A stretch of 64,000 bases of DNA from Arthrobacter cryoconiti. GTDB taxonomy: Bacteria > Actinomycetota > Actinomycetes > Actinomycetales > Micrococcaceae. A program made the position numbers and the translations under genes. The notes below the pieces were generated by a model. The model worked only from the letters and a program-made list of their open reading frames with translations. It was not told the DNA's origin and ran no database searches. This document shows positions 1 to 64,000 of this stretch, in pieces (position 1 is the stretch's first letter; every line of letters begins with the position of its first letter). The stretch is from contig NZ_JAJJBU010000003.1 in the NCBI RefSeq assembly GCF_020905375.1, forward strand, positions 248,001 through 312,000, given 5' to 3'.

Positions 1-23
1 TCACCCGTGAGAATCTCGCTCAT
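1..23 (-). CDS. Start of a divergent gene, possibly RDD family (partial)
   Basis: Read on the minus strand from position 23, an ATG opens a frame M-S-E-I-L-T-G that runs off the window edge. Only seven codons are visible, so no domain can be recognised. The guess of an RDD-family membrane protein rests only on the habit of actinobacterial SpoIIM-like genes to sit head to head with RDD genes. The roughly 50 bases up to the next gene would hold both promoters. Confidence 0.3.
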
Positions 24-73
24 GGTGCCAGTCTAGTGAGGAACTCGCCGTCGGTGGACTATAGGCTGGGGAT

Positions 74-1066
74 GTGAATTTGGATGCGTATTCGGCAGTG
101 CACAGCCCCCAGTGGGACCGGCTGCGTTTCCTTGGGCGCAAACGTAGGCTCACGGGGCAAGAAAGCGACGAGCTCCTCCAGCTCTACCAAAGCGTCTCCG
201 CTGAGCTTTCTTTGATCCGTTCAGTCGAGGCCGAAAGCGAGCTCTCGGCATCGCTGTCCGCCAACCTCGCCACAGCTCGCACCCGATTTACCGGGGCGCG
301 CAGCAACTTCTTTGCCGATGTGGCCCGCTTTTTCACAATTTCTTTGCCGGCTGCGTTTTTCCGCTTGCGCTGGCTCACAGTTGCGGTGGGTGTGTTCTTC
401 GTGATTATCAGCGCGCTTTTTGCGGTGTGGACCTCATCTAACCCGGACGTTTTGGCTGCCTTGGGGTCCGATGCGCGCCTGCAGCAATTGGTCAATCATG
501 ACTTTGTGGACTACTACTCCTCGAACCCTGCGGCTTCATTTGCCGGGTCCGTGTGGACAAACAACGCTTGGATCGCCGCCCAGTGCGTAGCATTTGGCGT
601 CACGGGTGTTTTTGTCCCATATTCACTCTTTGCCAACGCCCAAGGGATAGGCATGAGTGCTGGCGTCATGTTTGCCTATGGACGCGGAGACGTCTTCTTT
701 ATCTACATACTCCCGCATGGATTGATGGAATTGACATCAATTTTCATCGCCGCCGCGGCCGGGCTGAGGATCTTTTGGGCCTGGGTCTCGCCTGGTCCGC
801 GCAGCCGTCTGGACTCTTTGGCCTTGGAAGGGCGCTCACTGATGACCGTCGCGCTCGGATTGGTCTTCGTGCTCTTTGTTTCGGGTCTTGTGGAAGCTTT
901 CGTCACGCCCAGTTCGCTACCCGTTTGGGCAAAAATTGGTATTGGAGCGTTGGTGCTGGCGGGTTATTGGACCTATACGCTGGTGCTGGGGAGGCGCGCC
1001 TGGCTGGCTGGGGAGCGCGGTGATCTTTCCGAGGACGACGCCGGCGCCGCCGCGATTTCGCGCTGA
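74..1066 (+). CDS. SpoIIM (stage II sporulation protein M)-like integral membrane protein
   Basis: 330 residues with a GTG start. The first 95 residues are soluble and charged, followed by about five membrane segments near residues 100-120, 165-187, 206-235, 257-278 and 287-305. The stretch ILPHGLMELTSIFIA near 212-226 is the most typical signature of the SpoIIM/DUF95 family. Family members in non-sporulating actinobacteria are of unknown function and are usually paired with RDD proteins and near MoxR/DUF58 genes, as here (those lie 6 kb downstream). In Bacillus SpoIIM is part of the engulfment DMP complex, but that role cannot be transferred to a non-sporulating cell. Function here is unassigned; the family call is fairly secure. 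Confidence 0.8.
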   Translation: MNLDAYSAVHSPQWDRLRFLGRKRRLTGQESDELLQLYQSVSAELSLIRSVEAESELSASLSANLATARTRFTGARSNFFADVARFFTISLPAAFFRLRWLTVAVGVFFVIISALFAVWTSSNPDVLAALGSDARLQQLVNHDFVDYYSSNPAASFAGSVWTNNAWIAAQCVAFGVTGVFVPYSLFANAQGIGMSAGVMFAYGRGDVFFIYILPHGLMELTSIFIAAAAGLRIFWAWVSPGPRSRLDSLALEGRSLMTVALGLVFVLFVSGLVEAFVTPSSLPVWAKIGIGALVLAGYWTYTLVLGRRAWLAGERGDLSEDDAGAAAISR

Positions 1067-1249
1067 AATCGCTTTCTGCCCGGTCCATCGTTGCCCGCGA
1101 ACAACGTTCCCAGTGGGTCACAAGAGCTGGCGGTGTGCGGACAGAGCGAAGATTGGCACTGTGCCTAAAGCTGTGAATGTGGTGACAGTTTTCGCCAGCT
1201 CCGGGGTGGCAACGGCAATGATGAGCCGTGCAACGGTAGTCTTCACGGT

Positions 1250-2458
1250 GTGAGAGAGAACCAGAAACCGCAGGAATCCGCTGGCGAAAAGCCGGGCTCA
1301 GACCGGGCTGACGCCTTGGCCAAGATCAAGCTTGCCGTGCCGACTGACGGTAGCGAGCCCGAACCCATGCGCCCGGCCGGGCGCATGCTCAAACTCCCGT
1401 TACTGGATGAAAAACAGGATGCAGTGGACGCTGGCGCTGTCAGCACAGCCCCATCCTCCTCGGAACGCTCAGTCACGGCTGCCTCGACTGCGGCTGCCTC
1501 GACCAATACCGCCTCCACTGCGGCTGCCTCGACTGCGGCTGACTCCACTGCGGCTGACTCCACTGCGGCTGACTCGAGTGCCGCTGGCGCAGCCACGCAC
1601 AGACCGTCTAAAGCCGCGTCTAAAGCTGAGCCGCAGGGACCATCGGCTGTTTATGAGGAACAGTCGCCTACCTCCATGCTGCAGATAAGTCCTGCGGAGA
1701 AGGACTTAGCCAAGACTAGGGCGGCACTAGAACAAGCCGCCAACACAAAGCCGGTATTGACACGGGTTTTTCAGGTCCTGCTGGCTGTGTTCTACCCCGT
1801 GGTATTGCTGGTAGTCGCTATACGTTTGGTCACCACACCAATATTTCTGTGGGTGGAGTATCACCGTCCGGGTTTCCCCGCTGACTCTTTTGGTTTTAGC
1901 ACCGATGACCGGATGACTTATGGATCCTACACGGTAGATTACCTGCTGAACTTTTCCGGCTCCAGATATTTGGGTGGGCTAGTGAACGCCCAAAATAACC
2001 CACTGTTTTTGACCCGTGAAGTGGCGCATATGGCTGACGTGAAAACGGTAATCACCATGGCGTTCATTGTTGGTTTGGTGCTGGCCGCTGTGATGGTGGT
2101 GGGCATGGTGTATCTCTCCAAACGCAGCGTGGGCGGGATTCGCCGCGGACTGTTTGCGGGCTCCATCGCCACCCTTGTTTTGATCATCGCTTTGGGCGTG
2201 TTGGCTGTTCTGGGGTGGGAAGCGTTCTTCACTGAGTTCCATCGAATTTTCTTCGCCAATGGCACGTGGACTTTTTACACTGATGACACCCTGATCAGGC
2301 TCTTTCCCAGCGACTTCTGGACGGACTCCGGGATCTTTATCGGCGTGTTTGTGTTGGTCGTTTCTTCGTTGACTATGGCATTTACGTGGCCCACCAAAGA
2401 CCGGCGCCAAGCCGTAGAGCGTGCGCACCGGCCGGGCCGCCGCGCCGCCGTCAAGTAG
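1250..2458 (+). CDS. DUF1461 / TIGR01906 family integral membrane protein with Ala-Ser-Thr repeat N-terminus
   Basis: 402 residues, GTG start. The first 160 residues are hydrophilic and low in complexity, including seven tandem five-residue units of the ASTAA/DSTAA type at about 78-112. Membrane segments lie near 168-192, 268-290, 303-323 and 363-385. The loop with DRMTYGSYTVDYLLNF and FLTREVAHMADVK is the conserved part of the TIGR01906/DUF1461 family, whose function is unknown. The tail is basic (HRPGRRAAVK). It is followed by the convergent mannosyltransferase gene. The repetitive N-terminus is probably cytoplasmic and disordered, and its length may vary between strains. Confidence 0.75.
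   Translation: MRENQKPQESAGEKPGSDRADALAKIKLAVPTDGSEPEPMRPAGRMLKLPLLDEKQDAVDAGAVSTAPSSSERSVTAASTAAASTNTASTAAASTAADSTAADSTAADSSAAGAATHRPSKAASKAEPQGPSAVYEEQSPTSMLQISPAEKDLAKTRAALEQAANTKPVLTRVFQVLLAVFYPVVLLVVAIRLVTTPIFLWVEYHRPGFPADSFGFSTDDRMTYGSYTVDYLLNFSGSRYLGGLVNAQNNPLFLTREVAHMADVKTVITMAFIVGLVLAAVMVVGMVYLSKRSVGGIRRGLFAGSIATLVLIIALGVLAVLGWEAFFTEFHRIFFANGTWTFYTDDTLIRLFPSDFWTDSGIFIGVFVLVVSSLTMAFTWPTKDRRQAVERAHRPGRRAAVK
1481..1585 (+). repeat. 15-bp in-frame tandem repeat (about 7 units)
   Basis: Seven imperfect 15-bp units of the type gcctcgactgcggct or gactccactgcggct encode ASTAA/DSTAA pentapeptides in the DUF1461 protein. The unit length is a multiple of three, so gain or loss of a unit keeps the frame. 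Confidence 0.8.
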
Positions 2459-2549
2459 GCGGTTAGGTCAGCGGTCCCGTAAGCACAGTCGGGTGGCATT
2501 GAAACTCGCTCACTCATTCGTTGCCCGCAGCTGACCGGCTAGTGCACCC

Positions 2550-2577
2550 AGCTGTTTAGATCCAGCTGTCTAGATCC
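2550..2577. repeat. 14-bp direct duplication over the pmt stop codon
   Basis: agctgtttagatcc is followed directly by agctgtctagatcc. The right unit contains the TAG stop of pmt (read on the minus strand), so the last codons and stop are duplicated just downstream. Probably a replication-slippage relic with no function. Confidence 0.6.
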
Positions 2578-4297
2578 AACTGGGCAGCCACATGTGCTGG
2601 CGCCAGTATTCAAAGGGAATCAATTCAGTGGTCCAGATGGGGTAGAAGTAGGCACTGAGGAGCACTGCCAGCACTACGAATATCCCTGCGAACAATGCCC
2701 CCTGCTGCCGGCGCCATGGTGGTTTGGAGATCGCACCCATGATCAGTCCCAGCACCATGGTCACGGCTAAGATCATGAACGGTTCGTAGGCGATCGCGTA
2801 GAAAAAGAAAATGGTGCGATTAGGGTAAAGCAGCCACGGTACGTAGCCTGCGGCGAAGCCCACCAAGATGGCGCCTGCCCGCCAGTCGCGCTTGGCGATC
2901 CAGACTCCGATGAGGAACAAGATAGCCAGGGAGCCGCCCCACCAGATGAGTGGGTTGCCCAAACTGGTCACCATGGCCGCGCACTTATCCGCTGTGCACC
3001 CATCCTCGCCACGGACAGGGTATTGGGAGTAGAAAGAAGTGGGACGGCCCATGACAAACCATGACCACGCATTGGCCTTGTACGGGTGATCGGAGGAGAG
3101 CCCGGTATGAAAGTTATACGCGGTGTCGTGGTAGTGCCACAGTGATCTAAGGGATGCTGGCACCCAACCCCATGTTTCACTTGGGTTCGACTGCGCCCAA
3201 TTGCGATCGTAGGCGTCCTTGGAGAGAAACCAGCCCGTCCAACTGGCCAAGTAAGTTGCCGATGCTACCGCAACCATGCTGACAAACGCGAGGATTCCGT
3301 CCTTCAAGAGGGCGCCAGTGACCCAGAACTTGATCCCGGCAATGCGTCGGGCACTCATATCCCAGACCACGCTCATCACGCCAAATGCGGCAAGAAAGAA
3401 CAATCCGGACCATTTGGTGCCGATGCACAGGCCCAATGAAACTCCTGCGGCCACGCGCCACCAACGCATTCCCAACCACGGGCCGTACAACAAAGCTTTC
3501 GCCGGTACCCTGCCATCCGCCCCGGCGAGCTTGGAGAGCTTTCTGGCCAGCCGACGTCGGCCATCATCACGGTCCATGAGCAGGGCGCCAAAGGCGAGTA
3601 ACGCCCAAAACATCACAAAAATATCTAGCAGTGACGTCCGTGATTCCACAATGGCGTGCCCGTCGACGGCGAACAAAAGTCCGGCGATGGCACCCAAGAT
3701 GGTGGAGCGGAACATCTTCGTGGCAATCAAGGCCAGGATGAAAATGGAAAGAGTGCCGACCACGGCCGCGGAGAAACGACAGCCAAACGTGCTGCCCGGA
3801 CCAAAAAGCCACATGCCAAAAGCAATCATCCATTTACCCACCGGCGGGTGAACCACGTACTCGGGAGTGTTTTGGATGCCGGTAAAAATGCCTTGGTTGA
3901 AAAGGTCGTTCGCCTTTTCAGCCCAGTTCCGCTCGTAGCCGCTCTGCAAGTACGAGTATGCGTCCTTGACGTAGTACGTCTCGTCGAAAACAAGCGAGTT
4001 CGGTTCCCCGAGGCGCACAAAACGCAAGACCCCGCCGATTAACGCTGTCAGTAAGGGCGCCAGCCAGAACCACAGACGCAAGCTCAAGGGTGTCTGTGAG
4101 AACGTGGCCCGTTTTCCGATGAGTCGCAAGATCAGGGCGCTGCGGGTATAGGCCGTGGCCGGATCTAGTAGCCAGCGGTTTGATCCACGTCCTGTACTAG
4201 GGGAGTCACTGACAGCTGGAGTCTGCATGGATTCCGGAAGTTGGCCCGGGCTTACGGTTGGCTCTGAGGCCTGGGCGTTGATGTGCACGCTGTCCAT
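2570..4297 (-). CDS. pmt: Dolichyl-phosphate-mannose--protein mannosyltransferase (polyprenyl-phosphate-mannose dependent O-mannosyltransferase)
   Basis: 575 residues from the ATG at 4297; a TTG 42 bases further out is possible but would crowd the divergent rsmI. A GT39 enzyme that transfers mannose from polyprenyl-phosphate-mannose to Ser/Thr of exported proteins on the outer face of the membrane. The first extracytoplasmic loop carries the acidic pair in SLVFDETYYVKDAY (D105-E106), matching the catalytic DE of the family. About ten membrane segments follow, with HPPVGKW and the C-terminal four-segment PMT_4TMC region (WGGSLAILFLIGVWIAKRDW to the end). Head-to-head arrangement with rsmI is common in actinobacteria and supports the call. 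Confidence 0.92.
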   Translation of the reverse strand: MDSVHINAQASEPTVSPGQLPESMQTPAVSDSPSTGRGSNRWLLDPATAYTRSALILRLIGKRATFSQTPLSLRLWFWLAPLLTALIGGVLRFVRLGEPNSLVFDETYYVKDAYSYLQSGYERNWAEKANDLFNQGIFTGIQNTPEYVVHPPVGKWMIAFGMWLFGPGSTFGCRFSAAVVGTLSIFILALIATKMFRSTILGAIAGLLFAVDGHAIVESRTSLLDIFVMFWALLAFGALLMDRDDGRRRLARKLSKLAGADGRVPAKALLYGPWLGMRWWRVAAGVSLGLCIGTKWSGLFFLAAFGVMSVVWDMSARRIAGIKFWVTGALLKDGILAFVSMVAVASATYLASWTGWFLSKDAYDRNWAQSNPSETWGWVPASLRSLWHYHDTAYNFHTGLSSDHPYKANAWSWFVMGRPTSFYSQYPVRGEDGCTADKCAAMVTSLGNPLIWWGGSLAILFLIGVWIAKRDWRAGAILVGFAAGYVPWLLYPNRTIFFFYAIAYEPFMILAVTMVLGLIMGAISKPPWRRQQGALFAGIFVVLAVLLSAYFYPIWTTELIPFEYWRQHMWLPSWI

Positions 4298-4352
4298 GTT
4301 ACCTAGCGCAGCCGAGTGCGCGGTGCTGGCGGTGGCCAACTACGCTGGTGTC

Positions 4353-5318
4353 ATGGACGAAGATCAAGACCTGAACGCAGAGAGTTTCGGCGCTGACGCC
4401 GGCCAACCCGAAGAAGCAGACACGGATGACGGTGCCGAGGCTCACACACGGCGGCTGAAAACGGTGGGCGGCCTGGCCACAGGCGAGGGTTGCATCGTTT
4501 TGGCGGCCACGCCGATTGGCAATATGGGCGACGCCTCCGCTCGGCTCATTGCCTGGTTGGGAGCAGCCGATATTGTGGCCGCGGAAGACACCCGGCGCCT
4601 GCACCGCCTTGTTACGTCACTGGGAATCACAGTGACAGGGCGGATTGTGAGTTACCACGAGCACAATGAATCCGCGAAGACCCCAGAATTGTTGGCTGAA
4701 GTTCAGAGCGGAAAAGTATTGGTCATGGTCACGGATGCCGGAATGCCTTCGGTATCTGACCCTGGATTTCGCCTGGTGGAGGCCGCAGTCACTGCTGGTG
4801 TTCGCGTCACCGCCGCGCCCGGACCGTCTGCGGTTTTGACGGCGCTGGCCCTTTCCGGACTTCCCACCGATCGTTTTTGTTTCGAAGGATTCCTGCCACG
4901 TAAATCTGGTGAACGCGCTTCCCGCTTGCATGAGCTCTCCGTGGAACCGCGCACCATGGTTTTTTTTGAAGCTCCTCACCGGTTAGAGACAATGCTGAGG
5001 GCGCTACACACGGCATTTGGACCTGCGCGTCAAGGCGCCGTATGCCGGGAAATGACGAAGACGTACGAAGAAGTGATCCGCAAGTCGCTTGCTGGTCTGC
5101 TGGAATGGGCGGAGGAAGCGGAGATACGGGGTGAGATCGCGATTGTGGTTGCGGGAGCGCCGGTCGGAGATCTTGGTTCCAGCGAAGACCATGTGGCTGC
5201 TGTCAACGAGCTGATGGGCCAGGGAATGCGGCTCAAGGAGGCTGTCTCAGTGATTGCCCACGATGTCCACGTCAGCAAACGCGAACTTTACAGCGCCGTT
5301 CTGGCCTCCAGGGCTTAA
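4353..5318 (+). CDS. rsmI: 16S rRNA (cytidine1402-2'-O)-methyltransferase
   Basis: 321 residues from the ATG at 4353. The open frame extends upstream to 4155, but that part overlaps pmt and is not conserved-looking. RsmI methylates the 2'-hydroxyl of C1402 in the decoding centre using SAM. Visible family landmarks are GCIVLAATPIGNMGDAS at the start of the domain, AAEDTRR, SYHEHNE, VTDAGMPSVSDPG and AAPGPSAVLTALALSGLP, all in the expected order of a tetrapyrrole-methylase fold. An acidic stretch of about 45 residues precedes the domain, longer than in E. coli. It is divergent from pmt, with 55 bases between the two ATGs. Confidence 0.93.
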   Translation: MDEDQDLNAESFGADAGQPEEADTDDGAEAHTRRLKTVGGLATGEGCIVLAATPIGNMGDASARLIAWLGAADIVAAEDTRRLHRLVTSLGITVTGRIVSYHEHNESAKTPELLAEVQSGKVLVMVTDAGMPSVSDPGFRLVEAAVTAGVRVTAAPGPSAVLTALALSGLPTDRFCFEGFLPRKSGERASRLHELSVEPRTMVFFEAPHRLETMLRALHTAFGPARQGAVCREMTKTYEEVIRKSLAGLLEWAEEAEIRGEIAIVVAGAPVGDLGSSEDHVAAVNELMGQGMRLKEAVSVIAHDVHVSKRELYSAVLASRA

Positions 5319-5334
5319 CCTGAACGGACTTTGA

Positions 5335-5415
5335 TCTGGCGCAAAACTGGGGTTCAGTTTTGCGCCAGGTGCACTATGCGCAAAACTGGCGCCCGGTTCT
5401 GTGCTGGCACAAACT
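5335..5415 (-). repeat. Intergenic hairpin repeat, copy A (inverted)
   Basis: An 80-bp element lying 17 bases after the rsmI stop. Its reverse complement aligns along its whole length with the elements at 18393 and 19427, including the shared core GTTTTGCGCATAGTGCACC. It contains a perfect 14-bp stem, CTGGCGCAAAACTG (5336-5349) with CAGTTTTGCGCCAG (5355-5368), and a five-base loop. REP-like in character; no transposase is nearby. Confidence 0.8.
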
Positions 5416-5576
5416 AGGCGTCGTTGTACAACTGCACAAGGAAATCTATCGCTCGTAGTGCGCACATGCCTAGACACCCTTGGTGGTGGAGAATTACCGT
5501 GAACAAGAACACACCACCGACATCGTCGTTGCTCCGCGCGCTAGCCCGGAGAACCAAGCCGAAACTAGGAGTCACC

Positions 5577-7067
5577 ATGACCGCTGCCACCGAGCTGACT
5601 GACCGCGAAGAAGCGCTGCTGGCAGGTGTCCCCACCGGGTTGCTGATCAACGGTGAGTGGCGCGCTGCCGCGTCCGGAAAAACCTTTGATGTTGAAGACC
5701 CTGCCACGTCAAAGGTCTTACTGAAGCTGGCCGACGCCGGCGTGCAAGACGGTGCCGCCGCTCTAGATGCCGCCGTTGCAGCGGCCTCAGAATGGGCTGC
5801 CACGGCCCCGCGCGTCCGTGCCGAAATCCTGCGACGCGGCTTTGAGATGGTCATGGCCCGCGCTGACGACTTTGCTCTCCTTATGACGCTGGAAATGGGA
5901 AAGCCGTTGGCCGAGTCCATGGGCGAGGTTAAGTACGGTGCCGAATTCCTGCGTTGGTTCTCTGAAGAAGCCTCCCGTTCCTTTGGTCGTTACAGCGGCA
6001 ACCCTGAGGGCACACAGCAGATTCTGGTCCAGAAGAAGCCGGTTGGTCCATGCCTTTTGATCACGCCCTGGAATTTCCCGCTAGCCATGGCCACCCGCAA
6101 GATCGCTCCGGCCATCGCGGCGGGTTGCACTATGGTTCTCAAACCAGCCAACCTCACCCCACTCTCCAGTCAGCTGTTCGCGCAGGTCATGCTCGAGGCC
6201 GGTCTGCCGGATGGAGTCCTGAACGTCATCGCAACCAGTACGGCCGGTGCGGTGACCGGGCCTCTCATCCAGGATCCACGTCTTCGTAAACTTTCTTTCA
6301 CCGGCTCCACTCCCGTAGGGCGACGCCTCTTGGAAGACGCTTCCACCAACGTCTTGCGTACTTCCATGGAACTTGGCGGCAACGCCCCCTTCTTGGTTTT
6401 TGCGGACGCCGATCTTGACGCCGCCGTCGAGGGTGCCATGGCAGCCAAAATGCGCAACATGGGCGAGGCCTGCACAGCAGCCAACCGGTTCTTGGTCCAT
6501 GAATCGGTCGCGGAGGAGTTCGCGGAAAAATTCGCCGCCAAAATGGGGGCAATGACCCTTGGCCGTGGCACCGAACGGGACACAAAAGTCGGTCCATTGA
6601 TCGATTCCAAGAGCCGCGAGAAGGTTCACTCCTTGGTAAGTGACGCCTTGGCTGAAGGCGCCACCGCGGTGGTCGGAGGCGCGCCCGTGGACGGGCCAGG
6701 ATACTTCTACCAGCCCACCGTCTTAACCGGAGTGAAGCCAGGTGCCCGCATCCTTGGTGAGGAAATTTTTGGCCCGGTGGCCCCGATCGTTACGTTCAAA
6801 AACGAGGACGAAGCGGTAGAGATGGCAAACGCGAGCGAATACGGCCTGGTTGCTTACGTCTTTACAAAGGATTACGCGCGCGGATTGCGCATGGCAGATC
6901 GCATTGAGACCGGGATGATGGGTCTAAATGCTGGCGTTATCTCCAACGCGGCAGCACCATTTGGCGGCGTCAAGCAGTCCGGTCTGGGCCGTGAGGGCGG
7001 GCTGGAAGGCATCGCAGAATACCAGTACACCCAGTACGTTGGCATGCCGAATCCACACACCGTCTAA
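5577..7067 (+). CDS. gabD: Succinate-semialdehyde dehydrogenase, NAD(P)+ dependent
   Basis: 496 residues from the ATG at 5577, which follows a good Shine-Dalgarno (aggag about six bases upstream); the open frame reaches back to 5424 but that part is not family-like. An aldehyde dehydrogenase that oxidises succinate semialdehyde to succinate in 4-aminobutyrate breakdown. Visible catalytic residues: N166 in TPWNFP, K189 in LKPAN, E265 in MELGGNAP and C299 in GEACTAANR; FTGSTPVGRRL and the C-terminal PFGGVKQSGLGREGG also fit the GabD branch. No gabT or transporter lies next to it, so it seems to be a single-gene unit ending at the inverted repeat at 7093. Confidence 0.88.
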   Translation: MTAATELTDREEALLAGVPTGLLINGEWRAAASGKTFDVEDPATSKVLLKLADAGVQDGAAALDAAVAAASEWAATAPRVRAEILRRGFEMVMARADDFALLMTLEMGKPLAESMGEVKYGAEFLRWFSEEASRSFGRYSGNPEGTQQILVQKKPVGPCLLITPWNFPLAMATRKIAPAIAAGCTMVLKPANLTPLSSQLFAQVMLEAGLPDGVLNVIATSTAGAVTGPLIQDPRLRKLSFTGSTPVGRRLLEDASTNVLRTSMELGGNAPFLVFADADLDAAVEGAMAAKMRNMGEACTAANRFLVHESVAEEFAEKFAAKMGAMTLGRGTERDTKVGPLIDSKSREKVHSLVSDALAEGATAVVGGAPVDGPGYFYQPTVLTGVKPGARILGEEIFGPVAPIVTFKNEDEAVEMANASEYGLVAYVFTKDYARGLRMADRIETGMMGLNAGVISNAAAPFGGVKQSGLGREGGLEGIAEYQYTQYVGMPNPHTV

Positions 7068-7092
7068 GTCATTTCGGCGGATCGCAAAATTG

Positions 7093-7130
7093 AACAAAAG
7101 GTGGTTCCCGTCAGGGAGCTGCCTTTTGTT
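7093..7130. terminator. Bidirectional terminator between gabD and the transglutaminase gene
   Basis: aacaaaaggtggttccc and gggagctgccttttgtt form a 17-bp imperfect stem with a four-base loop. A-rich and T-rich flanks on the two sides let it serve both convergent transcription units. Confidence 0.7.
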
Positions 7131-7142
7131 CGGCTCCGGGGC

Positions 7143-9644
7143 TCAATGGCCCCGGTACCAGAGGGAGGACGGGAAAAGTCCCGCGCGAACCCTGATCCAC
7201 GTGATTGCACCGCTCTGCATCGAAGCATTGATCCGTTCAAGGGCGTCTGCGAGGTCATCCCGGCTGCCTGGCAAGGCTGGCGCATGCGCAGCGTTCTGGC
7301 CGGTCGTCTGGCCGGTCATCTGGAGATGCGGAGCGGAATGGGGCGCAAATGCCCACTTTTCATAGGCGGTCCGGATCAGCTCGACGTCGTGCTCGGTGCT
7401 TGCGCCAAGCATCACGGCTATGTGTTCTCCCTGGAGCGCTGGCGTCAGTGCAGGATCACGGCGATATCCATAGTCCGTGGCCGTGGCGAGGAGTTCGCGC
7501 CATGCCAACTCCTCCGGCGTCGGGCGTGGACTACGGGCCGAATCTGCGCGGCCCGAATCCTTGCCACGGATCAGGGCAAGTCGCCGTCGTCGCGCTAGTG
7601 CCCGCGTCACGGCAGGCGATGCCAGCGCAAGCAGTGCTAACAGTAAGACCAGCAGCACGGTGCGGAGGCGAGTTTGTGGGGGAGTCTCTGGCGCGTGCAC
7701 GAGAGGGCCTGTGGCAGCGGCTGTGGCAGTGGCAGTGTCTGTTGCGCCGGAGGATGCGACGGGACGGTTATCGGCGCCGTTGAGCAGATCACTGTTGTTT
7801 TGGCTCGTCTCCGGGGCGACCGTAGCAACTGCGTATGAAGGAACCACGCCACGGGACGGTGTGGGCTCGAACGGAACCCAGCCCAAGCCCTCGAAGTAGA
7901 GTTCGGGCCAAGCGTGGGCATCGCGCCCCGTCGCCTGATATCCCTGCAAGGTGACCCCGTCGATGCTGACATTATTTGTTATCTGGGAACCGGGCGCGAA
8001 GCCCACCACTATGCGAGAGGGTATACCTACCTCTCTGGCCATGACTGCCATGGTTGCGGAAAAGTGAACGCAATATCCGGCTTTGACCTCCAGAAATTTT
8101 GCAATGACGTTCATCCCTGCACCGTCGTAACCCTTTTCCACCGGCGTCTTTTCGCTGTACGTGAATGCCCCGGATCGCAAGTAGTCAGAGATGGCGAGGG
8201 CGCGGTCGTAAGGAGTATTTTTGCCAACCGTGACGTCTTTGACTGTTTTGCTGATAATGCCCGGCATGTTATCCGGCAGTTTCGTGAAAACAGGATCCAA
8301 GCCGGTGTTCGGTTTTTGGGTGGCGGCCCGGAGCAGATCGGGTGTTAGCTCGGGCGTTTCACTGGTCACTTGATACGGTTTTTGCGACGTTAGAGCATCG
8401 CCGTGGATGGTTTCCGTGGAGGGTTCCCACGTCCACAGACCGCTCAGCCCCTCGACCTTCGTGGGCCGTAGTGGGGAGGGGAGCCAGTTTGTGCTCAGCG
8501 CGGCCAAGGACACCCAGGTGGTGGTCGTGGAACGTGGCACGGCGGTGTTTGCTCCAAAAGTAGGGGCAAGAGTGCCCATGTCTTGGCTGAGGTTCTCCGG
8601 GACTGCCGAGGGCTTCCATGTTTTCCCGGTGAAATCCTCCAGGGTGCTCATTCGCATGTAGAGAGAGCCAGGTGCATTCGTTAGATACGTCATGTTCACG
8701 GAGTTGGACTGTGAACGCAGGTCATTGCCCAGTGAGATCATGGGGTCCAGTGCGCCCACATTACCGACTTGTCCCAACCGGCTTCCTTGCGGGAAAGTTC
8801 CAGAGGTAAAACCAGGAATTAGTCCTGGCAGCACACCAATGACCAGTACGACGGCGGTACCCAGCACAAGTGCGCGGCGGAGAGTTCCGCTGGCCGCACG
8901 GTTTGCCCCTGGACGAGGCTTCCCATCCGGGGCATACCAGCGACAACAACCCAAAATGAGCATGTACCCGATGGCGGCCCCGACGATGGAGAGAACACTA
9001 AGCCCGTCTTGGGTGGTGAGTGATGAAGGTAGCAGGATCAGCACCAAGCCGAAGGCGCTCGCCGCGGGCAGCGCCACGGTAATAGCCAAGGTGTCCACCA
9101 GCATGGCTGCGAAGCCGAGGCCGGCACAAATGACGAAGATGATGGCGTTCTCGGTCGGGACAGGGGCGTTGCTCACCATGAGGATCGTCGCCGCCTCGCC
9201 CGTCAAATTCACGGCGGCTCGGACTGTCGCCGCCGACGGAATGAGCCCCAAGAACGCTGTCGCGGGAAAAAAGACGAGTGTCAGTCCCATGGACCACCCG
9301 GCTAGTGCGGCGATCGGCGCATAGAGTGCCAGCCGGGGATAGCGTCTGATGAGCGCAGGCAAGAACGCAGTGAACACGACAACCAGCAGCGCCGGGGGGA
9401 ACCAACTGGTATCCAAAAAAACATTGCCGAGGGCCGGGGCAGCGGCCATGATCGAGCCCACCACGGCGAGCGCTAGAACCCACCGGGCCGGTCCAGTTTC
9501 CGGTACTCCCAGAATCCTGCGTGGATGATCACGGCGTTGTGGGCTCCGCTGCCCCCTGGGACCGGAACCTGCGCTAGTGGGCAGATCTCCGGATTCGGAG
9601 GTGCCGTCGCTGCGCGCGTGTTGGCCCGTCGTGGTCCCAGTCAT
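7143..9644 (-). CDS. TgpA-like membrane transglutaminase (DUF3488 and transglutaminase core)
   Basis: 833 residues. Residues 1-48 are hydrophilic; about 50-275 hold the DUF3488-type membrane segments; the large external part carries a transglutaminase-like core at about 470-600 with C525 in KAGYCVHFSA and H577 in GRDAHAWPE; the usual Asp position is followed by FEPTP, a slightly altered form. A further membrane segment near 660-680 leads to a cytoplasmic DUF4129-like tail. Its ATG overlaps the stop of the DUF58 gene (ATGA), so translation is coupled. With MoxR and DUF58 it forms a widespread trio of unproven biochemical role, possibly envelope protein maturation. Confidence 0.88.
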   Translation of the reverse strand: MTGTTTGQHARSDGTSESGDLPTSAGSGPRGQRSPQRRDHPRRILGVPETGPARWVLALAVVGSIMAAAPALGNVFLDTSWFPPALLVVVFTAFLPALIRRYPRLALYAPIAALAGWSMGLTLVFFPATAFLGLIPSAATVRAAVNLTGEAATILMVSNAPVPTENAIIFVICAGLGFAAMLVDTLAITVALPAASAFGLVLILLPSSLTTQDGLSVLSIVGAAIGYMLILGCCRWYAPDGKPRPGANRAASGTLRRALVLGTAVVLVIGVLPGLIPGFTSGTFPQGSRLGQVGNVGALDPMISLGNDLRSQSNSVNMTYLTNAPGSLYMRMSTLEDFTGKTWKPSAVPENLSQDMGTLAPTFGANTAVPRSTTTTWVSLAALSTNWLPSPLRPTKVEGLSGLWTWEPSTETIHGDALTSQKPYQVTSETPELTPDLLRAATQKPNTGLDPVFTKLPDNMPGIISKTVKDVTVGKNTPYDRALAISDYLRSGAFTYSEKTPVEKGYDGAGMNVIAKFLEVKAGYCVHFSATMAVMAREVGIPSRIVVGFAPGSQITNNVSIDGVTLQGYQATGRDAHAWPELYFEGLGWVPFEPTPSRGVVPSYAVATVAPETSQNNSDLLNGADNRPVASSGATDTATATAAATGPLVHAPETPPQTRLRTVLLVLLLALLALASPAVTRALARRRRLALIRGKDSGRADSARSPRPTPEELAWRELLATATDYGYRRDPALTPALQGEHIAVMLGASTEHDVELIRTAYEKWAFAPHSAPHLQMTGQTTGQNAAHAPALPGSRDDLADALERINASMQSGAITWIRVRAGLFPSSLWYRGH

Positions 9645-11005
9645 TGCTGCCCCGCGCCCCGACGGGCACCACTGCTGGGAGCTGACGGCGCCGATGTTCC
9701 GGCATCAAGCTCGATCCAAGCTTGCGCCAATGCTGTGGAAGGTGTGGCAGCAACCGCTCGCCAGCCTGCCTGATGGAGGATGCCCAGGGAGTCTTCCGCT
9801 AAGGCGACGTCGGGGCACACGAGCAAGGCAAAGGCGCCTTCGGACGCGTTGATGGCGGCAGAGAGCACCCGTGCATCCGCCTTAGTCAGCAGTCCGGTGA
9901 CGACGACGACTGGCCCACGCCGTCGGGCCGCGAACAACTGGTCCACCAAAGTCTCGCCCAGTCCCGACGGGACGTTTTTGGTGGATGTGGCGTCGGGGCG
10001 CTGTGAGAGCTCAAGGGCGGCTAGTGACTGTGCCACTTCAAAGGTGCCCACCTGACCTGCAAAGTCTTCCTGATGGGGATCGGGAGCTGAAGGCGAGGAC
10101 GTGAATGCTGGGGCGCCGGCGTCGTCGAGGACACGCAGTGAATAGCCTCGCTCCAGCAGATGGGAGGAAATGGAGGCGGTCGCCGTCACAGCCCACTCGA
10201 ATGCGGGAGAAGAGTGCAGAAAATCCTTGCCGAACGCGGACTTGGCGGTGCTGCCGTAGGTGTGTGGGCGCTGATCGAGGATCAAGGTCGCCTCGGGGGT
10301 GGCCACCGAATCCTCCGCGCGGACCATCAATTTGCCCTGCCGCGCCGTGGCTGGCCAATGAACGCGCCTAAACGGGTCACCGTGACGGTATTCGCGAGTC
10401 ATGACATCGTCATTGCTGGGGTTGGCCTGTTGACGGGTCATTTGAGAACCATCCTGTCCACGGCCACCGATGAACGGCACTAAGGGCAGTTGAATGATGG
10501 CCGGTGCGACGGTCAATGCATCGCCCTGGTCCAAGCTGCGTGCCAGAAGTGCGACGTCGAACGGGTCACCAAATGTGGCTGTGAGCGGGCCGATGGTGAA
10601 GACGCCCCTATGGTTAGGCTGCATCGTGTAGCTATACCGGCTAACGAGGCTATGGGCAGAAACCGGACGTGGATACTCGAAACGCGGTACGTCAATGAAG
10701 CGTGGAGGCAACTGCTCAGTGATGCGGGCGCTTGCGCCACCGGGGGTGGAGCCGCGCACTTCAACGGTGACAGTGGTGGTTGTGCCCGCTTCGGCAAAGG
10801 CGGGTGAAAACACGCGACTGACGGTAAACCCAGGAGCAAAGAAGCGAAGCCCCGCGCTGGCAGCAATGGGAAGTATCACCATAAATATGCCTGCCACCAG
10901 GAGGTCCCGACGGCCCAGAACCGCGGCGAAGAGCAATGTCAGTGCCCCTACGGCCAGCAAAAGCCAGCCTCGGGGCCGAAACCAACGCTCAGGAAGCCAC
11001 TGCAT
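9641..11005 (-). CDS. DUF58 domain membrane protein (MoxR partner)
   Basis: 454 residues. Two N-terminal membrane segments at about 12-50 precede a soluble region with the DUF58 hallmark TREYRHGDPFRRVHWPATAR near 205-225, followed by a von Willebrand A-like C-terminal part. DUF58 proteins are thought to work with MoxR ATPases as chaperone-like modules. Start and stop overlap its neighbours by four bases on both sides (ATGA), so moxR, this gene and the transglutaminase gene form one tightly coupled operon. Substrate unknown. Confidence 0.88.
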   Translation of the reverse strand: MQWLPERWFRPRGWLLLAVGALTLLFAAVLGRRDLLVAGIFMVILPIAASAGLRFFAPGFTVSRVFSPAFAEAGTTTTVTVEVRGSTPGGASARITEQLPPRFIDVPRFEYPRPVSAHSLVSRYSYTMQPNHRGVFTIGPLTATFGDPFDVALLARSLDQGDALTVAPAIIQLPLVPFIGGRGQDGSQMTRQQANPSNDDVMTREYRHGDPFRRVHWPATARQGKLMVRAEDSVATPEATLILDQRPHTYGSTAKSAFGKDFLHSSPAFEWAVTATASISSHLLERGYSLRVLDDAGAPAFTSSPSAPDPHQEDFAGQVGTFEVAQSLAALELSQRPDATSTKNVPSGLGETLVDQLFAARRRGPVVVVTGLLTKADARVLSAAINASEGAFALLVCPDVALAEDSLGILHQAGWRAVAATPSTALAQAWIELDAGTSAPSAPSSGARRGAGQQ

Positions 11006-12069
11006 CAGCGCACGGGTCCGGCCTTGCGGAATCCGCCAGAAAATGTCCGGCCAACGGCGGACCTGGATGAAGTTGTGGGCACTGTGGGCACGGGAACCTG
11101 GGCCAGAATATCGGAAATTTCTGCGGCAGCTGTGGCCCCAAGACTTGCTGCTTTCCGCTCAACGATGAGTCGGTGGGCGAGAACTGGTTGCGCTAAATTG
11201 CGGATGTCATCTGGAAGAACAAAGTCTCTCCCGGCCAGTGCGGCAGACGCTTTTGCTGCGCGCAGCAGCTGCAGGAGTGCGCGCGGGCTGGCGCCCAGGC
11301 GCAATCGGTTTCTCGTTCGGGTCGCCTGACCCAAAGCTACGACGTATTCCTTAACGGCTGCCCCGACGTGGACAGCGGCCACCACTTGGAACATTGACGC
11401 AACGTCCGCAGCAGTTGCCACGGCAGTGACTTCATCTAAGGGGTTGCTCCACTGGTGAGATTCGAGCATGGCCAGCTCCGCCGTCGTATCTGGATAGCCA
11501 AGAGAAATCCGGGCCATGAAGCGGTCGCGTTGGGCTTCCGGTAGAGGGTAGGTGCCTTCCATCTCAAGGGGGTTTTGCGTAGCAACGACCATGAACGGCT
11601 CCTGCAGGTGGTGGGAGGTCCCATCCACGGTGACCTGCTGTTCCTCCATCGATTCCAACAAGGCTGACTGGGTCTTCGCTGAGGCCCTGTTGATCTCATC
11701 GCCGATAACCAGGTTGGCGAAAATAGCACCCGGGCGGAATTCGAAGCTCTGGCTCGACTGGTCGTAAATGGACACACCCGTGATGTCACTGGGCAAAAGG
11801 TCCGGGGTGAACTGGATTCGGTTCACGGAACAGTCAAGAGTCTTGGCAAGGGCCTTAGCCAGCAGTGTTTTACCCACGCCCGGGACATCCTCCAGAAGCA
11901 AGTGCCCGCGGGCCAGCAGCACCGTCAACGCCAGCTCGACGGCCTCTGGCTTGCCGTCGATCACTGTATTCATGGCAGCCATGATGTCTTCGCTGCGTTG
12001 GGCGAAGGTCGCCGCTTTCATCAATGGGCCCACGGTCCCTGCCACTTCCAGTGTCTCGCTCAGGTGCAT
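11005..12069 (-). CDS. MoxR family AAA+ ATPase
   Basis: 354 residues. Walker A EDVPGVGKT (about 60-68), Walker B LVIGDEIN (D124, E125), sensor region VVATQNPLEMEGTYPLPEAQRDRF and arginine-finger context are all present, as in the MRP subfamily of MoxR ATPases. First gene of the moxR/DUF58/transglutaminase operon, presumably transcribed from the 129-bp gap shared with tatD. The C-terminal tail after about 320 (SRSAVGRTFSGGFRKAG) is low in complexity. Role: cytoplasmic ATPase acting on the DUF58 partner; the client is unknown. Confidence 0.9.
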   Translation of the reverse strand: MHLSETLEVAGTVGPLMKAATFAQRSEDIMAAMNTVIDGKPEAVELALTVLLARGHLLLEDVPGVGKTLLAKALAKTLDCSVNRIQFTPDLLPSDITGVSIYDQSSQSFEFRPGAIFANLVIGDEINRASAKTQSALLESMEEQQVTVDGTSHHLQEPFMVVATQNPLEMEGTYPLPEAQRDRFMARISLGYPDTTAELAMLESHQWSNPLDEVTAVATAADVASMFQVVAAVHVGAAVKEYVVALGQATRTRNRLRLGASPRALLQLLRAAKASAALAGRDFVLPDDIRNLAQPVLAHRLIVERKAASLGATAAAEISDILAQVPVPTVPTTSSRSAVGRTFSGGFRKAGPVR

Positions 12070-12120
12070 GCCAAACCTTTCGCATCAGCCGCTACGACCC
12101 AAGAAATGGAAGTAGTGAAG

Positions 12121-12147
12121 CAATAGTGACCCACGCTACTATTATTG
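12121..12147. promoter_or_regulatory. Inverted repeat in the moxR/tatD divergent promoter region
   Basis: caatagt and actattattg form an imperfect palindrome around a ten-base spacer, about 50 bases upstream of moxR and 50 upstream of tatD. Its position suits an operator or overlapping -10 elements for either gene. No specific regulator can be named. Confidence 0.35.
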
Positions 12148-12198
12148 GCTTGTTTTTGGGGAACAGTGCAGTGGTGGTGGTAGGTATATTTGGGGAAT

Positions 12199-13140
12199 AT
12201 GTGCACTTCAGAGATTCCCCAGCAATATAAGCGCCCGGAAACCGTGTCCTTGGCAGCCGCAGATGCGCAGGTTCAAGAGCCCGGGGCGCGTCCCCGTCCT
12301 GGATTCGCGCCGGCGCCCCTAGCGCTGCCGGAGCCTGTGTATGACAACCATACGCATTTTGACTTTGGTGACTCGCCGATCGCACTTCGCGAGGCGCTGG
12401 ATGCTGCCTCGACGGTGGGTGTTCTCGGAGCCGTGCAAGTGGGCTGTGACCTTGCCTCATCGCGGTTTACGTTCGCTGCCGTCGACGCTGATCCCCGCGT
12501 GCTGGGAGCTGTGGCCATCCACCCGAATGACGCCCCCGGATTAGCTCTCGCTGATGGGGCTTCGGGGGGCACCGCATTGGAGGATGCGCTGATCGAAATC
12601 GAGACGCTTGGCGCACATCCGAGGATTAGGGCAATTGGGGAGACCGGGCTGGACTATTTTCGCACTGCGCCGGACGGTCTCGCCAGCCAGCAATACTCCT
12701 TTCGCCGGCACATCGACATTGCCAAGAGACTTGATCTGGCACTGCAGATCCACGACCGAGACGCACACGAGGATGTGGTGCGCGTTTTGCGGGAGGAAGG
12801 GGCTCCGACAAAAGTGGTCTTTCACTGTTTTTCAGGAGACGAGGAACTGGCTAAAATCTGTAATGACAACGGCTGGTACATGTCTTTTTCTGGAACGTTG
12901 ACGTTTAAGAATGCGGCAAATTTGCGTCGGGCGCTCGCCGTAGCGGATCCGTCGCTGCTCATGGTGGAAACGGATGCGCCATTTTTGACACCGCATCCCC
13001 ATCGTGGACGTCCGAATGCCAGTTACATGCTGCCGTATACGGTACAAATTATGGCACAGTTGAAAGGCTTGGATTTGGACCGCTTAGGTATCTTGTTGCG
13101 GGCCAATACGGAGGCTGTTTACGGAAGCTGGGACGCCTGA
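12199..13140 (+). CDS. tatD: TatD family metal-dependent hydrolase (DNase)
   Basis: 313 residues from the ATG at 12199; a TTG nine bases earlier is the outer limit. Metal ligands of the TatD fold are visible: the HxH in YDNHTHFD, the Glu in AIGETGLDY, the His in LQIHDRDA, the His in VVFHCFSG and the Asp in VETDAPFL. The first 45 residues before the domain are an unconserved, Pro-rich extension. TatD enzymes are 3'-5' exonucleases or related hydrolases in the cytoplasm. Placement before rpf, rsmA and ispE is the standard actinobacterial order. Confidence 0.92.
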   Translation: MCTSEIPQQYKRPETVSLAAADAQVQEPGARPRPGFAPAPLALPEPVYDNHTHFDFGDSPIALREALDAASTVGVLGAVQVGCDLASSRFTFAAVDADPRVLGAVAIHPNDAPGLALADGASGGTALEDALIEIETLGAHPRIRAIGETGLDYFRTAPDGLASQQYSFRRHIDIAKRLDLALQIHDRDAHEDVVRVLREEGAPTKVVFHCFSGDEELAKICNDNGWYMSFSGTLTFKNAANLRRALAVADPSLLMVETDAPFLTPHPHRGRPNASYMLPYTVQIMAQLKGLDLDRLGILLRANTEAVYGSWDA

Positions 13141-13155
13141 CAGGGCCGGAGGACC

Positions 13156-13193
13156 GTTACCATTCCTTGTCTTATTGGTAACGAACAGGTTAC
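13156..13193. promoter_or_regulatory. Candidate regulatory palindromes upstream of rpf (MtrA-like sites)
   Basis: GTTACC (13156-13161) and GGTAAC (13177-13182) form a perfect inverted repeat, and the second arm is followed after six bases by GTTAC (13189-13193), giving GTAAC-N6-GTTAC. Paired GTAAC/GTTAC boxes resemble sites described for the actinobacterial response regulator MtrA, which controls cell-wall hydrolase genes including rpf genes in relatives. The site is about 190 bases before the rpf start. Assignment to MtrA is inference. Confidence 0.4.
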
Positions 13194-13363
13194 GATGGAT
13201 GACTATTAGCCGTGGTCGGGGAAGGCCAACGGATGTAATGCTGGCGAAACTAACGTTTCTTGTGGGTTTCGGCGGCGATCGTTCCAAGGAATAAATGTGT
13301 GGTTTGCCGTGTCTGCGGTGCTGCGCTTTTTTGCCTGTACTTCTCCGTGCCCGGATGCTCTAG

Positions 13364-14527
<1,164 letters not shown>

Positions 14528-14668
14528 CGCGAGAGACTAAGCGCCAGAAGATCCAGCCGTCAGAAGATCCAGCATTGGGCTCCGCTGCCCCCGGCAGTCC
14601 CACACGGGCTACCGGGGGACCGTGACGCCGTGGCCCAGTGCCGCGACCGGTGTGTAATAGCAGATACG

Positions 14669-15556
14669 ATGGGACCCGTGACCTCGCCTGAACCCACCCC
14701 CGGAACCAAGCCGCTACTTGGCGCAACCGAGATCCGCCGCCTAGCGGAGGAAATCGGAGTGCGTCCGACAAAGACACTGGGACAGAATTTTGTCATTGAC
14801 GGCAACACTATCCGCCGGATAGTTAGCGCGGCCAAGATCGAACCGGGTGAGATAGTGCTGGAGGTTGGGCCCGGGCTGGGCTCGCTGACTCTGGGGCTAC
14901 TCGACGCCGCTGCTCGGGTGGTGGCGGTGGAGATCGATCCCGTTCTGGCAGCTAAATTACCATCAACTGTTGCCGCGCTCCGCCCCGAAAAGTCGATGAA
15001 CCTTGATGTGGTCCTTGCAGACGCGATGCGCGTTACGGAACTTCCGGCGACGCCCACGGCCTTGGTGGCGAACCTGCCGTACAACGTGGCAGTCCCCGTC
15101 GTTTTGCATCTCTTGGAGCACTTTCCTTCACTCCAGCATGGTTTGGTTATGGTCCAGGACGAAGTGGCGGATCGGATGGTGGCTGGCCCAGGCTCCAAAA
15201 CTTACGGTGTGCCCTCGGTTAAGGGGGCCTGGTACTCGCAGATGCGTAAGGCCGGAGTCATTGGCATGAACGTGTTTTGGCCGGCACCGAAGATCTCCTC
15301 GGGCTTGGTGGAGTTCATCCGCCGCGAACCTCCACAAACTCACGCGAGCCGCGAAGAAGTTTTTGCTGTCATTGACGCGGCCTTTGCCCAACGGCGCAAA
15401 ACGTTGCGTGCTGCGTTGGCAGGGTGGGCCGGCAGCCCCGCAGACGCCGAACGCTATTTGCGCATTGCAGGTGTTGACCCCAGTGCCCGTGGCGAGGTCA
15501 TCGATGTCACCGCCTATGCCCGCATTGCCGAAGCCAAGAACCCTCTGGTGGTCTAG
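14669..15556 (+). CDS. rsmA: 16S rRNA (adenine1518/1519-N6)-dimethyltransferase
   Basis: 295 residues from the ATG at 14669; a GTG at 14678 is an equally plausible start and the frame stays open back to 14630. RsmA (KsgA) dimethylates two adjacent adenines near the 3' end of 16S rRNA. Landmarks: [10 protein letters not shown] at the start of the domain, SAM-binding [15 protein letters not shown], and the catalytic NLPYNV. The C-terminal domain with [12 protein letters not shown] is complete. It is followed after five bases by ispE, so the two are cotranscribed. Confidence 0.94.
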
Positions 15557-15561
15557 CCCTA

Positions 15562-16581
15562 GTGGAAGATCGCAATCCCCGTCCCGGACTGCTCCCAGAA
15601 GTTCAGGGTGATCCCATCGGAGCCGTTGATGACTTCACCGGATCGCCCCCGCACGTTCGGGTGAGAGCTCCTGGAAAGATCAATGCAAGCTTCAAGGTCG
15701 GCCCGCTGCGCGCGGACGGGTACCACCTCGTAGCCAGTACTTACCTTGCCGTCTCTCTCTACGAGGAGGTTCGGGCCACGGCGAAACCCGGCACACCGGC
15801 GTCGGACGTCACCGTGAGCATCAGCGCCCACAGCACGTTACCCGAGCAGCAACTGGCAAGTATTCCGTTGGACGGGCGCAACCTAGCGGTGAGGGCTGCC
15901 CTGCTGGTGGCAGACGTCAGTATGAATCCGTGTGGTGTGCACTTGGAAATCACCAAACGGGTGCCCATCGCCGGCGGGATGGGCGGCGGTTCCGCTGATG
16001 CAGCTGCCGCACTCGTTGCCTGTGACATCCTGTGGGGCGCAGGACTCTCCCGTGAGGAACTCTCACTTTTGGGAGCCGAGTTGGGCGCTGACGTGCCCTT
16101 TGCGTTGCTGGGTGGCGCGGCTGTAGGGCTGGGCATTGGGGATCAGTTGACGGCGGCCCTGGCGCCAATTCCCCTCCATTGGGTACTAGTGCAATCGGAC
16201 TTTGGACTCTCAACGCCGGTGGTATATGGCATGCTTGATACCTTGAGAGCCGGGACCGAGCCCGATACTCCCGAGCTCGTTGACCCGCCTATTTTGGCGG
16301 CGTTGCGGGCAGGGGATCCGGCTGCCCTGGCGAAGTGCCTGACTAACGATCTCCAGGCAGCGGCCATTGAACTTGCGCCAGGGCTGGCGGCAGTTCTAAG
16401 CGCCAGCGCCGAACAGGGTGCGTTGGCAGCGCTGGTGTCCGGTTCCGGGCCCACAGTGGCAGTGCTCGCCACCGATGGCGCGCACGCAGCTGCTCTGGCT
16501 GCCAAGCTGTCCGACGGCGGTTTTGTGGCCATGGCAGTGGAAGGCCCCGTTCACGGGGCGCACAGAGTTTTTGATTCATAA
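15562..16581 (+). CDS. ispE: 4-diphosphocytidyl-2-C-methyl-D-erythritol kinase
   Basis: 339 residues, GTG start. IspE phosphorylates the 2-hydroxyl of CDP-methylerythritol in the MEP route to isoprenoids. GHMP-kinase signatures are clear: APGKINASFKVG near 35-46, the glycine-rich ATP loop PIAGGMGGGSADAA near 134-147, and VSGSGPTVAVL in the C-terminal half. A 30-residue N-terminal extension precedes the usual start of the domain. Directly follows rsmA and precedes the ABC-F gene by 28 bases. Confidence 0.94.
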   Translation: MEDRNPRPGLLPEVQGDPIGAVDDFTGSPPHVRVRAPGKINASFKVGPLRADGYHLVASTYLAVSLYEEVRATAKPGTPASDVTVSISAHSTLPEQQLASIPLDGRNLAVRAALLVADVSMNPCGVHLEITKRVPIAGGMGGGSADAAAALVACDILWGAGLSREELSLLGAELGADVPFALLGGAAVGLGIGDQLTAALAPIPLHWVLVQSDFGLSTPVVYGMLDTLRAGTEPDTPELVDPPILAALRAGDPAALAKCLTNDLQAAAIELAPGLAAVLSASAEQGALAALVSGSGPTVAVLATDGAHAAALAAKLSDGGFVAMAVEGPVHGAHRVFDS

Positions 16582-16609
16582 TTTCCTTATTAGATGAAAG
16601 TAGTTTGTC

Positions 16610-18388
16610 GTGGCACACCTTCTCGGTGGAGAAAACCTTAGTATCGCCTTTGCCACCCGCGTCGTTTTGGACAGTGTGACGGTGGGCCTTGAAGAAGGCG
16701 ATCGAATCGGCATCGTGGGTCGTAATGGTGACGGAAAATCAACATTGATGCGGCTGTTAGCAGGGCGCCAAAGTGCCGACTCCGGACGAGTCACCAAGCG
16801 CGGCGGGGTCCACGTTGGCTATCTGGATCAGTCAGACGTGCTCGACGGCGAGAACACGGTGGGATATGCGATCGTCGGCGAATCCGCGGATCACGTGTGG
16901 GCGTCGAATTCAAAGATTCGCGAGATCATGGGCGCCCTTGTCGGTGAAGTGGACTGGGATGCGAATATCCACTCGCTCTCCGGCGGGCAGAAGCGCCGCG
17001 TGGCATTGGCCAAACTTCTCATCGGTGATGATGACGTCATCATGCTGGACGAGCCCACTAACCACTTGGACGTGGAAGGTGTTGCCTGGCTGGCCAAACA
17101 CCTCAAGGGTCGCTGGCGGGCCAACGAGGGCGCGTTTGTGGTTGTCACCCACGATCGCTGGTTCCTCGATGAGGTCTGTAACAGGACCTGGGAGGTCCAC
17201 GACGGCGTCATTGACCCGTTCGACGGCGGCTATGCGGCCTATGTGCTGGCTCGGGTGGAACGCGACCGGATGAACTCCGTCATTGAGTCCAAACGGGTAC
17301 AACTGGTCAAAAAGGAGCTCGCGTGGTTGCGCCGCGGCGCACCGGCACGCACGGCTAAGCCGAAGTTCCGCATCGAGGCTGCCAATGAGCTCATTGCCGA
17401 CGTCCCGGAGCCCCGGGATACCGTAGCGCTGTCCAAGATGGCAACAGCCCGGCAGGGCAAGGACGTGCTGGATTTGGAAAACGTCTCACTTTCCTACGGT
17501 GATAACGAGATCTTCAAGAACATCACCCTGCGTCTGGCGCCCGGGGAGCGACTTGGCTTGGTCGGCGTCAATGGCGCGGGCAAAACGACCTTGCTGCGTC
17601 TGCTCAATGGCGAGGTGGAACCGACGTCCGGTCGGCTTAAGCGGGGCAAAACTGTGCAGACAGCCGTGTTGACGCAGGAAGTAACCGAGCTCGATGACGT
17701 CATGAACCTCCGAGTGCTGGAGGTCATTGAGCGCGAGAAGCGCTCTTTCGACGTCGGTGGTAAGGAAATGAGCGCTGGAGCATTGGTGGAGCAGCTTGGC
17801 TTCACGAAGGACAAGCAGTGGACTCTCGTCAAGGACCTCTCCGGTGGTGAACGGAGGAGGCTGCAACTGCTGCGTCTGCTAGTAGGCGAGCCAAATGTGC
17901 TCATGCTCGATGAGCCTACGAATGACCTTGATACCGACACCCTGGCCGCTGTGGAGGACGTTCTGGATGGTTGGCCAGGCACGCTAGTGGTGGTTTCGCA
18001 CGACCGATACCTGTTAGAACGTGTCACTGACCACCAGATGGCGATGCTGGGTGACGGGAAACTACGCGGGCTGCCAGGCGGAGTAGACCAGTATTTGGAA
18101 CTGCGTGCGGAGGCTCTCTCGTCCGCCAAACCCGCGGGATCGTCCGCTGACGATGCTCCCTCCGGGCCCTCTGAGGCGGAAAAACGAGACGCTCGCAAGC
18201 AACTCAACCGCGTGGAGCGCCAGCTGAGTAAGCTAGCTGCCGCCGAGGCAAAAGTGCAGCTGACGATGTCGACCAACGTGGGCGAGTATGACGCCCTGGC
18301 AGAGTTGCAAACGAAGCTCGCTGAGCTCGCGACTGAAAAAGAGTCTTTGGAGCTGCAGTGGCTCCAGGCTTCAGAGGTGCTCGCGTAG
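16610..18388 (+). CDS. ABC-F family ATPase (Uup/EttA-like)
   Basis: 592 residues, GTG start, without membrane segments. Two ABC cassettes: Walker A GRNGDGKST with signature LSGGQKRR and Walker B VIMLDEPTNHLD, then GVNGAGKTT with LSGGERRR and VLMLDEPTNDLD. A linker between cassettes corresponds to the P-site tRNA interaction motif region, and residues about 515-590 form a charged coiled coil as in Uup. ABC-F proteins act on ribosomes, resolving stalled or non-canonical states; some give antibiotic resistance, but nothing here shows that. Position behind ispE is conserved in Micrococcaceae, which argues for a housekeeping role. Confidence 0.9.
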   Translation: MAHLLGGENLSIAFATRVVLDSVTVGLEEGDRIGIVGRNGDGKSTLMRLLAGRQSADSGRVTKRGGVHVGYLDQSDVLDGENTVGYAIVGESADHVWASNSKIREIMGALVGEVDWDANIHSLSGGQKRRVALAKLLIGDDDVIMLDEPTNHLDVEGVAWLAKHLKGRWRANEGAFVVVTHDRWFLDEVCNRTWEVHDGVIDPFDGGYAAYVLARVERDRMNSVIESKRVQLVKKELAWLRRGAPARTAKPKFRIEAANELIADVPEPRDTVALSKMATARQGKDVLDLENVSLSYGDNEIFKNITLRLAPGERLGLVGVNGAGKTTLLRLLNGEVEPTSGRLKRGKTVQTAVLTQEVTELDDVMNLRVLEVIEREKRSFDVGGKEMSAGALVEQLGFTKDKQWTLVKDLSGGERRRLQLLRLLVGEPNVLMLDEPTNDLDTDTLAAVEDVLDGWPGTLVVVSHDRYLLERVTDHQMAMLGDGKLRGLPGGVDQYLELRAEALSSAKPAGSSADDAPSGPSEAEKRDARKQLNRVERQLSKLAAAEAKVQLTMSTNVGEYDALAELQTKLAELATEKESLELQWLQASEVLA

Positions 18389-18392
18389 CCCG

Positions 18393-18474
18393 AGTTCGCG
18401 CCAGCGCCCAACCGGCGACTAGTTTTGCGCATAGTACTCCTGGCGTGGAACTCACCACGAGTTTCGCGCCAGCG
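18393..18474 (+). repeat. Intergenic hairpin repeat, copy B
   Basis: Starts four bases after the ABC-F stop and aligns full length with copies A and C. Stem CTGGCGTGGAACTC (18440-18453) with GAGTTTCGCGCCAG (18459-18472) around a five-base loop; the two departures from perfect pairing become G-U pairs in RNA, so the fold is kept. Confidence 0.8.
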
Positions 18475-18576
18475 CGAAGTAGAGATATTCCTCCCCAGCG
18501 GACTCTGCTTCCTTAGTTATCCACATCTGCGTAGATCCACCGGACTGCTGTGTTGAGGGTGCTCCAGACTGGGGTG

Positions 18577-19413
18577 ATGGCTGGACATCAAGGTAAAAAT
18601 AGGCACCCGGATTCGTTGGAACGTGTGATCTCATCGTTCGGAACGGTGGCTAGGCGCCGAGACTTAACGGCCGCCGGTTTCTCTTCGTGGCAGCTTTCGC
18701 AGGCTGAAACTCACGGCCGGATCGTTGGGGTTGCTCGGGGCTATTTCGGGCTGCCAAAGCCCGACCCATTAGATGTCCTGCTAGCCAAGAACCACGGCTG
18801 TCGATCGTGCCTGAGCCGTGCCAAACAGCTTGGTTTGTGGGTTATCCGTGAGCCAGAACGGCTCCATATCGCTGTGGCGCACGGCCGACCAGTGATGGGC
18901 TGTGTGGTCCACCGGATTCGGGGCACACAGACGCTCATGGACGTCTTGTATCAGTGTGTGAAGTGCGGGAGCGAAGTTGAAGCGTTGTGTGCCCTTGAAT
19001 CTGCAATCGTCCTCAAAAAGTGCACTTTTGCACAACTTCGGCACGCGTTCGCCCGCAGGGAAGACGTGGCCGCCCGGGCGATTATTGCCCTGATCGATCC
19101 GCAGTCTCAATCGATCCTTGAAACCGTGGCTCGCTATTACATTCAGAAAGCCGGGTACAACGTCCAGGGACAGTTTTACGTCAAGGGAGTCGGCCACCTT
19201 GATTTGTTGGTGGATGGGATCCTTGGCGTGGAAACAGACGGGCAAACGTACCACAACACGCCAGATGGCTGGAGTGAAGATCTGCGAAGGGATAACCTGC
19301 TGGTCGTAAACGGCCTCTGGTGTCTGCGTCTGCCAACAGAAATAGTGCTCCAACGCCCAGAAATCATGCTCACGTGGGTGCGGCAGGCGTTGGAAAAGAT
19401 TCAGGGTGCGTAG
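18577..19413 (+). CDS. DUF559 domain protein with AbiEi-like N-terminus
   Basis: 278 residues from the ATG at 18577 (GTG at 18550 possible). The N-terminal third (VARRRDLTAAGFSSWQLSQAETHGRIVGVARGYFGLP) has the winged-helix look of AbiEi-type antitoxin or transcriptional regulator N-termini. The C-terminal third (GQFYVKGVGHLDLLVDGILGVETDGQTYH, then DLRRDNLL) is the DUF559/Vsr-like nuclease fold, with the conserved D and E of that fold in HLDLLVDG and VETDG. Such proteins are common and multicopy in Micrococcaceae; function is unproven. It is bracketed by two copies of the intergenic repeat, which hints at a mobile or exchanged unit. Confidence 0.7.
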   Translation: MAGHQGKNRHPDSLERVISSFGTVARRRDLTAAGFSSWQLSQAETHGRIVGVARGYFGLPKPDPLDVLLAKNHGCRSCLSRAKQLGLWVIREPERLHIAVAHGRPVMGCVVHRIRGTQTLMDVLYQCVKCGSEVEALCALESAIVLKKCTFAQLRHAFARREDVAARAIIALIDPQSQSILETVARYYIQKAGYNVQGQFYVKGVGHLDLLVDGILGVETDGQTYHNTPDGWSEDLRRDNLLVVNGLWCLRLPTEIVLQRPEIMLTWVRQALEKIQGA

Positions 19414-19426
19414 GCGGTCCCGGAGG

Positions 19427-19508
19427 TGTTTGCGCCAGCGCGCAATTGGCCCCGGGTTTTGCGCATAATGCACCTGGCGCGGAACTCACTACGAGTTTTG
19501 CGCCAACG
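19427..19508 (+). repeat. Intergenic hairpin repeat, copy C
   Basis: Starts 13 bases after the stop of the DUF559 gene. Core gttttgcgcataatgcacc and flanks match copies A and B. Stem CTGGCGCGGAACTC (19474-19487) with GAGTTTTGCGCCAA (19493-19506), five-base loop. Confidence 0.8.
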
Positions 19509-19620
19509 GTAAGTGGGCCGCCGTCGAGCCTTAAAAAGTGTGAAATTTGACACCTCAAGCAAACAAATTTGTCAGCTGACACCGCCTCAACTCGCGAAAC
19601 GGGGCTCTGGCGTGGCACAC

Positions 19621-19626
19621 TATATT
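19621..19626 (+). promoter_or_regulatory. Candidate -10 element of the tRNA-Gln promoter
   Basis: TATATT lies 35 bases before the mature tRNA 5' end, which would give a transcript start near 19633 and a short leader. No convincing -35 is visible at the matching distance. Confidence 0.35.
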
Positions 19627-19660
19627 CTCGTGAGCTTGCCGTAAAGGGAAAACTTCACAT

Positions 19661-19732
19661 TCCGCCCTGGTGTAATGGCAGCACCCCAGCCTTTGGAGCT
19701 GTGGAGTATAGGTTCGAATCCTATGGGCGGAA
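19661..19732 (+). tRNA. tRNA-Gln (anticodon TTG)
   Basis: Acceptor arms TCCGCCC and GGGCGGA pair perfectly, with discriminator A; CCA is not encoded. The anticodon loop CTTTGGA gives anticodon TTG (codon CAA; CAG by wobble), and the T arm ATAGG-TTCGAAT-CCTAT is complete. U1-A72 is the usual tRNA-Gln identity pair. Its place just before glmU is conserved in actinobacteria. Confidence 0.95.
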
Positions 19733-19834
19733 CAGTGCTAGAAATTCGGGCGGCGCTGTGAACGGGTACCATGGACTTGTTTCCAATTGCGTACATTTGA
19801 TCACGGACAGTGGTCCGGGTAGGAGTGCCACTTA

Positions 19835-21286
19835 GTGAGCCCCCAAGACACAAAATCATTCAATCTCGCTGCCGTAGTGGTGTTAGCGGCCGGGGCCGGC
19901 ACTCGGATGAAGTCTCGAATTCCCAAGATCTTGCATCCCATTGGCGGGGTTTCCATGGTGGGACATGCACTCGCCGCAGCCAAAGGACTCAACCCGAATC
20001 GCCTCGCCGTGGTGGTGCGTTTCGAGCGCGATCAGGTGGCTGCGCACATTGCCGCCTTGGACCCATCAGCCGTCATAGTTGACCAGGACAACGTCCCCGG
20101 TACCGGGCGTGCTGTGCAAGCGGCCCTGGAAGTGCTGGATGCAGAAGTCCCGACGCGTGGCACAGTGGTTGTCACCTATGGTGATGTCCCACTTCTGACG
20201 AGCGAGCTGCTGAGCGAACTGACGGCGACCCATGAACGTGACGGCAATGCTGTCACCGTCCTGACCGCCGTCCTGGCGGATGCCGCCGGTTATGGACGCA
20301 TCTTGCGCGATGAAACTGACGGTACGGTGCTAGGCATCCGCGAGCATAAGGACGCCACCGACGAAGAGCGTGCCATCAAGGAGATCAACTCCGGCATCTA
20401 CGCTTTCGACGCCGATGTCCTGCGCAAAGCTCTCAAACTCGTCACCACGGATAATAACCAGGGAGAGATGTACCTGACGGATGTGTTGGGCCTTGCCAGG
20501 AACGACGGCGGCCGCGTCGCCGCGGTTCTCACCACAGATAAGTGGCAGGTAGAAGGCGCCAATGATCGGGTCCAGCTCGCGGCACTTGGCAAGGAGCACA
20601 ACCACCGGATTGTGCAGGCGTGGATGCGTGCAGGTGTCACTGTGATCGATCCGGCCACCACCTGGATTGATTCCACCGTGCAGTTGGAGCAGGACGTGAC
20701 GATTCTCCCCGGCACTCAGCTGCACGGAAAAACCACTGTGGCCCAGGACGCCGTCGTCGGCCCTGATTCAACCCTGACGGACGTTCAGATCGGTGCGGGC
20801 GCGCATGTCACGCGCACAGAGGGAACAGGTGCCGTGATTGGGGCGCGATCCCAGGTGGGTCCCTTTACGTATCTGCGCCCCGGAACGGTGCTTGGCGCGG
20901 ACGGTAAGATCGGCGCATTTTATGAAACCAAGAACGTCACGATCGGCCGAGGTTCCAAGCTCTCCCATCTGGGCTACGCTGGCGACGCGGAAATTGGCGA
21001 GGACACTAACATTGGCTGCGGCAATATCACAGCTAACTACGACGGCGTCAACAAGCACCGCACGAAGATCGGCTCAGGTGTCCGAACCGGATCCAACACG
21101 GTTTTCGTGGCGCCCGTGTCCGTGGGCGACGGCGCTTTCACCGGTGCCGGTGCTGTGGTGCGCAAGGATGTCCCCGCCGGGGCATTGAGCCTGACGGTGG
21201 CCCCACAGCGCAACGCCGAAGGCTGGACGGTCGCGAACCGACCCGGGAGCATCTCCGCACAGGCAGCGGAAAACTCCGCTAACTAA
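19835..21286 (+). CDS. glmU: Bifunctional GlmU: GlcNAc-1-P uridylyltransferase / GlcN-1-P acetyltransferase
   Basis: 483 residues, GTG start. Makes UDP-GlcNAc for peptidoglycan. The N-terminal pyrophosphorylase domain has the nucleotide loop LAAGAGTRMKSRIPKIL; the middle has EINSGIYAFD. The C-terminal left-handed beta helix follows from about 255, with YLRPGTVLGADGKIGAFYETKN and NYDGVNKHRTKIGSGVRTGSNT of the acetyltransferase site. Complete and typical in length. prs follows after 38 bases, probably in the same operon. Confidence 0.96.
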   Translation: MSPQDTKSFNLAAVVVLAAGAGTRMKSRIPKILHPIGGVSMVGHALAAAKGLNPNRLAVVVRFERDQVAAHIAALDPSAVIVDQDNVPGTGRAVQAALEVLDAEVPTRGTVVVTYGDVPLLTSELLSELTATHERDGNAVTVLTAVLADAAGYGRILRDETDGTVLGIREHKDATDEERAIKEINSGIYAFDADVLRKALKLVTTDNNQGEMYLTDVLGLARNDGGRVAAVLTTDKWQVEGANDRVQLAALGKEHNHRIVQAWMRAGVTVIDPATTWIDSTVQLEQDVTILPGTQLHGKTTVAQDAVVGPDSTLTDVQIGAGAHVTRTEGTGAVIGARSQVGPFTYLRPGTVLGADGKIGAFYETKNVTIGRGSKLSHLGYAGDAEIGEDTNIGCGNITANYDGVNKHRTKIGSGVRTGSNTVFVAPVSVGDGAFTGAGAVVRKDVPAGALSLTVAPQRNAEGWTVANRPGSISAQAAENSAN

Positions 21287-21324
21287 GACTTCTCACCTAC
21301 CCCACCCTGCGAGAAAGCGATCCC

Positions 21325-22305
21325 ATGAGCGAACTAAGTTACAACGTCGACAAGAAACTGGTGTTGGCGTCAGGCCGTGCGCACCCTGAACTGGCTGAGG
21401 AAGTTGCGCGCTGTCTGAACACTGAGCTGCTGCCGATGTCTGCTTATGACTTCGCTAACGGGGAAATCTACGTGCGCTCGGGGGAGAGCGTACGAGGCAA
21501 AGAAGTTTTCATCATTCAGGCCCACCCGGCGCCATTGAATAACTGGCTCATGGAACAGCTCATCATGGTGGATTCCATGAAGCGGGCCTCGGCCCGTCGG
21601 ATCACCGTGGTGGCACCGTTCTACCCCTATGCCCGCCAAGACAAGAAGGGCCGTGGCCGGGAGCCGATCTCTGCCCGTCTGGTCGCGGACCTCTATAAGA
21701 CGGCCGGCGCTGACCGCATCATGAGCGTGGACTTGCACACTGCCCAGATTCAGGGCTTCTTTGACGGTCCCGTGGACCACCTTTTTGCCATCCCGTTGCT
21801 GGCTGGGCATATTCGTAAGGTTGTCGGGGACGACGCCGTCACGGTCGTTTCCCCTGATACTGGCCGCGTGCGCGTGGCTGAGCAGTGGGCCGAGCGCCTG
21901 GGTGGGGCGCCGCTGGCCTTCGTGCACAAGTCTCGTGACTTAACGGTGCCGAACCAAGCGGTTTCCAAGACTGTGGTCGGCCAGGTTGCCGGGCGCACCT
22001 GCGTGCTTATTGATGACATGATCGACACCGGCGGAACCATTGCTGGTGCCGTGCGCGTGCTCAAGGATGCCGGTGCCAAGGACGTCATTATCGCCGCGAC
22101 TCACGCCGTGTTCTCGGACCCGGCAGCTGAGCGTCTCGCGAACTGTGGTGCCCGTGAAGTGGTGGTCACTGACACTCTCCCGATCCCGGCCGCCAAACGC
22201 TTCCCCACACTGACCGTGCTCTCGATTGCTCCGCTGTTGGCTCGCGCCATCAAGGAAGTCTTTGAAGACGGCTCAGTGACCAGTCTCTTCGACGGCAACG
22301 CCTAG
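21325..22305 (+). CDS. prs: Ribose-phosphate pyrophosphokinase
   Basis: 326 residues. Forms PRPP from ribose-5-phosphate and ATP for nucleotide, histidine and NAD synthesis and, in actinobacteria, for decaprenyl-phosphoryl-arabinose-type precursors. Seen: YARQDKKGRGREPISARLVA (flexible loop), MSVDLHTAQIQGFFD, and the PRPP-binding loop VLIDDMIDTGGT. Class I enzyme of normal length. Follows glmU closely and is followed by a strong hairpin at 22372. Confidence 0.96.
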   Translation: MSELSYNVDKKLVLASGRAHPELAEEVARCLNTELLPMSAYDFANGEIYVRSGESVRGKEVFIIQAHPAPLNNWLMEQLIMVDSMKRASARRITVVAPFYPYARQDKKGRGREPISARLVADLYKTAGADRIMSVDLHTAQIQGFFDGPVDHLFAIPLLAGHIRKVVGDDAVTVVSPDTGRVRVAEQWAERLGGAPLAFVHKSRDLTVPNQAVSKTVVGQVAGRTCVLIDDMIDTGGTIAGAVRVLKDAGAKDVIIAATHAVFSDPAAERLANCGAREVVVTDTLPIPAAKRFPTLTVLSIAPLLARAIKEVFEDGSVTSLFDGNA

Positions 22306-22371
22306 CATTTTCGGCTGGCGCCTGCGCAGAAGTTCCCGCTAACGCCAACCACTTTCCTTCCGCGCTAAACC

Positions 22372-22419
22372 CGGATCGGGTTCGGTGCCACTTGATCACT
22401 GGCGCCGAACCCGAGTTCG
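22372..22419 (+). terminator. Strong hairpin downstream of prs
   Basis: ggatcgggttcggtgcca and tggcgccgaacccgagttc form an about 17-bp stem with a nine-base loop. A T-tract is missing, so it may be a rho-independent terminator of the GC-only type or an RNA-stabilising end. It sits 65 bases after the prs stop. Confidence 0.5.
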
Positions 22420-22485
22420 GTTCGGCCCAGCGGCGTCCGGAGGCAGCGAATCCTCTGCTAAACTTGGAAAGTAAACCTTGGCGAG

Positions 22486-22504
22486 GGACGCTTATATTGC
22501 GTCC
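22486..22504 (+). promoter_or_regulatory. Leader hairpin upstream of rplY
   Basis: GGACGC and GCGTCC pair around a seven-base loop, about 100 bases before the rplY start, within a 295-bp gap. It could belong to the rplY mRNA leader. The gap also holds the hairpin at 22372 and no gene. Confidence 0.35.
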
Positions 22505-22600
22505 GTGATCGACTAGGTCCCACAGCTCCTGAATCTTGAAGGATTGTGTAGGCCTGTTTAGTCCACGCGAAGAACCACAAAGATAAAAGGAGCTTTTTCT

Positions 22601-23176
22601 ATGTCTGATTTGAACCTCACGGGCGAACTTCGCACCGAATTCGGCAAGGGCGCAGCACGTCGTATCCGCCGTGCAGACCAGATCCCCGCAGTTGTCTACG
22701 GCCACGGCGTAGCCCCCTTGCACATCGTCTTGCCGGAGCGCGCAACCGTGCGTGCGATCCGCGGCGCCAATGCTTTGCTGACGATCACGGTGGATGGCAA
22801 GGCTCACTTGGCACTCGTCAAAGATATCCAGCGTGACCCTCTGCTCCAGATCGTTGAGCACATCGACCTGCTGACAGTGAAGAAGGGTGAGAAGGTCGTT
22901 GTTGACGTCCCGATCATCCTCACCGGCGAGCCGGCCCCGTCCGTCGTCGTCAACCAGGAAGAAATGGTCGTCAGCCTTTCCGCAGACGCCACACACTTGC
23001 CTGTCAGCGTTGAAGTCAAGCTGGACGGGCGCGTAGCTGGCCAGCACATCTATGCCTCCGACCTGACCCTGCCGGCCAACGTTGCCCTGTTGACTGATCC
23101 CACTTTGTTGGTCGCGCATTTGGCTGAGCCTAACGTTGCCGCTGACGAGGAAACCGCAGCAGTAGCAGCAGAGTAA
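22601..23176 (+). CDS. rplY: 50S ribosomal protein L25 (CTC/TL5 form)
   Basis: 191 residues. The N-terminal L25 domain (LTGELRTEFGKGAARRIRRADQIPAVVYG) binds 5S rRNA; the longer C-terminal beta domain (from about 95) makes it the general-stress CTC/TL5 type rather than the short E. coli form. A strong Shine-Dalgarno (aaaggag) precedes the ATG by about nine bases. The acidic Ala/Glu tail is usual in actinobacteria. Partner of the following pth gene, ten bases downstream. Confidence 0.95.
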   Translation: MSDLNLTGELRTEFGKGAARRIRRADQIPAVVYGHGVAPLHIVLPERATVRAIRGANALLTITVDGKAHLALVKDIQRDPLLQIVEHIDLLTVKKGEKVVVDVPIILTGEPAPSVVVNQEEMVVSLSADATHLPVSVEVKLDGRVAGQHIYASDLTLPANVALLTDPTLLVAHLAEPNVAADEETAAVAAE

Positions 23177-23186
23177 CTTTTACTCC

Positions 23187-23762
23187 ATGTCTACTACATG
23201 GCTTGTAGTCGGGCTCGGGAATCCCGGGCCCGGCTACAGCCGTAACAGGCACAATATTGGCTACATGGTGGTTGAAGAACTTGCTTCCCGCCATGGCGTC
23301 ACCTTCAAGAACCACAAAGCGAGGGCCCTCATTGCCCAAACGCGTTTAAGTGTTGGTGGACCGAGGGTGGTGTTAGCCAAACCGTCGGTTTTTATGAACC
23401 TCAATGGGGCGCCGACGGCGGTGCTTGCCAAGTTCTTTGACGTTTTGCCCGAGCACGTGCTTGCCATTCATGACGAGATTGACATCCCTTTTGATACGGT
23501 CAAATTAAAACAAGGTGGCAGTGAGGGCGGTCACAATGGGCTGCGAAGCATCTCCTCAGTGATGGGCACAAAGGACTACTACCGGGTGCGCGTCGGTGTG
23601 GGGCGGCCCCCAGGGCGTGGAGATGCAGCCAGCCACGTGTTGAGGGATTTTTCCTCCACGGAAAACAAAACGCTGCCGTTCCTGATAGATGCTGGTGCTG
23701 ACGCAGTTGAGGTTCTCATTGCGGAAGGCCTAACGGCAGCGCAACAAAAATTTCAGGGCTGA
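23187..23762 (+). CDS. pth: Peptidyl-tRNA hydrolase
   Basis: 191 residues. Releases peptides from prematurely dropped peptidyl-tRNA. Seen: VGLGNPGPGYSRNRHNIGY with the catalytic His, FMNLNG with the substrate Asn, and HDEIDIPFDTVKLKQGGSEGGHNGLRS with the Asp and second His. Cotranscribed with rplY. It is the last core gene before the accessory region; the 232 bases after it hold a small perfect palindrome (GGTGGC-T-GCCACC near 23800) and the promoter at 23923. Confidence 0.95.
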   Translation: MSTTWLVVGLGNPGPGYSRNRHNIGYMVVEELASRHGVTFKNHKARALIAQTRLSVGGPRVVLAKPSVFMNLNGAPTAVLAKFFDVLPEHVLAIHDEIDIPFDTVKLKQGGSEGGHNGLRSISSVMGTKDYYRVRVGVGRPPGRGDAASHVLRDFSSTENKTLPFLIDAGADAVEVLIAEGLTAAQQKFQG

Positions 23763-23922
23763 AATAGATGTCTCCACTGCCAAGACCTAACTTGAATCCC
23801 GGTGGCTGCCACCCCAATGGCTCAAGACCCATCGCAGTATGGCTTGCGTGGTCCTGTCTTCAAGATGGCTAGTAGGTGGATTTTTGATGAACGGATGGGC
23901 AAGCGCTTCCCAAAAAAACTGA

Positions 23923-23951
23923 TCGATATCCCTGCTTCGTCCTGTTACAAT
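23923..23951 (+). promoter_or_regulatory. Candidate sigma70-type promoter of the LuxR regulator pair
   Basis: TCGATA (23923-23928), a 17-base spacer and TACAAT (23946-23951) match the -35/-10 spacing of housekeeping promoters; the -10 is one base from consensus. It lies 43 bases before the ATG at 23995. Confidence 0.5.
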
Positions 23952-23994
23952 CACTGCTAGGAGCAACCGCGGTTTCTAAGGGCCGCTTTCTTGC

Positions 23995-26754
23995 ATGATA
24001 AACGGGGTCTCAAAAATGACAATGGAAAAAGTTGTCGCTCCTGAGTCGTGGGTCCAGGGCGGTGAAGGTACATCCCGTGGAGCCCTGGGGGCGGTTGATC
24101 GTAATTCGTGGTCGCCGTATGGGCGTCATGACAAAGCGAACCAAGTTTTAGAAATTCTCCAAAACTCCGCAAGATATGGCGCTGTGGTCATCGGTCCTTG
24201 GGGTGTCGGAAAAACGGCGTTGGCCCGAAATATTGAAAAGTTACTGAACCCAACCACACATGTTGTCAGAGTTTTTGGTTCCACCACCATGACTTCGATT
24301 CCTTATGGCCCACTTTCGTTGTTGGTTGCCAAGCTACCTACAACTGCCTTAGAGACACCCGTAGGTATCATTCACGGCATCGCCGACCTCCTGCAAAGTG
24401 AGGCCAACGGCAAAAAAGTTCTCTTGATCATAGATGATCTACCCGGCTTGGACGTCATGAGTCTCGGCGTGATCATGCATTTGGTCATTAGCGGCTGCGT
24501 CAAGATTCTCGTTATGGTGAGGGACCTCAACAATCTTCCCGAGGACATGCTCTGGTTGCATAAAGACGGCTTATTGGATCAAGTTCAACTGGAATACTTC
24601 AGCCGCGCGGAAGTTGCGGAGCTTATTTCCTCGGCAACAGATTCGGCGATCTCTGAGTCGGCGGTCACAGCGCTACACAGTGCAAGCAGTGGTATCCCTC
24701 TAGTGCTCAAAGCGCTTTTTGATGAGCAGGTAGCCAATGGTGGCATACGCCATCGGCGTGGAGTTTGGGTCGTCACTGGTCCCATCAACTTGGATCCAGC
24801 CAGTGCTCTATCTGAAATTGTGTCCTCGGTCCTAGCCCGGGAGAATGAAACTGTCCGCGTAGGCGTTGAGAAGATGGCGCTGATTCGCAGAGCCCCACTT
24901 TCGATTGTGATATCTGCCCTCGGAGAAGACACCGCGGCCCAGATGGAGCAGCGGGGCTTTCTTAAGATCAGCTCTCAGAAATGGCGACACACTTACCTGA
25001 CTCACCGCTATGTGGCAGACATCGTTCGAGGCTGGCTGTCCGCGGAGCGGAAAGCGACTCTTCTGGCTGAGATCTCCGCCTGCGCTAGCTCGGAGCTTAA
25101 GGCATTGGACGGGCCGGAGATCATGTCCATGGCCGCGTGGTCGTTGGACGCTGGGTTGGTACTGGCACCAGAAGCGGCCTTAACGGCAGCTCTAGAAGCT
25201 GTGCGGAACTTTGACCCCGGTCTGGCCCTTCGCTGTACTGCGCAAATCCCGCCCACTCATCGCCTGAGGATCGACGCCATCCAGGCGCGCAGTAAGGCGT
25301 TTAGGATTTTGGCTGACTACCAGCGTGCACTCCAGGAGCTGGAAACAGTCTCCGAGGCCGATCAAGCCGAACTTGATCTGGAAGACTACTGTGCTTGGGC
25401 GGCTTCGTTGTGCGGGGCGCTGCTCTGGGTGGATGGTGGTTGTGTAAGGATTCCCGGTGTGTTGGCTGCGGCGCATGAACGGATCACCCAAGTCAGCGAA
25501 TCCGGGAGTGCTACCCATCTAAGCATCCGGACGGCTGAGAATACTCTTAGACTGGCGTTCTTCGAGCAGCAGATATTTCGCGGTGACTATGCCGGTGCCA
25601 TCGAGGAACTTGAGAGCGCTAGTGAGGACGACGGCGATCCTGGCTTTGCACTCAATTGCTCCGCTCTGCTTGTTCCAGCTTTTGCAGCTACGGGGCGGGA
25701 ACTCGATGCCGTGGCTCTTGCCAAGCGAGTCTTGGGAACCGTTGACTCGGGGCGTCAGGGGCTGTGTTTCGCCGACTACTGCAAGGACGGCATGCATAAT
25801 GCCTTGACCTGGAGTGGACTGTGGCGCGAATCCGTTGACCTGCTCAGGAACGAACTTGAGGGTTTGTCACAGCTGGCGTCGTATAGCGGTGGGCTGATCG
25901 AGTTAAGATTAGGACTGTCCTACACATATGCAGGCCGGGGCGAGGAGGCGGTGGCTGTGTTGTTGGCAGCTACGGCGCAGTTGGAGGTCCGGGAATTTCG
26001 CAATTCACTGCCGCTGGCCTATTCGGCGCTGGCATTCGCCTACGCGCAAATCAACAATGAAACTGAAGCGCTGCGTCATTTGGCCCTCGCAGAAGATGCC
26101 ACGCGACCAACCCTTTGGACGAATGACTCTATGTCTTTGTTTTTTCGCTGGATGGCGATGCGCTGGCTTGATGATTCTCAAGCCAGCCATCAGCTGATGG
26201 ATACGGCGCGTGAGGACATCGCCCAGAAACGGTATACGATCGCATCGATGTCCATTTTTGGCAGCACCATTCATGGCTCCGAGAAAGACTACCGGCTCCT
26301 GGAAGAGGTTTCGCTTCGACGGCAGGGCCCCATGGCTACCATCAGTGTTCTGCTCGCCGTGAGCTGCCAGGACCGCGATGCAGGTAAAGCGCTTGAGGCG
26401 GCGGCTTTGGCGCAGGAACTCAGATTAGATGCTGTGGAATCGCGTTGCTCCGTGCTGGCCCTGGATCTCGCGCGGGACAATGGGCAACACGGGCAGGCCA
26501 GAATGGCTCGGGAGCGGCTAGCGCATCTGAAAGAGAAACTGGCGGTATTGCCGGTCTCACCGGCAAACCAGCAGGTGAAGCTGACTCAGCGTGAACTTCA
26601 GATAGCAAAGCTGGCCAAACGTGGCTTCGGAAATAGGGCTATTGCCGACCGCATCGGCGTTTCCGTCCGTACGGTCGAAGGCCACCTTTATCAGGTGTAC
26701 AGCAAGTTGGGCGTCACTACTCGTGGCGAACTTGAGCAGGGCGTGGAGCTTTAG
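23995..26754 (+). CDS. Large ATP-binding LuxR family regulator (LAL-like), first of a tandem pair
   Basis: 919 residues; an in-frame ATG at 24016 with a gggg motif upstream is a good alternative start. N-terminal AAA/STAND-type ATPase with intact Walker A GPWGVGKT (67-74) and Walker B VLLIIDDL, a long helical, TPR-like middle (about 370-850), and a C-terminal LuxR helix-turn-helix: LTQRELQIAKLAKRG, then SVRTVEGHLYQVYSKLG. LAL-type regulators couple ligand or protein binding and ATP hydrolysis to transcription activation. It lies directly before its paralogue and the exopolysaccharide genes, so control of that locus is a fair inference. The sensed signal is unknown. Confidence 0.87.
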   Translation: MINGVSKMTMEKVVAPESWVQGGEGTSRGALGAVDRNSWSPYGRHDKANQVLEILQNSARYGAVVIGPWGVGKTALARNIEKLLNPTTHVVRVFGSTTMTSIPYGPLSLLVAKLPTTALETPVGIIHGIADLLQSEANGKKVLLIIDDLPGLDVMSLGVIMHLVISGCVKILVMVRDLNNLPEDMLWLHKDGLLDQVQLEYFSRAEVAELISSATDSAISESAVTALHSASSGIPLVLKALFDEQVANGGIRHRRGVWVVTGPINLDPASALSEIVSSVLARENETVRVGVEKMALIRRAPLSIVISALGEDTAAQMEQRGFLKISSQKWRHTYLTHRYVADIVRGWLSAERKATLLAEISACASSELKALDGPEIMSMAAWSLDAGLVLAPEAALTAALEAVRNFDPGLALRCTAQIPPTHRLRIDAIQARSKAFRILADYQRALQELETVSEADQAELDLEDYCAWAASLCGALLWVDGGCVRIPGVLAAAHERITQVSESGSATHLSIRTAENTLRLAFFEQQIFRGDYAGAIEELESASEDDGDPGFALNCSALLVPAFAATGRELDAVALAKRVLGTVDSGRQGLCFADYCKDGMHNALTWSGLWRESVDLLRNELEGLSQLASYSGGLIELRLGLSYTYAGRGEEAVAVLLAATAQLEVREFRNSLPLAYSALAFAYAQINNETEALRHLALAEDATRPTLWTNDSMSLFFRWMAMRWLDDSQASHQLMDTAREDIAQKRYTIASMSIFGSTIHGSEKDYRLLEEVSLRRQGPMATISVLLAVSCQDRDAGKALEAAALAQELRLDAVESRCSVLALDLARDNGQHGQARMARERLAHLKEKLAVLPVSPANQQVKLTQRELQIAKLAKRGFGNRAIADRIGVSVRTVEGHLYQVYSKLGVTTRGELEQGVEL

Positions 26755-26756
26755 CA

Positions 26757-29501
26757 TTGGTCCATCGATACGGGGATGGCCCGTCTGCTAATGAGCGTCG
26801 CCGGGATTTAGTGCACCCCTTTTGCCGCGATGAAGAGCTCCAAGCCATCATTCGGGATCTGAGCCAAGAGGCCTGCCGGGCCGTGTTACTAGAATCTGAT
26901 ATGGGTCTGGGTGCAACGACCCTTCTGCAGTCTGTCGCCGAACGGGCGCACGGTAATATGCCAGTTCTTGCCATCCACGGGACCCCGTCGCTGGCAAAAA
27001 TTCCCTTTGGCGTCTTGGCCGCAAACTTGCGAGCGAGTGGTCCCACTTCATTGCGGTCACCGGTGGAGATGATCCGTGACATGTTGGCACTTTTCTCCGA
27101 GACGGCCGTTGATAATTCGGGCAACTTAGATGATTCTCAAAATACGCCTTTAGTGATCTTGGATGAGGCGGAATTCATCGACCAACCCACAGCCGAGTTG
27201 CTGGTTCACTTGGTGCAGGTCGGCAGCGTGAAGCTTTTAGCGTCGTATCGTACAGGCAGCGAAATGACGGAGCCTCTTCCATCTTTATGGTCTAAAGGGG
27301 TGGCAGAAAGGATGCGGCTACTCCCTCTAACCCGGAGTGAGGGCCATGATTTTTGCTGTGCGATGCTCAGCGGAAGAGTGTTGCCCAGCAGTAGCTGGCA
27401 TATGTGGTCGGCGGCTGCTGGTAACCCGCTGTTGCTGTCCTTGATCATCTCCGACGCTTACCAGGACGGCCACCTCTCGCAAAGCAATGGCGCTTGGGTG
27501 GCTGACGCAGCAATGCTCCCGAATGGCGTGCAGTTGCAAGGCCTAGTACACGGTCAATTGCGGAACCTCTCGGCAGCGGCGGAGGAAGCCTTGGCGTTAG
27601 TTGCGCTCTCAGAGCCCGTGAAATCGGCCACCTTGAGGGAAATCGTTAGCGCAGAGGCGATTGAAGAACTGCTACGTCGGCGTATAGTCCATGCGCCAGC
27701 GTGGGAGCCAGGGCAACTGCGCCTTATCAACCCTGCATATGGTGACGTTATTAGGGCCACCTTGCCGCATACCAAGAGTCGCCGGCTTCACCTCCAGCTC
27801 ATTGAGAAACTCAATGCCGAGGCTCCCAACCCCGAGGCTCTCCTTCGCCGGACCATGTGGGCCTTGGATAGCGGCCTGCCAACTGATGATGGACAACTGT
27901 TGCAGGCGGGAACCTTCGCCTGCAAGTTGTACCAATCGGAGACAGGATTGCATTTGGCGTCGGCCATTACGGATCCTAAATTTCTCAGCCGTGCCAACTG
28001 TGTCAAAGCGCGGGCGAAATTTAACATGGGAGACTATGCTGCAGCGGTCGGACTATTGGAGGCGGCGGAAAAACAAGCCACAAACGTAGTCGATCTGCTA
28101 TTTGGTGGATTGTTAATGAACGCAGCTAAAGCGGCGATGGGCCTTCCGCTGAAAGCCTGTTATGAGGATGCCGCGAACTTACGTCGTCATGGCGAACAGC
28201 TTGCCCTGTCTGCGGAGAATGATTCAGAGCAGATAATATGGATCACTCAGGAGCGTGCCACTGTCCTTGAGCTGTTGACGATGTCCAGAGAAGGCCGTTA
28301 TTTGGAAATGGACAGCCCCATCCGCACAATTTTAGCCGCGTCCGCCCCTGCCTACGAGTTAGATCATAAGTTGCACTGCTCAATTGCGCTGGCAATGGAG
28401 TCAGAACGACTGAGTGCCCTGGGCCAGCCGGAAAGCGGCCTCACGGCAGCGTTCTCGGCCTTGGCTATGACCCATCAGGAGGACCGCGACGTTTATTTTC
28501 TGCCTGAAATGATCGTCACCCGCTCCCAAGTTGCAGCATTGCTTGCGGGGGACTGGGTGCAAGCTGAACAAATCTTGGCGCACTTTTCAGTGGACATGGG
28601 TCCTGCGACGATTTCCTTCGGCGGTAGCATCGACGTGGCACGGGGCATGGTCATGCTTCGACAGGGGCGGATGAGTTCGGCTTTACCCGTATTACGATCA
28701 GGGATCGTGTCTCTTCAACAAAGTGATCCACAGCAGATGCTGGGCCTGTGCACGGCCATGGCTATGTACGCTGGGGCGGGTACCGGTCACTTAGATGCTA
28801 CAGCGCCGAATTTGACGCCGTCGGGGGCTAATAATTGCATGTATCTTGTCTCGATTCATGAACAAGCCTTCGCTGCTGCAGCCCTTGAATACCGAGAGAA
28901 AAATGGTCAGGGGCTAACGGGACTGATTCGACTGGCCGATGATGCCGCCAAACGCGGACATCTAACCTTAGAGCTGACCGCGCTGGCCCTAGCTGTGGGA
29001 TTCGATCCCGACAGCTATATGGACAGGTTCGCCAGTGTTGCGGCCAAGGTTCAAGGCCCGTGGGCAGGCGCCGTGCGCACTTATGCTCGAGTCTGGGCCA
29101 GCGGGAACGCACGGGCACTCGTCGAAGCGGGGGAGGAACTTCTCTCAGCACGCATTTATCAGCATGCGCAGAAAGTCTTCCACAAGGCTTTTGCCCTTTC
29201 CTTAGGTAGTCACCAGCAAGACGTGGCGCTTAGGGCTCGTGACGGACTCGCACGGGTAGCTCACGCTACCGGCGAAACTGCTACGCAAGGAGTCACTGAG
29301 GGGGTGTCATCAGTGGAGAGCAAAGCTGTGCTCACCAAGAGGGAGGGTGAAATTGCGGCTTTGGCGGCGTCAGGTGCCTCCGATAAGGATATCGCGGAGA
29401 AATTAGGCGTTTCAGTACGCACCGTTGAAGGTCACCTCTACCGCACGTACGCAAAGTTGGGTATTGCTGCGAGGGAAGAGCTTGACCTCGTCTTGCCGTA
29501 A
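26757..29501 (+). CDS. Large LuxR family regulator with degenerate P-loop, second of the pair
   Basis: 914 residues from a TTG two bases after the stop of the preceding gene, so translation is probably coupled. Domain plan equals its neighbour: ATPase-like N-terminus, TPR-like middle, C-terminal LuxR DNA-binding domain (LTKREGEIAALAASG, SVRTVEGHLYRTYAKLG). The P-loop is damaged: where the neighbour has GPWGVGKT this one has SDMGLGAT (47-54), lacking both the first Gly and the nucleotide-binding Lys, whereas the Walker B region VILDEAEF (133-140) is kept. It may not bind ATP itself and may act with the neighbour as a heteromer. Ends 491 bases before the first exopolysaccharide gene. Confidence 0.85.
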   Translation: MVHRYGDGPSANERRRDLVHPFCRDEELQAIIRDLSQEACRAVLLESDMGLGATTLLQSVAERAHGNMPVLAIHGTPSLAKIPFGVLAANLRASGPTSLRSPVEMIRDMLALFSETAVDNSGNLDDSQNTPLVILDEAEFIDQPTAELLVHLVQVGSVKLLASYRTGSEMTEPLPSLWSKGVAERMRLLPLTRSEGHDFCCAMLSGRVLPSSSWHMWSAAAGNPLLLSLIISDAYQDGHLSQSNGAWVADAAMLPNGVQLQGLVHGQLRNLSAAAEEALALVALSEPVKSATLREIVSAEAIEELLRRRIVHAPAWEPGQLRLINPAYGDVIRATLPHTKSRRLHLQLIEKLNAEAPNPEALLRRTMWALDSGLPTDDGQLLQAGTFACKLYQSETGLHLASAITDPKFLSRANCVKARAKFNMGDYAAAVGLLEAAEKQATNVVDLLFGGLLMNAAKAAMGLPLKACYEDAANLRRHGEQLALSAENDSEQIIWITQERATVLELLTMSREGRYLEMDSPIRTILAASAPAYELDHKLHCSIALAMESERLSALGQPESGLTAAFSALAMTHQEDRDVYFLPEMIVTRSQVAALLAGDWVQAEQILAHFSVDMGPATISFGGSIDVARGMVMLRQGRMSSALPVLRSGIVSLQQSDPQQMLGLCTAMAMYAGAGTGHLDATAPNLTPSGANNCMYLVSIHEQAFAAAALEYREKNGQGLTGLIRLADDAAKRGHLTLELTALALAVGFDPDSYMDRFASVAAKVQGPWAGAVRTYARVWASGNARALVEAGEELLSARIYQHAQKVFHKAFALSLGSHQQDVALRARDGLARVAHATGETATQGVTEGVSSVESKAVLTKREGEIAALAASGASDKDIAEKLGVSVRTVEGHLYRTYAKLGIAAREELDLVLP

Positions 29502-29515
29502 TACAGGTATGAATT

Positions 29516-29579
29516 CGAGTAGCTCCGAGTACCGACGAGTACTTACGGGTAGTCACGCAAGTACTTAAGCGAGTACTGC
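29516..29579. promoter_or_regulatory. Helically phased GAGTA direct-repeat array
   Basis: Four consecutive 10-bp units start at 29516, 29526, 29536 and 29546 (cgagtagctc, cgagtaccga, cgagtactta, cgggtagtca), followed by two 12-bp units at 29556 and 29568 (cgcaagtactta, agcgagtactgc). A further copy, cgggtagtcac, stands at 29611. Such phased direct repeats place the same face of the helix toward a protein and look like an operator array, here between the LuxR pair and the exopolysaccharide genes. Confidence 0.6.
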
Positions 29580-29715
29580 CCCGTTTCTAAGTACCCTTAC
29601 TCCGACTAAACGGGTAGTCACCACGCGTGTGTACGCGTCCTTGAGGCCGTTAACTTGAAGTATCCCACCGGGTACAAGTTCAAGAGGTCTCGAATGTTTA
29701 GTCTGCAGCACACGG

Positions 29716-29930
29716 TGGTGCTTCCTGCCGGGGGAGAAAATCTCAACCTCGGGGCGCACCAAAGGACGGATGTTACCTTCCCGTCCCCTAACCCCAGGTT
29801 GGAAACCCTGTCCGTCCTTCAAGGACGGACTCCCTATTCGGAGCCGGCGACGGATAAGCCTTCTGAGACCAAGGCTTTCCCCCAGCCGTCGTCGGCTCCC
29901 TTGTTTTATTTCCAGGCTCAATCCGGAGCC
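29716..29930 (+). ncRNA. Structured leader with alternative stems upstream of the exopolysaccharide operon
   Basis: Stems seen: P1 TGGTGC/GCACCA (29716-29721 with 29756-29761) enclosing GAGA-AAA-TCTC; P2 GTCCGTCCTT/AAGGACGGAC (29810-29819 with 29821-29830); P3 with 14-bp arms at 29840-29853 and 29886-29899 (13 Watson-Crick pairs and one G-U) enclosing AAGCCTT/AAGGCTT (29856-29877), then a T-rich run cttgttttattt; P4 GGCTC/GAGCC (29915-29930). AAGGACGGA occurs at 29762 and again at 29821, both complementary to TCCGTCCTT at 29811, so two pairings exclude each other; GGAGCC at 29840 and 29925 likewise compete for GGCTCC at 29894. This is how an attenuator or riboswitch expression platform looks. 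It matches no riboswitch class I know. The rest of the 491-bp gap has no credible gene. Confidence 0.5.
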
Positions 29931-29992
29931 CAGAAAAGCAGCCCCATGTACGCCGTTGACCATCTGCTGCCGTTTAAGCCGGTGTCGCTGTC

Positions 29993-31564
29993 GTGACGAC
30001 CATCAAGACACAGAAGCATGGCAACAATCGGGTTTCCTCACCCAAAATAGGCACAAAGCCTGCGCCTACGGCAGTTTCCCACAAGCACAGCGTCTGGGAC
30101 GAGACCACGCATTCAAAGGATGCCCAGATTGCCAAATCTGGACGCCGTTGGTGGACTGCCTATAGCTGGCGGTTGCGTATCACCGATCTACTAGTCATCA
30201 CGAGCGTGACGTTTCTAGCATTCTCGCTGCGGTTTGGACTTGACGATCCAACTGAACGCGAACGCTATGGACAAGTTGGCTACTTTTGGTTGTCCGTGGG
30301 TATAGCTATTTTGTGGATGGCCGATCTCGAAATATGCAGAAGCCGTGAGAAGCGTGTTTTTGGCGGTGGAGTGGTGGAGTACCGCCGTGTACTTGGATCC
30401 ACAGTTAGAGTATTTGGTTCCGTGGCCATTGTTATGGCCGTCCTCAAAGTTGATGTTATTCGTGGATTCTTTGCAGTGGCCCTACCACTGGGCATCGCTT
30501 TGTTACTACTAAGCCGCTGGCTGTGGCGCCAATGGCTGAGTAAACAACGCAAAAACGGAAACTATCTCTCCGACGTGGTGGTGCTTGGTAGCGCAGTTGA
30601 CGTTGAATACGTCATTCACCAATTGCGCACGAATTTGAGTGCAGGGTACCGGGTAGCTGGCGCCGCGCTTTCTTCTCTTGATAAATCCATGGAACTGCGG
30701 CCGCCGTGGTACAAGATTCCGGTGTTATCCACCATGGCTGATATTTCACGCGTGGTGTTGGTTACAGGAGCGGATGCAGTGATTGTTGCAGGCCCGTTGC
30801 CTGGCGGCCCAGAAACCATTCAGCAACTCGGCTGGCGTCTTGAAGATCTGTCCACAGAATTGGTGCTCGCTTCGAACCTAACCAATATTGCCGGTCCACG
30901 GGTTCATTTCCGTCCGGTAGAAGGTTTGCCACTAATGCATGTGGAACTTCCCCAATATTCAGGTGGAAAGCACATTTTTAAGCGTGCTATGGACATAATT
31001 CTCTCTTCATTTGCACTTTTGGTCCTGATTCCTGTCCTCCTGGCTCTGACACTCATAGTTCGGATGGACAGCTCCGGGCCGGCATTCTTTCGGCAGGAAC
31101 GAGTGGGACGCAACGGAGAGTCCTTCAAGATGTATAAATTCCGTTCCATGGTGGTGGATGCCGAAGAAAAGCTCGTTGGATTAGCGAAGCAGAACGAAAC
31201 AGATGGACTCATGTTCAAAATGGCCAACGATCCCCGGGTAACTCGGTGTGGTCGCTGGATGCGGAAATTTTCGCTGGATGAGCTTCCACAATTTTGGAAC
31301 GTTTTGCTCGGAAACATGAGCTTGGTAGGCCCAAGGCCCCCATTGGCAACTGAAGTTGCCCACTATGAGCAGCCCACACATCGACGCCTGTTAATAAAGC
31401 CCGGAATTACTGGCCTATGGCAGGTCAGCGGACGCTCGGATCTGAAATGGGAAGAAGCCGTTCGCTTGGATCTCTATTACGTTGAAAATTGGTCATTCAT
31501 GGGAGACATCGTGATCCTGTGGAGGACATTTAGGGCGATGCGAAGTTCGGCAGGTGCTTACTAG
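29993..31564 (+). CDS. Polyprenyl-phosphate sugar-1-phosphate transferase (priming enzyme of exopolysaccharide synthesis)
   Basis: 523 residues, GTG start. The N-terminal half has a basic soluble leader of about 55 residues, some four to five membrane segments (about 60-185) and a CoA-binding-like region. The C-terminal half (about 325-520) is the bacterial sugar transferase domain: RAMDIILSSFALLVLIPVLL, FFRQERVGRNGESFKMYKFRSM, SLDELPQFWNVLLGNMSLVGPRPP and KPGITGLWQVSGRS. It loads the first sugar phosphate onto undecaprenyl phosphate at the inner membrane face, the committed step. Which sugar cannot be read from sequence. First gene behind the structured leader, start two bases before the next gene. 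Confidence 0.9.
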   Translation: MTTIKTQKHGNNRVSSPKIGTKPAPTAVSHKHSVWDETTHSKDAQIAKSGRRWWTAYSWRLRITDLLVITSVTFLAFSLRFGLDDPTERERYGQVGYFWLSVGIAILWMADLEICRSREKRVFGGGVVEYRRVLGSTVRVFGSVAIVMAVLKVDVIRGFFAVALPLGIALLLLSRWLWRQWLSKQRKNGNYLSDVVVLGSAVDVEYVIHQLRTNLSAGYRVAGAALSSLDKSMELRPPWYKIPVLSTMADISRVVLVTGADAVIVAGPLPGGPETIQQLGWRLEDLSTELVLASNLTNIAGPRVHFRPVEGLPLMHVELPQYSGGKHIFKRAMDIILSSFALLVLIPVLLALTLIVRMDSSGPAFFRQERVGRNGESFKMYKFRSMVVDAEEKLVGLAKQNETDGLMFKMANDPRVTRCGRWMRKFSLDELPQFWNVLLGNMSLVGPRPPLATEVAHYEQPTHRRLLIKPGITGLWQVSGRSDLKWEEAVRLDLYYVENWSFMGDIVILWRTFRAMRSSAGAY

Positions 31565-31566
31565 AA

Positions 31567-32037
31567 ATGGGAGTCTCCATGGGAATGCGAATCGGATATG
31601 CGGCTGGTGCCTTCGACCTGTTTCATGTGGGGCATTTGAATTTGCTTCGGCAGGCTAAAAGTCGCTGTGATTACTTGATTGCCGGCGTCGTGGCTGACGA
31701 CCTTCTGCTCCAGACGAAGGGACACTCACCCGTGATTCCTTTGGTGGAGCGCTTGGAGATAGTACGCAACATTGGCCTCGTCGACGAAGCCGTTGCCGAA
31801 GTCTTGCCGAACAAGATCGATACTTGGCGAGAAAAACCCTTCGACATCTTTTTCAAAGGTGATGACTGGAAAGGTACGCCCAAGGGAATCGCCCTTGAAC
31901 GTGATTTTAGTGCCGTTGGTGTGGAGATTGTTTATTTTCCATACACGGTCCACACATCGAGCACTGTACTGCGGCGCACGTTGGAGATTATTACCTCTGA
32001 ATACGAGGAATCTTCGGCCCGCCAACGCCGTGTGTAA
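31567..32037 (+). CDS. TagD-like cytidylyltransferase (glycerol-3-phosphate type)
   Basis: 156 residues; the ATG at 31579, which has gggag five bases upstream, may be the true start. Nucleotidyltransferase with the HxGH motif in GAFDLFHVGHLNLLRQA and the family RLEIVRNIGLVDEAV and FFKGDDWKGTPKG segments. The C-terminal signature differs from TagD (SSTVLRRT instead of RTEGISTT). It would activate a phospho-alcohol such as glycerol-3-phosphate to its CDP form. A CDP-alcohol phosphotransferase gene stands 2.6 kb downstream in the same run of genes and is the likely user of its product. The exact substrate is not known. Confidence 0.82.
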   Translation: MGVSMGMRIGYAAGAFDLFHVGHLNLLRQAKSRCDYLIAGVVADDLLLQTKGHSPVIPLVERLEIVRNIGLVDEAVAEVLPNKIDTWREKPFDIFFKGDDWKGTPKGIALERDFSAVGVEIVYFPYTVHTSSTVLRRTLEIITSEYEESSARQRRV

Positions 32038-32108
32038 AAGGGTGCGTTGCCGGAACTATCTGGCATCGCACGGTCTTAATATCAGAGAAGAATCGGGGGA
32101 TTCAAGCA

Positions 32109-33284
32109 ATGAATCAAATTACTAGGAAGTTTGAGCCACTACGTATAGCCCTCATCGGCACTAGGGGAGTGCCTGCACGATACGGCGGTTTCGAAACTTG
32201 TGTTGAAGAAGTTGGAAAACGGCTCGTGGCTATGGGACACGAGGTGACTGTGTACTGCCGGAGAAGAAAAACAGATTCCCCGGCCCCATCGACGTACCTT
32301 GGCATGAAGTTGGTTCATCTACCGGCGCCACAGAAGCGGTCTATGGAAACTTTAGTTCACACAGCACTGTCTGTGGGGCATCTTATGGCCCACAGAGTTG
32401 ACGCTGCGATTGTTTTTAATGCTGCCAACGCCCCGCTGCTGCCGGTTTTGCGAGCTGCGCGAATTCCCGTCGCCACCCATGTGGATGGACTCGAATGGAA
32501 ACGGGCGAAGTGGGGGAATCTTGGGAAGAAATACTACCGTTTGGCAGAGGCACTTGCCGTCCGATGGTCTGATGCGCTCATTGCAGACGCGGTAGGGATC
32601 CAAGACTATTACGAGGATGCCTTCAACGCACAGACATCCCTCATCACCTATGGTGCACCGATTTTGTCCGAGGTAGGTTCGCGCAGATTGGCCGAAATTG
32701 GACTAGCTGCCGGCCGTTATCATTTGGTGGTTGCAAGATTCGAACCCGAAAATCATGTGGACTTGATCGTAGAGGGTTACGTCAACAGCCATGCACGGTT
32801 TCCACTCGTCGTGGTCGGGTCGGCTCCCTACGCAGCAGAATACAGCCGAAAGATTCACGACCTCTGTGATGACAGGGTCCACTTGCTCGGTGGCCTGTGG
32901 GATCAGCAGCTCCTCAACGAGCTCTATTCCAACGCTGCGATCTACTGGCATGGACACTCGGTTGGCGGGACCAATCCTTCACTCTTGCGAGCTCTGGGTG
33001 CAGGTGCTGCTGTAAATGCTTTTGACGTGGTGTTCAACAAAGAAGTTCTTGGGGACGCCGGTGCCTATTTCTCAGTACCCCAGGATGTGAGCGCCTTGGT
33101 GGAGTTCGCAGAGACGAACACGGATGACTCAGCTAAGCGAAGTGCCGCCTCGCTTGAGCGCGCCCGCCTCTACGACTGGGACATGGTCGCCGGCAAATAT
33201 GAATTGCTTTGCCAGCAAATGGTTGCTGACGGGCGCCACGGTCAACGTAGCAGCGGACGCCGATACGCGTCGGCGTGGGGATGA
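32109..33284 (+). CDS. Glycosyltransferase, DUF1972 / GT4 family (rhamnosyltransferase-like)
   Basis: 391 residues. The N-terminus ALIGTRGVPARYGGFETCVEEVG is the DUF1972 signature seen in putative rhamnosyl- or galactosyltransferases of exopolysaccharide clusters. The C-terminal half carries the GT4 fold with YHLVVARFEPENHVDLIVEGY and the WHGHSVGGTNPSLLRALGAGAAVNAFDV donor-binding part. Soluble, peripheral enzyme that adds a sugar to the lipid-linked unit on the cytoplasmic side. Acceptor and donor cannot be named. Confidence 0.85.
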   Translation: MNQITRKFEPLRIALIGTRGVPARYGGFETCVEEVGKRLVAMGHEVTVYCRRRKTDSPAPSTYLGMKLVHLPAPQKRSMETLVHTALSVGHLMAHRVDAAIVFNAANAPLLPVLRAARIPVATHVDGLEWKRAKWGNLGKKYYRLAEALAVRWSDALIADAVGIQDYYEDAFNAQTSLITYGAPILSEVGSRRLAEIGLAAGRYHLVVARFEPENHVDLIVEGYVNSHARFPLVVVGSAPYAAEYSRKIHDLCDDRVHLLGGLWDQQLLNELYSNAAIYWHGHSVGGTNPSLLRALGAGAAVNAFDVVFNKEVLGDAGAYFSVPQDVSALVEFAETNTDDSAKRSAASLERARLYDWDMVAGKYELLCQQMVADGRHGQRSSGRRYASAWG

Positions 33285-33342
33285 GCTCCCATGCTGACAC
33301 GAGAGAGACTTCAAGAATCCACAAAGAGCAGGAGGCAGTGAA

Positions 33343-34557
33343 ATGAGTATCAACTTCCGACGGATCACCTCACTGTTCACTCGCGGACCATCCCGACAGG
33401 CCGCTGCCTCTGACCATGAACGACGTCCAGTAATTCTCATGGCACATCCGGGTGCGGATCTGTATGGTGCGGACAGAGTATTTTTGGAAGCGGTTGATTG
33501 CTGTGTTGCGGACGGCTTAGACATTGTTGTTACTATTCCCGGTCCGGGCCCACTTGTTCAGGAGCTGGAAAGCCGCGATGTGAGAGTAATTTATTGTTCG
33601 ACTCCCGTGCTTCGAAAAAGCCTATTAACGATAACTGGTATTTTACAGCTCGCGACTAAAACAATAACGGGTCTAATTAGCGGTTGGAGACTAATTCGAC
33701 TTGCAAAACCAAAAATTATTTATGTTAATACACTAACCATACCTCTGTGGACTATCTTGGCGCGTATTTTTAGGCTGCCAGTAGTATCCCACGTTCATGA
33801 GGCAGAGAAATCAATTCCTAAAATTCAACGCCTAATGCTCTCCACTCCACTCCTGCTATCGACAAAAATTATTGTGAATAGTCGTTTTACGTCTGACGTA
33901 CTCGTGGGTGATATCCCAAGATTGAGCAAAAAAATATCAGTAGTACTCAACGGTGTCGCTGGTCCACTGACAAAGACTGCACCACGGGAGCTGATTATCG
34001 GGTCCTTGAATATGCTCTACGTGGGCCGAGTTTCACATCGAAAAGGTGTGGATGTGGCAATTGAAGCTGTCAAATGTGCGCGGGACCGGGGGGTAACTGT
34101 TCACTTAGACATTGTCGGTACTACTTATCCTGGAAACGAGGCATTTGAAACAGACCTGAGGCAGCTGATCAACCACCTAAATGTACGGTCTTCCATTACC
34201 ATGCACGGCTTTCAAAGTGATGTTTGGGCCTATCTGGATCGGACCGACATCGCAATCGTGCCGTCACGGGCCGACGAATCGTTTGGTAACACCGCGGTAG
34301 AAGCAATACTGGCCGAGCGGCCACTCATCGTTAGCAAAAAACCAGGCCTCATTGAGGCTGCTGGCGGATACGGCGCGCCTCAATTTGTTGCACCGGATGA
34401 TCCAGCTGCGATTACTGACGCAATTGTTATGTTGTACGAAAATTGGGGCCACTACCGTGGATTGGTTTCCCAAGACTCGGAAACCGCCGGAGTGCGTCAG
34501 AGTACTGAACAATTCCGCGGTGGAGTTAGGAAGGTGCTCTGTGAATATCTCAGGTAA
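33343..34557 (+). CDS. Glycosyltransferase family 4
   Basis: 404 residues, with a strong Shine-Dalgarno (aggagg). GT-B fold: N-terminal GADLYGADRVFLEAV, then VVSHVHEAEKSIPKIQRLML, and C-terminal MLYVGRVSHRKGVDVAIEAV, VPSRADESFGNTAVEAILAERPLIVSK typical of GT4 donor sites. Base composition changes in this gene: many TTA, ATA and AAA codons between about 33.6 and 34.0 kb, unlike the housekeeping genes upstream, which suggests acquisition from a lower-GC source. Role: one of the sugar-adding steps of the repeat unit. Confidence 0.87.
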   Translation: MSINFRRITSLFTRGPSRQAAASDHERRPVILMAHPGADLYGADRVFLEAVDCCVADGLDIVVTIPGPGPLVQELESRDVRVIYCSTPVLRKSLLTITGILQLATKTITGLISGWRLIRLAKPKIIYVNTLTIPLWTILARIFRLPVVSHVHEAEKSIPKIQRLMLSTPLLLSTKIIVNSRFTSDVLVGDIPRLSKKISVVLNGVAGPLTKTAPRELIIGSLNMLYVGRVSHRKGVDVAIEAVKCARDRGVTVHLDIVGTTYPGNEAFETDLRQLINHLNVRSSITMHGFQSDVWAYLDRTDIAIVPSRADESFGNTAVEAILAERPLIVSKKPGLIEAAGGYGAPQFVAPDDPAAITDAIVMLYENWGHYRGLVSQDSETAGVRQSTEQFRGGVRKVLCEYLR

Positions 34558-34611
34558 CCAAAATATGGGGCAAGCCAGATCGCGTCCGCTTTTGTTGGGA
34601 GAGCGCACATC

Positions 34612-35400
34612 ATGAGTACATCGAACATCGATTCGGAACTTCATTCGAACGCGCGATACGGGTATACCGAAGCCATTCGACGGTTGTCAGCGGGGCGCAA
34701 GTACACAGGGCAGAACGCACCCGCATATTCACGTTTCGTGAACAGGCGCTTAGGACGGTATCTGGCTGGATTAGCATATTGCGCGGGTCTGAGCCCGAAC
34801 GCCGTGACGGGGATCAGTGCGCTGATGACATTTTGTGCCATCACCCTGTTGGCTGTCGCGCCCCCAACTGTGCTGCTCGGTGGGACGGTCGGGACTCTTT
34901 TAGTACTTGGGTATGCCCTTGACTCTGCGGATGGACAATTAGCCCGGCTTCTAGGTCGGGGAAGTGTCGCCGGCGAGTGGCTCGATCATATGGTCGATGC
35001 GCTGAAGGTGTCGGCTCTGCCTTTGGCATTGATGGTGGGTCTTTTTCGTTTCAATTCTGTACCTTCTTGGTGGCTCGTGGTTCCGCTAGTGGCGACCGTA
35101 TCTGGCTCAGGTCTATTTTTCGGAATGATTTTGACTGAACAGTTGAGACGTCAACATGAACCGACGAAGATGACTTCAAAATCGGCAGGAGATATTCCCC
35201 TGTGGACGAGATCATTAATGGTCCTACCTATGGACTACGGGATCTTGTGTATTACTTTTCTCTTGTTCGGTTTTTTACCAGTATTTCTGATTATTTACAC
35301 CTTGATTACTGCGCTGACGCTATGCTTCTTTGTACTGGCAGCACGTAAATGGTTTATTGAATTAAAGAGGCTCGATGAAGATCCAAAGAGTCGCAGTTAG
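34612..35400 (+). CDS. CDP-alcohol phosphotransferase family membrane protein
   Basis: 262 residues. The catalytic motif D-x2-D-G-x2-A-R-x8-G-x3-D-x3-D is visible in DSADGQLARLLGRGSVAGEWLDHMVD at about 103-128. Membrane segments lie near 75-92, 95-112, 140-160, 162-180 and 205-245. Members transfer a phospho-alcohol from a CDP-alcohol to an acceptor alcohol. Within a polysaccharide cluster with a cytidylyltransferase, the acceptor may be a glycan or lipid-linked intermediate rather than a phospholipid; this is inference. The next gene overlaps its end by 26 bases. Confidence 0.87.
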   Translation: MSTSNIDSELHSNARYGYTEAIRRLSAGRKYTGQNAPAYSRFVNRRLGRYLAGLAYCAGLSPNAVTGISALMTFCAITLLAVAPPTVLLGGTVGTLLVLGYALDSADGQLARLLGRGSVAGEWLDHMVDALKVSALPLALMVGLFRFNSVPSWWLVVPLVATVSGSGLFFGMILTEQLRRQHEPTKMTSKSAGDIPLWTRSLMVLPMDYGILCITFLLFGFLPVFLIIYTLITALTLCFFVLAARKWFIELKRLDEDPKSRS

Positions 35401-36811
35401 AGCTTTCTCTGATAGTCCAATAATTCGGTGCAAGAATAGTTTATGGAGATTTGTTGCTATGTTAGGTTCAGTTCAACGGGGAGCGTTTGCGGCACGGTCT
35501 AGATTCATGGTGCCGGGAAGTCGGACGGCATGGAAAAATCTCCTAACGTCTGATTCGATCACGCCCGATGCTCTCAAGGGCCTGAAGACCGATAGGTCGA
35601 TAGCAATTGCTAGATTCGCCATGGAACATTCGAAATTCTATTCCGATTTTTATCACGGACACGGCTTTTCGGTTGGAGACTTGAAGGACCCCGCCGCGTT
35701 TTACGAATTACCGCTGACAACAAAGGAACTACTGCGCGAAAACTTTGACAGTATTGTCTCGGATGAACGGACGGTGGCAAACAGCGTACTTTCCGTATCA
35801 AGTGGAAGTACTGGCCAACCGCTGAAGATGTATAGAGACTTGCGTGTGCCTGCCAGAGCCTTTGAATGGCGGTTGCAGAATTGGTGGGGACTGGAACCGT
35901 GGATGAGCACAGCGGTGATTGACCGCCATTATCGGACGAAGTCTGCACATTGGAAGCAGCAATTACTGTGGTGGCCTGCAGGACGAATCCAGCTAGACAC
36001 CTTTGACATCAGTGATCAGGCCGTGAGGAAATTTGCGCATGCGTGGCAAAGGAACAAACCAGAATTTTTGATCGGCTATATTGGTGGGATTTTAGCACTC
36101 ACCCGGATAGCTGCAGAAAAAGGTATTTTTCTTGCTCGTCCCAAAGCTGTGGCCGTGACAGCCGGTCCGCTTTCTCAGGCCCAACGGGTAGAAATCGAAG
36201 AGTACTTCGACGCACCAGTTTACGATCACTATCGGACGACGGAAGCAAACTGGATCGCGGGTGAGTGTCAAGAACAATCTGGTCTACATACATTCGACGA
36301 TATTAAGAACGTTGAAATCGTTCAGGACGGACTTCCCGTTCTTGACGATCGAGACGGAGAATTGGTCGTTACCGACTTCGACAATAGAGTATTTCCAATC
36401 ATTCGGTATCAACTTGGCGACGTGGCTTCCCGCATTGATGGTCCGTGTGCTTGTGGGCGTCCGCACAACAGAATTAGTCAGGTCCGCGGTCGGACATCTG
36501 ACTTTTTGGTCCTCCCGAGCGGGAAGGTGATTCTAGGAGGACTGACGGGACTGTATGCGGGCGCTGACGTCTATGTCCGCCAGTTTCAAATCCACCAGGA
36601 ACAAGATTATTCGATCGTTGTCCGTTGCCTGTTGAGTGAACATCCCGATGCCGTTCAGGTGGCACAGTCCAGACTTGCAGGGCTGCGAGCCAATGTTGGC
36701 TCAGAAGCGGCCGTAAGACTGGAAATTGTTCAGGCAATTGCACCCCAGGGCGGAAAGTTTCGGTTCATCACCAGCGACGTCAGAGGTTCAACTTCGACGG
36801 TGCCCCGATGA
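35375..36811 (+). CDS. PaaK-like (phenylacetate-CoA ligase family) adenylate-forming enzyme
   Basis: 478 residues; the ATG at 35459 with ggag upstream is an alternative start, which would avoid the overlap with the preceding gene. Adenylate-forming superfamily: phosphate-binding loop SVSSGSTGQPLKMYRD near 139-154, then YDHYRTTEANWIAGECQE, GELVVTDFDNRVFPIIRYQLGD and CACGRPHNRISQVRGRTSDF. Relatives called CapK occur in capsule clusters. It probably activates an acyl group for decoration of the polymer; an acyl acceptor enzyme is not obvious among the neighbours. ATGA overlap with the next gene indicates coupling. Confidence 0.84.
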   Translation: MKIQRVAVRAFSDSPIIRCKNSLWRFVAMLGSVQRGAFAARSRFMVPGSRTAWKNLLTSDSITPDALKGLKTDRSIAIARFAMEHSKFYSDFYHGHGFSVGDLKDPAAFYELPLTTKELLRENFDSIVSDERTVANSVLSVSSGSTGQPLKMYRDLRVPARAFEWRLQNWWGLEPWMSTAVIDRHYRTKSAHWKQQLLWWPAGRIQLDTFDISDQAVRKFAHAWQRNKPEFLIGYIGGILALTRIAAEKGIFLARPKAVAVTAGPLSQAQRVEIEEYFDAPVYDHYRTTEANWIAGECQEQSGLHTFDDIKNVEIVQDGLPVLDDRDGELVVTDFDNRVFPIIRYQLGDVASRIDGPCACGRPHNRISQVRGRTSDFLVLPSGKVILGGLTGLYAGADVYVRQFQIHQEQDYSIVVRCLLSEHPDAVQVAQSRLAGLRANVGSEAAVRLEIVQAIAPQGGKFRFITSDVRGSTSTVPR

Positions 36812-37884
36812 AACCGCTCCGTGTGATGGAGTCGTTCGCAATGCCACGCCCAACGACGAATCCGTACATAGCCCAGCTTGCTCAGTCGCTAACGAGTGAA
36901 CCCAATTGCGACTTGTTATTGTTCTCTTTCGCAGGAGCAATTTTCAGAAAATACGACGCTTTTCATGTGCACTGGCCCGAGGTTATTTACCGGGGAAGTT
37001 CGCCGTTGAAAAGCCTCCGGCGCCAGATCCTGACGGCAGGCATCCTCACTCGGATTCAGTTGACGAAAACTGCGCTTGTAAGAACCCGGCATAACATTGC
37101 TAGGCCCAGTGGACTGAACCGGCGCGAAGAATTTCTTGATCGATGGTTTGACCGTCTGACCACATTGGACATCTGCCTCAATGATGCGGCTGAGGAGACC
37201 GCAACTGAACGTTCCATGGTCATTCCTCATGGGCATTACCGGGAGTGGTTCACGCCGGCTATACATATTTCACAGGTGCGTGGGCGTCTAACCTATTTCG
37301 GTCTAATTCGCCGGTATAAAGGAGTCGATGGTCTTGTCTCATCTTTTCTAGGTACATTGACGCCTGGCCTTACATTGTCCGTTTCCGGGAACCCATCGAC
37401 GCCGTCACTCAAAGAAGAACTTATAAGCCGCGCCGGCAGTGACAGCGGGGTGAGCTTCGACTTCAAGTTTCTCTCCGATACGGAGCTGGTCTCGGTTGTC
37501 ACCCTGGCAGAGCTGGTTATATTGCCTTATCTCTTTATGCATAATTCGGGAGCAGCACTAGCCGCTTTGTCGCTAAACCGCCCTGTTCTAGTTCCTGACA
37601 CGGAAGTTAATCGCGCACTTTCACAGGAAGTCGGACCTGGGTGGATATACCTTTTTGATGGCGTCATCACGGCGGAAGCCATCGATGCGGCAATCTTAGC
37701 GCTGCGTGCCGAACCTCCTGTTGTAGAGCCCAATCTGGATGCTCGGTCGTGGGAGACAATGGGTGCCCAACATGTGAGTGCCTTTAGGGTTGCTTTGGGC
37801 CTCAAGGGAGGCTCCGTGTGGAGTCAAGAGATGGAGACACACTTGCGGCAATTGGGTGTTCGAGTAGGTGCTCGACATGACTGA
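36808..37884 (+). CDS. GT-B glycosyltransferase (mannosyltransferase-like)
   Basis: 358 residues. The N-terminal MESFAMPRPTTNPYIAQL and DAFHVHWPEVIYRG are typical of the GumI/AceA-like and related GT-B transferases of exopolysaccharide loci; RLTYFGLIRRYKGVDGLVSSF and the C-terminal LPYLFMHNSGAALAALSLNRPVLVPD form the donor site. No membrane segment. Its ATG overlaps the previous stop. Donor sugar unknown; the name is by family likeness only. Confidence 0.78.
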   Translation: MKPLRVMESFAMPRPTTNPYIAQLAQSLTSEPNCDLLLFSFAGAIFRKYDAFHVHWPEVIYRGSSPLKSLRRQILTAGILTRIQLTKTALVRTRHNIARPSGLNRREEFLDRWFDRLTTLDICLNDAAEETATERSMVIPHGHYREWFTPAIHISQVRGRLTYFGLIRRYKGVDGLVSSFLGTLTPGLTLSVSGNPSTPSLKEELISRAGSDSGVSFDFKFLSDTELVSVVTLAELVILPYLFMHNSGAALAALSLNRPVLVPDTEVNRALSQEVGPGWIYLFDGVITAEAIDAAILALRAEPPVVEPNLDARSWETMGAQHVSAFRVALGLKGGSVWSQEMETHLRQLGVRVGARHD

Positions 37885-38860
37885 CTTGGACAAGACACAA
37901 GCCATTCAATTCGCCCTAATTGTAGTCAACTACGGGTCTAGCCATCTGCTCTCCGAGAATCTCGCTGGTATGAACCTTGGTCTTCATCACGGACTAATCA
38001 TCGTGGTTGATAACTTCACGACGAACTCAGAGCGGCAGAAACTGCGGCAATTGGGAGTGGTGGAAAACTGGACTGTGCTCGAGCTTGACGAAAATGTTGG
38101 ATTCGGTGCTGGCGTGAACGTTGGTGCTCGCCATGCTTTTGACTTGGGCCTGGCATCAATGGCGGTTATAAATCCTGATGCCAGAGTTTCGCCGGAAAAT
38201 TTGCTCAAATTGATTCAGGCTACTCTTGATGATCCAAATGTGATGGTATCACCAATTATTCGAACCAGCTCGGGCGCTGTTTGGTTTGACGGTATGGATC
38301 TTTATACAAATTCCGGCAGAGTAGCAAGCAGTCGGCGGCGGGTTTTGCCTGCAGGCCCCAGCGAACCTTGGATTTCAGGCGCTTGCTTTGCTGTCTCTAA
38401 ATACATGTGGGAGTCCGTCGGCGGATTTGACGAAGACTATTTTCTGTATTGGGAAGACGTCGATTTATCAAGACGCGTGGTGCGGCAGAGAGGACGCCTA
38501 GCTGTTCTTACGGATGCAAGTGCGGTGCACGATGAAGGAGGCACGCAGAAGAGTGCAGGAAGACCTGGCAGCAAATCCGAAGTTTATTATTTTTATAATA
38601 TTCGGAATCGTCTTATCTACGCTGCAAAACATGGCGACGACGCGCAATTGAAATCTTGGATTCGTGCTACTCCTCGAGTCTCATACGAGATCCTACTGGG
38701 CGGTGGTAGGCGACAGTTCCTTTCTAGTATTGCACCATTTCGTGCTTATATTAAGGGGATTTTTTTCGGCTGGCAAATGATGAAAGAAATACAAAAAAAC
38801 AAAAACATGGCGACTGGTCATGTCACTAGAAGTGTTAAAGGAGAAGGCTCATGTTCATAA
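37877..38860 (+). CDS. Glycosyltransferase family 2 (rhamnosyltransferase-like)
   Basis: 327 residues from the ATG at 37877 (GTG at 37868 also possible). GT-A fold: ALIVVNYGSSHLLSENL at the start, VINPDARVSPENLL with the metal-binding Asp, and WISGACFAVSKYMWESVGGFDEDYFLYWEDVDLSRRV with the acceptor and catalytic-base region (ED/W motif). Overlaps the preceding gene by eight bases. A-T rich like its neighbours. Adds one sugar to the repeat unit. Confidence 0.87.
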   Translation: MTDLDKTQAIQFALIVVNYGSSHLLSENLAGMNLGLHHGLIIVVDNFTTNSERQKLRQLGVVENWTVLELDENVGFGAGVNVGARHAFDLGLASMAVINPDARVSPENLLKLIQATLDDPNVMVSPIIRTSSGAVWFDGMDLYTNSGRVASSRRRVLPAGPSEPWISGACFAVSKYMWESVGGFDEDYFLYWEDVDLSRRVVRQRGRLAVLTDASAVHDEGGTQKSAGRPGSKSEVYYFYNIRNRLIYAAKHGDDAQLKSWIRATPRVSYEILLGGGRRQFLSSIAPFRAYIKGIFFGWQMMKEIQKNKNMATGHVTRSVKGEGSCS

Positions 38861-39612
38861 GAAGGAAGAAGGGGGGTTGTAAAGGTGCGGCGAGTAGCGA
38901 CGACCGAATCATCTATTTGACTGGCGCCGATTATTCGAACTCCGGATCAGCAAGTGGCCGCACCGGTTCGAGGGTGAAGCAAGGAAGGCTGCTTCTTACG
39001 TCCATTTTGTTCGTTATGGCGACAGGCTCGATAATGCTGGCGGGCTGCACCGCACCGACTAGTAACAGTGCATCTCCGTCAGCCGGCGTATACGGAGCTG
39101 CGTCACCGGCACCTTCGGCTGCTGTGGCGCCACCGCCTTCAGCGACTGGACGCTCCACTGCTGTTCCCGCACCTGCGGCAGCATCGTTGTCTGATGAGAT
39201 CGCCAGCGTTCCTCCGGGACCGTTGGTTGCTGTTTCTCTGGATGCAACAGCTGATGTGCAAAACAATATTACGATCAACGTTCAGAAGGCCAGTGCCATA
39301 GACGCTAAGGCCGAAACACCAGGAGAGATTTCTGGACCTGCAATTGCTTTTACGGTATCAATTCACAATGGGTCAAAAAGCCCGATCAATGTCGATTCGG
39401 TAGTGGCTACTCTTTTACAAAAAGACGGCAATCTTGGTATGCCCACCACCTCTGATCCTTATCATGCGTTTTCAGGTGACATTGCACCAGACGCAACCGA
39501 CCAAGGAACCTATGTCTTCCTTGTCCCCATCGGCGATCGTCAAGGACTCAACTTCACTGTTGAATATCTTGCAGGATCTGCCCGTGCACAATTTACTGGC
39601 GATGTCCCGTGA
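38851..39612 (+). CDS. Putative secreted lipoprotein of the exopolysaccharide locus
   Basis: 253 residues from an ATG with a strong Shine-Dalgarno (aaaggaga); a GTG at 38974 would start directly at the signal peptide. A hydrophobic stretch LLLTSILFVMATGSIMLAGC (about 47-66) ends in a lipobox, IMLAGC. Then follow an Ala/Pro/Ser-rich linker (to about 120) and an immunoglobulin-like domain (ITINVQKASAI, FTVSIHNGSKSPINVDSVVATLLQ, GTYVFLVPIGDRQGLNFTVEY) resembling DUF4352-type folds. No enzymatic motif. Translationally linked to the GT2 gene (10-base overlap) and to the large secreted protein downstream. Function unknown; perhaps it assists export or anchoring of matrix material. Confidence 0.7.
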   Translation: MFIRRKKGGCKGAASSDDRIIYLTGADYSNSGSASGRTGSRVKQGRLLLTSILFVMATGSIMLAGCTAPTSNSASPSAGVYGAASPAPSAAVAPPPSATGRSTAVPAPAAASLSDEIASVPPGPLVAVSLDATADVQNNITINVQKASAIDAKAETPGEISGPAIAFTVSIHNGSKSPINVDSVVATLLQKDGNLGMPTTSDPYHAFSGDIAPDATDQGTYVFLVPIGDRQGLNFTVEYLAGSARAQFTGDVP

Positions 39613-39641
39613 TACGCCATGAGCCCCTCAACGGAGTGAGA

Positions 39642-42600
39642 ATGAAACCGAGAATAAGCCCATATAGGCACGCTGTTCTGGCATTAACAATGGCTATTGG
39701 AACGCTCAGTCTGTTACTAGTTGGCTTGGTTGCGCCAGCCTCAGCTGACACACTTTTGCCTGGACCAGCACCAATAGAGCAACGTTCGAGCACTACGGTC
39801 ACGAGTGATCAGTTGCCCACTGTCCAGATTGATCAGGGAGTGGTGTGGACACAAGAAGTTGTGGGCAACACTGTCTTTGCAGGCGGTTCGTTTAGCAACG
39901 CTAGGCCAGCCGGTGCGGCACCAGGGACCAGTCTGATCCCACGGAGCAACATACTTTCCTATGACATCACCACGGGCGTCATCACATCGTTTGCTCCTTT
40001 GATCAATGGAACGGTGAAGTCGATCAAAGCGTCTCCGGACGGTACCAGGTTGTATGTGGGAGGCACCTTCAATTCTGTGGATGGCCAGACGCGGTGGAAC
40101 CTTGCCGCGTTCGATCTTCCAAGCGGGACACTTGTTCCTAATTTTCAAGGAGCAGTAGGAGGTTCTTACGTCAACGCGATAGCAGTGACTGATACCGCCG
40201 TCTACGTGGGCGGTCTCATTGGTGCCGGTAATGGAGTCAAACGGCAAGGTTTTGCGGCATTCAACACTAAGGGGGGACTGCTTGGTTGGGCTCCAACCTC
40301 TGATTTGCAGGTGGATGCAATGACTCTGACACCCCAAAAAGACAAGCTGATTGTGGCTGGGCGATTTTCACAGATCAATGGTGTTTCCGAACGCGGACTG
40401 GCCGCTCTTGACTTGACGACGGGCGCACTTCTGCCCTGGGCGGTGACGAATATTGTCAAAAACGGGTGGGGGACAGGATCAAATGCAGGCAAAGCCGGCA
40501 TTTGGGCTCTTTCCATCGATCAAAATGCTGTTTACGGAACTGGCTGGGTCTTTGCTGATGCCACCGTCGGTAATCTTGAAGGGTCGTTTTCCGCAGACCC
40601 TGCAACCGGAGATGTACGTTGGATTGCGGACTGCCACGGTGACCACTACGGTGTCTACTCGGATGGAACCACTGTTTACACGACCAGCCATGAGCACGCC
40701 TGTGAGTCTGCAGGCGGAATGGTGCAAAAACAGCCCGAAAATATGCGCAATGCAAGTGCAACCACGGCAGCACCGAAGGGAACATTAAGCCGGAGCCCTT
40801 GGGTGAACAACATCTACGTAGATTGGAGCGGGTATCCGGCACCAGCCGTTGTTGACTGGTATCCGGACTGGATAACTGGCTCAGCAACCGGAATGGGACA
40901 GGCAGGGTTCTCGATTGTTGGCACCGGAGGCTTTATCTCCGTGGGTGGCGAATTTGTGGGAGTAAACAATCAACGCCAGCAAGGACTGGTCCGCTTTGCT
41001 GCGCAACCGCCGGGAGGCGCAAAACAAGGCCCCCGGATCTCAACAGCGAATTGGACACCCAGTGCTAGATCGGTGGCAGCAGGGGCCGTTCGGGTGTCCA
41101 TTCCCGCAAATTGGGATCGTGACGACCTTAACTTGAGCTACAAACTGATGCGCTCAGGAACATCCACGCCCGTTGCGACGGCAACCGTCCAATCGACTTA
41201 CTGGAACATGCCAGCAGTCACGCTTTCAGACACGGGTCTACTTGCTGGATCGACGCAAAACTACACGATTGTTGCCACTGATCCCGATGGAAACAGCGTC
41301 ACAAGTTCTCCCGTATCCGTTCAGGTCAGCAGCGCTACAGCAAGTCCATATGTAGCGCAGGTGCTCGGAGACGGACCATCCCTATTTTGGCCGCTTGGTG
41401 GCAATGCCTCCACCGCAGCCGCGGATTGGGTCGGCGCGAACAACGGAAACGTAGGTACCGGAGTAGTTTCTGGCACCGGACCCGGTGCGATCTCGGGGGA
41501 CAACTCACCTGCGTCGACATTCAATGGGACAAATAAGGGGATTATTGGTACATCCAATGCTCTGACCGTGGGTTCATCGTTTTCCACCGAGGTTTGGTTC
41601 AACACCACCACCAACAAGGGTGGAAAGATCGTTGGGTTCGGTTCATCTGCCAATTCAGCGTCGTCGAGTTATGACAGGCACGTTTACATGCTAAACAACG
41701 GAAAGGTGACGTTTGGAACGTATCCCGGGACAGTGAAGACGCTCACGTCCACGGCTGCATTCAATGACGGGCAATGGCATCACCTGGTTGCCGAACAAGG
41801 AAGCGACGGCATGAAGTTGTTCGTGGATGGAAACCTTGTTGGTTCAGATCCGCAGACGACTACAGCGCAGTCTTACCAAGGATATTGGAGGCTTGGCGGT
41901 GACAATCTAAACGGCTGGCCAAATCAACCCTCAAGTGATTACTTTGCCGGTTCGCTGGATAATTTCGCCGTCTACGACACAGCCCTTACTCCATCACAGG
42001 TGGCCTCGCATTATGCGCTGGGAACAGGTCAGGGCGTTCCGACTGCGTCTTTCACAGCATCGGTTGTGCCGGGGACATTAGGGATCGCCTTTGACGCGAC
42101 TGCGTCGACTCCTTCGGCAGGCCAGACTATTGCATCCTATGAATGGGACTTTGGGGACGGAACCAACGCCACAGGGGTAACGGTGACACACGACTATGCC
42201 GCGGCCGGAACCTATCCTGTGGTTCTGAGCGTGAAAGATGCGGCTGGTGTTCCAGCGACGACATCTCAATCGGTGGTGGTTGCTGCACCTCATCAGCCGC
42301 CAACGGCAGTGGCAAACCACACCACGACGGGAATGACGACGGCATTTGATGCAAGTGCTTCAACTGCGAGCGATGGGGCGTCTATCAGCGGATATGCATG
42401 GGACTTCGGGGATAGCACTACGTCCACGTTAGTGAACCCCACACACACGTATCTGGCCCCCGGAACATTCACTGCGACTCTGGTGGTGACTGATTCAACG
42501 GGAGTTGCTAGTCAAGGGGTACAAACGGCTATCACAGCAACGCATGCGGCCCCCGTCGCGTCCTTTGTCGCGACGCCTTCAGCTCTGGTACTTTCAGTTG

Positions 42601-43424
42601 ATGCCACAGGATCAACGGCTAGCGACGGGGCATCACTTACGTATTCTTGGGACTGGGGAGACGGGACTCCGCCAGGTGCTTCAGCGACGGCACAACATAC
42701 CTATGCAACGAGTGGAAGTTACACTGTGAAGCTGACCGTTCAGGACAGCATGCAGGGCAGCGCCGTGGCAGTTCAGGCAATCCAAGTGTCCACTCAGGCT
42801 TTCATCGCAAGGGATGACTTTGCGAGAACTTCTGCGTCAGGCTGGGGCGCTTCCCAGACGGGTGGCACGTGGAGTGGAACCTATGGGCTTTCCGTCGCGG
42901 GTGGGACCGGAAACATAGTGATGGCCCCAAGTCAGACCCTCAAGACATCTTTGTCCGGGGTCGCCGCTATCAATAGTGATTCGACCTTCACCGTAGGTAC
43001 GGACAAAGTTGCAAACTCGACTTTGCAACTCAACTACGGAGTTGATTCATCCGCGGCTGGAGAGTACCGGCTGAAATTGAGATTCATGGCCTCGGGTGCC
43101 ATCAATGTTGGGCTTGGCAAAGTCGTAGGCACAGCTGAGACTTTGCTGGCGGACAGACCTCTGACGGGCTATTCACAGCAAGCCGATCAGAAATTGCAGG
43201 TTCGTTTCCAGTCGGTAACTTCCGGAGCTAGCACCACGATCCGGGCGAAGGTTTGGGTGGATGGACAAACTGAGCCTGCAACCTGGTTCGTGACAGCTAC
43301 GAGCAGTGATCCAACGCTGCAGGTTGGCGGCACAGTGGCCCTGAAAGCCTATTTGCCGGGGGCTACGACCAATGGTCCCATTACGCTCAAGATTGGTAAC
43401 CTGGCAGTGATCCCGATGAACTAA
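39642..43424 (+). CDS. Large secreted multidomain protein: beta-propeller-like, LamG, three PKD domains
   Basis: 1260 residues from the ATG at 39642, preceded by ggagtgag; GTG at 39609 is possible. Signal peptide about 1-35 ending in APASA. Residues about 50-420 hold repeats of the VYVGGTF-x-VDG type with AAFDLPSG/AALDLTTG, as in delta-60-like propellers. A LamG/concanavalin-like domain lies at about 580-790 (FSTEVWFNTTTNKGGKI, WHHLVAEQ). Three PKD domains follow at about 800-1050, each with a WDFGD/WDWGD motif, then a C-terminal beta-rich domain of about 190 residues. No LPXTG or membrane tail. Probably a carbohydrate-binding matrix or surface protein acting with the exopolysaccharide. Confidence 0.82.
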   Translation: MKPRISPYRHAVLALTMAIGTLSLLLVGLVAPASADTLLPGPAPIEQRSSTTVTSDQLPTVQIDQGVVWTQEVVGNTVFAGGSFSNARPAGAAPGTSLIPRSNILSYDITTGVITSFAPLINGTVKSIKASPDGTRLYVGGTFNSVDGQTRWNLAAFDLPSGTLVPNFQGAVGGSYVNAIAVTDTAVYVGGLIGAGNGVKRQGFAAFNTKGGLLGWAPTSDLQVDAMTLTPQKDKLIVAGRFSQINGVSERGLAALDLTTGALLPWAVTNIVKNGWGTGSNAGKAGIWALSIDQNAVYGTGWVFADATVGNLEGSFSADPATGDVRWIADCHGDHYGVYSDGTTVYTTSHEHACESAGGMVQKQPENMRNASATTAAPKGTLSRSPWVNNIYVDWSGYPAPAVVDWYPDWITGSATGMGQAGFSIVGTGGFISVGGEFVGVNNQRQQGLVRFAAQPPGGAKQGPRISTANWTPSARSVAAGAVRVSIPANWDRDDLNLSYKLMRSGTSTPVATATVQSTYWNMPAVTLSDTGLLAGSTQNYTIVATDPDGNSVTSSPVSVQVSSATASPYVAQVLGDGPSLFWPLGGNASTAAADWVGANNGNVGTGVVSGTGPGAISGDNSPASTFNGTNKGIIGTSNALTVGSSFSTEVWFNTTTNKGGKIVGFGSSANSASSSYDRHVYMLNNGKVTFGTYPGTVKTLTSTAAFNDGQWHHLVAEQGSDGMKLFVDGNLVGSDPQTTTAQSYQGYWRLGGDNLNGWPNQPSSDYFAGSLDNFAVYDTALTPSQVASHYALGTGQGVPTASFTASVVPGTLGIAFDATASTPSAGQTIASYEWDFGDGTNATGVTVTHDYAAAGTYPVVLSVKDAAGVPATTSQSVVVAAPHQPPTAVANHTTTGMTTAFDASASTASDGASISGYAWDFGDSTTSTLVNPTHTYLAPGTFTATLVVTDSTGVASQGVQTAITATHAAPVASFVATPSALVLSVDATGSTASDGASLTYSWDWGDGTPPGASATAQHTYATSGSYTVKLTVQDSMQGSAVAVQAIQVSTQAFIARDDFARTSASGWGASQTGGTWSGTYGLSVAGGTGNIVMAPSQTLKTSLSGVAAINSDSTFTVGTDKVANSTLQLNYGVDSSAAGEYRLKLRFMASGAINVGLGKVVGTAETLLADRPLTGYSQQADQKLQVRFQSVTSGASTTIRAKVWVDGQTEPATWFVTATSSDPTLQVGGTVALKAYLPGATTNGPITLKIGNLAVIPMN

Positions 43425-43440
43425 ATGACTAAGTCCCATG

Positions 43441-43508
43441 CTGCCCCGGGCAGTTGTAGGCGGTACTTCGGACAATGCCGAGGTGCATCCTGCAACTGGC
43501 TGGGGCAG
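43441..43508. terminator. Long imperfect inverted repeat between the convergent halves of the exopolysaccharide locus
   Basis: The 20-base arms 43441-43460 (ctgccccgggcagttgtagg) and 43489-43508 pair with 17 Watson-Crick pairs, two G-U and one mismatch, around a 28-base loop. It lies just behind the large secreted protein gene and 115 bases from the convergent gene end. A bidirectional terminator is the likely role although no T-tract follows. The rest of the 198-bp gap has no credible gene. Confidence 0.55.
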
Positions 43509-43622
43509 TTTGCTTGGCAGAGTGTGCTTGGGGCGCTTACTCATGTTGAGTGGAACACCACGCCGCATTGGAAAAAGGGCTCTAGGCGAAAGAGTCAATC
43601 GAACTTCGGGAACAGGATGGTT

Positions 43623-45221
43623 CTATTCTTCTTTAGTGCAGCGCCCAGAATCCAACCTGAGCAAACCGAAGGATTGACTTGATCCTGCAACGGGTACCTC
43701 TGAACAATTGATCTTTAGTGCAGCGAGTTCGTGAATTTCTACTGGACCAAATCCTCCTCTGGTGTAGATGACATACATTGGGGAAGAGGAGGAAGGAGCG
43801 GTGCTTTCGACGGTTAGAAGCGGGTCTATGGAGACTATCGTCCTGAATTCGATGACCGGCTGGGTACCTGCTATTAGATTCTCTTGAAGTGTCTTACCAA
43901 AACTTGCGTCGTGGGTCGCGTACGCGATCCCGGCGTTGACGCCCGTCTCGCTGTAGTGCTGGAGGAAAATAACGCTGTCGCCTACAGATAATTTCGAGGA
44001 CAAGGCGGCGGCAAGCGCAGGGAAGTCGTCTACCCACCACGACGCCCGCAGGGCCGTGGCAGTTGTGGCCGCGGAAAGCACAAATATCGTAGCAGTAGCC
44101 ACGGCGAGTCCGACTGCAGGCCATTGGCGCAACTTTCGCGGGCGAGCTGACGTCATAGAGTGTGCAGTCTTGTTCGGTCCCGTGTCAGTGAAGGAATAAT
44201 GCGCGACGGCGGCCAGCGCCAGTGAGAGTCCGAGGATACTAGGCAGAAGGTAGGTGGTGCGTAGGAAAGGTGCAGCTAGAAGGGACTCACCCGTTAGGAC
44301 CAGCCACGGAAACACGAAGAGGGTGAGCGTAAAGCTAAACCTCTTCATCTCCTGGCGACGCATTGCACCATTGAACTTTATGAATAAAAGCAGCACTCCG
44401 CCTGCGAGCACAATTGATACCAAGGCAAGAGCGAGGGCCTCAAACCACGTCAAGCGTCCGTCTTTTGTAAAAACGATCAGGCTGGCCAATGAGCCAATAA
44501 TCGTTCGATAGTTGGGGACTGGGATCCAAGATACTTGCCCGCGCTGAGAAAATGCTGCTACTGCAATTGGTGCGATGAATAATGTGCCGATAAGCGTGGT
44601 GCAGAGCCACGTCAACACCTTTGTTTTGTTGATGCCAATGACGAGAACAGACGTTGACCCAATGGCTAGTAGCGCCATGAGATGCATGAGGCCGGCGCCA
44701 GAGAGAGCGATCCCATAGCCAATCCAGGCGTAGACATGAGGGCCTGGCGAGATTGCTTTCACAAGGAAGTAGCCAGACATGGCGACAAACATCGTTGCCA
44801 GTGCGTATGGTCTGGCAGTAGCAGCCATCTGAAAAAATAGTGGGTTCAGAGCCAAGAGCATGCCCGCTACGAATGCGGGTGCTGGCCCCCACCATCGCAG
44901 CGCAATCATAGCAAGGAATGCTACGGCTGCTGTTGCTGCGACTATGGACAGAAGCCGTAGGCCGAAGTCATTGGGTATCGCTGAATATACGTAGTGGACG
45001 AGGAAATAGTAGGGCGCCAACACTGTATCAACGTGGGAAACTGCACGTGGAAGATCGTCAATATTCAGTGATGCAAATGACCAAGTTGCGAATTCATCGC
45101 GCCACAGAGGTCGTCGTAAAGACGAGATGAGTGAAAAGCAGGACACCACCAGTATGGGGAATAACACGGAAAGAAAATTTCCGTGCCGGTGAACTGAGCC
45201 AACTATACGATTTAGAGTCAC
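43623..45221 (-). CDS. GT39/ArnT-like polytopic glycosyltransferase
   Basis: 532 residues from the GTG at 45221, which overlaps the stop of the flippase gene (GTGA); the frame stays open further upstream but within the flippase gene. The first external loop has SLRRPLWRDEFATWSF, with an acidic D-E pair of the kind catalytic in lipid-linked sugar transferases of the PMT/ArnT clan. About ten to eleven membrane segments follow and a C-terminal external domain of about 130 residues. It would use a polyprenyl-phosphate sugar on the outer face, possibly adding a side branch after flipping. Last gene of the minus-strand operon. Confidence 0.8.
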   Translation of the reverse strand: MTLNRIVGSVHRHGNFLSVLFPILVVSCFSLISSLRRPLWRDEFATWSFASLNIDDLPRAVSHVDTVLAPYYFLVHYVYSAIPNDFGLRLLSIVAATAAVAFLAMIALRWWGPAPAFVAGMLLALNPLFFQMAATARPYALATMFVAMSGYFLVKAISPGPHVYAWIGYGIALSGAGLMHLMALLAIGSTSVLVIGINKTKVLTWLCTTLIGTLFIAPIAVAAFSQRGQVSWIPVPNYRTIIGSLASLIVFTKDGRLTWFEALALALVSIVLAGGVLLLFIKFNGAMRRQEMKRFSFTLTLFVFPWLVLTGESLLAAPFLRTTYLLPSILGLSLALAAVAHYSFTDTGPNKTAHSMTSARPRKLRQWPAVGLAVATATIFVLSAATTATALRASWWVDDFPALAAALSSKLSVGDSVIFLQHYSETGVNAGIAYATHDASFGKTLQENLIAGTQPVIEFRTIVSIDPLLTVESTAPSSSSPMYVIYTRGGFGPVEIHELAALKINCSEVPVAGSSQSFGLLRLDSGRCTKEE

Positions 45222-46711
45222 GGCTGAGCCTTTTCGCGGCGCAGCATGAACGCCACCCCGATCAGCTCGCGCATATCGCGGCGCGGCGCTGGAATCAGCA
45301 ATGCCGCCGCGTATAGAACGATTACGGCTCCCGACGCACTGAGTATTTGAACCCACGACCCGAAATTGGCCGTCCACGTTGTTGCCATGTAAGCCGCTCC
45401 CGCTGCGACGGTGGCCAGTCCGCCCATCCGTAAGAATGCAGTTGTAAACATCCGGATCGGAACTCCTTGGATTGTCTTAGCAATCCAAATCAGGGAAAGC
45501 GGCCAAGAAACTATCGCGGAGATGAAATAGCCAGCTGCGACTCCTGTGACACCCCAATGAGCTCCGATGACTAGGCAAGCGATCTTGATTCCGACACTGA
45601 CGAGGTTGAACTGGAACAGTGCACCCGTAATGCCCTTGGCAACGTAAACCCAGTAGCCGAAGTAGCCGAGTGTTTGAAGTGCCGCTGAAGCCGCCAGAAA
45701 GGCTAGTATGGGCGCAGAGCTAAGCCATTCGCGTCCGAGGAGTATATCGGTAGCAGGAAGTGCTGCTCCTGTTGCTATGGCCAGTGCTGGAACTATTGAA
45801 TAGCCCAAAGCGGATTGTCCGACTCGAGCAAATTTCCAGAATCTCTCCGGTGCCTCCTGCAATCGCGAGAGTATGGGGATCGCCACGTTGGTGATGGGTG
45901 CGCGAAGCTGATTGGCAATGTTCATGACCAATTGAAACGGCCGGTTGTAAATTCCCAAGGGAGCCGGACCAAATGCGAGTCCTATGGTGACGGTGTCAGC
46001 GTTGTTACCTGCATATGTGATGATTTGGGTTGCTACCATGTGCCCTCCGAAGCGTAGGAACGCCTTTATCGGAACGCCACGACGTGGCAGGTGCGGCAAC
46101 CAACGGCAAGCGGCGGCCGAAACCAGAAGCACAACAATAGCTTGGATGATTAGCTGCCCGGCCAGCGCCCAAACACCAAAGCCCAAAACTCCCATGAGAA
46201 TGGCTGTTCCCAAACCGATGGCTGATGAGGTGAGGTCTATCAAAGCAAGCGCAGTGAAGCGAAGTGAACGGGTCAGGCTTGCCCTGAACTGGGTGGCAAT
46301 TCCGTTGATGAGGAAAACTACCGCGATGGATTGTGAGAGTTGAACCAGTTCGGCATGTCCAAAGAACCCCGCAATTGCCCAAGATGAAAAGAAAACGATG
46401 ATCGAGAGTGCGAGCCCAATCGCTGAGTTGATCCAGAATAGCCAGTCACGCTGTTCCTCGCTAAGGGATTTGGCTTGGACAGCGGCTTGGGAAAGCCCGA
46501 AATCCCGAAAGACTTCGGCGATGCCAGCTACCGCCATAACCATGGCAAACAGTCCGTAATCATTGGGACTTAAGAGCCGGGCAAGGACCACAACTGACAA
46601 TAGTTGGATGAGGATCCGTCCGCCCTGCCCGGCGATTGTAACGCTTGCTCCTCTTACTGCCCGGCGACCAAGGCCATCCTGTGGTTGGGTGGGGTTAGAA
46701 GTTGATGGCAT
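45218..46711 (-). CDS. wzx: Repeat-unit flippase, Wzx/MOP superfamily
   Basis: 497 residues from the ATG at 46711; upstream frame is not conserved-looking and would overlap the next gene. The N-terminus RRAVRGASVTIAGQGGRILIQLLSVVVLARLLSPNDYGLFAMVM is typical of the polysaccharide transporter family, with about 12-14 membrane segments to the end. It moves the lipid-linked repeat unit across the membrane for Wzy polymerisation. Lies in the operon polymerase, kinase, fucosyltransferase-like gene, flippase and GT39 gene; the start is eight bases after the preceding stop. The gene symbol is by role. Confidence 0.88.
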   Translation of the reverse strand: MPSTSNPTQPQDGLGRRAVRGASVTIAGQGGRILIQLLSVVVLARLLSPNDYGLFAMVMAVAGIAEVFRDFGLSQAAVQAKSLSEEQRDWLFWINSAIGLALSIIVFFSSWAIAGFFGHAELVQLSQSIAVVFLINGIATQFRASLTRSLRFTALALIDLTSSAIGLGTAILMGVLGFGVWALAGQLIIQAIVVLLVSAAACRWLPHLPRRGVPIKAFLRFGGHMVATQIITYAGNNADTVTIGLAFGPAPLGIYNRPFQLVMNIANQLRAPITNVAIPILSRLQEAPERFWKFARVGQSALGYSIVPALAIATGAALPATDILLGREWLSSAPILAFLAASAALQTLGYFGYWVYVAKGITGALFQFNLVSVGIKIACLVIGAHWGVTGVAAGYFISAIVSWPLSLIWIAKTIQGVPIRMFTTAFLRMGGLATVAAGAAYMATTWTANFGSWVQILSASGAVIVLYAAALLIPAPRRDMRELIGVAFMLRREKAQP

Positions 46712-46718
46712 GGGTGGC

Positions 46719-47618
46719 TCAGAGCACCAAAGTCCGCTCAAAGGGCCGCGTAGGATTCGCGGCAACACTCAGTCCAGAAGTAGTGGTGGGGACTTCTTGT
46801 TCCGGAGTCATGGAAGTTTCTAGCCGCAGCTTGGCCCCAGCAAGTAATTGAGCAAGCTCGGGAAAACTTGAGTAGTGGGGTCCCAGTAGATGGGAAGATC
46901 CCGCCAGCATGTAGAGATCGGCGACGGAGGCTCGCAAGGCGGAAAGACTGTTATATTTCCCTTTATCTTCCGTTCCGAAGCAGCCACTGAACGCTTGTTG
47001 CGCTCTAAGGAATGCTTCTGGCGTATCTGCACACACATAAAAAGGTACATCCGGCCACATGACGCGTAACTGACTCATTCTTTCTAGATACCACTCCAGA
47101 GGTGAATGTTTCAGAGTCAATGCGTGGGCATTGGACTTCGTCCTGATCATGACACCCACATAGCCGCGGTGGACTGATGGACCATCATTGGCGGCACTCT
47201 CAATGAGCCGGATCACTTCCTTGGTGGGCGTCAGTTTTCTTAGTTCAGTTTCCCATGACGGCAAATTCGTTGGAAGCACTATGGCATGAGGGGTTCGAAT
47301 TTGCCATAGACGCTGTGTCCGAGCATCTGCATCCAGCCAGTCCAATGAGTGGTTGACATACGGACTACGTAAAGCCAGAAGTCTAGATACGGGGAGCGGG
47401 ACCACAGGCGCATCAAACTCCCACAATTGGTCTAGACGTGCACCAAAGGTTGGTCCGGTAGGCCAGGTGTAAGCGAAGGAACGCCCCTCCGCTTGCGCTA
47501 GAGTCCGGCAGCCAAGAACCACGCGAACACGATTACCGAGGCCATGATATTTGCCTGTGACAGCGATAAGAGCTGGTGATTCTGTAGCAGCCTTCAAACC
47601 GCGCAAAAAGTTACTCAT
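46719..47618 (-). CDS. Fucosyltransferase-like glycosyltransferase
   Basis: 299 residues. KYHGLGNRVRVVLGCRTLAQAEGRSFAYTWP near 23-52 resembles the GLGNR start of the alpha-fucosyltransferase (NodZ/GT23, GT11 and related) superfamily, and VADLYMLAGSSHLLGPHYSSFPELAQLLAG near 246-275 fits its C-terminal nucleotide-binding motif. YVGVMIRTKSNAHAL corresponds to the HxRxxD-like segment but without the usual Arg-x2-Asp, so donor and activity are open. ATGA overlap with the kinase gene. No membrane segment. Confidence 0.6.
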   Translation of the reverse strand: MSNFLRGLKAATESPALIAVTGKYHGLGNRVRVVLGCRTLAQAEGRSFAYTWPTGPTFGARLDQLWEFDAPVVPLPVSRLLALRSPYVNHSLDWLDADARTQRLWQIRTPHAIVLPTNLPSWETELRKLTPTKEVIRLIESAANDGPSVHRGYVGVMIRTKSNAHALTLKHSPLEWYLERMSQLRVMWPDVPFYVCADTPEAFLRAQQAFSGCFGTEDKGKYNSLSALRASVADLYMLAGSSHLLGPHYSSFPELAQLLAGAKLRLETSMTPEQEVPTTTSGLSVAANPTRPFERTLVL

Positions 47619-49078
47619 GTGGTTTTGGCTCTTTCGGTGCCGCCCGTCGAGTTCTGTGACGCTACAGAAGTGCGACCCGGGGCACGGGTGCCCACCCGAG
47701 GTATTTTACGTTTGTACTCGTCGTAGTAAACATCGCGCCGCTTTGATGCCCGGACCCGATTGAGAATGATGCCGGAAACGTGGGCGCCAGCTGAGTCGAG
47801 GACATCCGAGGCTTGTTCAAGCTGAATTTGTCGGAGTTTGGAAGCGTCGACGACCAACACGATTGAGTCGACCAACTGTGCAATACCAGAGACATCTGCG
47901 ACCGATAAGACGGGGGCAGTATCAATTATGACGAAATCGTAGATTTCTTTGGCCTGCGAGATAAGGCTGGCCATGCGGGCTGAGCCGAGTAATTCGGCTG
48001 GATTCGGCGGTAAGGATCCTGCCGAAAGAATCTCAAGAGTTGTGTCGCTGAAGCGCTGTGTGGCCTCGTGGAGTGGAATGTCTCCCAGCAAAACGGTGGT
48101 CAAACCGATCGCATCTTCGAACCCGATGTAATCGGCAACCCGTGGGCGGCGCAGATCAGCATCGATGAGAAGAATCCGTTCTTTGGTTTCTGCCATGACC
48201 AGGGCAAGGTTCAGCGCAGTGACAGTCTTCCCTTCGCCAGGGATCGCTGAGGTGACCGCAATTGTTGTGGTGGCGTGGCTGGCCGAGGCAAAGCGAAGAC
48301 CTGCCCGGATTTGTCGAAAGCGTTCCGTGGCCGAACCATTAGGCAAACGCAATGCTATGGGTCGTGAGTCGCGGCTGGGCCTTGTCGATTCTGCAAACCC
48401 CAAGAGCGGGCGCTCTGTCATGGATTTCAAGACCGCCACAGAACGAACCCGCGTATCCAGTAAAGCAGTCAACAAGATGGCAAGAATCGACAAGGCCACA
48501 CCAAGAATCCCACCGAAGAGTGCGTTCTGTTTCTTGTTGGGTGAGGATTGAAATTGAGGTGCGATTGCTGGGTCGATCACATGGGCCACGACGCTGGAAT
48601 TAGTGGTGCTCTCTACCGGTGAGACCTGGGAAACTGCCTTCGCTAAGTGGTCTGCCGCGCTATTCGCGATTCGTGCGGACAAAGACGGATCGGCCGTGTC
48701 TGCTTTGACTTCTAAGATCACGGTGTTTTGCGGCGCAGTGACGGAAAGGCTCCGCAAAATATCATTTTTGGACATACTCGCCCCAATGTCTTGGGAAACC
48801 CCGTCCACCACTATCGCGGAGGTCGCTAATGCTGCGTAAGAAAGCATTTGATTTTGCGTGTACGTGGATCCCTGATTGATGTCAGAGCCGCTGGTGCCTG
48901 TCCGTAGAGAGAAGAACAAGGAAGCACTCGCGTGGTAGACCGGCGTGATTGTGTAGGACAAGGCGAACGCTCCAAGGCCACCCACTACTCCGGCGATAAC
49001 CACTACATACCATCGCTTACGTAGGGCAGCGATTAGTCGTGTGGATCGAGTCGTGTTGACCGCAATCACGGGAGCCAT
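47615..49078 (-). CDS. Polysaccharide co-polymerase and bacterial tyrosine autokinase (Wzz plus BY-kinase fusion)
   Basis: 487 residues. The N-terminal Wzz part has membrane segments near 22-44 and 185-208 enclosing an external domain. The cytoplasmic kinase has Walker A IPGEGKTVTAL, Walker A' ILLIDADLRRP and Walker B DFVIIDTAPVL. A short tyrosine cluster, DVYYDEYKRK, lies near the C-terminus and is the probable autophosphorylation site. It controls polymer length and export by cycles of phosphorylation. The cognate phosphatase is encoded divergently at 50446. Its start overlaps the end of the polymerase gene by 13 bases. Confidence 0.92.
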   Translation of the reverse strand: MAPVIAVNTTRSTRLIAALRKRWYVVVIAGVVGGLGAFALSYTITPVYHASASLFFSLRTGTSGSDINQGSTYTQNQMLSYAALATSAIVVDGVSQDIGASMSKNDILRSLSVTAPQNTVILEVKADTADPSLSARIANSAADHLAKAVSQVSPVESTTNSSVVAHVIDPAIAPQFQSSPNKKQNALFGGILGVALSILAILLTALLDTRVRSVAVLKSMTERPLLGFAESTRPSRDSRPIALRLPNGSATERFRQIRAGLRFASASHATTTIAVTSAIPGEGKTVTALNLALVMAETKERILLIDADLRRPRVADYIGFEDAIGLTTVLLGDIPLHEATQRFSDTTLEILSAGSLPPNPAELLGSARMASLISQAKEIYDFVIIDTAPVLSVADVSGIAQLVDSIVLVVDASKLRQIQLEQASDVLDSAGAHVSGIILNRVRASKRRDVYYDEYKRKIPRVGTRAPGRTSVASQNSTGGTERAKTT

Positions 49079-50361
49079 GCTTGGTCCTTTCGTTTCCAGC
49101 TCGACACTGCAATTCTGTCTTTAATGTGGACCGAATTTGCTGTTCGTCCCGGGGTCAAAGCGTGAGAGGCAACAGCAAGTCCAGCCAGAAACCAGACAAA
49201 CGTGGCATATTGAGTGATCAGTGCAACGGTGGCAAACCCGGGAATCATCCCAATTATTGCTACCGACGACGGAGTCCCCCGACCCCTGAGTACGGAAATA
49301 ACACAACATGCAAGTGCGGCGATGACGAGAACAAGTGGAACCAAACCCAATCGTAGCGCAGTGAGTATCATTTCGCTGTCGATGGATTGAAATCCACCAT
49401 AATAGGTTTGACCGTTGGGGGAAACTGTCCAGGTGGGTGTGATTCCCAGAAGTGAAACGCTGCTAAAAAGGGAAAAAAGACTGGATCGGTATTCAGCGCT
49501 TCCTGAGGCTTCCTGCCCCGCTGAGGAAAACACATCGAGGAGTAAAGGCACACCGATGGTTGCGACCACAATTGTCATTACAGTTACTATTTTTCTTACG
49601 TTGGCGGGAATCTGAGGGCCAAGTGCGATGAGGGCCACAACAATGGTGATTGCGATTCCGATAACACCGATTCGGCTAAAGGTCATGCCCACTGCCACCA
49701 TGACCAGGAGCAACGATAATGCCCGCAGCCAGACGGGCCAACGCGCAACCAAAACGAACACCGAGCCCATCGCCAAGCATGCACCCAGAGCAATCGAGTG
49801 CCCAAAGGCGCCTTCGACGCGGAGTAGCCCGCCGCGATACTGGAGATCATGCCAAACGTTAAATAGGGCATTGTTTGCATGTATACCAACAAAAATATTG
49901 ACTCCGCTGAGGAATTCAACAACAGCCAGGAGCGAGGCAATAACCGTTCCGATCGCAAGAGCGGAATAGATCCAGGGCAGGCCGACACGACTAGAAATGA
50001 GCCGCCCGCCGGCATAGGGCACGATCCATCCGAACAATACGATGACCAGATGTCCCCAAAGAATCCAACCGAACATCCATAAAATTATGACGAGGAATGT
50101 GAAGGAAATAATGAGGACATCCACAATTGACAAGTGGAAGTTTCGCAACGTTGACGTAGCGATTATCATTAGGGTCATCACTGTGATGGCTGAATAAAAA
50201 ATACCTGCTTGGACTCCGACCCAAATTGGTACAAGGAACAAGACAAGCGTCCATGCCGCCACGAGTGACCTGGGGGACCAACGAAAAAAGAAAAAAGCGT
50301 TAACGCCGACGGCCAGCGCAATAGCCCCAAGGAGAATGATGCGGAATTCGTTGTTAGTCAT
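49066..50361 (-). CDS. wzy: O-antigen polymerase/ligase family membrane protein (Wzy-like)
   Basis: 431 residues with about eleven to twelve membrane segments. The large external loop with LRVEGAFGHSIALGACLAMG and the following cluster ARWPVWLRALSLLLVMVAVGMTFSRIG correspond to the Wzy_C region of the O-antigen ligase family; the R and H residues in that loop are those expected. It would polymerise flipped repeat units on the outer face. First gene of the minus-strand operon; the divergent phosphatase gene is 84 bases away. The assignment to polymerase rather than ligase rests on locus context. Confidence 0.86.
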   Translation of the reverse strand: MTNNEFRIILLGAIALAVGVNAFFFFRWSPRSLVAAWTLVLFLVPIWVGVQAGIFYSAITVMTLMIIATSTLRNFHLSIVDVLIISFTFLVIILWMFGWILWGHLVIVLFGWIVPYAGGRLISSRVGLPWIYSALAIGTVIASLLAVVEFLSGVNIFVGIHANNALFNVWHDLQYRGGLLRVEGAFGHSIALGACLAMGSVFVLVARWPVWLRALSLLLVMVAVGMTFSRIGVIGIAITIVVALIALGPQIPANVRKIVTVMTIVVATIGVPLLLDVFSSAGQEASGSAEYRSSLFSLFSSVSLLGITPTWTVSPNGQTYYGGFQSIDSEMILTALRLGLVPLVLVIAALACCVISVLRGRGTPSSVAIIGMIPGFATVALITQYATFVWFLAGLAVASHALTPGRTANSVHIKDRIAVSSWKRKDQAWLP

Positions 50362-50445
50362 AGGTGCACTCCGGTCGCTGACGAAGGTCCATGCCCAGGG
50401 CGGCCAACGATGAGTGTCGCACGGATAAACTCCACTTCGAACCGA

Positions 50446-51060
50446 ATGTCTGTGCTTATTCTATGCACAGCAAACGTTTGCAGGTCTCCAATGGTTGCTT
50501 TCATGGCGGCGCGGCCGGCCCGTTTGGTGGTTGATAGCGCTGGAACGCATGTAACGCCTGGCATGTCGATCTGTGAGGTGTCGGCACAAATGCTAGCGTC
50601 CGGCGACGGTGGACTTGATTATGCGCAGCACTTTCGTTCACGCAGCGTGCAACTACTTGACCTCAGCCATTACAGCTTAGTGTTAGGCGCAACAAGAGCG
50701 ATTCGCAGCGAGACAGTCCAACAAAACCCTGCGGTGAGGAACAAGGCGTTTACGATTCAAGAGGCGCTTATCTTGCTCAGGGAGGGGCTCACTGAAGCGG
50801 AGGAAGTCGTTTTTCGACAGGAAGGCCCTGCGCCCGTGATGATCGCCAGGCGGGGTACGACAGCAACCCCCGGTGAGTTGCAAGGACGAATGATCAAAAG
50901 TCGTGAACATCCCTTGGATCTAGTCGACGGTCACATTGAGCGAAAAAAGCGACGTCACCAAGCCACCCTCCAACGTGCTGCAGCGATGGGTACGGAGCTG
51001 GGAAGTGCGCTTCTCCAATGGCAGGACAGCGTTAATGGGGCCTTGGCGCAGAACCCCTAA
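50446..51060 (+). CDS. Low-molecular-weight protein tyrosine phosphatase (Wzb-like)
   Basis: 204 residues from the ATG at 50446, which puts the family start MSVLILCTANVCRSPM at the N-terminus; ATG at 50410 would add 12 residues. The active-site loop C-x5-R is CTANVCRS. The acid-loop motif, normally DP, is read as HPLDLVDGH near 157-165, so the Pro is replaced by Gly; the Asp is retained. Presumed to remove phosphate from the BY-kinase encoded divergently. The protein is longer than classical 150-residue family members, with a helical tail. Confidence 0.85.
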   Translation: MSVLILCTANVCRSPMVAFMAARPARLVVDSAGTHVTPGMSICEVSAQMLASGDGGLDYAQHFRSRSVQLLDLSHYSLVLGATRAIRSETVQQNPAVRNKAFTIQEALILLREGLTEAEEVVFRQEGPAPVMIARRGTTATPGELQGRMIKSREHPLDLVDGHIERKKRRHQATLQRAAAMGTELGSALLQWQDSVNGALAQNP

Positions 51061-51104
51061 GTAGTCTGTTTCGAGAAAAAATTCCTAGAGCAAAGGCTTT
51101 TCAC

Positions 51105-52034
51105 ATGCCCACTATTGCGGGCCAGCCCGTCGTCGTAGCAATTACAACGTTTAAGCGCCCGAAGCTGCTGGGCGAACTTCTTGATACGGTCCAGGCGTTT
51201 GTGCAGAAAGTTCCACAACCATGGGTTGTCTCGGTGCTGGTTGTGGACAATGACCCAGCGGAAACGGCGAGGACAGTTGTAGCAACGCGAATCGGCGTGA
51301 AATATGTTGCCGAGAGCAAACCGGGGATTGCTGCTGTGCGGCAACGTGCGATTGACGAGGCCGGCGAGGGGTCATTGCTGGCGTTTCTTGACGACGACGT
51401 TTTCCCAGAAGCTGCTTGGCTTGGGGAACTCCTGAAAACCTGGCAAAGCTACTCACCAACTATAGTCGCTGGATACGTGAACTATTCCTACCCCGACGTT
51501 ACAGATGCCTGGGTCGTAGGCGGCGGTTTTATGCGCCGGGATACGCGTCCGACTGGGGCGGAGTTGCAAGCTGCTGCAGCGGGCAACATGTTGGTTGACG
51601 TAACTGCCGTTCGAAGTCTTGGCGTTCGATTCGATGCAACCTTGGGCTTCTCAGGTGGCGAAGACACTTTGTTTACCAGGCAAGTTGTTCGGTCCGGCGG
51701 AAGGATTATCTGGTGTCAAGAGTCTGTGGTGGCCGACTTCATACCCTTGGAACGCACTACTCGTAAGTTCTGTTTGAACCGAGCCAGGTCCCATGGCAGT
51801 ACGGCAGTCCTTGTTGACCTTCGACTTGCAGCGTCCCCCACTGCGCGGATGATGGTGCGCGTCAAAGCCCTAGTCGGTGGGCTGCTTCGCATTGGGTGGG
51901 GCCTGATCAGGAGTGCCGCAGGAAAAGTCACTTCGCAGGAAGGTAAGGCGGGAACGGGTGCTCGAATAGCGTCAAGAGGCCTAGGAATGCTTGGCGCGTC
52001 CCTGGGACTCCAGTCGGACGAGTATCGACGCTGA
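51105..52034 (+). CDS. Glycosyltransferase family 2
   Basis: 309 residues. VVVAITTFKRPKLLGELLDTV and VLVVDNDPAETAR form the nucleotide-sugar binding start; SLLAFLDDDVFPEAAWLGELL has the DxD metal site; FSGGEDTLFTRQVVRSGGRIIWCQESVV is the acceptor and base region (GED). The C-terminal 70 residues contain one hydrophobic stretch (TARMMVRVKALVGGLLRIGWGLI). Follows the phosphatase gene by 44 bases and is the last gene of the exopolysaccharide locus. The next 160 bases have no gene and precede sufS. Confidence 0.87.
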   Translation: MPTIAGQPVVVAITTFKRPKLLGELLDTVQAFVQKVPQPWVVSVLVVDNDPAETARTVVATRIGVKYVAESKPGIAAVRQRAIDEAGEGSLLAFLDDDVFPEAAWLGELLKTWQSYSPTIVAGYVNYSYPDVTDAWVVGGGFMRRDTRPTGAELQAAAAGNMLVDVTAVRSLGVRFDATLGFSGGEDTLFTRQVVRSGGRIIWCQESVVADFIPLERTTRKFCLNRARSHGSTAVLVDLRLAASPTARMMVRVKALVGGLLRIGWGLIRSAAGKVTSQEGKAGTGARIASRGLGMLGASLGLQSDEYRR

Positions 52035-52199
52035 GGTCTGACGCTCGACCCGCTGGCCTGCAGGTCTGGGTACGCATGCGCTCTCATCAGTGCAATAATT
52101 AAGTGCAGCAGATATGACTTAATCGAAATCGTCCAAAAATGCGCCGGTCCTGATGCAGAACTTGGCCTAGTCCGAAGACACAGAGGAGCATGCATTTTG

Positions 52200-53510
52200 G
52201 TGTTGACATCCACTGATCATTTCCACGATGGCCCCTTGAATGATGTGGAAGTGCTCCGTATCCGCAATGACTTCCCCATCCTGGACCAGGAAGTCAACGG
52301 GCAGCCATTGGTGTACCTGGATTCTGGGGCCACCTCGCAAAAGCCCATCAGCGTCATGGAGGCAGAGCAGGAGTTCTACGAACAACGCAACTCCGCCGTG
52401 CACCGCGGGGCGCACACCCTGGCAGTGGCCGCCACGGACGTTTTTGAGGATGCCCGTGCAACAGTTGCCGCGTTCATCGGCGCCCAAGAAAACGAGCTTC
52501 TTTGGTGCGCCAACGCTACGGCGGGACTGAACCTGCTCGCCTACTCCTTCGGCAACGCCAGCATTGGTGAGGTCTCCCCGGAAGCCCGCCAGTTCGCCGT
52601 CGGGCCAGGGGACGAGGTATTGGTGACCGAGATGGAGCACCACGCCAATCTGGTTCCGTGGCAGGAATTGTGCCGTCGAACCGGTGCCACGTTGAAGTTT
52701 ATCCCGGTCGTGGACGACGGCTCCTTGGACATGGAGGCCGCTGCGGCGCTTTTTACGCGTCGCACCAAAGTGTTTGCCTTTACGCACGTCTCTAACGTCA
52801 CCGGAGTTATCAACCCCGTACTGGAACTGACGGGCATGGCGCATGACGTCGGCGCGCTAGTGGTCCTGGACGCCTGCCAATCTGCCCCGCACTTGCTTCT
52901 GGACGTCAAAGCCTTGGACGTGGACTTCGCTGTATTCTCCGGCCACAAGATGTTGGCTCCTACTGGAATCGGTGCAGTGTATGGCCGGGCAGAGTTACTT
53001 GACGCGATGCCTCCCTTCCAGACAGGAGGTTCAATGATCACCACTGTCACCATGGAGCAGGCCAGCTATCTGCCCTCGCCACAACGTTTTGAGGCAGGAA
53101 CGCAGGCCATCTCACAGGCTGTGGCGTTCGCGGCGGCCGTTAACTATCTCAGCGAGACCGGAATGGCTCGCATCCACGAGTGGGAGAACTTCCTGGGCCA
53201 GCGCATGGTGGTCGGTTTGGAAGCCATTGAAGGGATCCGTGTGCTGGGACCGAGTGCGGGCACCGCGCGGGCGGGGTTGGCGGCGTTCGCCGTGGACGGC
53301 GTGCACGCGCACGACGTCGGCCAGTTCCTTGACGCTGCCGGTATCGCCGTGCGCGTGGGACACCATTGCGCGCAGCCGCTGCACCGCAGGCTGGGCTTGA
53401 GCGCCTCAACGCGGGCGAGCACCTATCTGTACAACACCACCGCTGAGGTTGACGCTTTCCTGGCCGCAGTGGCCGGGGTGCGCCCCTATTTTGGGATCAC
53501 TGGAGCATAA
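52200..53510 (+). CDS. sufS: Cysteine desulfurase, SufS family
   Basis: 436 residues from the GTG at 52200, which has aggag about eleven bases upstream (TTG at 52197 also possible). A PLP enzyme of group II that takes sulfur from cysteine. Seen: LDSGATSQKP, TEMEHHANLVPW, LDACQSAPH, the PLP lysine in FSGHKMLAPTG (K250) and the catalytic Cys in VRVGHHCAQPLHRRLG (C390). sufU follows after two bases. The other suf genes (sufB, sufD, sufC) are not in the window, so this is a detached sufS-sufU pair, or the only pair if the main operon lacks one. Confidence 0.92.
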   Translation: MLTSTDHFHDGPLNDVEVLRIRNDFPILDQEVNGQPLVYLDSGATSQKPISVMEAEQEFYEQRNSAVHRGAHTLAVAATDVFEDARATVAAFIGAQENELLWCANATAGLNLLAYSFGNASIGEVSPEARQFAVGPGDEVLVTEMEHHANLVPWQELCRRTGATLKFIPVVDDGSLDMEAAAALFTRRTKVFAFTHVSNVTGVINPVLELTGMAHDVGALVVLDACQSAPHLLLDVKALDVDFAVFSGHKMLAPTGIGAVYGRAELLDAMPPFQTGGSMITTVTMEQASYLPSPQRFEAGTQAISQAVAFAAAVNYLSETGMARIHEWENFLGQRMVVGLEAIEGIRVLGPSAGTARAGLAAFAVDGVHAHDVGQFLDAAGIAVRVGHHCAQPLHRRLGLSASTRASTYLYNTTAEVDAFLAAVAGVRPYFGITGA

Positions 53511-53512
53511 AA

Positions 53513-53986
53513 ATGAGTGCATTAGATTCGCTATACCAACAAATCATTTTGGAGCAGTCGAAGACTCGCACCGGTGCTGACCTGCCCAATGATCAGTTAC
53601 AAGGTCTGCACCTGCCGGCGGGAACAGGGCAAAGCCATGAGCTAAATCCCGTCTGTGGAGATGAGATCACTCTCCGGGTGGAAACGTCCCCGGGCGCTGA
53701 CGGTCAGCTGGTCTCCGGGATCCACTGGGCTGGCGATGGCTGCTCGATTTCCATGGCGTCTGCCTCCATCCTGAGTGAATTGATGGTGGGGCTGGCCGTG
53801 GAGGAAGTCCACGACTTGATTGAGAACTTCCGTGAAGTGATGCGTTCTCGCGGCAAACTTCAAGCCGATGAAGAGGTCTTGGGAGATGCGGCTGCCCTCT
53901 CCGGCGTTTCCAAGTTTCCGGCGCGAGTTAAATGCGCCATGTTGGCATGGGTAGCTACAGAAAATGCTTTGGCACAATTGAGCTAG
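53513..53986 (+). CDS. sufU: SufU, sulfur acceptor/zinc protein for SufS
   Basis: 157 residues. The three Cys of the SufU zinc site are visible in NPVCGDEITL, GDGCSISMAS and FPARVKCAMLAW, along with the Asp of GDE. SufU accepts the persulfide from SufS and hands it to the SufBCD scaffold. Cotranscribed with sufS and closed by the terminator at 54023. Confidence 0.92.
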   Translation: MSALDSLYQQIILEQSKTRTGADLPNDQLQGLHLPAGTGQSHELNPVCGDEITLRVETSPGADGQLVSGIHWAGDGCSISMASASILSELMVGLAVEEVHDLIENFREVMRSRGKLQADEEVLGDAAALSGVSKFPARVKCAMLAWVATENALAQLS

Positions 53987-54022
53987 CGCGGGCTCACCCG
54001 CGTTGCCTGGGGGAGCCGCCCT

Positions 54023-54053
54023 GCTAGCGAGCTTGGCTAGCGATCGTTTTTTT
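54023..54053 (+). terminator. Rho-independent terminator of sufS-sufU
   Basis: GCTAGC (54023-54028) and GCTAGC (54036-54041) pair around a seven-base loop and are followed after five bases by seven T. It overlaps the last codons of the convergent vanZ-like gene. Confidence 0.65.
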
Positions 54054-54537
54054 CGGTGTCGGCGGGCCTTGCGGTGTCCGGGGTGGCGCGCGTGGAAGCA
54101 TGACTGGTCGCAGTTGGCGATGTTCTCCGGATGACGCGCCGAATGAAGAGCAAGCACAGGGCTGCACCGATGGCGGCTCCGGTGGTATTAGCTACGACGT
54201 CCAGGCCTGAGGCAAAGCGGTTGGGCAAGAAAAGGCCTTGGCTAAGTTCTACAAGGCATGAGATGAGGGCGCCCCCTGCCGTTCCCAGCCAGAAACTCTT
54301 GAAGAGCGTGGCAATGATCAAACCCATGGGGACGAATAGAGCAATGTTGGCGGTGAACTCGATCTGAGGGTAGTCAATGAATTTTGGCAGGCCGTAACTA
54401 TGTGCCCATGACAAGGTCTCGTGCAGGTTTTTGATGACGGGCTTGTCAACGGGAGAGGGCCAGAACAAGATCAAGGCCACTGCCAGCAAATATGCGAAGG
54501 CCAGTGTGATGGCAATGCGGTGGTGAGGCTTGATCAT
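54037..54537 (-). CDS. VanZ family membrane protein
   Basis: 166 residues with four membrane segments near 12-30, 60-78, 86-103 and 113-132. The VanZ-like pattern is visible in FWPSPVDKP, IEFTANIALFVPMGLIIATLF and SLVELSQGLFLPNRFASGLDVVANTTGAAIGAAL. VanZ proteins give low-level teicoplanin resistance in enterococci; most homologues have no known role. Starts five bases after nhaA and is probably cotranscribed with it. The hydrophilic tail ends in the sufU terminator. Confidence 0.85.
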   Translation of the reverse strand: MIKPHHRIAITLAFAYLLAVALILFWPSPVDKPVIKNLHETLSWAHSYGLPKFIDYPQIEFTANIALFVPMGLIIATLFKSFWLGTAGGALISCLVELSQGLFLPNRFASGLDVVANTTGAAIGAALCLLFIRRVIRRTSPTATSHASTRATPDTARPADTEKNDR

Positions 54538-54542
54538 TGGGC

Positions 54543-55844
54543 TCAGTCTTGTTGATACACATCCGGGATGCCGTCACCGTCACTGTCCCGGGTCTCCAGC
54601 TCTGACAGTTTACGGTAATGCTTGTTCCTACTGCGTAAGACCACGGCGGCAATCATGGCGGCAATAACGGAGCCGGCTAAAATTGCCACTTTCGCGTGGC
54701 TGTAGTGGGGGCTGTCGTCACCAAAGCTGAGCTCGCTGATCAGCAATGACACGGTGAATCCCACCCCGGCCAGCAGCGCAAGCCCTACTACATCGATCCA
54801 GGCGAGTCCGTCGTCGAGTGTGGCTTTGGTGGTCTTGGTGACTAGCCAGGTGGCCCCAAAGACTCCCATGAACTTCCCAACCACCAGTGCAAGCACAATG
54901 CCAATGGCCACGGAATCGGTGAACGCGGATTTGAGTCCAGAGAGCCCGCCCAGCGCCACGCCGGCGGAGAAAAATGCGAACAACGGGACAGCCACGCCCG
55001 CAGAGATCGGCCTGACTAAATGCTCAAAGTGTTCAGCCAAACCGGGGCCAGCATCTGGGCCACCACGTTTGGCGGAACGGATCACGGGAACGGCAAATCC
55101 CAGGAGCACTCCGGCCACGGTGGCGTGGATGCCGGAAACATGTACCAAAGCCCAGGTGGCAAAAGCCAAAGGGAGCAATAGGTACCACGTGCGAATGCGT
55201 TTTTGGACCAGCCATGTGAAGGCAAGTAACGGCAAGACTGCTAGCGCTAGGAACTGCAGTTGTAAGTCGCCAGGATAAAAGACTGCGATGATGGCGATCG
55301 CGATCAGGTCATCCACCACGGCCAAGGTGAGCAGAAATGTGCGAAGAGCAGTCGGTAAGTGTGTGCTGATGACGGCCAGGACCGCCAGAGCAAAGGCAAT
55401 GTCCGTTGCGGTCGGGATGGCCCAGCCCCGAAGAACGTCAGCACCCGCCGAGAAATTGATCAGGGTGAATACTATGGCCGGGACGATAACGCCTCCGACT
55501 GCGGCGGCGATGGGAACCGCTGCCCGGGCCGGGTTGCGTAGTTCACCCGCGACAAACTCCCGCTTGAGCTCCAATCCGGCCACAAAGAAGAAGATGGCCA
55601 GCAGACCGTCTGATGCCCAGCCTCCCAAGCTCAGGTCCAGATGCAGGAAATCGGGACCGATCTTAAAATCGCGAAGCGCAAAGTACCCGTCTGCGAACGG
55701 CGAGTTGGCCCATAGCAAGGCAATGATGGTGGCTGCCAAGAGAAGCAAGCCACCCACTGTTTCTGAGCGCAGGATGGCGCCGATGCGCAGGGTCTCTTCA
55801 TGGCTGCTGCGGGTGAAAATTTTGCGGGGGAGAGGCAAATTCAT
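54543..55844 (-). CDS. nhaA: Na+/H+ antiporter NhaA
   Basis: 433 residues with 12 predicted membrane segments. Expected landmarks are [17 protein letters not shown], the unwound helix region [14 protein letters not shown] and the ion-binding pair in [14 protein letters not shown]. It exchanges Na+ for H+ and helps in alkaline or salt stress. The C-terminus has an extra cytoplasmic tail ending in [12 protein letters not shown], a Ca2+-binding DxDxDGxxD loop of the type normally found in extracellular thrombospondin-3-like or dockerin repeats. First gene of the nhaA-vanZ operon. Confidence 0.93.
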
Positions 55845-55945
55845 AAACTGGGCCGGTCATCTCTGTGGGTCAAAAATACGTGAAGGTATTTTGGGTGCGG
55901 TTTTGGCATTGCCGACCAGACTTCCCGGCGCACCTAATGTTCAGT

Positions 55946-56407
55946 TTACACGCTTGGAGGCAGGCCCCCGGTGCGGAGGATCGCCAGCTCGGTGACGGTT
56001 GCCTCCCCGCACGAGTTGATGGTGAGCAGAGTCGCCTCAAGAGTTGGGTAGTTCGCCTCCCGAAGTAGTTGGATAAGTCCCTGCGCAAGATTTCCCAAGC
56101 GGAGCGCTCCGACCATGATGCTGGCGGAGTAGAGGCTAAGCGCTGCATCCATGGCGTCATCCCAGGAGCACGTTTCAACAGCCATCTTCAGCCGTGAGAA
56201 CCGCGGCTGGGACATCGCAACGTAACGGTCCACAAAACGCTGGCACACGGACGCGTCGCCGTTCAGGGAGTCCTGCAACGAGCACAGAGTGGGTATGGAC
56301 ACCAAAGGCAAGGACGAAACAGAAGTAATGCGAACCATCTTCTTTCCCTGCACGGCGGATAACTGCGAAGGGCTCAACTCTAACGCGCTCAAAAGCGCGT
56401 TACTCAT
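55946..56407 (-). CDS. Hpt-like domain protein lacking the phosphorylatable His
   Basis: 153 residues; an ATG at residue 24 is an alternative start. Residues about 52-125 resemble a histidine phosphotransfer four-helix domain (VCQRFVDRYVAMSQPRFSRLKMAVE, then ALSLYSASIMVGALRLGNLAQGL). Where Hpt domains have A-H-x-L-K-G this protein has A-L-S-L-Y-S, so the phosphoryl-accepting His is replaced by Leu (L90). It may be a structural or inhibitory partner. Divergent from the SipW operon, sharing its 190-bp upstream region. No partner response regulator is adjacent; family assignment is by pattern only. Confidence 0.5.
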   Translation of the reverse strand: MSNALLSALELSPSQLSAVQGKKMVRITSVSSLPLVSIPTLCSLQDSLNGDASVCQRFVDRYVAMSQPRFSRLKMAVETCSWDDAMDAALSLYSASIMVGALRLGNLAQGLIQLLREANYPTLEATLLTINSCGEATVTELAILRTGGLPPSV

Positions 56408-56419
56408 GTTTTAAGACCA

Positions 56420-56452
56420 CTTGGGGTGATCTTGGGGAAATCTTGAGCACAT
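56420..56452. promoter_or_regulatory. Three 11-bp tandem repeats upstream of the SipW operon
   Basis: CTTGGGGTGAT, CTTGGGGAAAT and CTTGAGCACAT start at 56420, 56431 and 56442. The 11-bp step equals one helical turn, the arrangement bound by OmpR/SARP winged-helix regulators. They lie between the Hpt-like gene (starts 56407) and the SipW locus (starts 56597). Confidence 0.55.
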
Positions 56453-56596
56453 GGGTGAAAGCTGTGTTTTTCTTTGACTTTTCTTTTGCATTCCAAGGTG
56501 CCTTTCTTGAGGTTGCCAGCGGATGGTTATGGCTATCAGCAGGAAAGCCTGCTGGATGAACTACCAACAGTTGAACTTGAAACAAGGGGTCTCACA

Positions 56597-57130
56597 ATGA
56601 ACAAGATGGCAAAAGGCGCTATGGCAACCGGTTTGGGCGTAATCCTGTTGGTAGGTGGTGGCGGAACACTCGCTACCTGGAACCAAGCACAGAGCGCATC
56701 CATGGGATCCATCGTCGCCGGTGATTTGAATCTTGCTCCCAGCGCTACTAATGGCACCGGCCAATGGGCCACCGCAGCCGGCACCAAGATCGCAAACATT
56801 GCCGCCTACAAGGTGGTCCCCGGTGAGGCCCTGACCTACACGCAGAATCTAGACCTGACGTTGGTGGGAGATCAGATGAAAGCCACTCTGGCTCTCACGG
56901 GTGCCGGAGTCGATAACGGGTTCGGCACCAATGTGGGCGTCGTTACCACTGTTGCCAAGGGCGCCAAGACTCTCACCGGGGTCACTTTGCTTCCCGCAGA
57001 TTCCGGTGCCATCACTGCCACCACAACGTTCACCTTCAAGGTGGCAACAACGGGCCGTGACGCCGTGAACGCCACCTACAACTTCTCCACGGTCGGTTAC
57101 AAGCTGGAGCAGCAAGCCCCGACAGCTTAG
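56597..57130 (+). CDS. Alternate signal-mediated exported protein, SipW substrate (RER_14450-like family)
   Basis: 177 residues from the ATG at 56597; the open frame reaches 56474 but only this start gives a signal peptide. The signal GAMATGLGVILLVGGGGTLATWNQAQ is of the SipW-dependent type (glycine-rich core, then ATW-N). The mature part is a beta-sandwich rich in Ala, Thr and Val (TLALTGAGVDNGFGTNVGVVTTVAKGAKT), similar to TasA/camelysin-like fibre subunits and lacking Cys. Encoded next to the SipW-type peptidase. A role as a surface or matrix fibre subunit is inference from family and locus. Confidence 0.78.
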   Translation: MNKMAKGAMATGLGVILLVGGGGTLATWNQAQSASMGSIVAGDLNLAPSATNGTGQWATAAGTKIANIAAYKVVPGEALTYTQNLDLTLVGDQMKATLALTGAGVDNGFGTNVGVVTTVAKGAKTLTGVTLLPADSGAITATTTFTFKVATTGRDAVNATYNFSTVGYKLEQQAPTA

Positions 57131-57232
57131 CTTCACCGCTTCTCAGCCAGGTCGTCCTGACACCGAGTCAAATTACATCCACGAACACGGTGGCGTTTCA
57201 GGCACCGGCCACCATCCTTGTACGGAGATGAA

Positions 57233-57826
57233 ATGCGCACCACTCACATGATGAAGGCGGCAGGCTTAGTCCTAGCCGCAGTCATCCTGGGATTGTTGGT
57301 GGTACAGGGAAGCTACGCATTGTGGAATAAGCAGGCAAGCATGGCCGCCGGAACCGTCCAAGCTGCGGATTTTAGGATCAGCCTGACCGATACAAACGCG
57401 TCCAACACCACGGATATGACTCTTCCCAACGGGACAGCGGCAACCTTGGCGCTGAGTACCAGCCCAATTGGCGTGCTGGTTCCCGGGAAACCAGCCTATG
57501 CGGGAGTTGCGATCGCCAACGTAACGAATGCCAGCGGTGATTTCACGGTGCAAGCAACCATGGGCACCGTGAGCATTCAGAACGACGCCGGCGGGCTGGC
57601 TGGATTCCTCAATGTCAAGGCTGTTGCGGCAGCCTCACTGGATAAGTGCCCCGATGCGTCGCTCTTTACAGGGGTGCCAACCAGCGCTCTTCCCTCAGAG
57701 AGCATTGCAAAAAATTCCAGCACCGCTATTTGCTTTCAGGTGATGCTGGCCCCCACTGCCCCCGCGAGCACTGTGGGCAAGAGCGCCAGCATCAGTATTC
57801 CACTCCTCGTTACCCAGAAGTCTTGA
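57233..57826 (+). CDS. Second SipW-type exported protein (TasA/camelysin-like)
   Basis: 197 residues from the ATG at 57233, with ggag five bases upstream. The signal MKAAGLVLAAVILGLLVVQGSYALWNKQASMAAGTV has the Y-A-L-W-N junction typical of SipW substrates. The mature part (FRISLTDTNASN, VLVPGKPAYAGVAIANVTNASGDFTVQATMG) resembles TasA-like beta folds that carry a donor or acceptor strand for polymerisation. Two Cys (DKCPDA and AICFQ) could form a disulfide. Ten bases before sipW. Confidence 0.78.
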   Translation: MRTTHMMKAAGLVLAAVILGLLVVQGSYALWNKQASMAAGTVQAADFRISLTDTNASNTTDMTLPNGTAATLALSTSPIGVLVPGKPAYAGVAIANVTNASGDFTVQATMGTVSIQNDAGGLAGFLNVKAVAAASLDKCPDASLFTGVPTSALPSESIAKNSSTAICFQVMLAPTAPASTVGKSASISIPLLVTQKS

Positions 57827-57836
57827 AAGGTCTCTC

Positions 57837-58508
57837 ATGACAACCCTGCGTATGTTCCCAGCGTCCACAACCGGTGTTGAAGCTGGCGAAGCACTGGTAG
57901 CTGAGGGTGCCTTGACCCGCAGGGATGCGCTGGGTGCATCGCGTAAGGGAAAACCTAAAGCTGCGCGGTGGGTTCTCCACGCAGCCGCTCGGGCGGTATC
58001 TTTCCTGCTGCTGATGTTCATGGTGCTGGCCGCATTGGTACTCATTGGCGTTCCGATGGTGACCGGTTCGCAGACGTACACGGTGCTGACGAATTCAATG
58101 GCTCCGCACTACGCGCCTGGGACGTTCCTAGTTGTAAAGCCCATCGCTTTTGATGAATTGCGCGTGGGCGACGTCATTACGTACCAGATCGACTCTGGCA
58201 AGCCCGCCGTCATCACCCACCGCATCATCGAAGTGGGAGCAACCCAGAGCGGCCAACGGGTCTTCACCACCAAAGGAGACAACAACTCTCTAGCTGACCC
58301 GAATCCCGTTGAGCAGGTTCAAGTCAAGGGCAAGCTGCTTTACGCCGTCCCGCTGGTCGGGTTCGCAGCTAATGCGGTGGGTCAAACCGGTCGCAGCGCC
58401 GTGCTGCCGCTCGCTGCCGTCGGGTTGATTGGCTTGGGCGTCTTCACCATGATCCGTGGGGCCAAGAACGGCGACAGCTCACGAAAGAAGGCAGGGCATC
58501 GAGCATGA
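57837..58508 (+). CDS. sipW: Signal peptidase I of the SipW (Ser/His, archaeal/ER) type
   Basis: 223 residues. A membrane anchor at about 52-76 is followed by the catalytic Ser in VLTNSMAP (S87), the His in VITHRII (H128) that replaces the Lys of ordinary bacterial signal peptidases, and the acidic region FTTKGDNNSLADPN (D148, D154). A second membrane segment lies near 193-213. It cleaves the special signals of the neighbouring exported proteins. A 50-residue N-terminal extension precedes the first helix. The next ORF starts within its last codons (ATGA overlap). Confidence 0.92.
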   Translation: MTTLRMFPASTTGVEAGEALVAEGALTRRDALGASRKGKPKAARWVLHAAARAVSFLLLMFMVLAALVLIGVPMVTGSQTYTVLTNSMAPHYAPGTFLVVKPIAFDELRVGDVITYQIDSGKPAVITHRIIEVGATQSGQRVFTTKGDNNSLADPNPVEQVQVKGKLLYAVPLVGFAANAVGQTGRSAVLPLAAVGLIGLGVFTMIRGAKNGDSSRKKAGHRA

Positions 58509-59488
58509 GTAAAAGCCAGCGCGCGTCGCAGCTTTCGCGAAAGCACCGGCTGGGCGTTTTTGCTGCCACACTCCTTGCGCCCCTGTGCTTGATGGCACCT
58601 CTTTCACTGCTAGATGCTGGTAGCGCCGCGGCTGCGGATGACGCTTTGGAATTGGCCAACGACGGCGTGAACTACAGTGCGCTCGCGGCCGGTCAGCTCT
58701 TTGACCATGTGGACGGTTTTGTCCCAGGCGAATCACGCACCGGGTCCGTATGGGTCCGCAATACCGGGCAGGATCCTGCCGTGCTTTCCGTGGGCGTCAC
58801 AAGTGCTAACGAAGCTTCAATGTTGCCGGCATTCCTAGAAATGGGTGTGCAGCGCAGCGGAACAGCATCGACGCCGGTGCGACTGGCCGGGGGAGGAGCG
58901 TGCCGCAGCGTAGCGCGCGGGCTTGAACTAGCTCCCGGCCAGTTCATGAAATTGGAGTTGACGCTGGCTCTGGTGCAAGATGCCCCCAATGGCACACGCC
59001 AGCAAAGCAATGATTTTGGGTTGCTGTTTCTCCTGCAGGACACATCGAACACGTTTGAGGTGTGCGACGCGAAGGCTGGCCCGTTGACAATGGGCGTCAC
59101 CCCGCCTGGAACGGCTTCCGCAGGCACACATTCGCCGCTCAATATCCCCGGGGAAGCTAGCCCGGTGAGCACTGCTCCTGCAAGCCTTCTTCCTACAAGT
59201 ACTGTTGCTGCCGGTACTGGACCGCAAGCAGTGATGCGCCGGGGTTTTCAGGGGTCCGCGTTCCTGGCAGCCGTGGCGCCGGGTGGAGAGGATTTAGATG
59301 CTTCCAGAGTGCCCAACGGAAACTCCGGCGGAATCCTGCCGTCTGGGGTCGTGCCAAAGTTTATGTCAGTCAGTCCGCAAAGTAACGTGGTGGGAAACAA
59401 CCGGGAACCCGAAGAGCTTCTGATCTTGGGTCTGGTCGTTCTATGGTTGGCTTTGAAGATCCGCCGACGGAAGGGAAGCGCCTCGTGA
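58505..59488 (+). CDS. Secreted, C-terminally membrane-anchored protein of the SipW locus
   Basis: 327 residues. Ordinary Sec signal (FAATLLAPLCLMAPLSLLDAGSAAAA, about 17-43), an external beta-rich domain (LFDHVDGFVPGESRTGSVWVRNTGQDPAVLSVGVTS, two Cys), a low-complexity region from about 195, and a C-terminal membrane helix ILGLVVLWLALKI with RRRKGS after it. No LPXTG motif. The external part has the look of DUF11- or TasA-like additional domains that bind or nucleate fibres (compare TapA in Bacillus). Overlaps sipW by four bases and the next gene by four (GTGA). Function by context only. Confidence 0.68.
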   Translation: MSKSQRASQLSRKHRLGVFAATLLAPLCLMAPLSLLDAGSAAAADDALELANDGVNYSALAAGQLFDHVDGFVPGESRTGSVWVRNTGQDPAVLSVGVTSANEASMLPAFLEMGVQRSGTASTPVRLAGGGACRSVARGLELAPGQFMKLELTLALVQDAPNGTRQQSNDFGLLFLLQDTSNTFEVCDAKAGPLTMGVTPPGTASAGTHSPLNIPGEASPVSTAPASLLPTSTVAAGTGPQAVMRRGFQGSAFLAAVAPGGEDLDASRVPNGNSGGILPSGVVPKFMSVSPQSNVVGNNREPEELLILGLVVLWLALKIRRRKGSAS

Positions 59489-60474
59489 CTAAATCAGCAG
59501 AGTCCGCGGGCCCCCAACGTGATTCCGGCGGAGCCCGACCCAAAGCCAGCAAGGGCCGGTTGGGACGGCTGCGTTCGCTACCCGGATTCACGGTGGCGGC
59601 CACGACCTTTGTGCTAGTCGTTCTTTTAAGCGGTGGTGGGATGGCAGTTGCTCAGTGGCAGCAAAGCGCAACCGCTACCATCACCGTCACCGCTGGTGCC
59701 GCCGCCGTTGTGCCACCGTCTGGACCCAATGTGGTTGCTAACCCGGCCATTGCCACCCGACCCTCAGTGCAAGACCCGGAACGAGTGCGATGCCAATCGG
59801 TTCTTCCTCAGGAAACGTTAGCTAAGGCTACTTCTGCGGATATCAAGTTCACCTGGACAGCTCCCGCCACTGTCACCTCTTACACAGTTTCGCTTGACTT
59901 TATTGGTACGGGTTATACGTACTCACAAACCCAGGTGGTGAACAGCGCCGTTGCGATTTTCAAGCTGCAACGCACGCAGGCAGCGTTTGGCAACTACGCT
60001 TTGCGGATCCAGCCCATGAATGGTGCGGCAGCCGGAGACGCCATCTACCGTACCTATCAAAATGCGTCGCAGCGCTCCGATAATTGCTTCTATCTCAGTC
60101 CTGACGGCAGGTCGCCCTTAGGTACACCAGTTATTAGCACAACCGGGATGGTGAAGGGCGACACCACGGCCTCGTTGCCGATCACGTGGACGGCTGCTAG
60201 CGGCGCCACCAGTTATGTTGTGACCCTGACACCCAAGTCCAGGCCCCTATCAACGTATGGTCTTGAGGCGACTGTAAGCGGGCCGGAATTCACACTGATT
60301 TTTCCACGCGCACCATCCGATAGATTCGGCAACCCTGCTAACTGGGTTGATATCTGGGCCACCTACTATGGTGATTACACGCTGCGTATCCAGCCCATGA
60401 ACGGATCGGTGGCAGGGGACCCTGTGTACACAATCGTCCACTATTCACATTGGACCGGCACCATAGACGGTTAG
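59485..60474 (+). CDS. Third likely SipW substrate with two fibronectin-III-like domains
   Basis: 329 residues from the GTG at 59485, overlapping the preceding stop; an earlier frame opening at 59443 is less likely. After a 35-residue basic start the signal helix FVLVVLLSGGGMAVAQWQQSATATITVTAG resembles those of the other substrates (AQW-Q instead of ATW-N). Two related domains follow: the ends GNYALRIQPMNGAAAGD-AIY and GDYTLRIQPMNGSVAGD-PVY show an internal duplication (about 185-195 and 308-322). Ends the operon. A role as a matrix or surface protein is inferred. Confidence 0.7.
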   Translation: MTKSAESAGPQRDSGGARPKASKGRLGRLRSLPGFTVAATTFVLVVLLSGGGMAVAQWQQSATATITVTAGAAAVVPPSGPNVVANPAIATRPSVQDPERVRCQSVLPQETLAKATSADIKFTWTAPATVTSYTVSLDFIGTGYTYSQTQVVNSAVAIFKLQRTQAAFGNYALRIQPMNGAAAGDAIYRTYQNASQRSDNCFYLSPDGRSPLGTPVISTTGMVKGDTTASLPITWTAASGATSYVVTLTPKSRPLSTYGLEATVSGPEFTLIFPRAPSDRFGNPANWVDIWATYYGDYTLRIQPMNGSVAGDPVYTIVHYSHWTGTIDG

Positions 60475-60539
60475 GTAAACATCTGTTCAATTGCTGGCTG
60501 GATTCGACTATTCACCCTGCGTATGCAAGAAGCTAAAGG

Positions 60540-60632
60540 TTATTTGTTGGAGAGTTCGCCCATATCCTCCAGCGTGAATCCCCGGGGTTTCATGGAACGG
60601 ATCACCAGGAGCCGGTCTAGGTCCACGGTAGA
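60540..60632 (-). pseudogene. Possible remnant of a MerR-family regulator gene
   Basis: On the minus strand, codons ending at the TAA of 60540 read D-L-D-R-L-L-V-I-R-S-M-K-P, then G-F-T-L-E-D-M-G-E-L, close to the middle part of MerR-type regulators (helix 3-4 region). The upstream portion reads into non-family sequence and a stop, and no start or DNA-binding half is present. It lies divergent to the SulP gene, a usual position for a local MerR regulator. The 300-bp gap around it has no intact gene. Confidence 0.35.
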
Positions 60633-60774
60633 CTTGCTGCATCGGGCCCGGACAATGGAATTAGTAGTCCGCGTGGCCCATCAATATTTTCTGGCTGTCC
60701 ATGGGTGTACGGCGTTCCGCAATTTTTGATCGCTGAAGACTTACTGTGCCAACTCATCTGTGAACGGAGCCTTG

Positions 60775-62298
60775 ATGGCTATGACGACCGCGGGCCCTGC
60801 GCTGGGGCCCACACCCGAACAATTACAATCAGTGCGTGAAACGTTGAAGTCGCCCCGACGCCTCAAAACCGAGGTACTCGCAGGCCTTGTCGTGGCCATG
60901 GCATTGATTCCTGAAGCAATCGCTTTTTCGATCATCGCCGGTGTAGATCCCCGGGTGGGCCTGTTCGCGGCCTTCACCATGGCGGTCACGATTTCCTTCG
61001 TCGGGGGGCGGCCCGCCATGATCTCCGCTGCCACCGGCGCCGTCGCACTGGTCATTGCGCCACTCATGAAAAGCCATGGTCTGGACTACCTCATTGCAGC
61101 CGTTATTTTGGCAGGAGTCTTCCAGATTGTGCTCGGCCTGCTCGGTGTGGCCAAATTGATGAGATTCGTGCCCCGATCAGTCATGGTCGGATTTGTGAAT
61201 GCCTTGGCCATTTTGATTTTTATAGCCCAAGTTCCAGAATTGTTGGGTGTTCCTTGGATGGTTTATCCACTAGCCGGCGTTGGTCTGCTTATTATCTTCG
61301 GCCTGCCGCGGCTCAGCAAAGCAGTGCCGGCACCCCTCGTTGCCATCGTTGTGCTCACCTTGGTCACAGTCCTTGGTGCCATAGCTGTTCCTACCGTGGG
61401 AGATAAAGGACAGCTTCCCGACAGTCTTCCGACGTTGCTGATGCCTAATGTGCCGCTTTCCTTGGATACGCTGGCGATTATTTTCCCTTTTTCGCTGGCC
61501 ATGGCGTTCGTTGGCTTACTCGAGTCCATGATGACCGCGAAATTGGTTGATGACATCACTGACACCCGCTCTCACAAAACAAGGGAAGCTTGGGGACAAG
61601 GCGTGGCGAACATCGTCACCGGGTTCTTTGGCGGCATGGGCGGTTGCGCGATGATCGGCCAGACCATGATCAACGTCAAAGCATCGGGTGGACGCACCCG
61701 GATTTCCACGTTCTTGGCCGGAGTCTTCTTGCTGGTCCTAGTGGTCGCCTTGGGCCCGGTGGTCGCCGTAATACCGATGGCCGCACTCGTGGCGGTCATG
61801 ATCTTCGTATCCATCGCCACCTTCGACTGGCATAGCATCCGGCCTTCGACTCTAAAGATCATGCCCAAGAGCGAAACCACAGTCATGCTCGCCACGGTGA
61901 TCGTCGTCGTGGCCACCCACAACCTGGCCATCGGCGTCGGCGTTGGCGTGCTGGTGGCGTTGGTACTGTTCGCCCGGCGAGTTGCGCATTTGGTCACGGT
62001 AGAGCGCACTCTCACAGAAGAGAATGGTGAACCGTTAGCCACCTATACGGTCACAGGAGAACTATTTTTTGCGTCCTCCAATGACCTCTACACCCAATTT
62101 GACTACGCATTGGATCCCCCACGCGTGAGGATCGACATGCACGCATCCCACCTATGGGATGCTTCCACTGTGGCCTCATTGGATGCGATAGTGGAAAAAT
62201 ACCGCAGGCACGGAACCACGGTTGACGTCCTAGGGCTTAACGCGGCAAGCGCTCAAATGCGTAATCGGCTAGGTGGCAAGCTAGGCGCGGGGCACTAA
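60775..62298 (+). CDS. SulP family inorganic anion transporter with STAS domain
   Basis: 507 residues from the ATG at 60775, preceded by ggag; GTG at 60760 is possible. The membrane domain starts with [39 protein letters not shown], the SulP signature, and has about 11-12 segments; [17 protein letters not shown] and [29 protein letters not shown] are also typical. The C-terminal STAS domain (about 415-505) contains [20 protein letters not shown] and [23 protein letters not shown]. Substrate may be sulfate, bicarbonate or a dicarboxylate; no neighbouring carbonic anhydrase or sulfate gene decides it. Confidence 0.9.
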
Positions 62299-62320
62299 AC
62301 TCAGGGCTGCTTACCGTTGA

Positions 62321-63973
62321 TTAGCGCTGATCAGGGCAATAACGCGGCAGACTAAATTGCACTGTGGTGCCGACCCCGCGTTCGCTTTTGAGCGAGATGG
62401 TTCCGCCGTGCAGTTCCACGATCGCCTTGGTGATGAGCAAGCCCAGGCCAAGACCAGGGATTGCGGACTTAGCAACTGAACCGGCACGGAAGAACTTTGT
62501 GAAGGCTTCGGCCGCTTCGGCGTCATTCATGCCCATGCCTGTATCCGCTACTGAGCACACCACTTGATTCCCGCTCTCCCAGGCACTCACCCTGACGCTG
62601 CCTCCGTTGGGGGAATACTTGATGGCGTTGGAGATCAAATTATCTAAAACCTGCCCGATCCGCCCGGCATCCGCTGTCACTTGAAGTTCTTTGGACATCA
62701 GGTTCTCTAGTGTCACACCGTTCTCGGTGGCTGCCGGGGCTGCCGCGGCGAGGCTGTGGGCCACCAAGGGGCCCAGATCGGCGCAGGCGAGCTTGAGCGT
62801 CATGGACTGTGCAGAGAGCAGATCGGTCACTAAGCCAAGGAGTCTTTCGGCATTGCGCTCAATGATCTGAAGGGATTTGACGGCGTGTTCCGAGCGCGCC
62901 ACGTCGTCGTCTTCTAAGAGCAACCCTGTGAAGCCAAGAATGGATGTTAGCGGCGTGCGAAATTCGTGGGAGATATTAGCCACGAAGTCGTCTTTCGCTG
63001 CAAGGGCCGCGACCATCTCGGTAACGTCCTGGAAGGCCACTACTGAGCCGTAAAAGGCGCCGTCAGTGTCCATCATGGGACGCGCCGTGGCGGAAAGAGC
63101 ACGCCCGTTCTCAGGTGTTCCAACCCAAACCAGGACATCGGAGAAAGACTCTCCCCTGACTGCGCGATATACAGGACGGGCATTTTGGGCTAGAAGTGTT
63201 TTCTTATCCGGGCTAAAGACCAGCAAGTCTTTTGCGCTCGGATCATACTTTTTTACTGGCGAGGCTAAGGTATGAAATATTCGCTGCCGGCGATTGACCA
63301 CAAGATCGTTTCCTGCGGCATCGATGGCGACTAGTCCCACATTGACCGTGTTGACCACGGTATTGAGTAGTGCCTCGCCTCTTTGGCTGTCTTTAAGCAT
63401 GGTGCGCAGCTGCGCGTCTTTTGCCCGCAAGACTAAGCGTTGACTGTCCATGCTGTGGGTCATGATGGTGACAGTGATGGCGAATGCCAGCATCATGACG
63501 GGAAAGACTAGGGGCTTGGCCAACATATCCAGGGACACCGCGCCAGGAGCGGACACGATGGGAATCCAGACCATCGCCAAGATCACGGCAGAGCAGGCCG
63601 CAACTGACCGCTTTCGGGCTACCGCCGAGGTGCAGATCCAAAAGACAGGAAATAGTGCCAACAGTCCGGTAGACGCCACGGAATCGATGCTGCCTTGGCG
63701 CAACAATGCCACACCTGCGAAGTCCAGGTAAGGGATAAGGAGTGTGGTGGCATGAGAGAACTTCTCCCAGGGGACAAACAGACACGCTGCCAGCAAAACT
63801 GCCTGTGCCCAAAGTCCTGAAACAAAAAGCGGGTTAGTGAACGTGGCTGGGTAAAAAACAGCCGTAAGAACCATGATCAGGATAATGCTGATGGTCAGGG
63901 GCAGTTGCCGCAAGAACACCTTAGTTCTTGGCGAATAGAGATGGAAATCGCGAAACAATTGATTATTCGCCAT
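62321..63973 (-). CDS. Membrane-bound PAS sensor histidine kinase
   Basis: 550 residues. Five to six N-terminal membrane segments (about 24-175), a short coiled linker, a PAS domain (about 205-320, VVAFQDVTEM at its end) and a HisKA/HATPase core: phospho-acceptor H336 in ISHEFRTPLTSI, N box LDNLISNAIKYSP, G1 DTGMGMND and G2 GLGLGLLI. The response regulator is not adjacent in this window; it may lie beyond the right edge. Convergent with SulP, 22 bases apart. The start ATG at 63973 precedes about 27 bases of window edge. Confidence 0.92.
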   Translation of the reverse strand: MANNQLFRDFHLYSPRTKVFLRQLPLTISIILIMVLTAVFYPATFTNPLFVSGLWAQAVLLAACLFVPWEKFSHATTLLIPYLDFAGVALLRQGSIDSVASTGLLALFPVFWICTSAVARKRSVAACSAVILAMVWIPIVSAPGAVSLDMLAKPLVFPVMMLAFAITVTIMTHSMDSQRLVLRAKDAQLRTMLKDSQRGEALLNTVVNTVNVGLVAIDAAGNDLVVNRRQRIFHTLASPVKKYDPSAKDLLVFSPDKKTLLAQNARPVYRAVRGESFSDVLVWVGTPENGRALSATARPMMDTDGAFYGSVVAFQDVTEMVAALAAKDDFVANISHEFRTPLTSILGFTGLLLEDDDVARSEHAVKSLQIIERNAERLLGLVTDLLSAQSMTLKLACADLGPLVAHSLAAAAPAATENGVTLENLMSKELQVTADAGRIGQVLDNLISNAIKYSPNGGSVRVSAWESGNQVVCSVADTGMGMNDAEAAEAFTKFFRAGSVAKSAIPGLGLGLLITKAIVELHGGTISLKSERGVGTTVQFSLPRYCPDQR

Positions 63974-64000
63974 GATGGTTCCAGGTCCTTACCCATTCAA

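Follow-up and report, generated by a model that had tools for sequence, protein, structure and literature searches.

A Conserved Structured RNA inside an Overlapping Leader Reading Frame Upstream of an Exopolysaccharide Operon in Arthrobacter

Introduction

Elements for LoaP/RfaH-type antitermination, which works through a paralogue of NusG, lie at the start of long polysaccharide or similar operons, and a structured RNA known as EAR is tied to the eps exopolysaccharide operons of Bacillus. The nearest published case that we found to the locus described here is the leader of ppe2 in Mycobacterium tuberculosis, where a B12 riboswitch is accompanied by an upstream open reading frame (uORF), uPPE2, that overlaps the next gene by AUGA (PMC11260477). 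There, downstream expression is reported to require translation of the leader, mainly through termination-reinitiation, and the RNA is proposed to be a Class IIb variant of the B12 riboswitch (PMC11260477). In Corynebacterium, the conserved region of the ilvB-II motif, associated with ilvBNC, reportedly turned out to involve a uORF (PMC10272879).

Here, we analyze a leader from Arthrobacter cryoconiti that lies in a 64,000-nucleotide stretch of DNA, the whole of which is called the window below. A preliminary description, made from the letters of the window, had placed a structured leader between large LuxR regulator genes and an exopolysaccharide operon, upstream of its priming transferase gene, and this is supported by our analysis. 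That description missed an overlapping leader ORF, a LuxR-type box, and relatives of the conserved core element, P3, at other places. Because the stop codon of this ORF overlaps the start of the first enzyme gene, expression of the cluster probably depends in part on whether the leader is translated, and not on an attenuator of the classical type.

Organization of the Locus

All features of the locus lie on the forward strand. The gene for a large LuxR regulator of 914 amino acids (26757-29501) has its 3′ end 338 nt before P3, and the first gene of the exopolysaccharide operon codes for the priming sugar transferase (Bac_transf, 29993-31564). The intervening region opens with the LuxR-type box CGGGTAGTCACCACGCGTGTGT (29611-29632, matrix score 23.0), to which a LuxR protein would bind, followed by the -10-like hexamer TTAACT (29650-29655), recognized in a by-eye comparison of the sequences 3′ of the box. 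Transcription in the window would be expected to start near 29662; a hairpin drawn by the fold at about 29641-29693 was dropped because it uses bases 5′ of this point. The putative ribosome-binding site of the leader ORF contains GGTCTC (29686-29691), the reverse complement of the GAGACC in the P3 loop, and two bases after it is the ATG of a 100-codon ORF (29694-29996) that runs through P3 and ends in a TGA (29994-29996) overlapping the GTG of the transferase gene at 29993, in the form GTGA.

Within this ORF lies a candidate upstream hairpin region, GCACACGGTGGTGC...GCGCACC (29710-29761), delineated by eye and common to some leaders of the genus. It is followed by P2 (29810-29830), a short hairpin of variable sequence predicted by folding directly 5′ of P3, and by P3 itself (29839-29900), the conserved structured core. 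P3 is built of outer arms (29840-29853/29886-29899) and inner arms (29856-29862/29871-29877), an apical loop CUGAGACC (29863-29870), and an internal loop CCCCCAG (29879-29885). The letters reported earlier for this region are correct: AAGGACGGA occurs at 29762-29770 and 29821-29829, with its complement TCCGTCCTT at 29811-29819, and the P3 arms, the nested 7-bp hairpin, and the pair ATTCGGAGCC/ATCCGGAGCC are all present in the window.

P3 Is Supported as a Structured RNA Family

The claim of strong stems held up well: the main stem of P3 is far beyond chance, and the segment spanning P2 and P3 (29800-29920) folds at -56.2 kcal/mol (z -6.5), a value attained by none of 200 shuffles. The wider interval 29640-29995, for which folding had been proposed, gave a z of -4.67 on the sense strand versus -3.16 on the other strand. 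P3 scores 92.4 bits in sense and 25.9 bits in antisense orientation.

We then assessed covariation among homologous leaders and found P3 to be kept through compensatory changes. In a first alignment of 30 P3 sequences (24 distinct), 99.4% of the cells are paired, and 12 of the 20 pairs show changes on both sides; among 500 shuffles, none attained the observed value on four of the five measures used, and 6 did so on the remaining one, statistics to be read with the structure having been chosen on this same alignment. A second, anchor-based count covered 88 of 94 distinct sequences, the six lacking GAGACC being left out. Here, double changes occur at 8 of 8 inner and 10 of 13 outer positions, and the number paired exceeds all 300 shuffles at five of the inner and seven of the outer positions, the remaining positions being too uniform to exceed shuffles. 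The unpaired letters are also constrained: the loop reads YUGAGACC in 83 of these 88 sequences and YCGAGACC in the other 5, and a C-run ending in AG, corresponding to a CCAG-type internal loop, is present in 85. Thus, with compensatory changes in the stems and conserved letters in the loops, the assignment of P3 to a structured RNA family is well supported by the comparison. The P2 hairpin recurs 5′ of P3 in many copies, with a mean z of -1.28 and 59 of 129 copies under -1.5.

The preliminary description recognized no class for this RNA, and none of the 4227 families of Rfam 15 passed its gathering threshold at P3, the sole match in the window being a tRNA elsewhere. Under relaxed settings, the one match near P3 reached 11.3 bits (E 3.3), and 13 related loci returned one tRNA and nothing else. 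No description of the element was found among the listed titles and abstract openings of open-licence papers.

Phyletic Distribution and Copy Number

With 29500-30000 as the query, a DNA-level search gave matches in 24 of 58 genomes, including the window's own, mostly over the P3 part only. The covariance model R1, built from 30 P3 sequences, recovered P3 at 29 places in 22 of 23 genomes of the genus. Sampling more widely, under stricter filters by which weak matches are lost, we recovered it in 22 of 396 genomes of the order, 21 of them from six genera of the same family, and in 4 of 394 genomes of the class, all from this family. The remaining match in the order-wide sample (G309) is 38 nt long and scores nearly equally on both strands. 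Occurrence beyond the family was considered and rejected on these two samples. A consensus pattern run over named genomes returned at least 117 stretches, and a second model, R2, confirmed 79 of 80 among the matches listed, the exception being from Thiorhodococcus. The confirmed hosts among those listed are Arthrobacter, Pseudarthrobacter, Tersicoccus, a Micrococcaceae assembly, and one record labelled Sporosarcina, a label that is probably wrong. A scan of viral contigs with a loose pattern gave at least 120 stretches, which were left out of the P3 counts.

Copy numbers are low, with a single copy in the window's own genome and up to five (G215) among 15 genomes searched with R2 at E 0.001. 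A mobile or phage repeat was considered and rejected, given the lack of a phage match, the single plasmid record, and the single copy in the window's own genome. That plasmid record concerns G012, whose contig 2 (11169 bp, labelled plasmid) carries a second leader copy at 4503-4564 that equals the chromosomal one over the compared stretch; it may be an excised or misassembled duplicate. A different kind of duplication is seen in L203 (2501-2628, the same place as L247 1871-1998), where a transferase gene is preceded by a tandem pair of P3 elements separated by four bases, with a box upstream (score 14.9) and a box-like sequence, noted by eye, also on the 3′ side.

A Recurrent Leader ORF That Overlaps the Next Start Codon

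To place the window's ORF in context, we collected 33 non-redundant loci in which GGTCTC or GGTTTC is followed by an ATG within 13 nt. The ORF crosses P3 in 26 of these, and in 18 of the 26 its end forms an RTGA with the start of a following ORF that is 120 codons or longer. In 3 others (L185, L206, and L273), the overlap with the next start has a different offset. One further crossing ORF (L194) is fused in frame to a LuxR gene, giving 902 codons, with the transferase replaced, and four have no nearby start (L188, L196, L202, and L161). Overlap with the next start is therefore seen in 21 of the 26, loci that are related to each other and hence do not count as independent. For L204, a longer ORF from a second ATG was scored; the ORF that ends at the GTGA of the transferase gene is the one from the ATG at -145. 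The sequence examined for L252 and L263 stops within the downstream ORF. Similar leader ORFs outside the 13-nt rule are found in L198 and L205. Other copies are devoid of a P3-crossing ORF: the ORF ends inside P3 in L155-157 and L231, ends before it in L173 and L283, and does not cross it in L226, while L203 and L183 have no leader ORF. In L196, the P3 leader sits between opposite-strand LuxR genes with its ORF intact and no gene behind it.

All crossing ORFs but that of L195 enter P3 in one frame (taking the -145 start for L204). On the far side of P3, all three frames are represented, owing to variation in its length and in the point of entry, and the overlap with the next start is kept despite a differing frame after P3 in L246, L263, L266, L273, and L195. 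A single open leader means little, since the frame stays open in 5% (the window and L184) to 33% of shuffles per crossing locus, with L194 at 0%; the weight therefore rests on the repeated overlap. On these comparisons, a start-overlapping leader ORF is well supported as a recurrent feature of the relatives.

A conserved leader peptide was considered and is not supported: non-synonymous codons outnumber synonymous ones in all seven leader pairs compared, from 14:13 (L185/L206) to 29:3, in a tally by codon count rather than a formal dN/dS. Outside P2 and P3, the differences at codon positions 1, 2, and 3 number 9, 9, and 15 in L185/L206, a modest third-position excess; 24, 15, and 18 in L184/L197; 17, 22, and 23 in L189/L199; and 41, 33, and 37 in L187/L190. 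While some weak coding constraint on the peptide is possible on these figures, it is the openness of the frame and the overlap that seem to be kept rather than the peptide.

The LuxR-Type Box and the Promoter Region

A box resembling CGAGTAGTGACCACTCGTGT is found in the interval that separates the LuxR gene from the leader. We captured it in a matrix trained by eye on 20 loci, one of whose sites is the window's own box, and applied a cut-off score of 10. By this measure, a box lies upstream of 102 of 129 P3 copies, versus 34 of 129 in a control that took the best of 20 single-base shuffles. With the training loci set aside, the figure is 83 of 109, among which close relatives of those loci remain; 19 of the 20 training loci pass, and the one that fails, L187, has its box further away. 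Matches to the box pattern are not confined to the vicinity of P3; contig 11 of G058, for instance, has three elsewhere. In 65 of the 114 copies with enough sequence, a same-strand LuxR gene ends within 650 nt upstream, and the upstream LuxR protein presumably binds the box. A variant box with GCATTC or GCGTTC accompanies a set of copies (L164, L212, L254, L259, L270, and L275) in which P3 occupies one position near an arabinofuranosidase-like gene in several genomes.

The distance between box and P3 is short in several copies, the box ending 29-30 nt before P3 in L213, L216, L224, L232, L278, and L282, and 31 nt before it in L176; at this spacing, P3 would sit at the 5′ end of the RNA.

Gene Contexts and Free-Standing Copies

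For 114 P3 copies, we used simple gene calls to identify the nearest downstream gene on the same strand, up to a distance of 700 nt: it belongs to the transferase cluster in 28, the sufS-like cluster in 24, and the LuxR cluster in 9, while 24 have none. Within the genus, the gene after P3 is mostly the priming transferase. In five loci (L183, L198, L201, L203, and L205), genes of the inositol-phosphatase, PAPS-reductase-like, or EF-Tu-like GTPase clusters come next, suggesting a sulfated polymer, and in two others (L161 and L202) the following gene is of a polysaccharide deacetylase cluster. In many Pseudarthrobacter-like genomes, P3 instead lies between a LuxR gene and sufS/sufU-like genes, and further copies adjoin unrelated genes. 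This variety in the first downstream genes of the 114 copies differs from the one-pathway association expected of a metabolite riboswitch. The riboswitch half of the preliminary reading is possible; the neighbours suggest no ligand.

Terminator-like hairpins lie 3′ of P3 in 6 of 120 loci under a strict scan, versus 1.7% in shuffles. The clearest free-standing unit is L278, which presents a box, a -10-like TACTGT, P3, and a strong terminator in a row. Some P3 copies look like free-standing small RNAs.

Complementarity between the P3 Loop and the Leader Ribosome Site

Of 119 regions upstream of P3, 45 contain the hexamer GGTCTC and 6 contain GAGACC, its reverse complement; downstream, GGTCTC is present in 14 of 119. 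In another count it was present in 30 of 59, where shuffles averaged 5.6. Leader ORFs of the window's genus begin at this hexamer, as do those of Arthrobacter sp. SO5 (L246), Arthrobacter sp. Bi26 (L263), A. silvisoli (L266), and A. gallicola (L252). The predicted duplex between loop and ribosome site amounts to -11.8 kcal/mol in the window and -12.4 kcal/mol in L184. As the loop is GAGACC almost everywhere, this pairing lies beyond the reach of covariation. Two observations speak against it: in the fold predicted for the window, most of GGUCUC is engaged with other partners, and, by eye, several Pseudarthrobacter copies have GGCCTC in place of GGTCTC with the loop still GAGACC, so that one pair with the loop would break. 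GGCCTC is not enriched, with 15 of 119 upstream versus 17 downstream.

Beyond the leaders, AAGGTCTCA-ATG has 56 matches in 23 genomes, 13 of them P3 leaders, versus 70 for an anagram (and 7 for a backwards control); this count, being below that of the anagram, gives no sign of a trans regulon, and a genome-wide set of GGTCTCA ribosome sites was rejected for want of an excess over the anagram in these genomes. Separately, AAGGTCTCACTCGATG recurs in G015, G012, G016, G013, and G007, where it probably belongs to one conserved gene unrelated to P3. The LuxR genes of L160, L263, L252, L268, and L221 have GGTCTC just 5′ of their likely start codons, hinting at feedback, with counts over nearby genes that are not outstanding: 25 possible starts with GGTCTC among 681 genes near P3, versus an anagram median of 19 and a highest value of 84.

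A Proposed Translation-Coupled Leader and the Alternatives

We consider a translation-coupled leader with a structured RNA lock to be the best explanation, with a probability of roughly 0.45. A LuxR-type regulator would switch on the promoter at about 29611-29655, yielding a transcript that opens with the leader ORF, from its GGUCUC-containing ribosome site through P3. Ribosomes translating the leader would melt P3 and reach the transferase gene by termination-reinitiation at the overlapping GTGA. If the leader is left untranslated, P3 would fold and its loop UGAGACC would pair with GGUCUC(A/G) at the leader ribosome site, so that neither the leader nor the transferase is expressed and the RNA, lacking ribosomes, is exposed to early termination or to decay. 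The covariation of P3, the overlapping ORF in many relatives, the box, and the sense-strand enrichment of GGTCTC are shown by the comparison, whereas binding of the box by the LuxR protein, translation of the leader, reinitiation as the mode of coupling, and the loop-to-ribosome-site pairing are what we infer. That only 28 of the 114 copies precede the transferase gene was counted against this explanation.

The P3 module would further be reused elsewhere behind the same type of box, apparently also in free-standing small RNAs. Generalizing, P3 might be a new riboregulatory module of the Micrococcaceae, placed behind a single LuxR-type promoter architecture and serving two roles, a lock in translated, start-overlapping leader ORFs and a small RNA that stands alone, with the loop capturing the leader's ribosome site and selection keeping translation through the RNA in any frame rather than the peptide. 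We offer this broader proposal tentatively and hold it to be doubtful in its full extent.

The strongest rival is that P3 is a binding site for a protein or a small ligand, which would make it a novel aptamer or protein-binding element close to the start of the transcripts behind this box, with the leader ORF being a read-out special to exopolysaccharide operons. The near-invariant letters of the apical and internal loops (GAGACC in 88 of 94) around a variable inner stem, the six copies with a box 29-30 nt before P3, and the many copies without a leader ORF all fit such a site. However, the lack of a common downstream function is unusual for a metabolite riboswitch, no partner protein was found, and the conserved GGTCTC would go unexplained. 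We regard this alternative as possible but not probable.

Less likely by far is that P3 marks a LuxR-activated, base-pairing small RNA, of which the leader copies are a cis target or a fused version. The unit of L278, from box to terminator, speaks for this reading, as do the copies of L176, L213, and L216, which lie between genes or opposite a neighbouring one; yet the window's own genome has one copy, and the candidate target site shows no genome-wide excess over the anagram. Improbable too, and somewhat more so, is a role of P3 in processive antitermination, by which RNA polymerase would be modified for a long operon in the manner of EAR or LoaP targets. P3 does head a long exopolysaccharide operon in the window, and terminator-like hairpins after P3 exceed their shuffled frequency. 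Against this, the loci with such hairpins are a small minority, many copies do not precede long operons, there is no Rfam match, and the window's genome has one NusG (PF02357 match, E 0.001); the LoaP-type version was rejected on this single NusG, with no paralogue.

The preliminary description had proposed an attenuator or riboswitch on account of two sets of competing partners and a T-rich run after P3. Both sets exist in the window, but among 20 homologous leaders the P2-set 9-mer is repeated upstream in 1, the window itself, and the hexamer of the P3 5′ arm recurs within 60 nt after P3 in 2, the window and L205. The T-rich run likewise stands as a feature of the window and falls as a conserved one: from 1 to 9 of the 15 bases after P3 are T, with a mean of 5.15 over the 20 leaders and the window highest. 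A terminator scan of 29480-30060 gave one site versus 0.7 ± 0.8 in shuffles. With neither the competing sets nor the T-run conserved, and with loop letters conserved that a terminator presumably would not need, a classical transcription attenuator with mutually exclusive stems is the least likely of the explanations, despite the repeats and T-rich run of the window.

Comparison with Known Systems

P3 represents a conserved RNA family that Rfam 15 lacks, and its hosts are a widespread group of soil bacteria. Conservation seems to act on the fold and on the reading frame independently: the RNA stays nearly unchanged while the peptide drifts and the frame shifts. The locus offers a natural test case for whether translation through a structured RNA, rather than the peptide, gates a polysaccharide operon, and the role of the GAGACC/GGUCUC site pair is also made directly testable.

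Set against the described systems, P3 resembles EAR in being a structured RNA tied to an exopolysaccharide operon and differs in lacking an Rfam match and occurring also in unrelated contexts; it differs from LoaP/RfaH systems in that its host genome has one NusG only. With the ilvB-II motif it shares a conserved region 5′ of an actinobacterial operon with a uORF (PMC10272879); unlike there, at P3 the RNA fold is kept and the peptide is not visibly kept. Like the ppe2 leader, it combines a structured leader RNA with a short ORF overlapping the next gene (PMC11260477). Unlike in ppe2, the coupling at P3 is deduced from sequence, and P3 matches none of the Rfam 15 families, is enclosed in full by the leader ORF, and stands behind a LuxR-type box.
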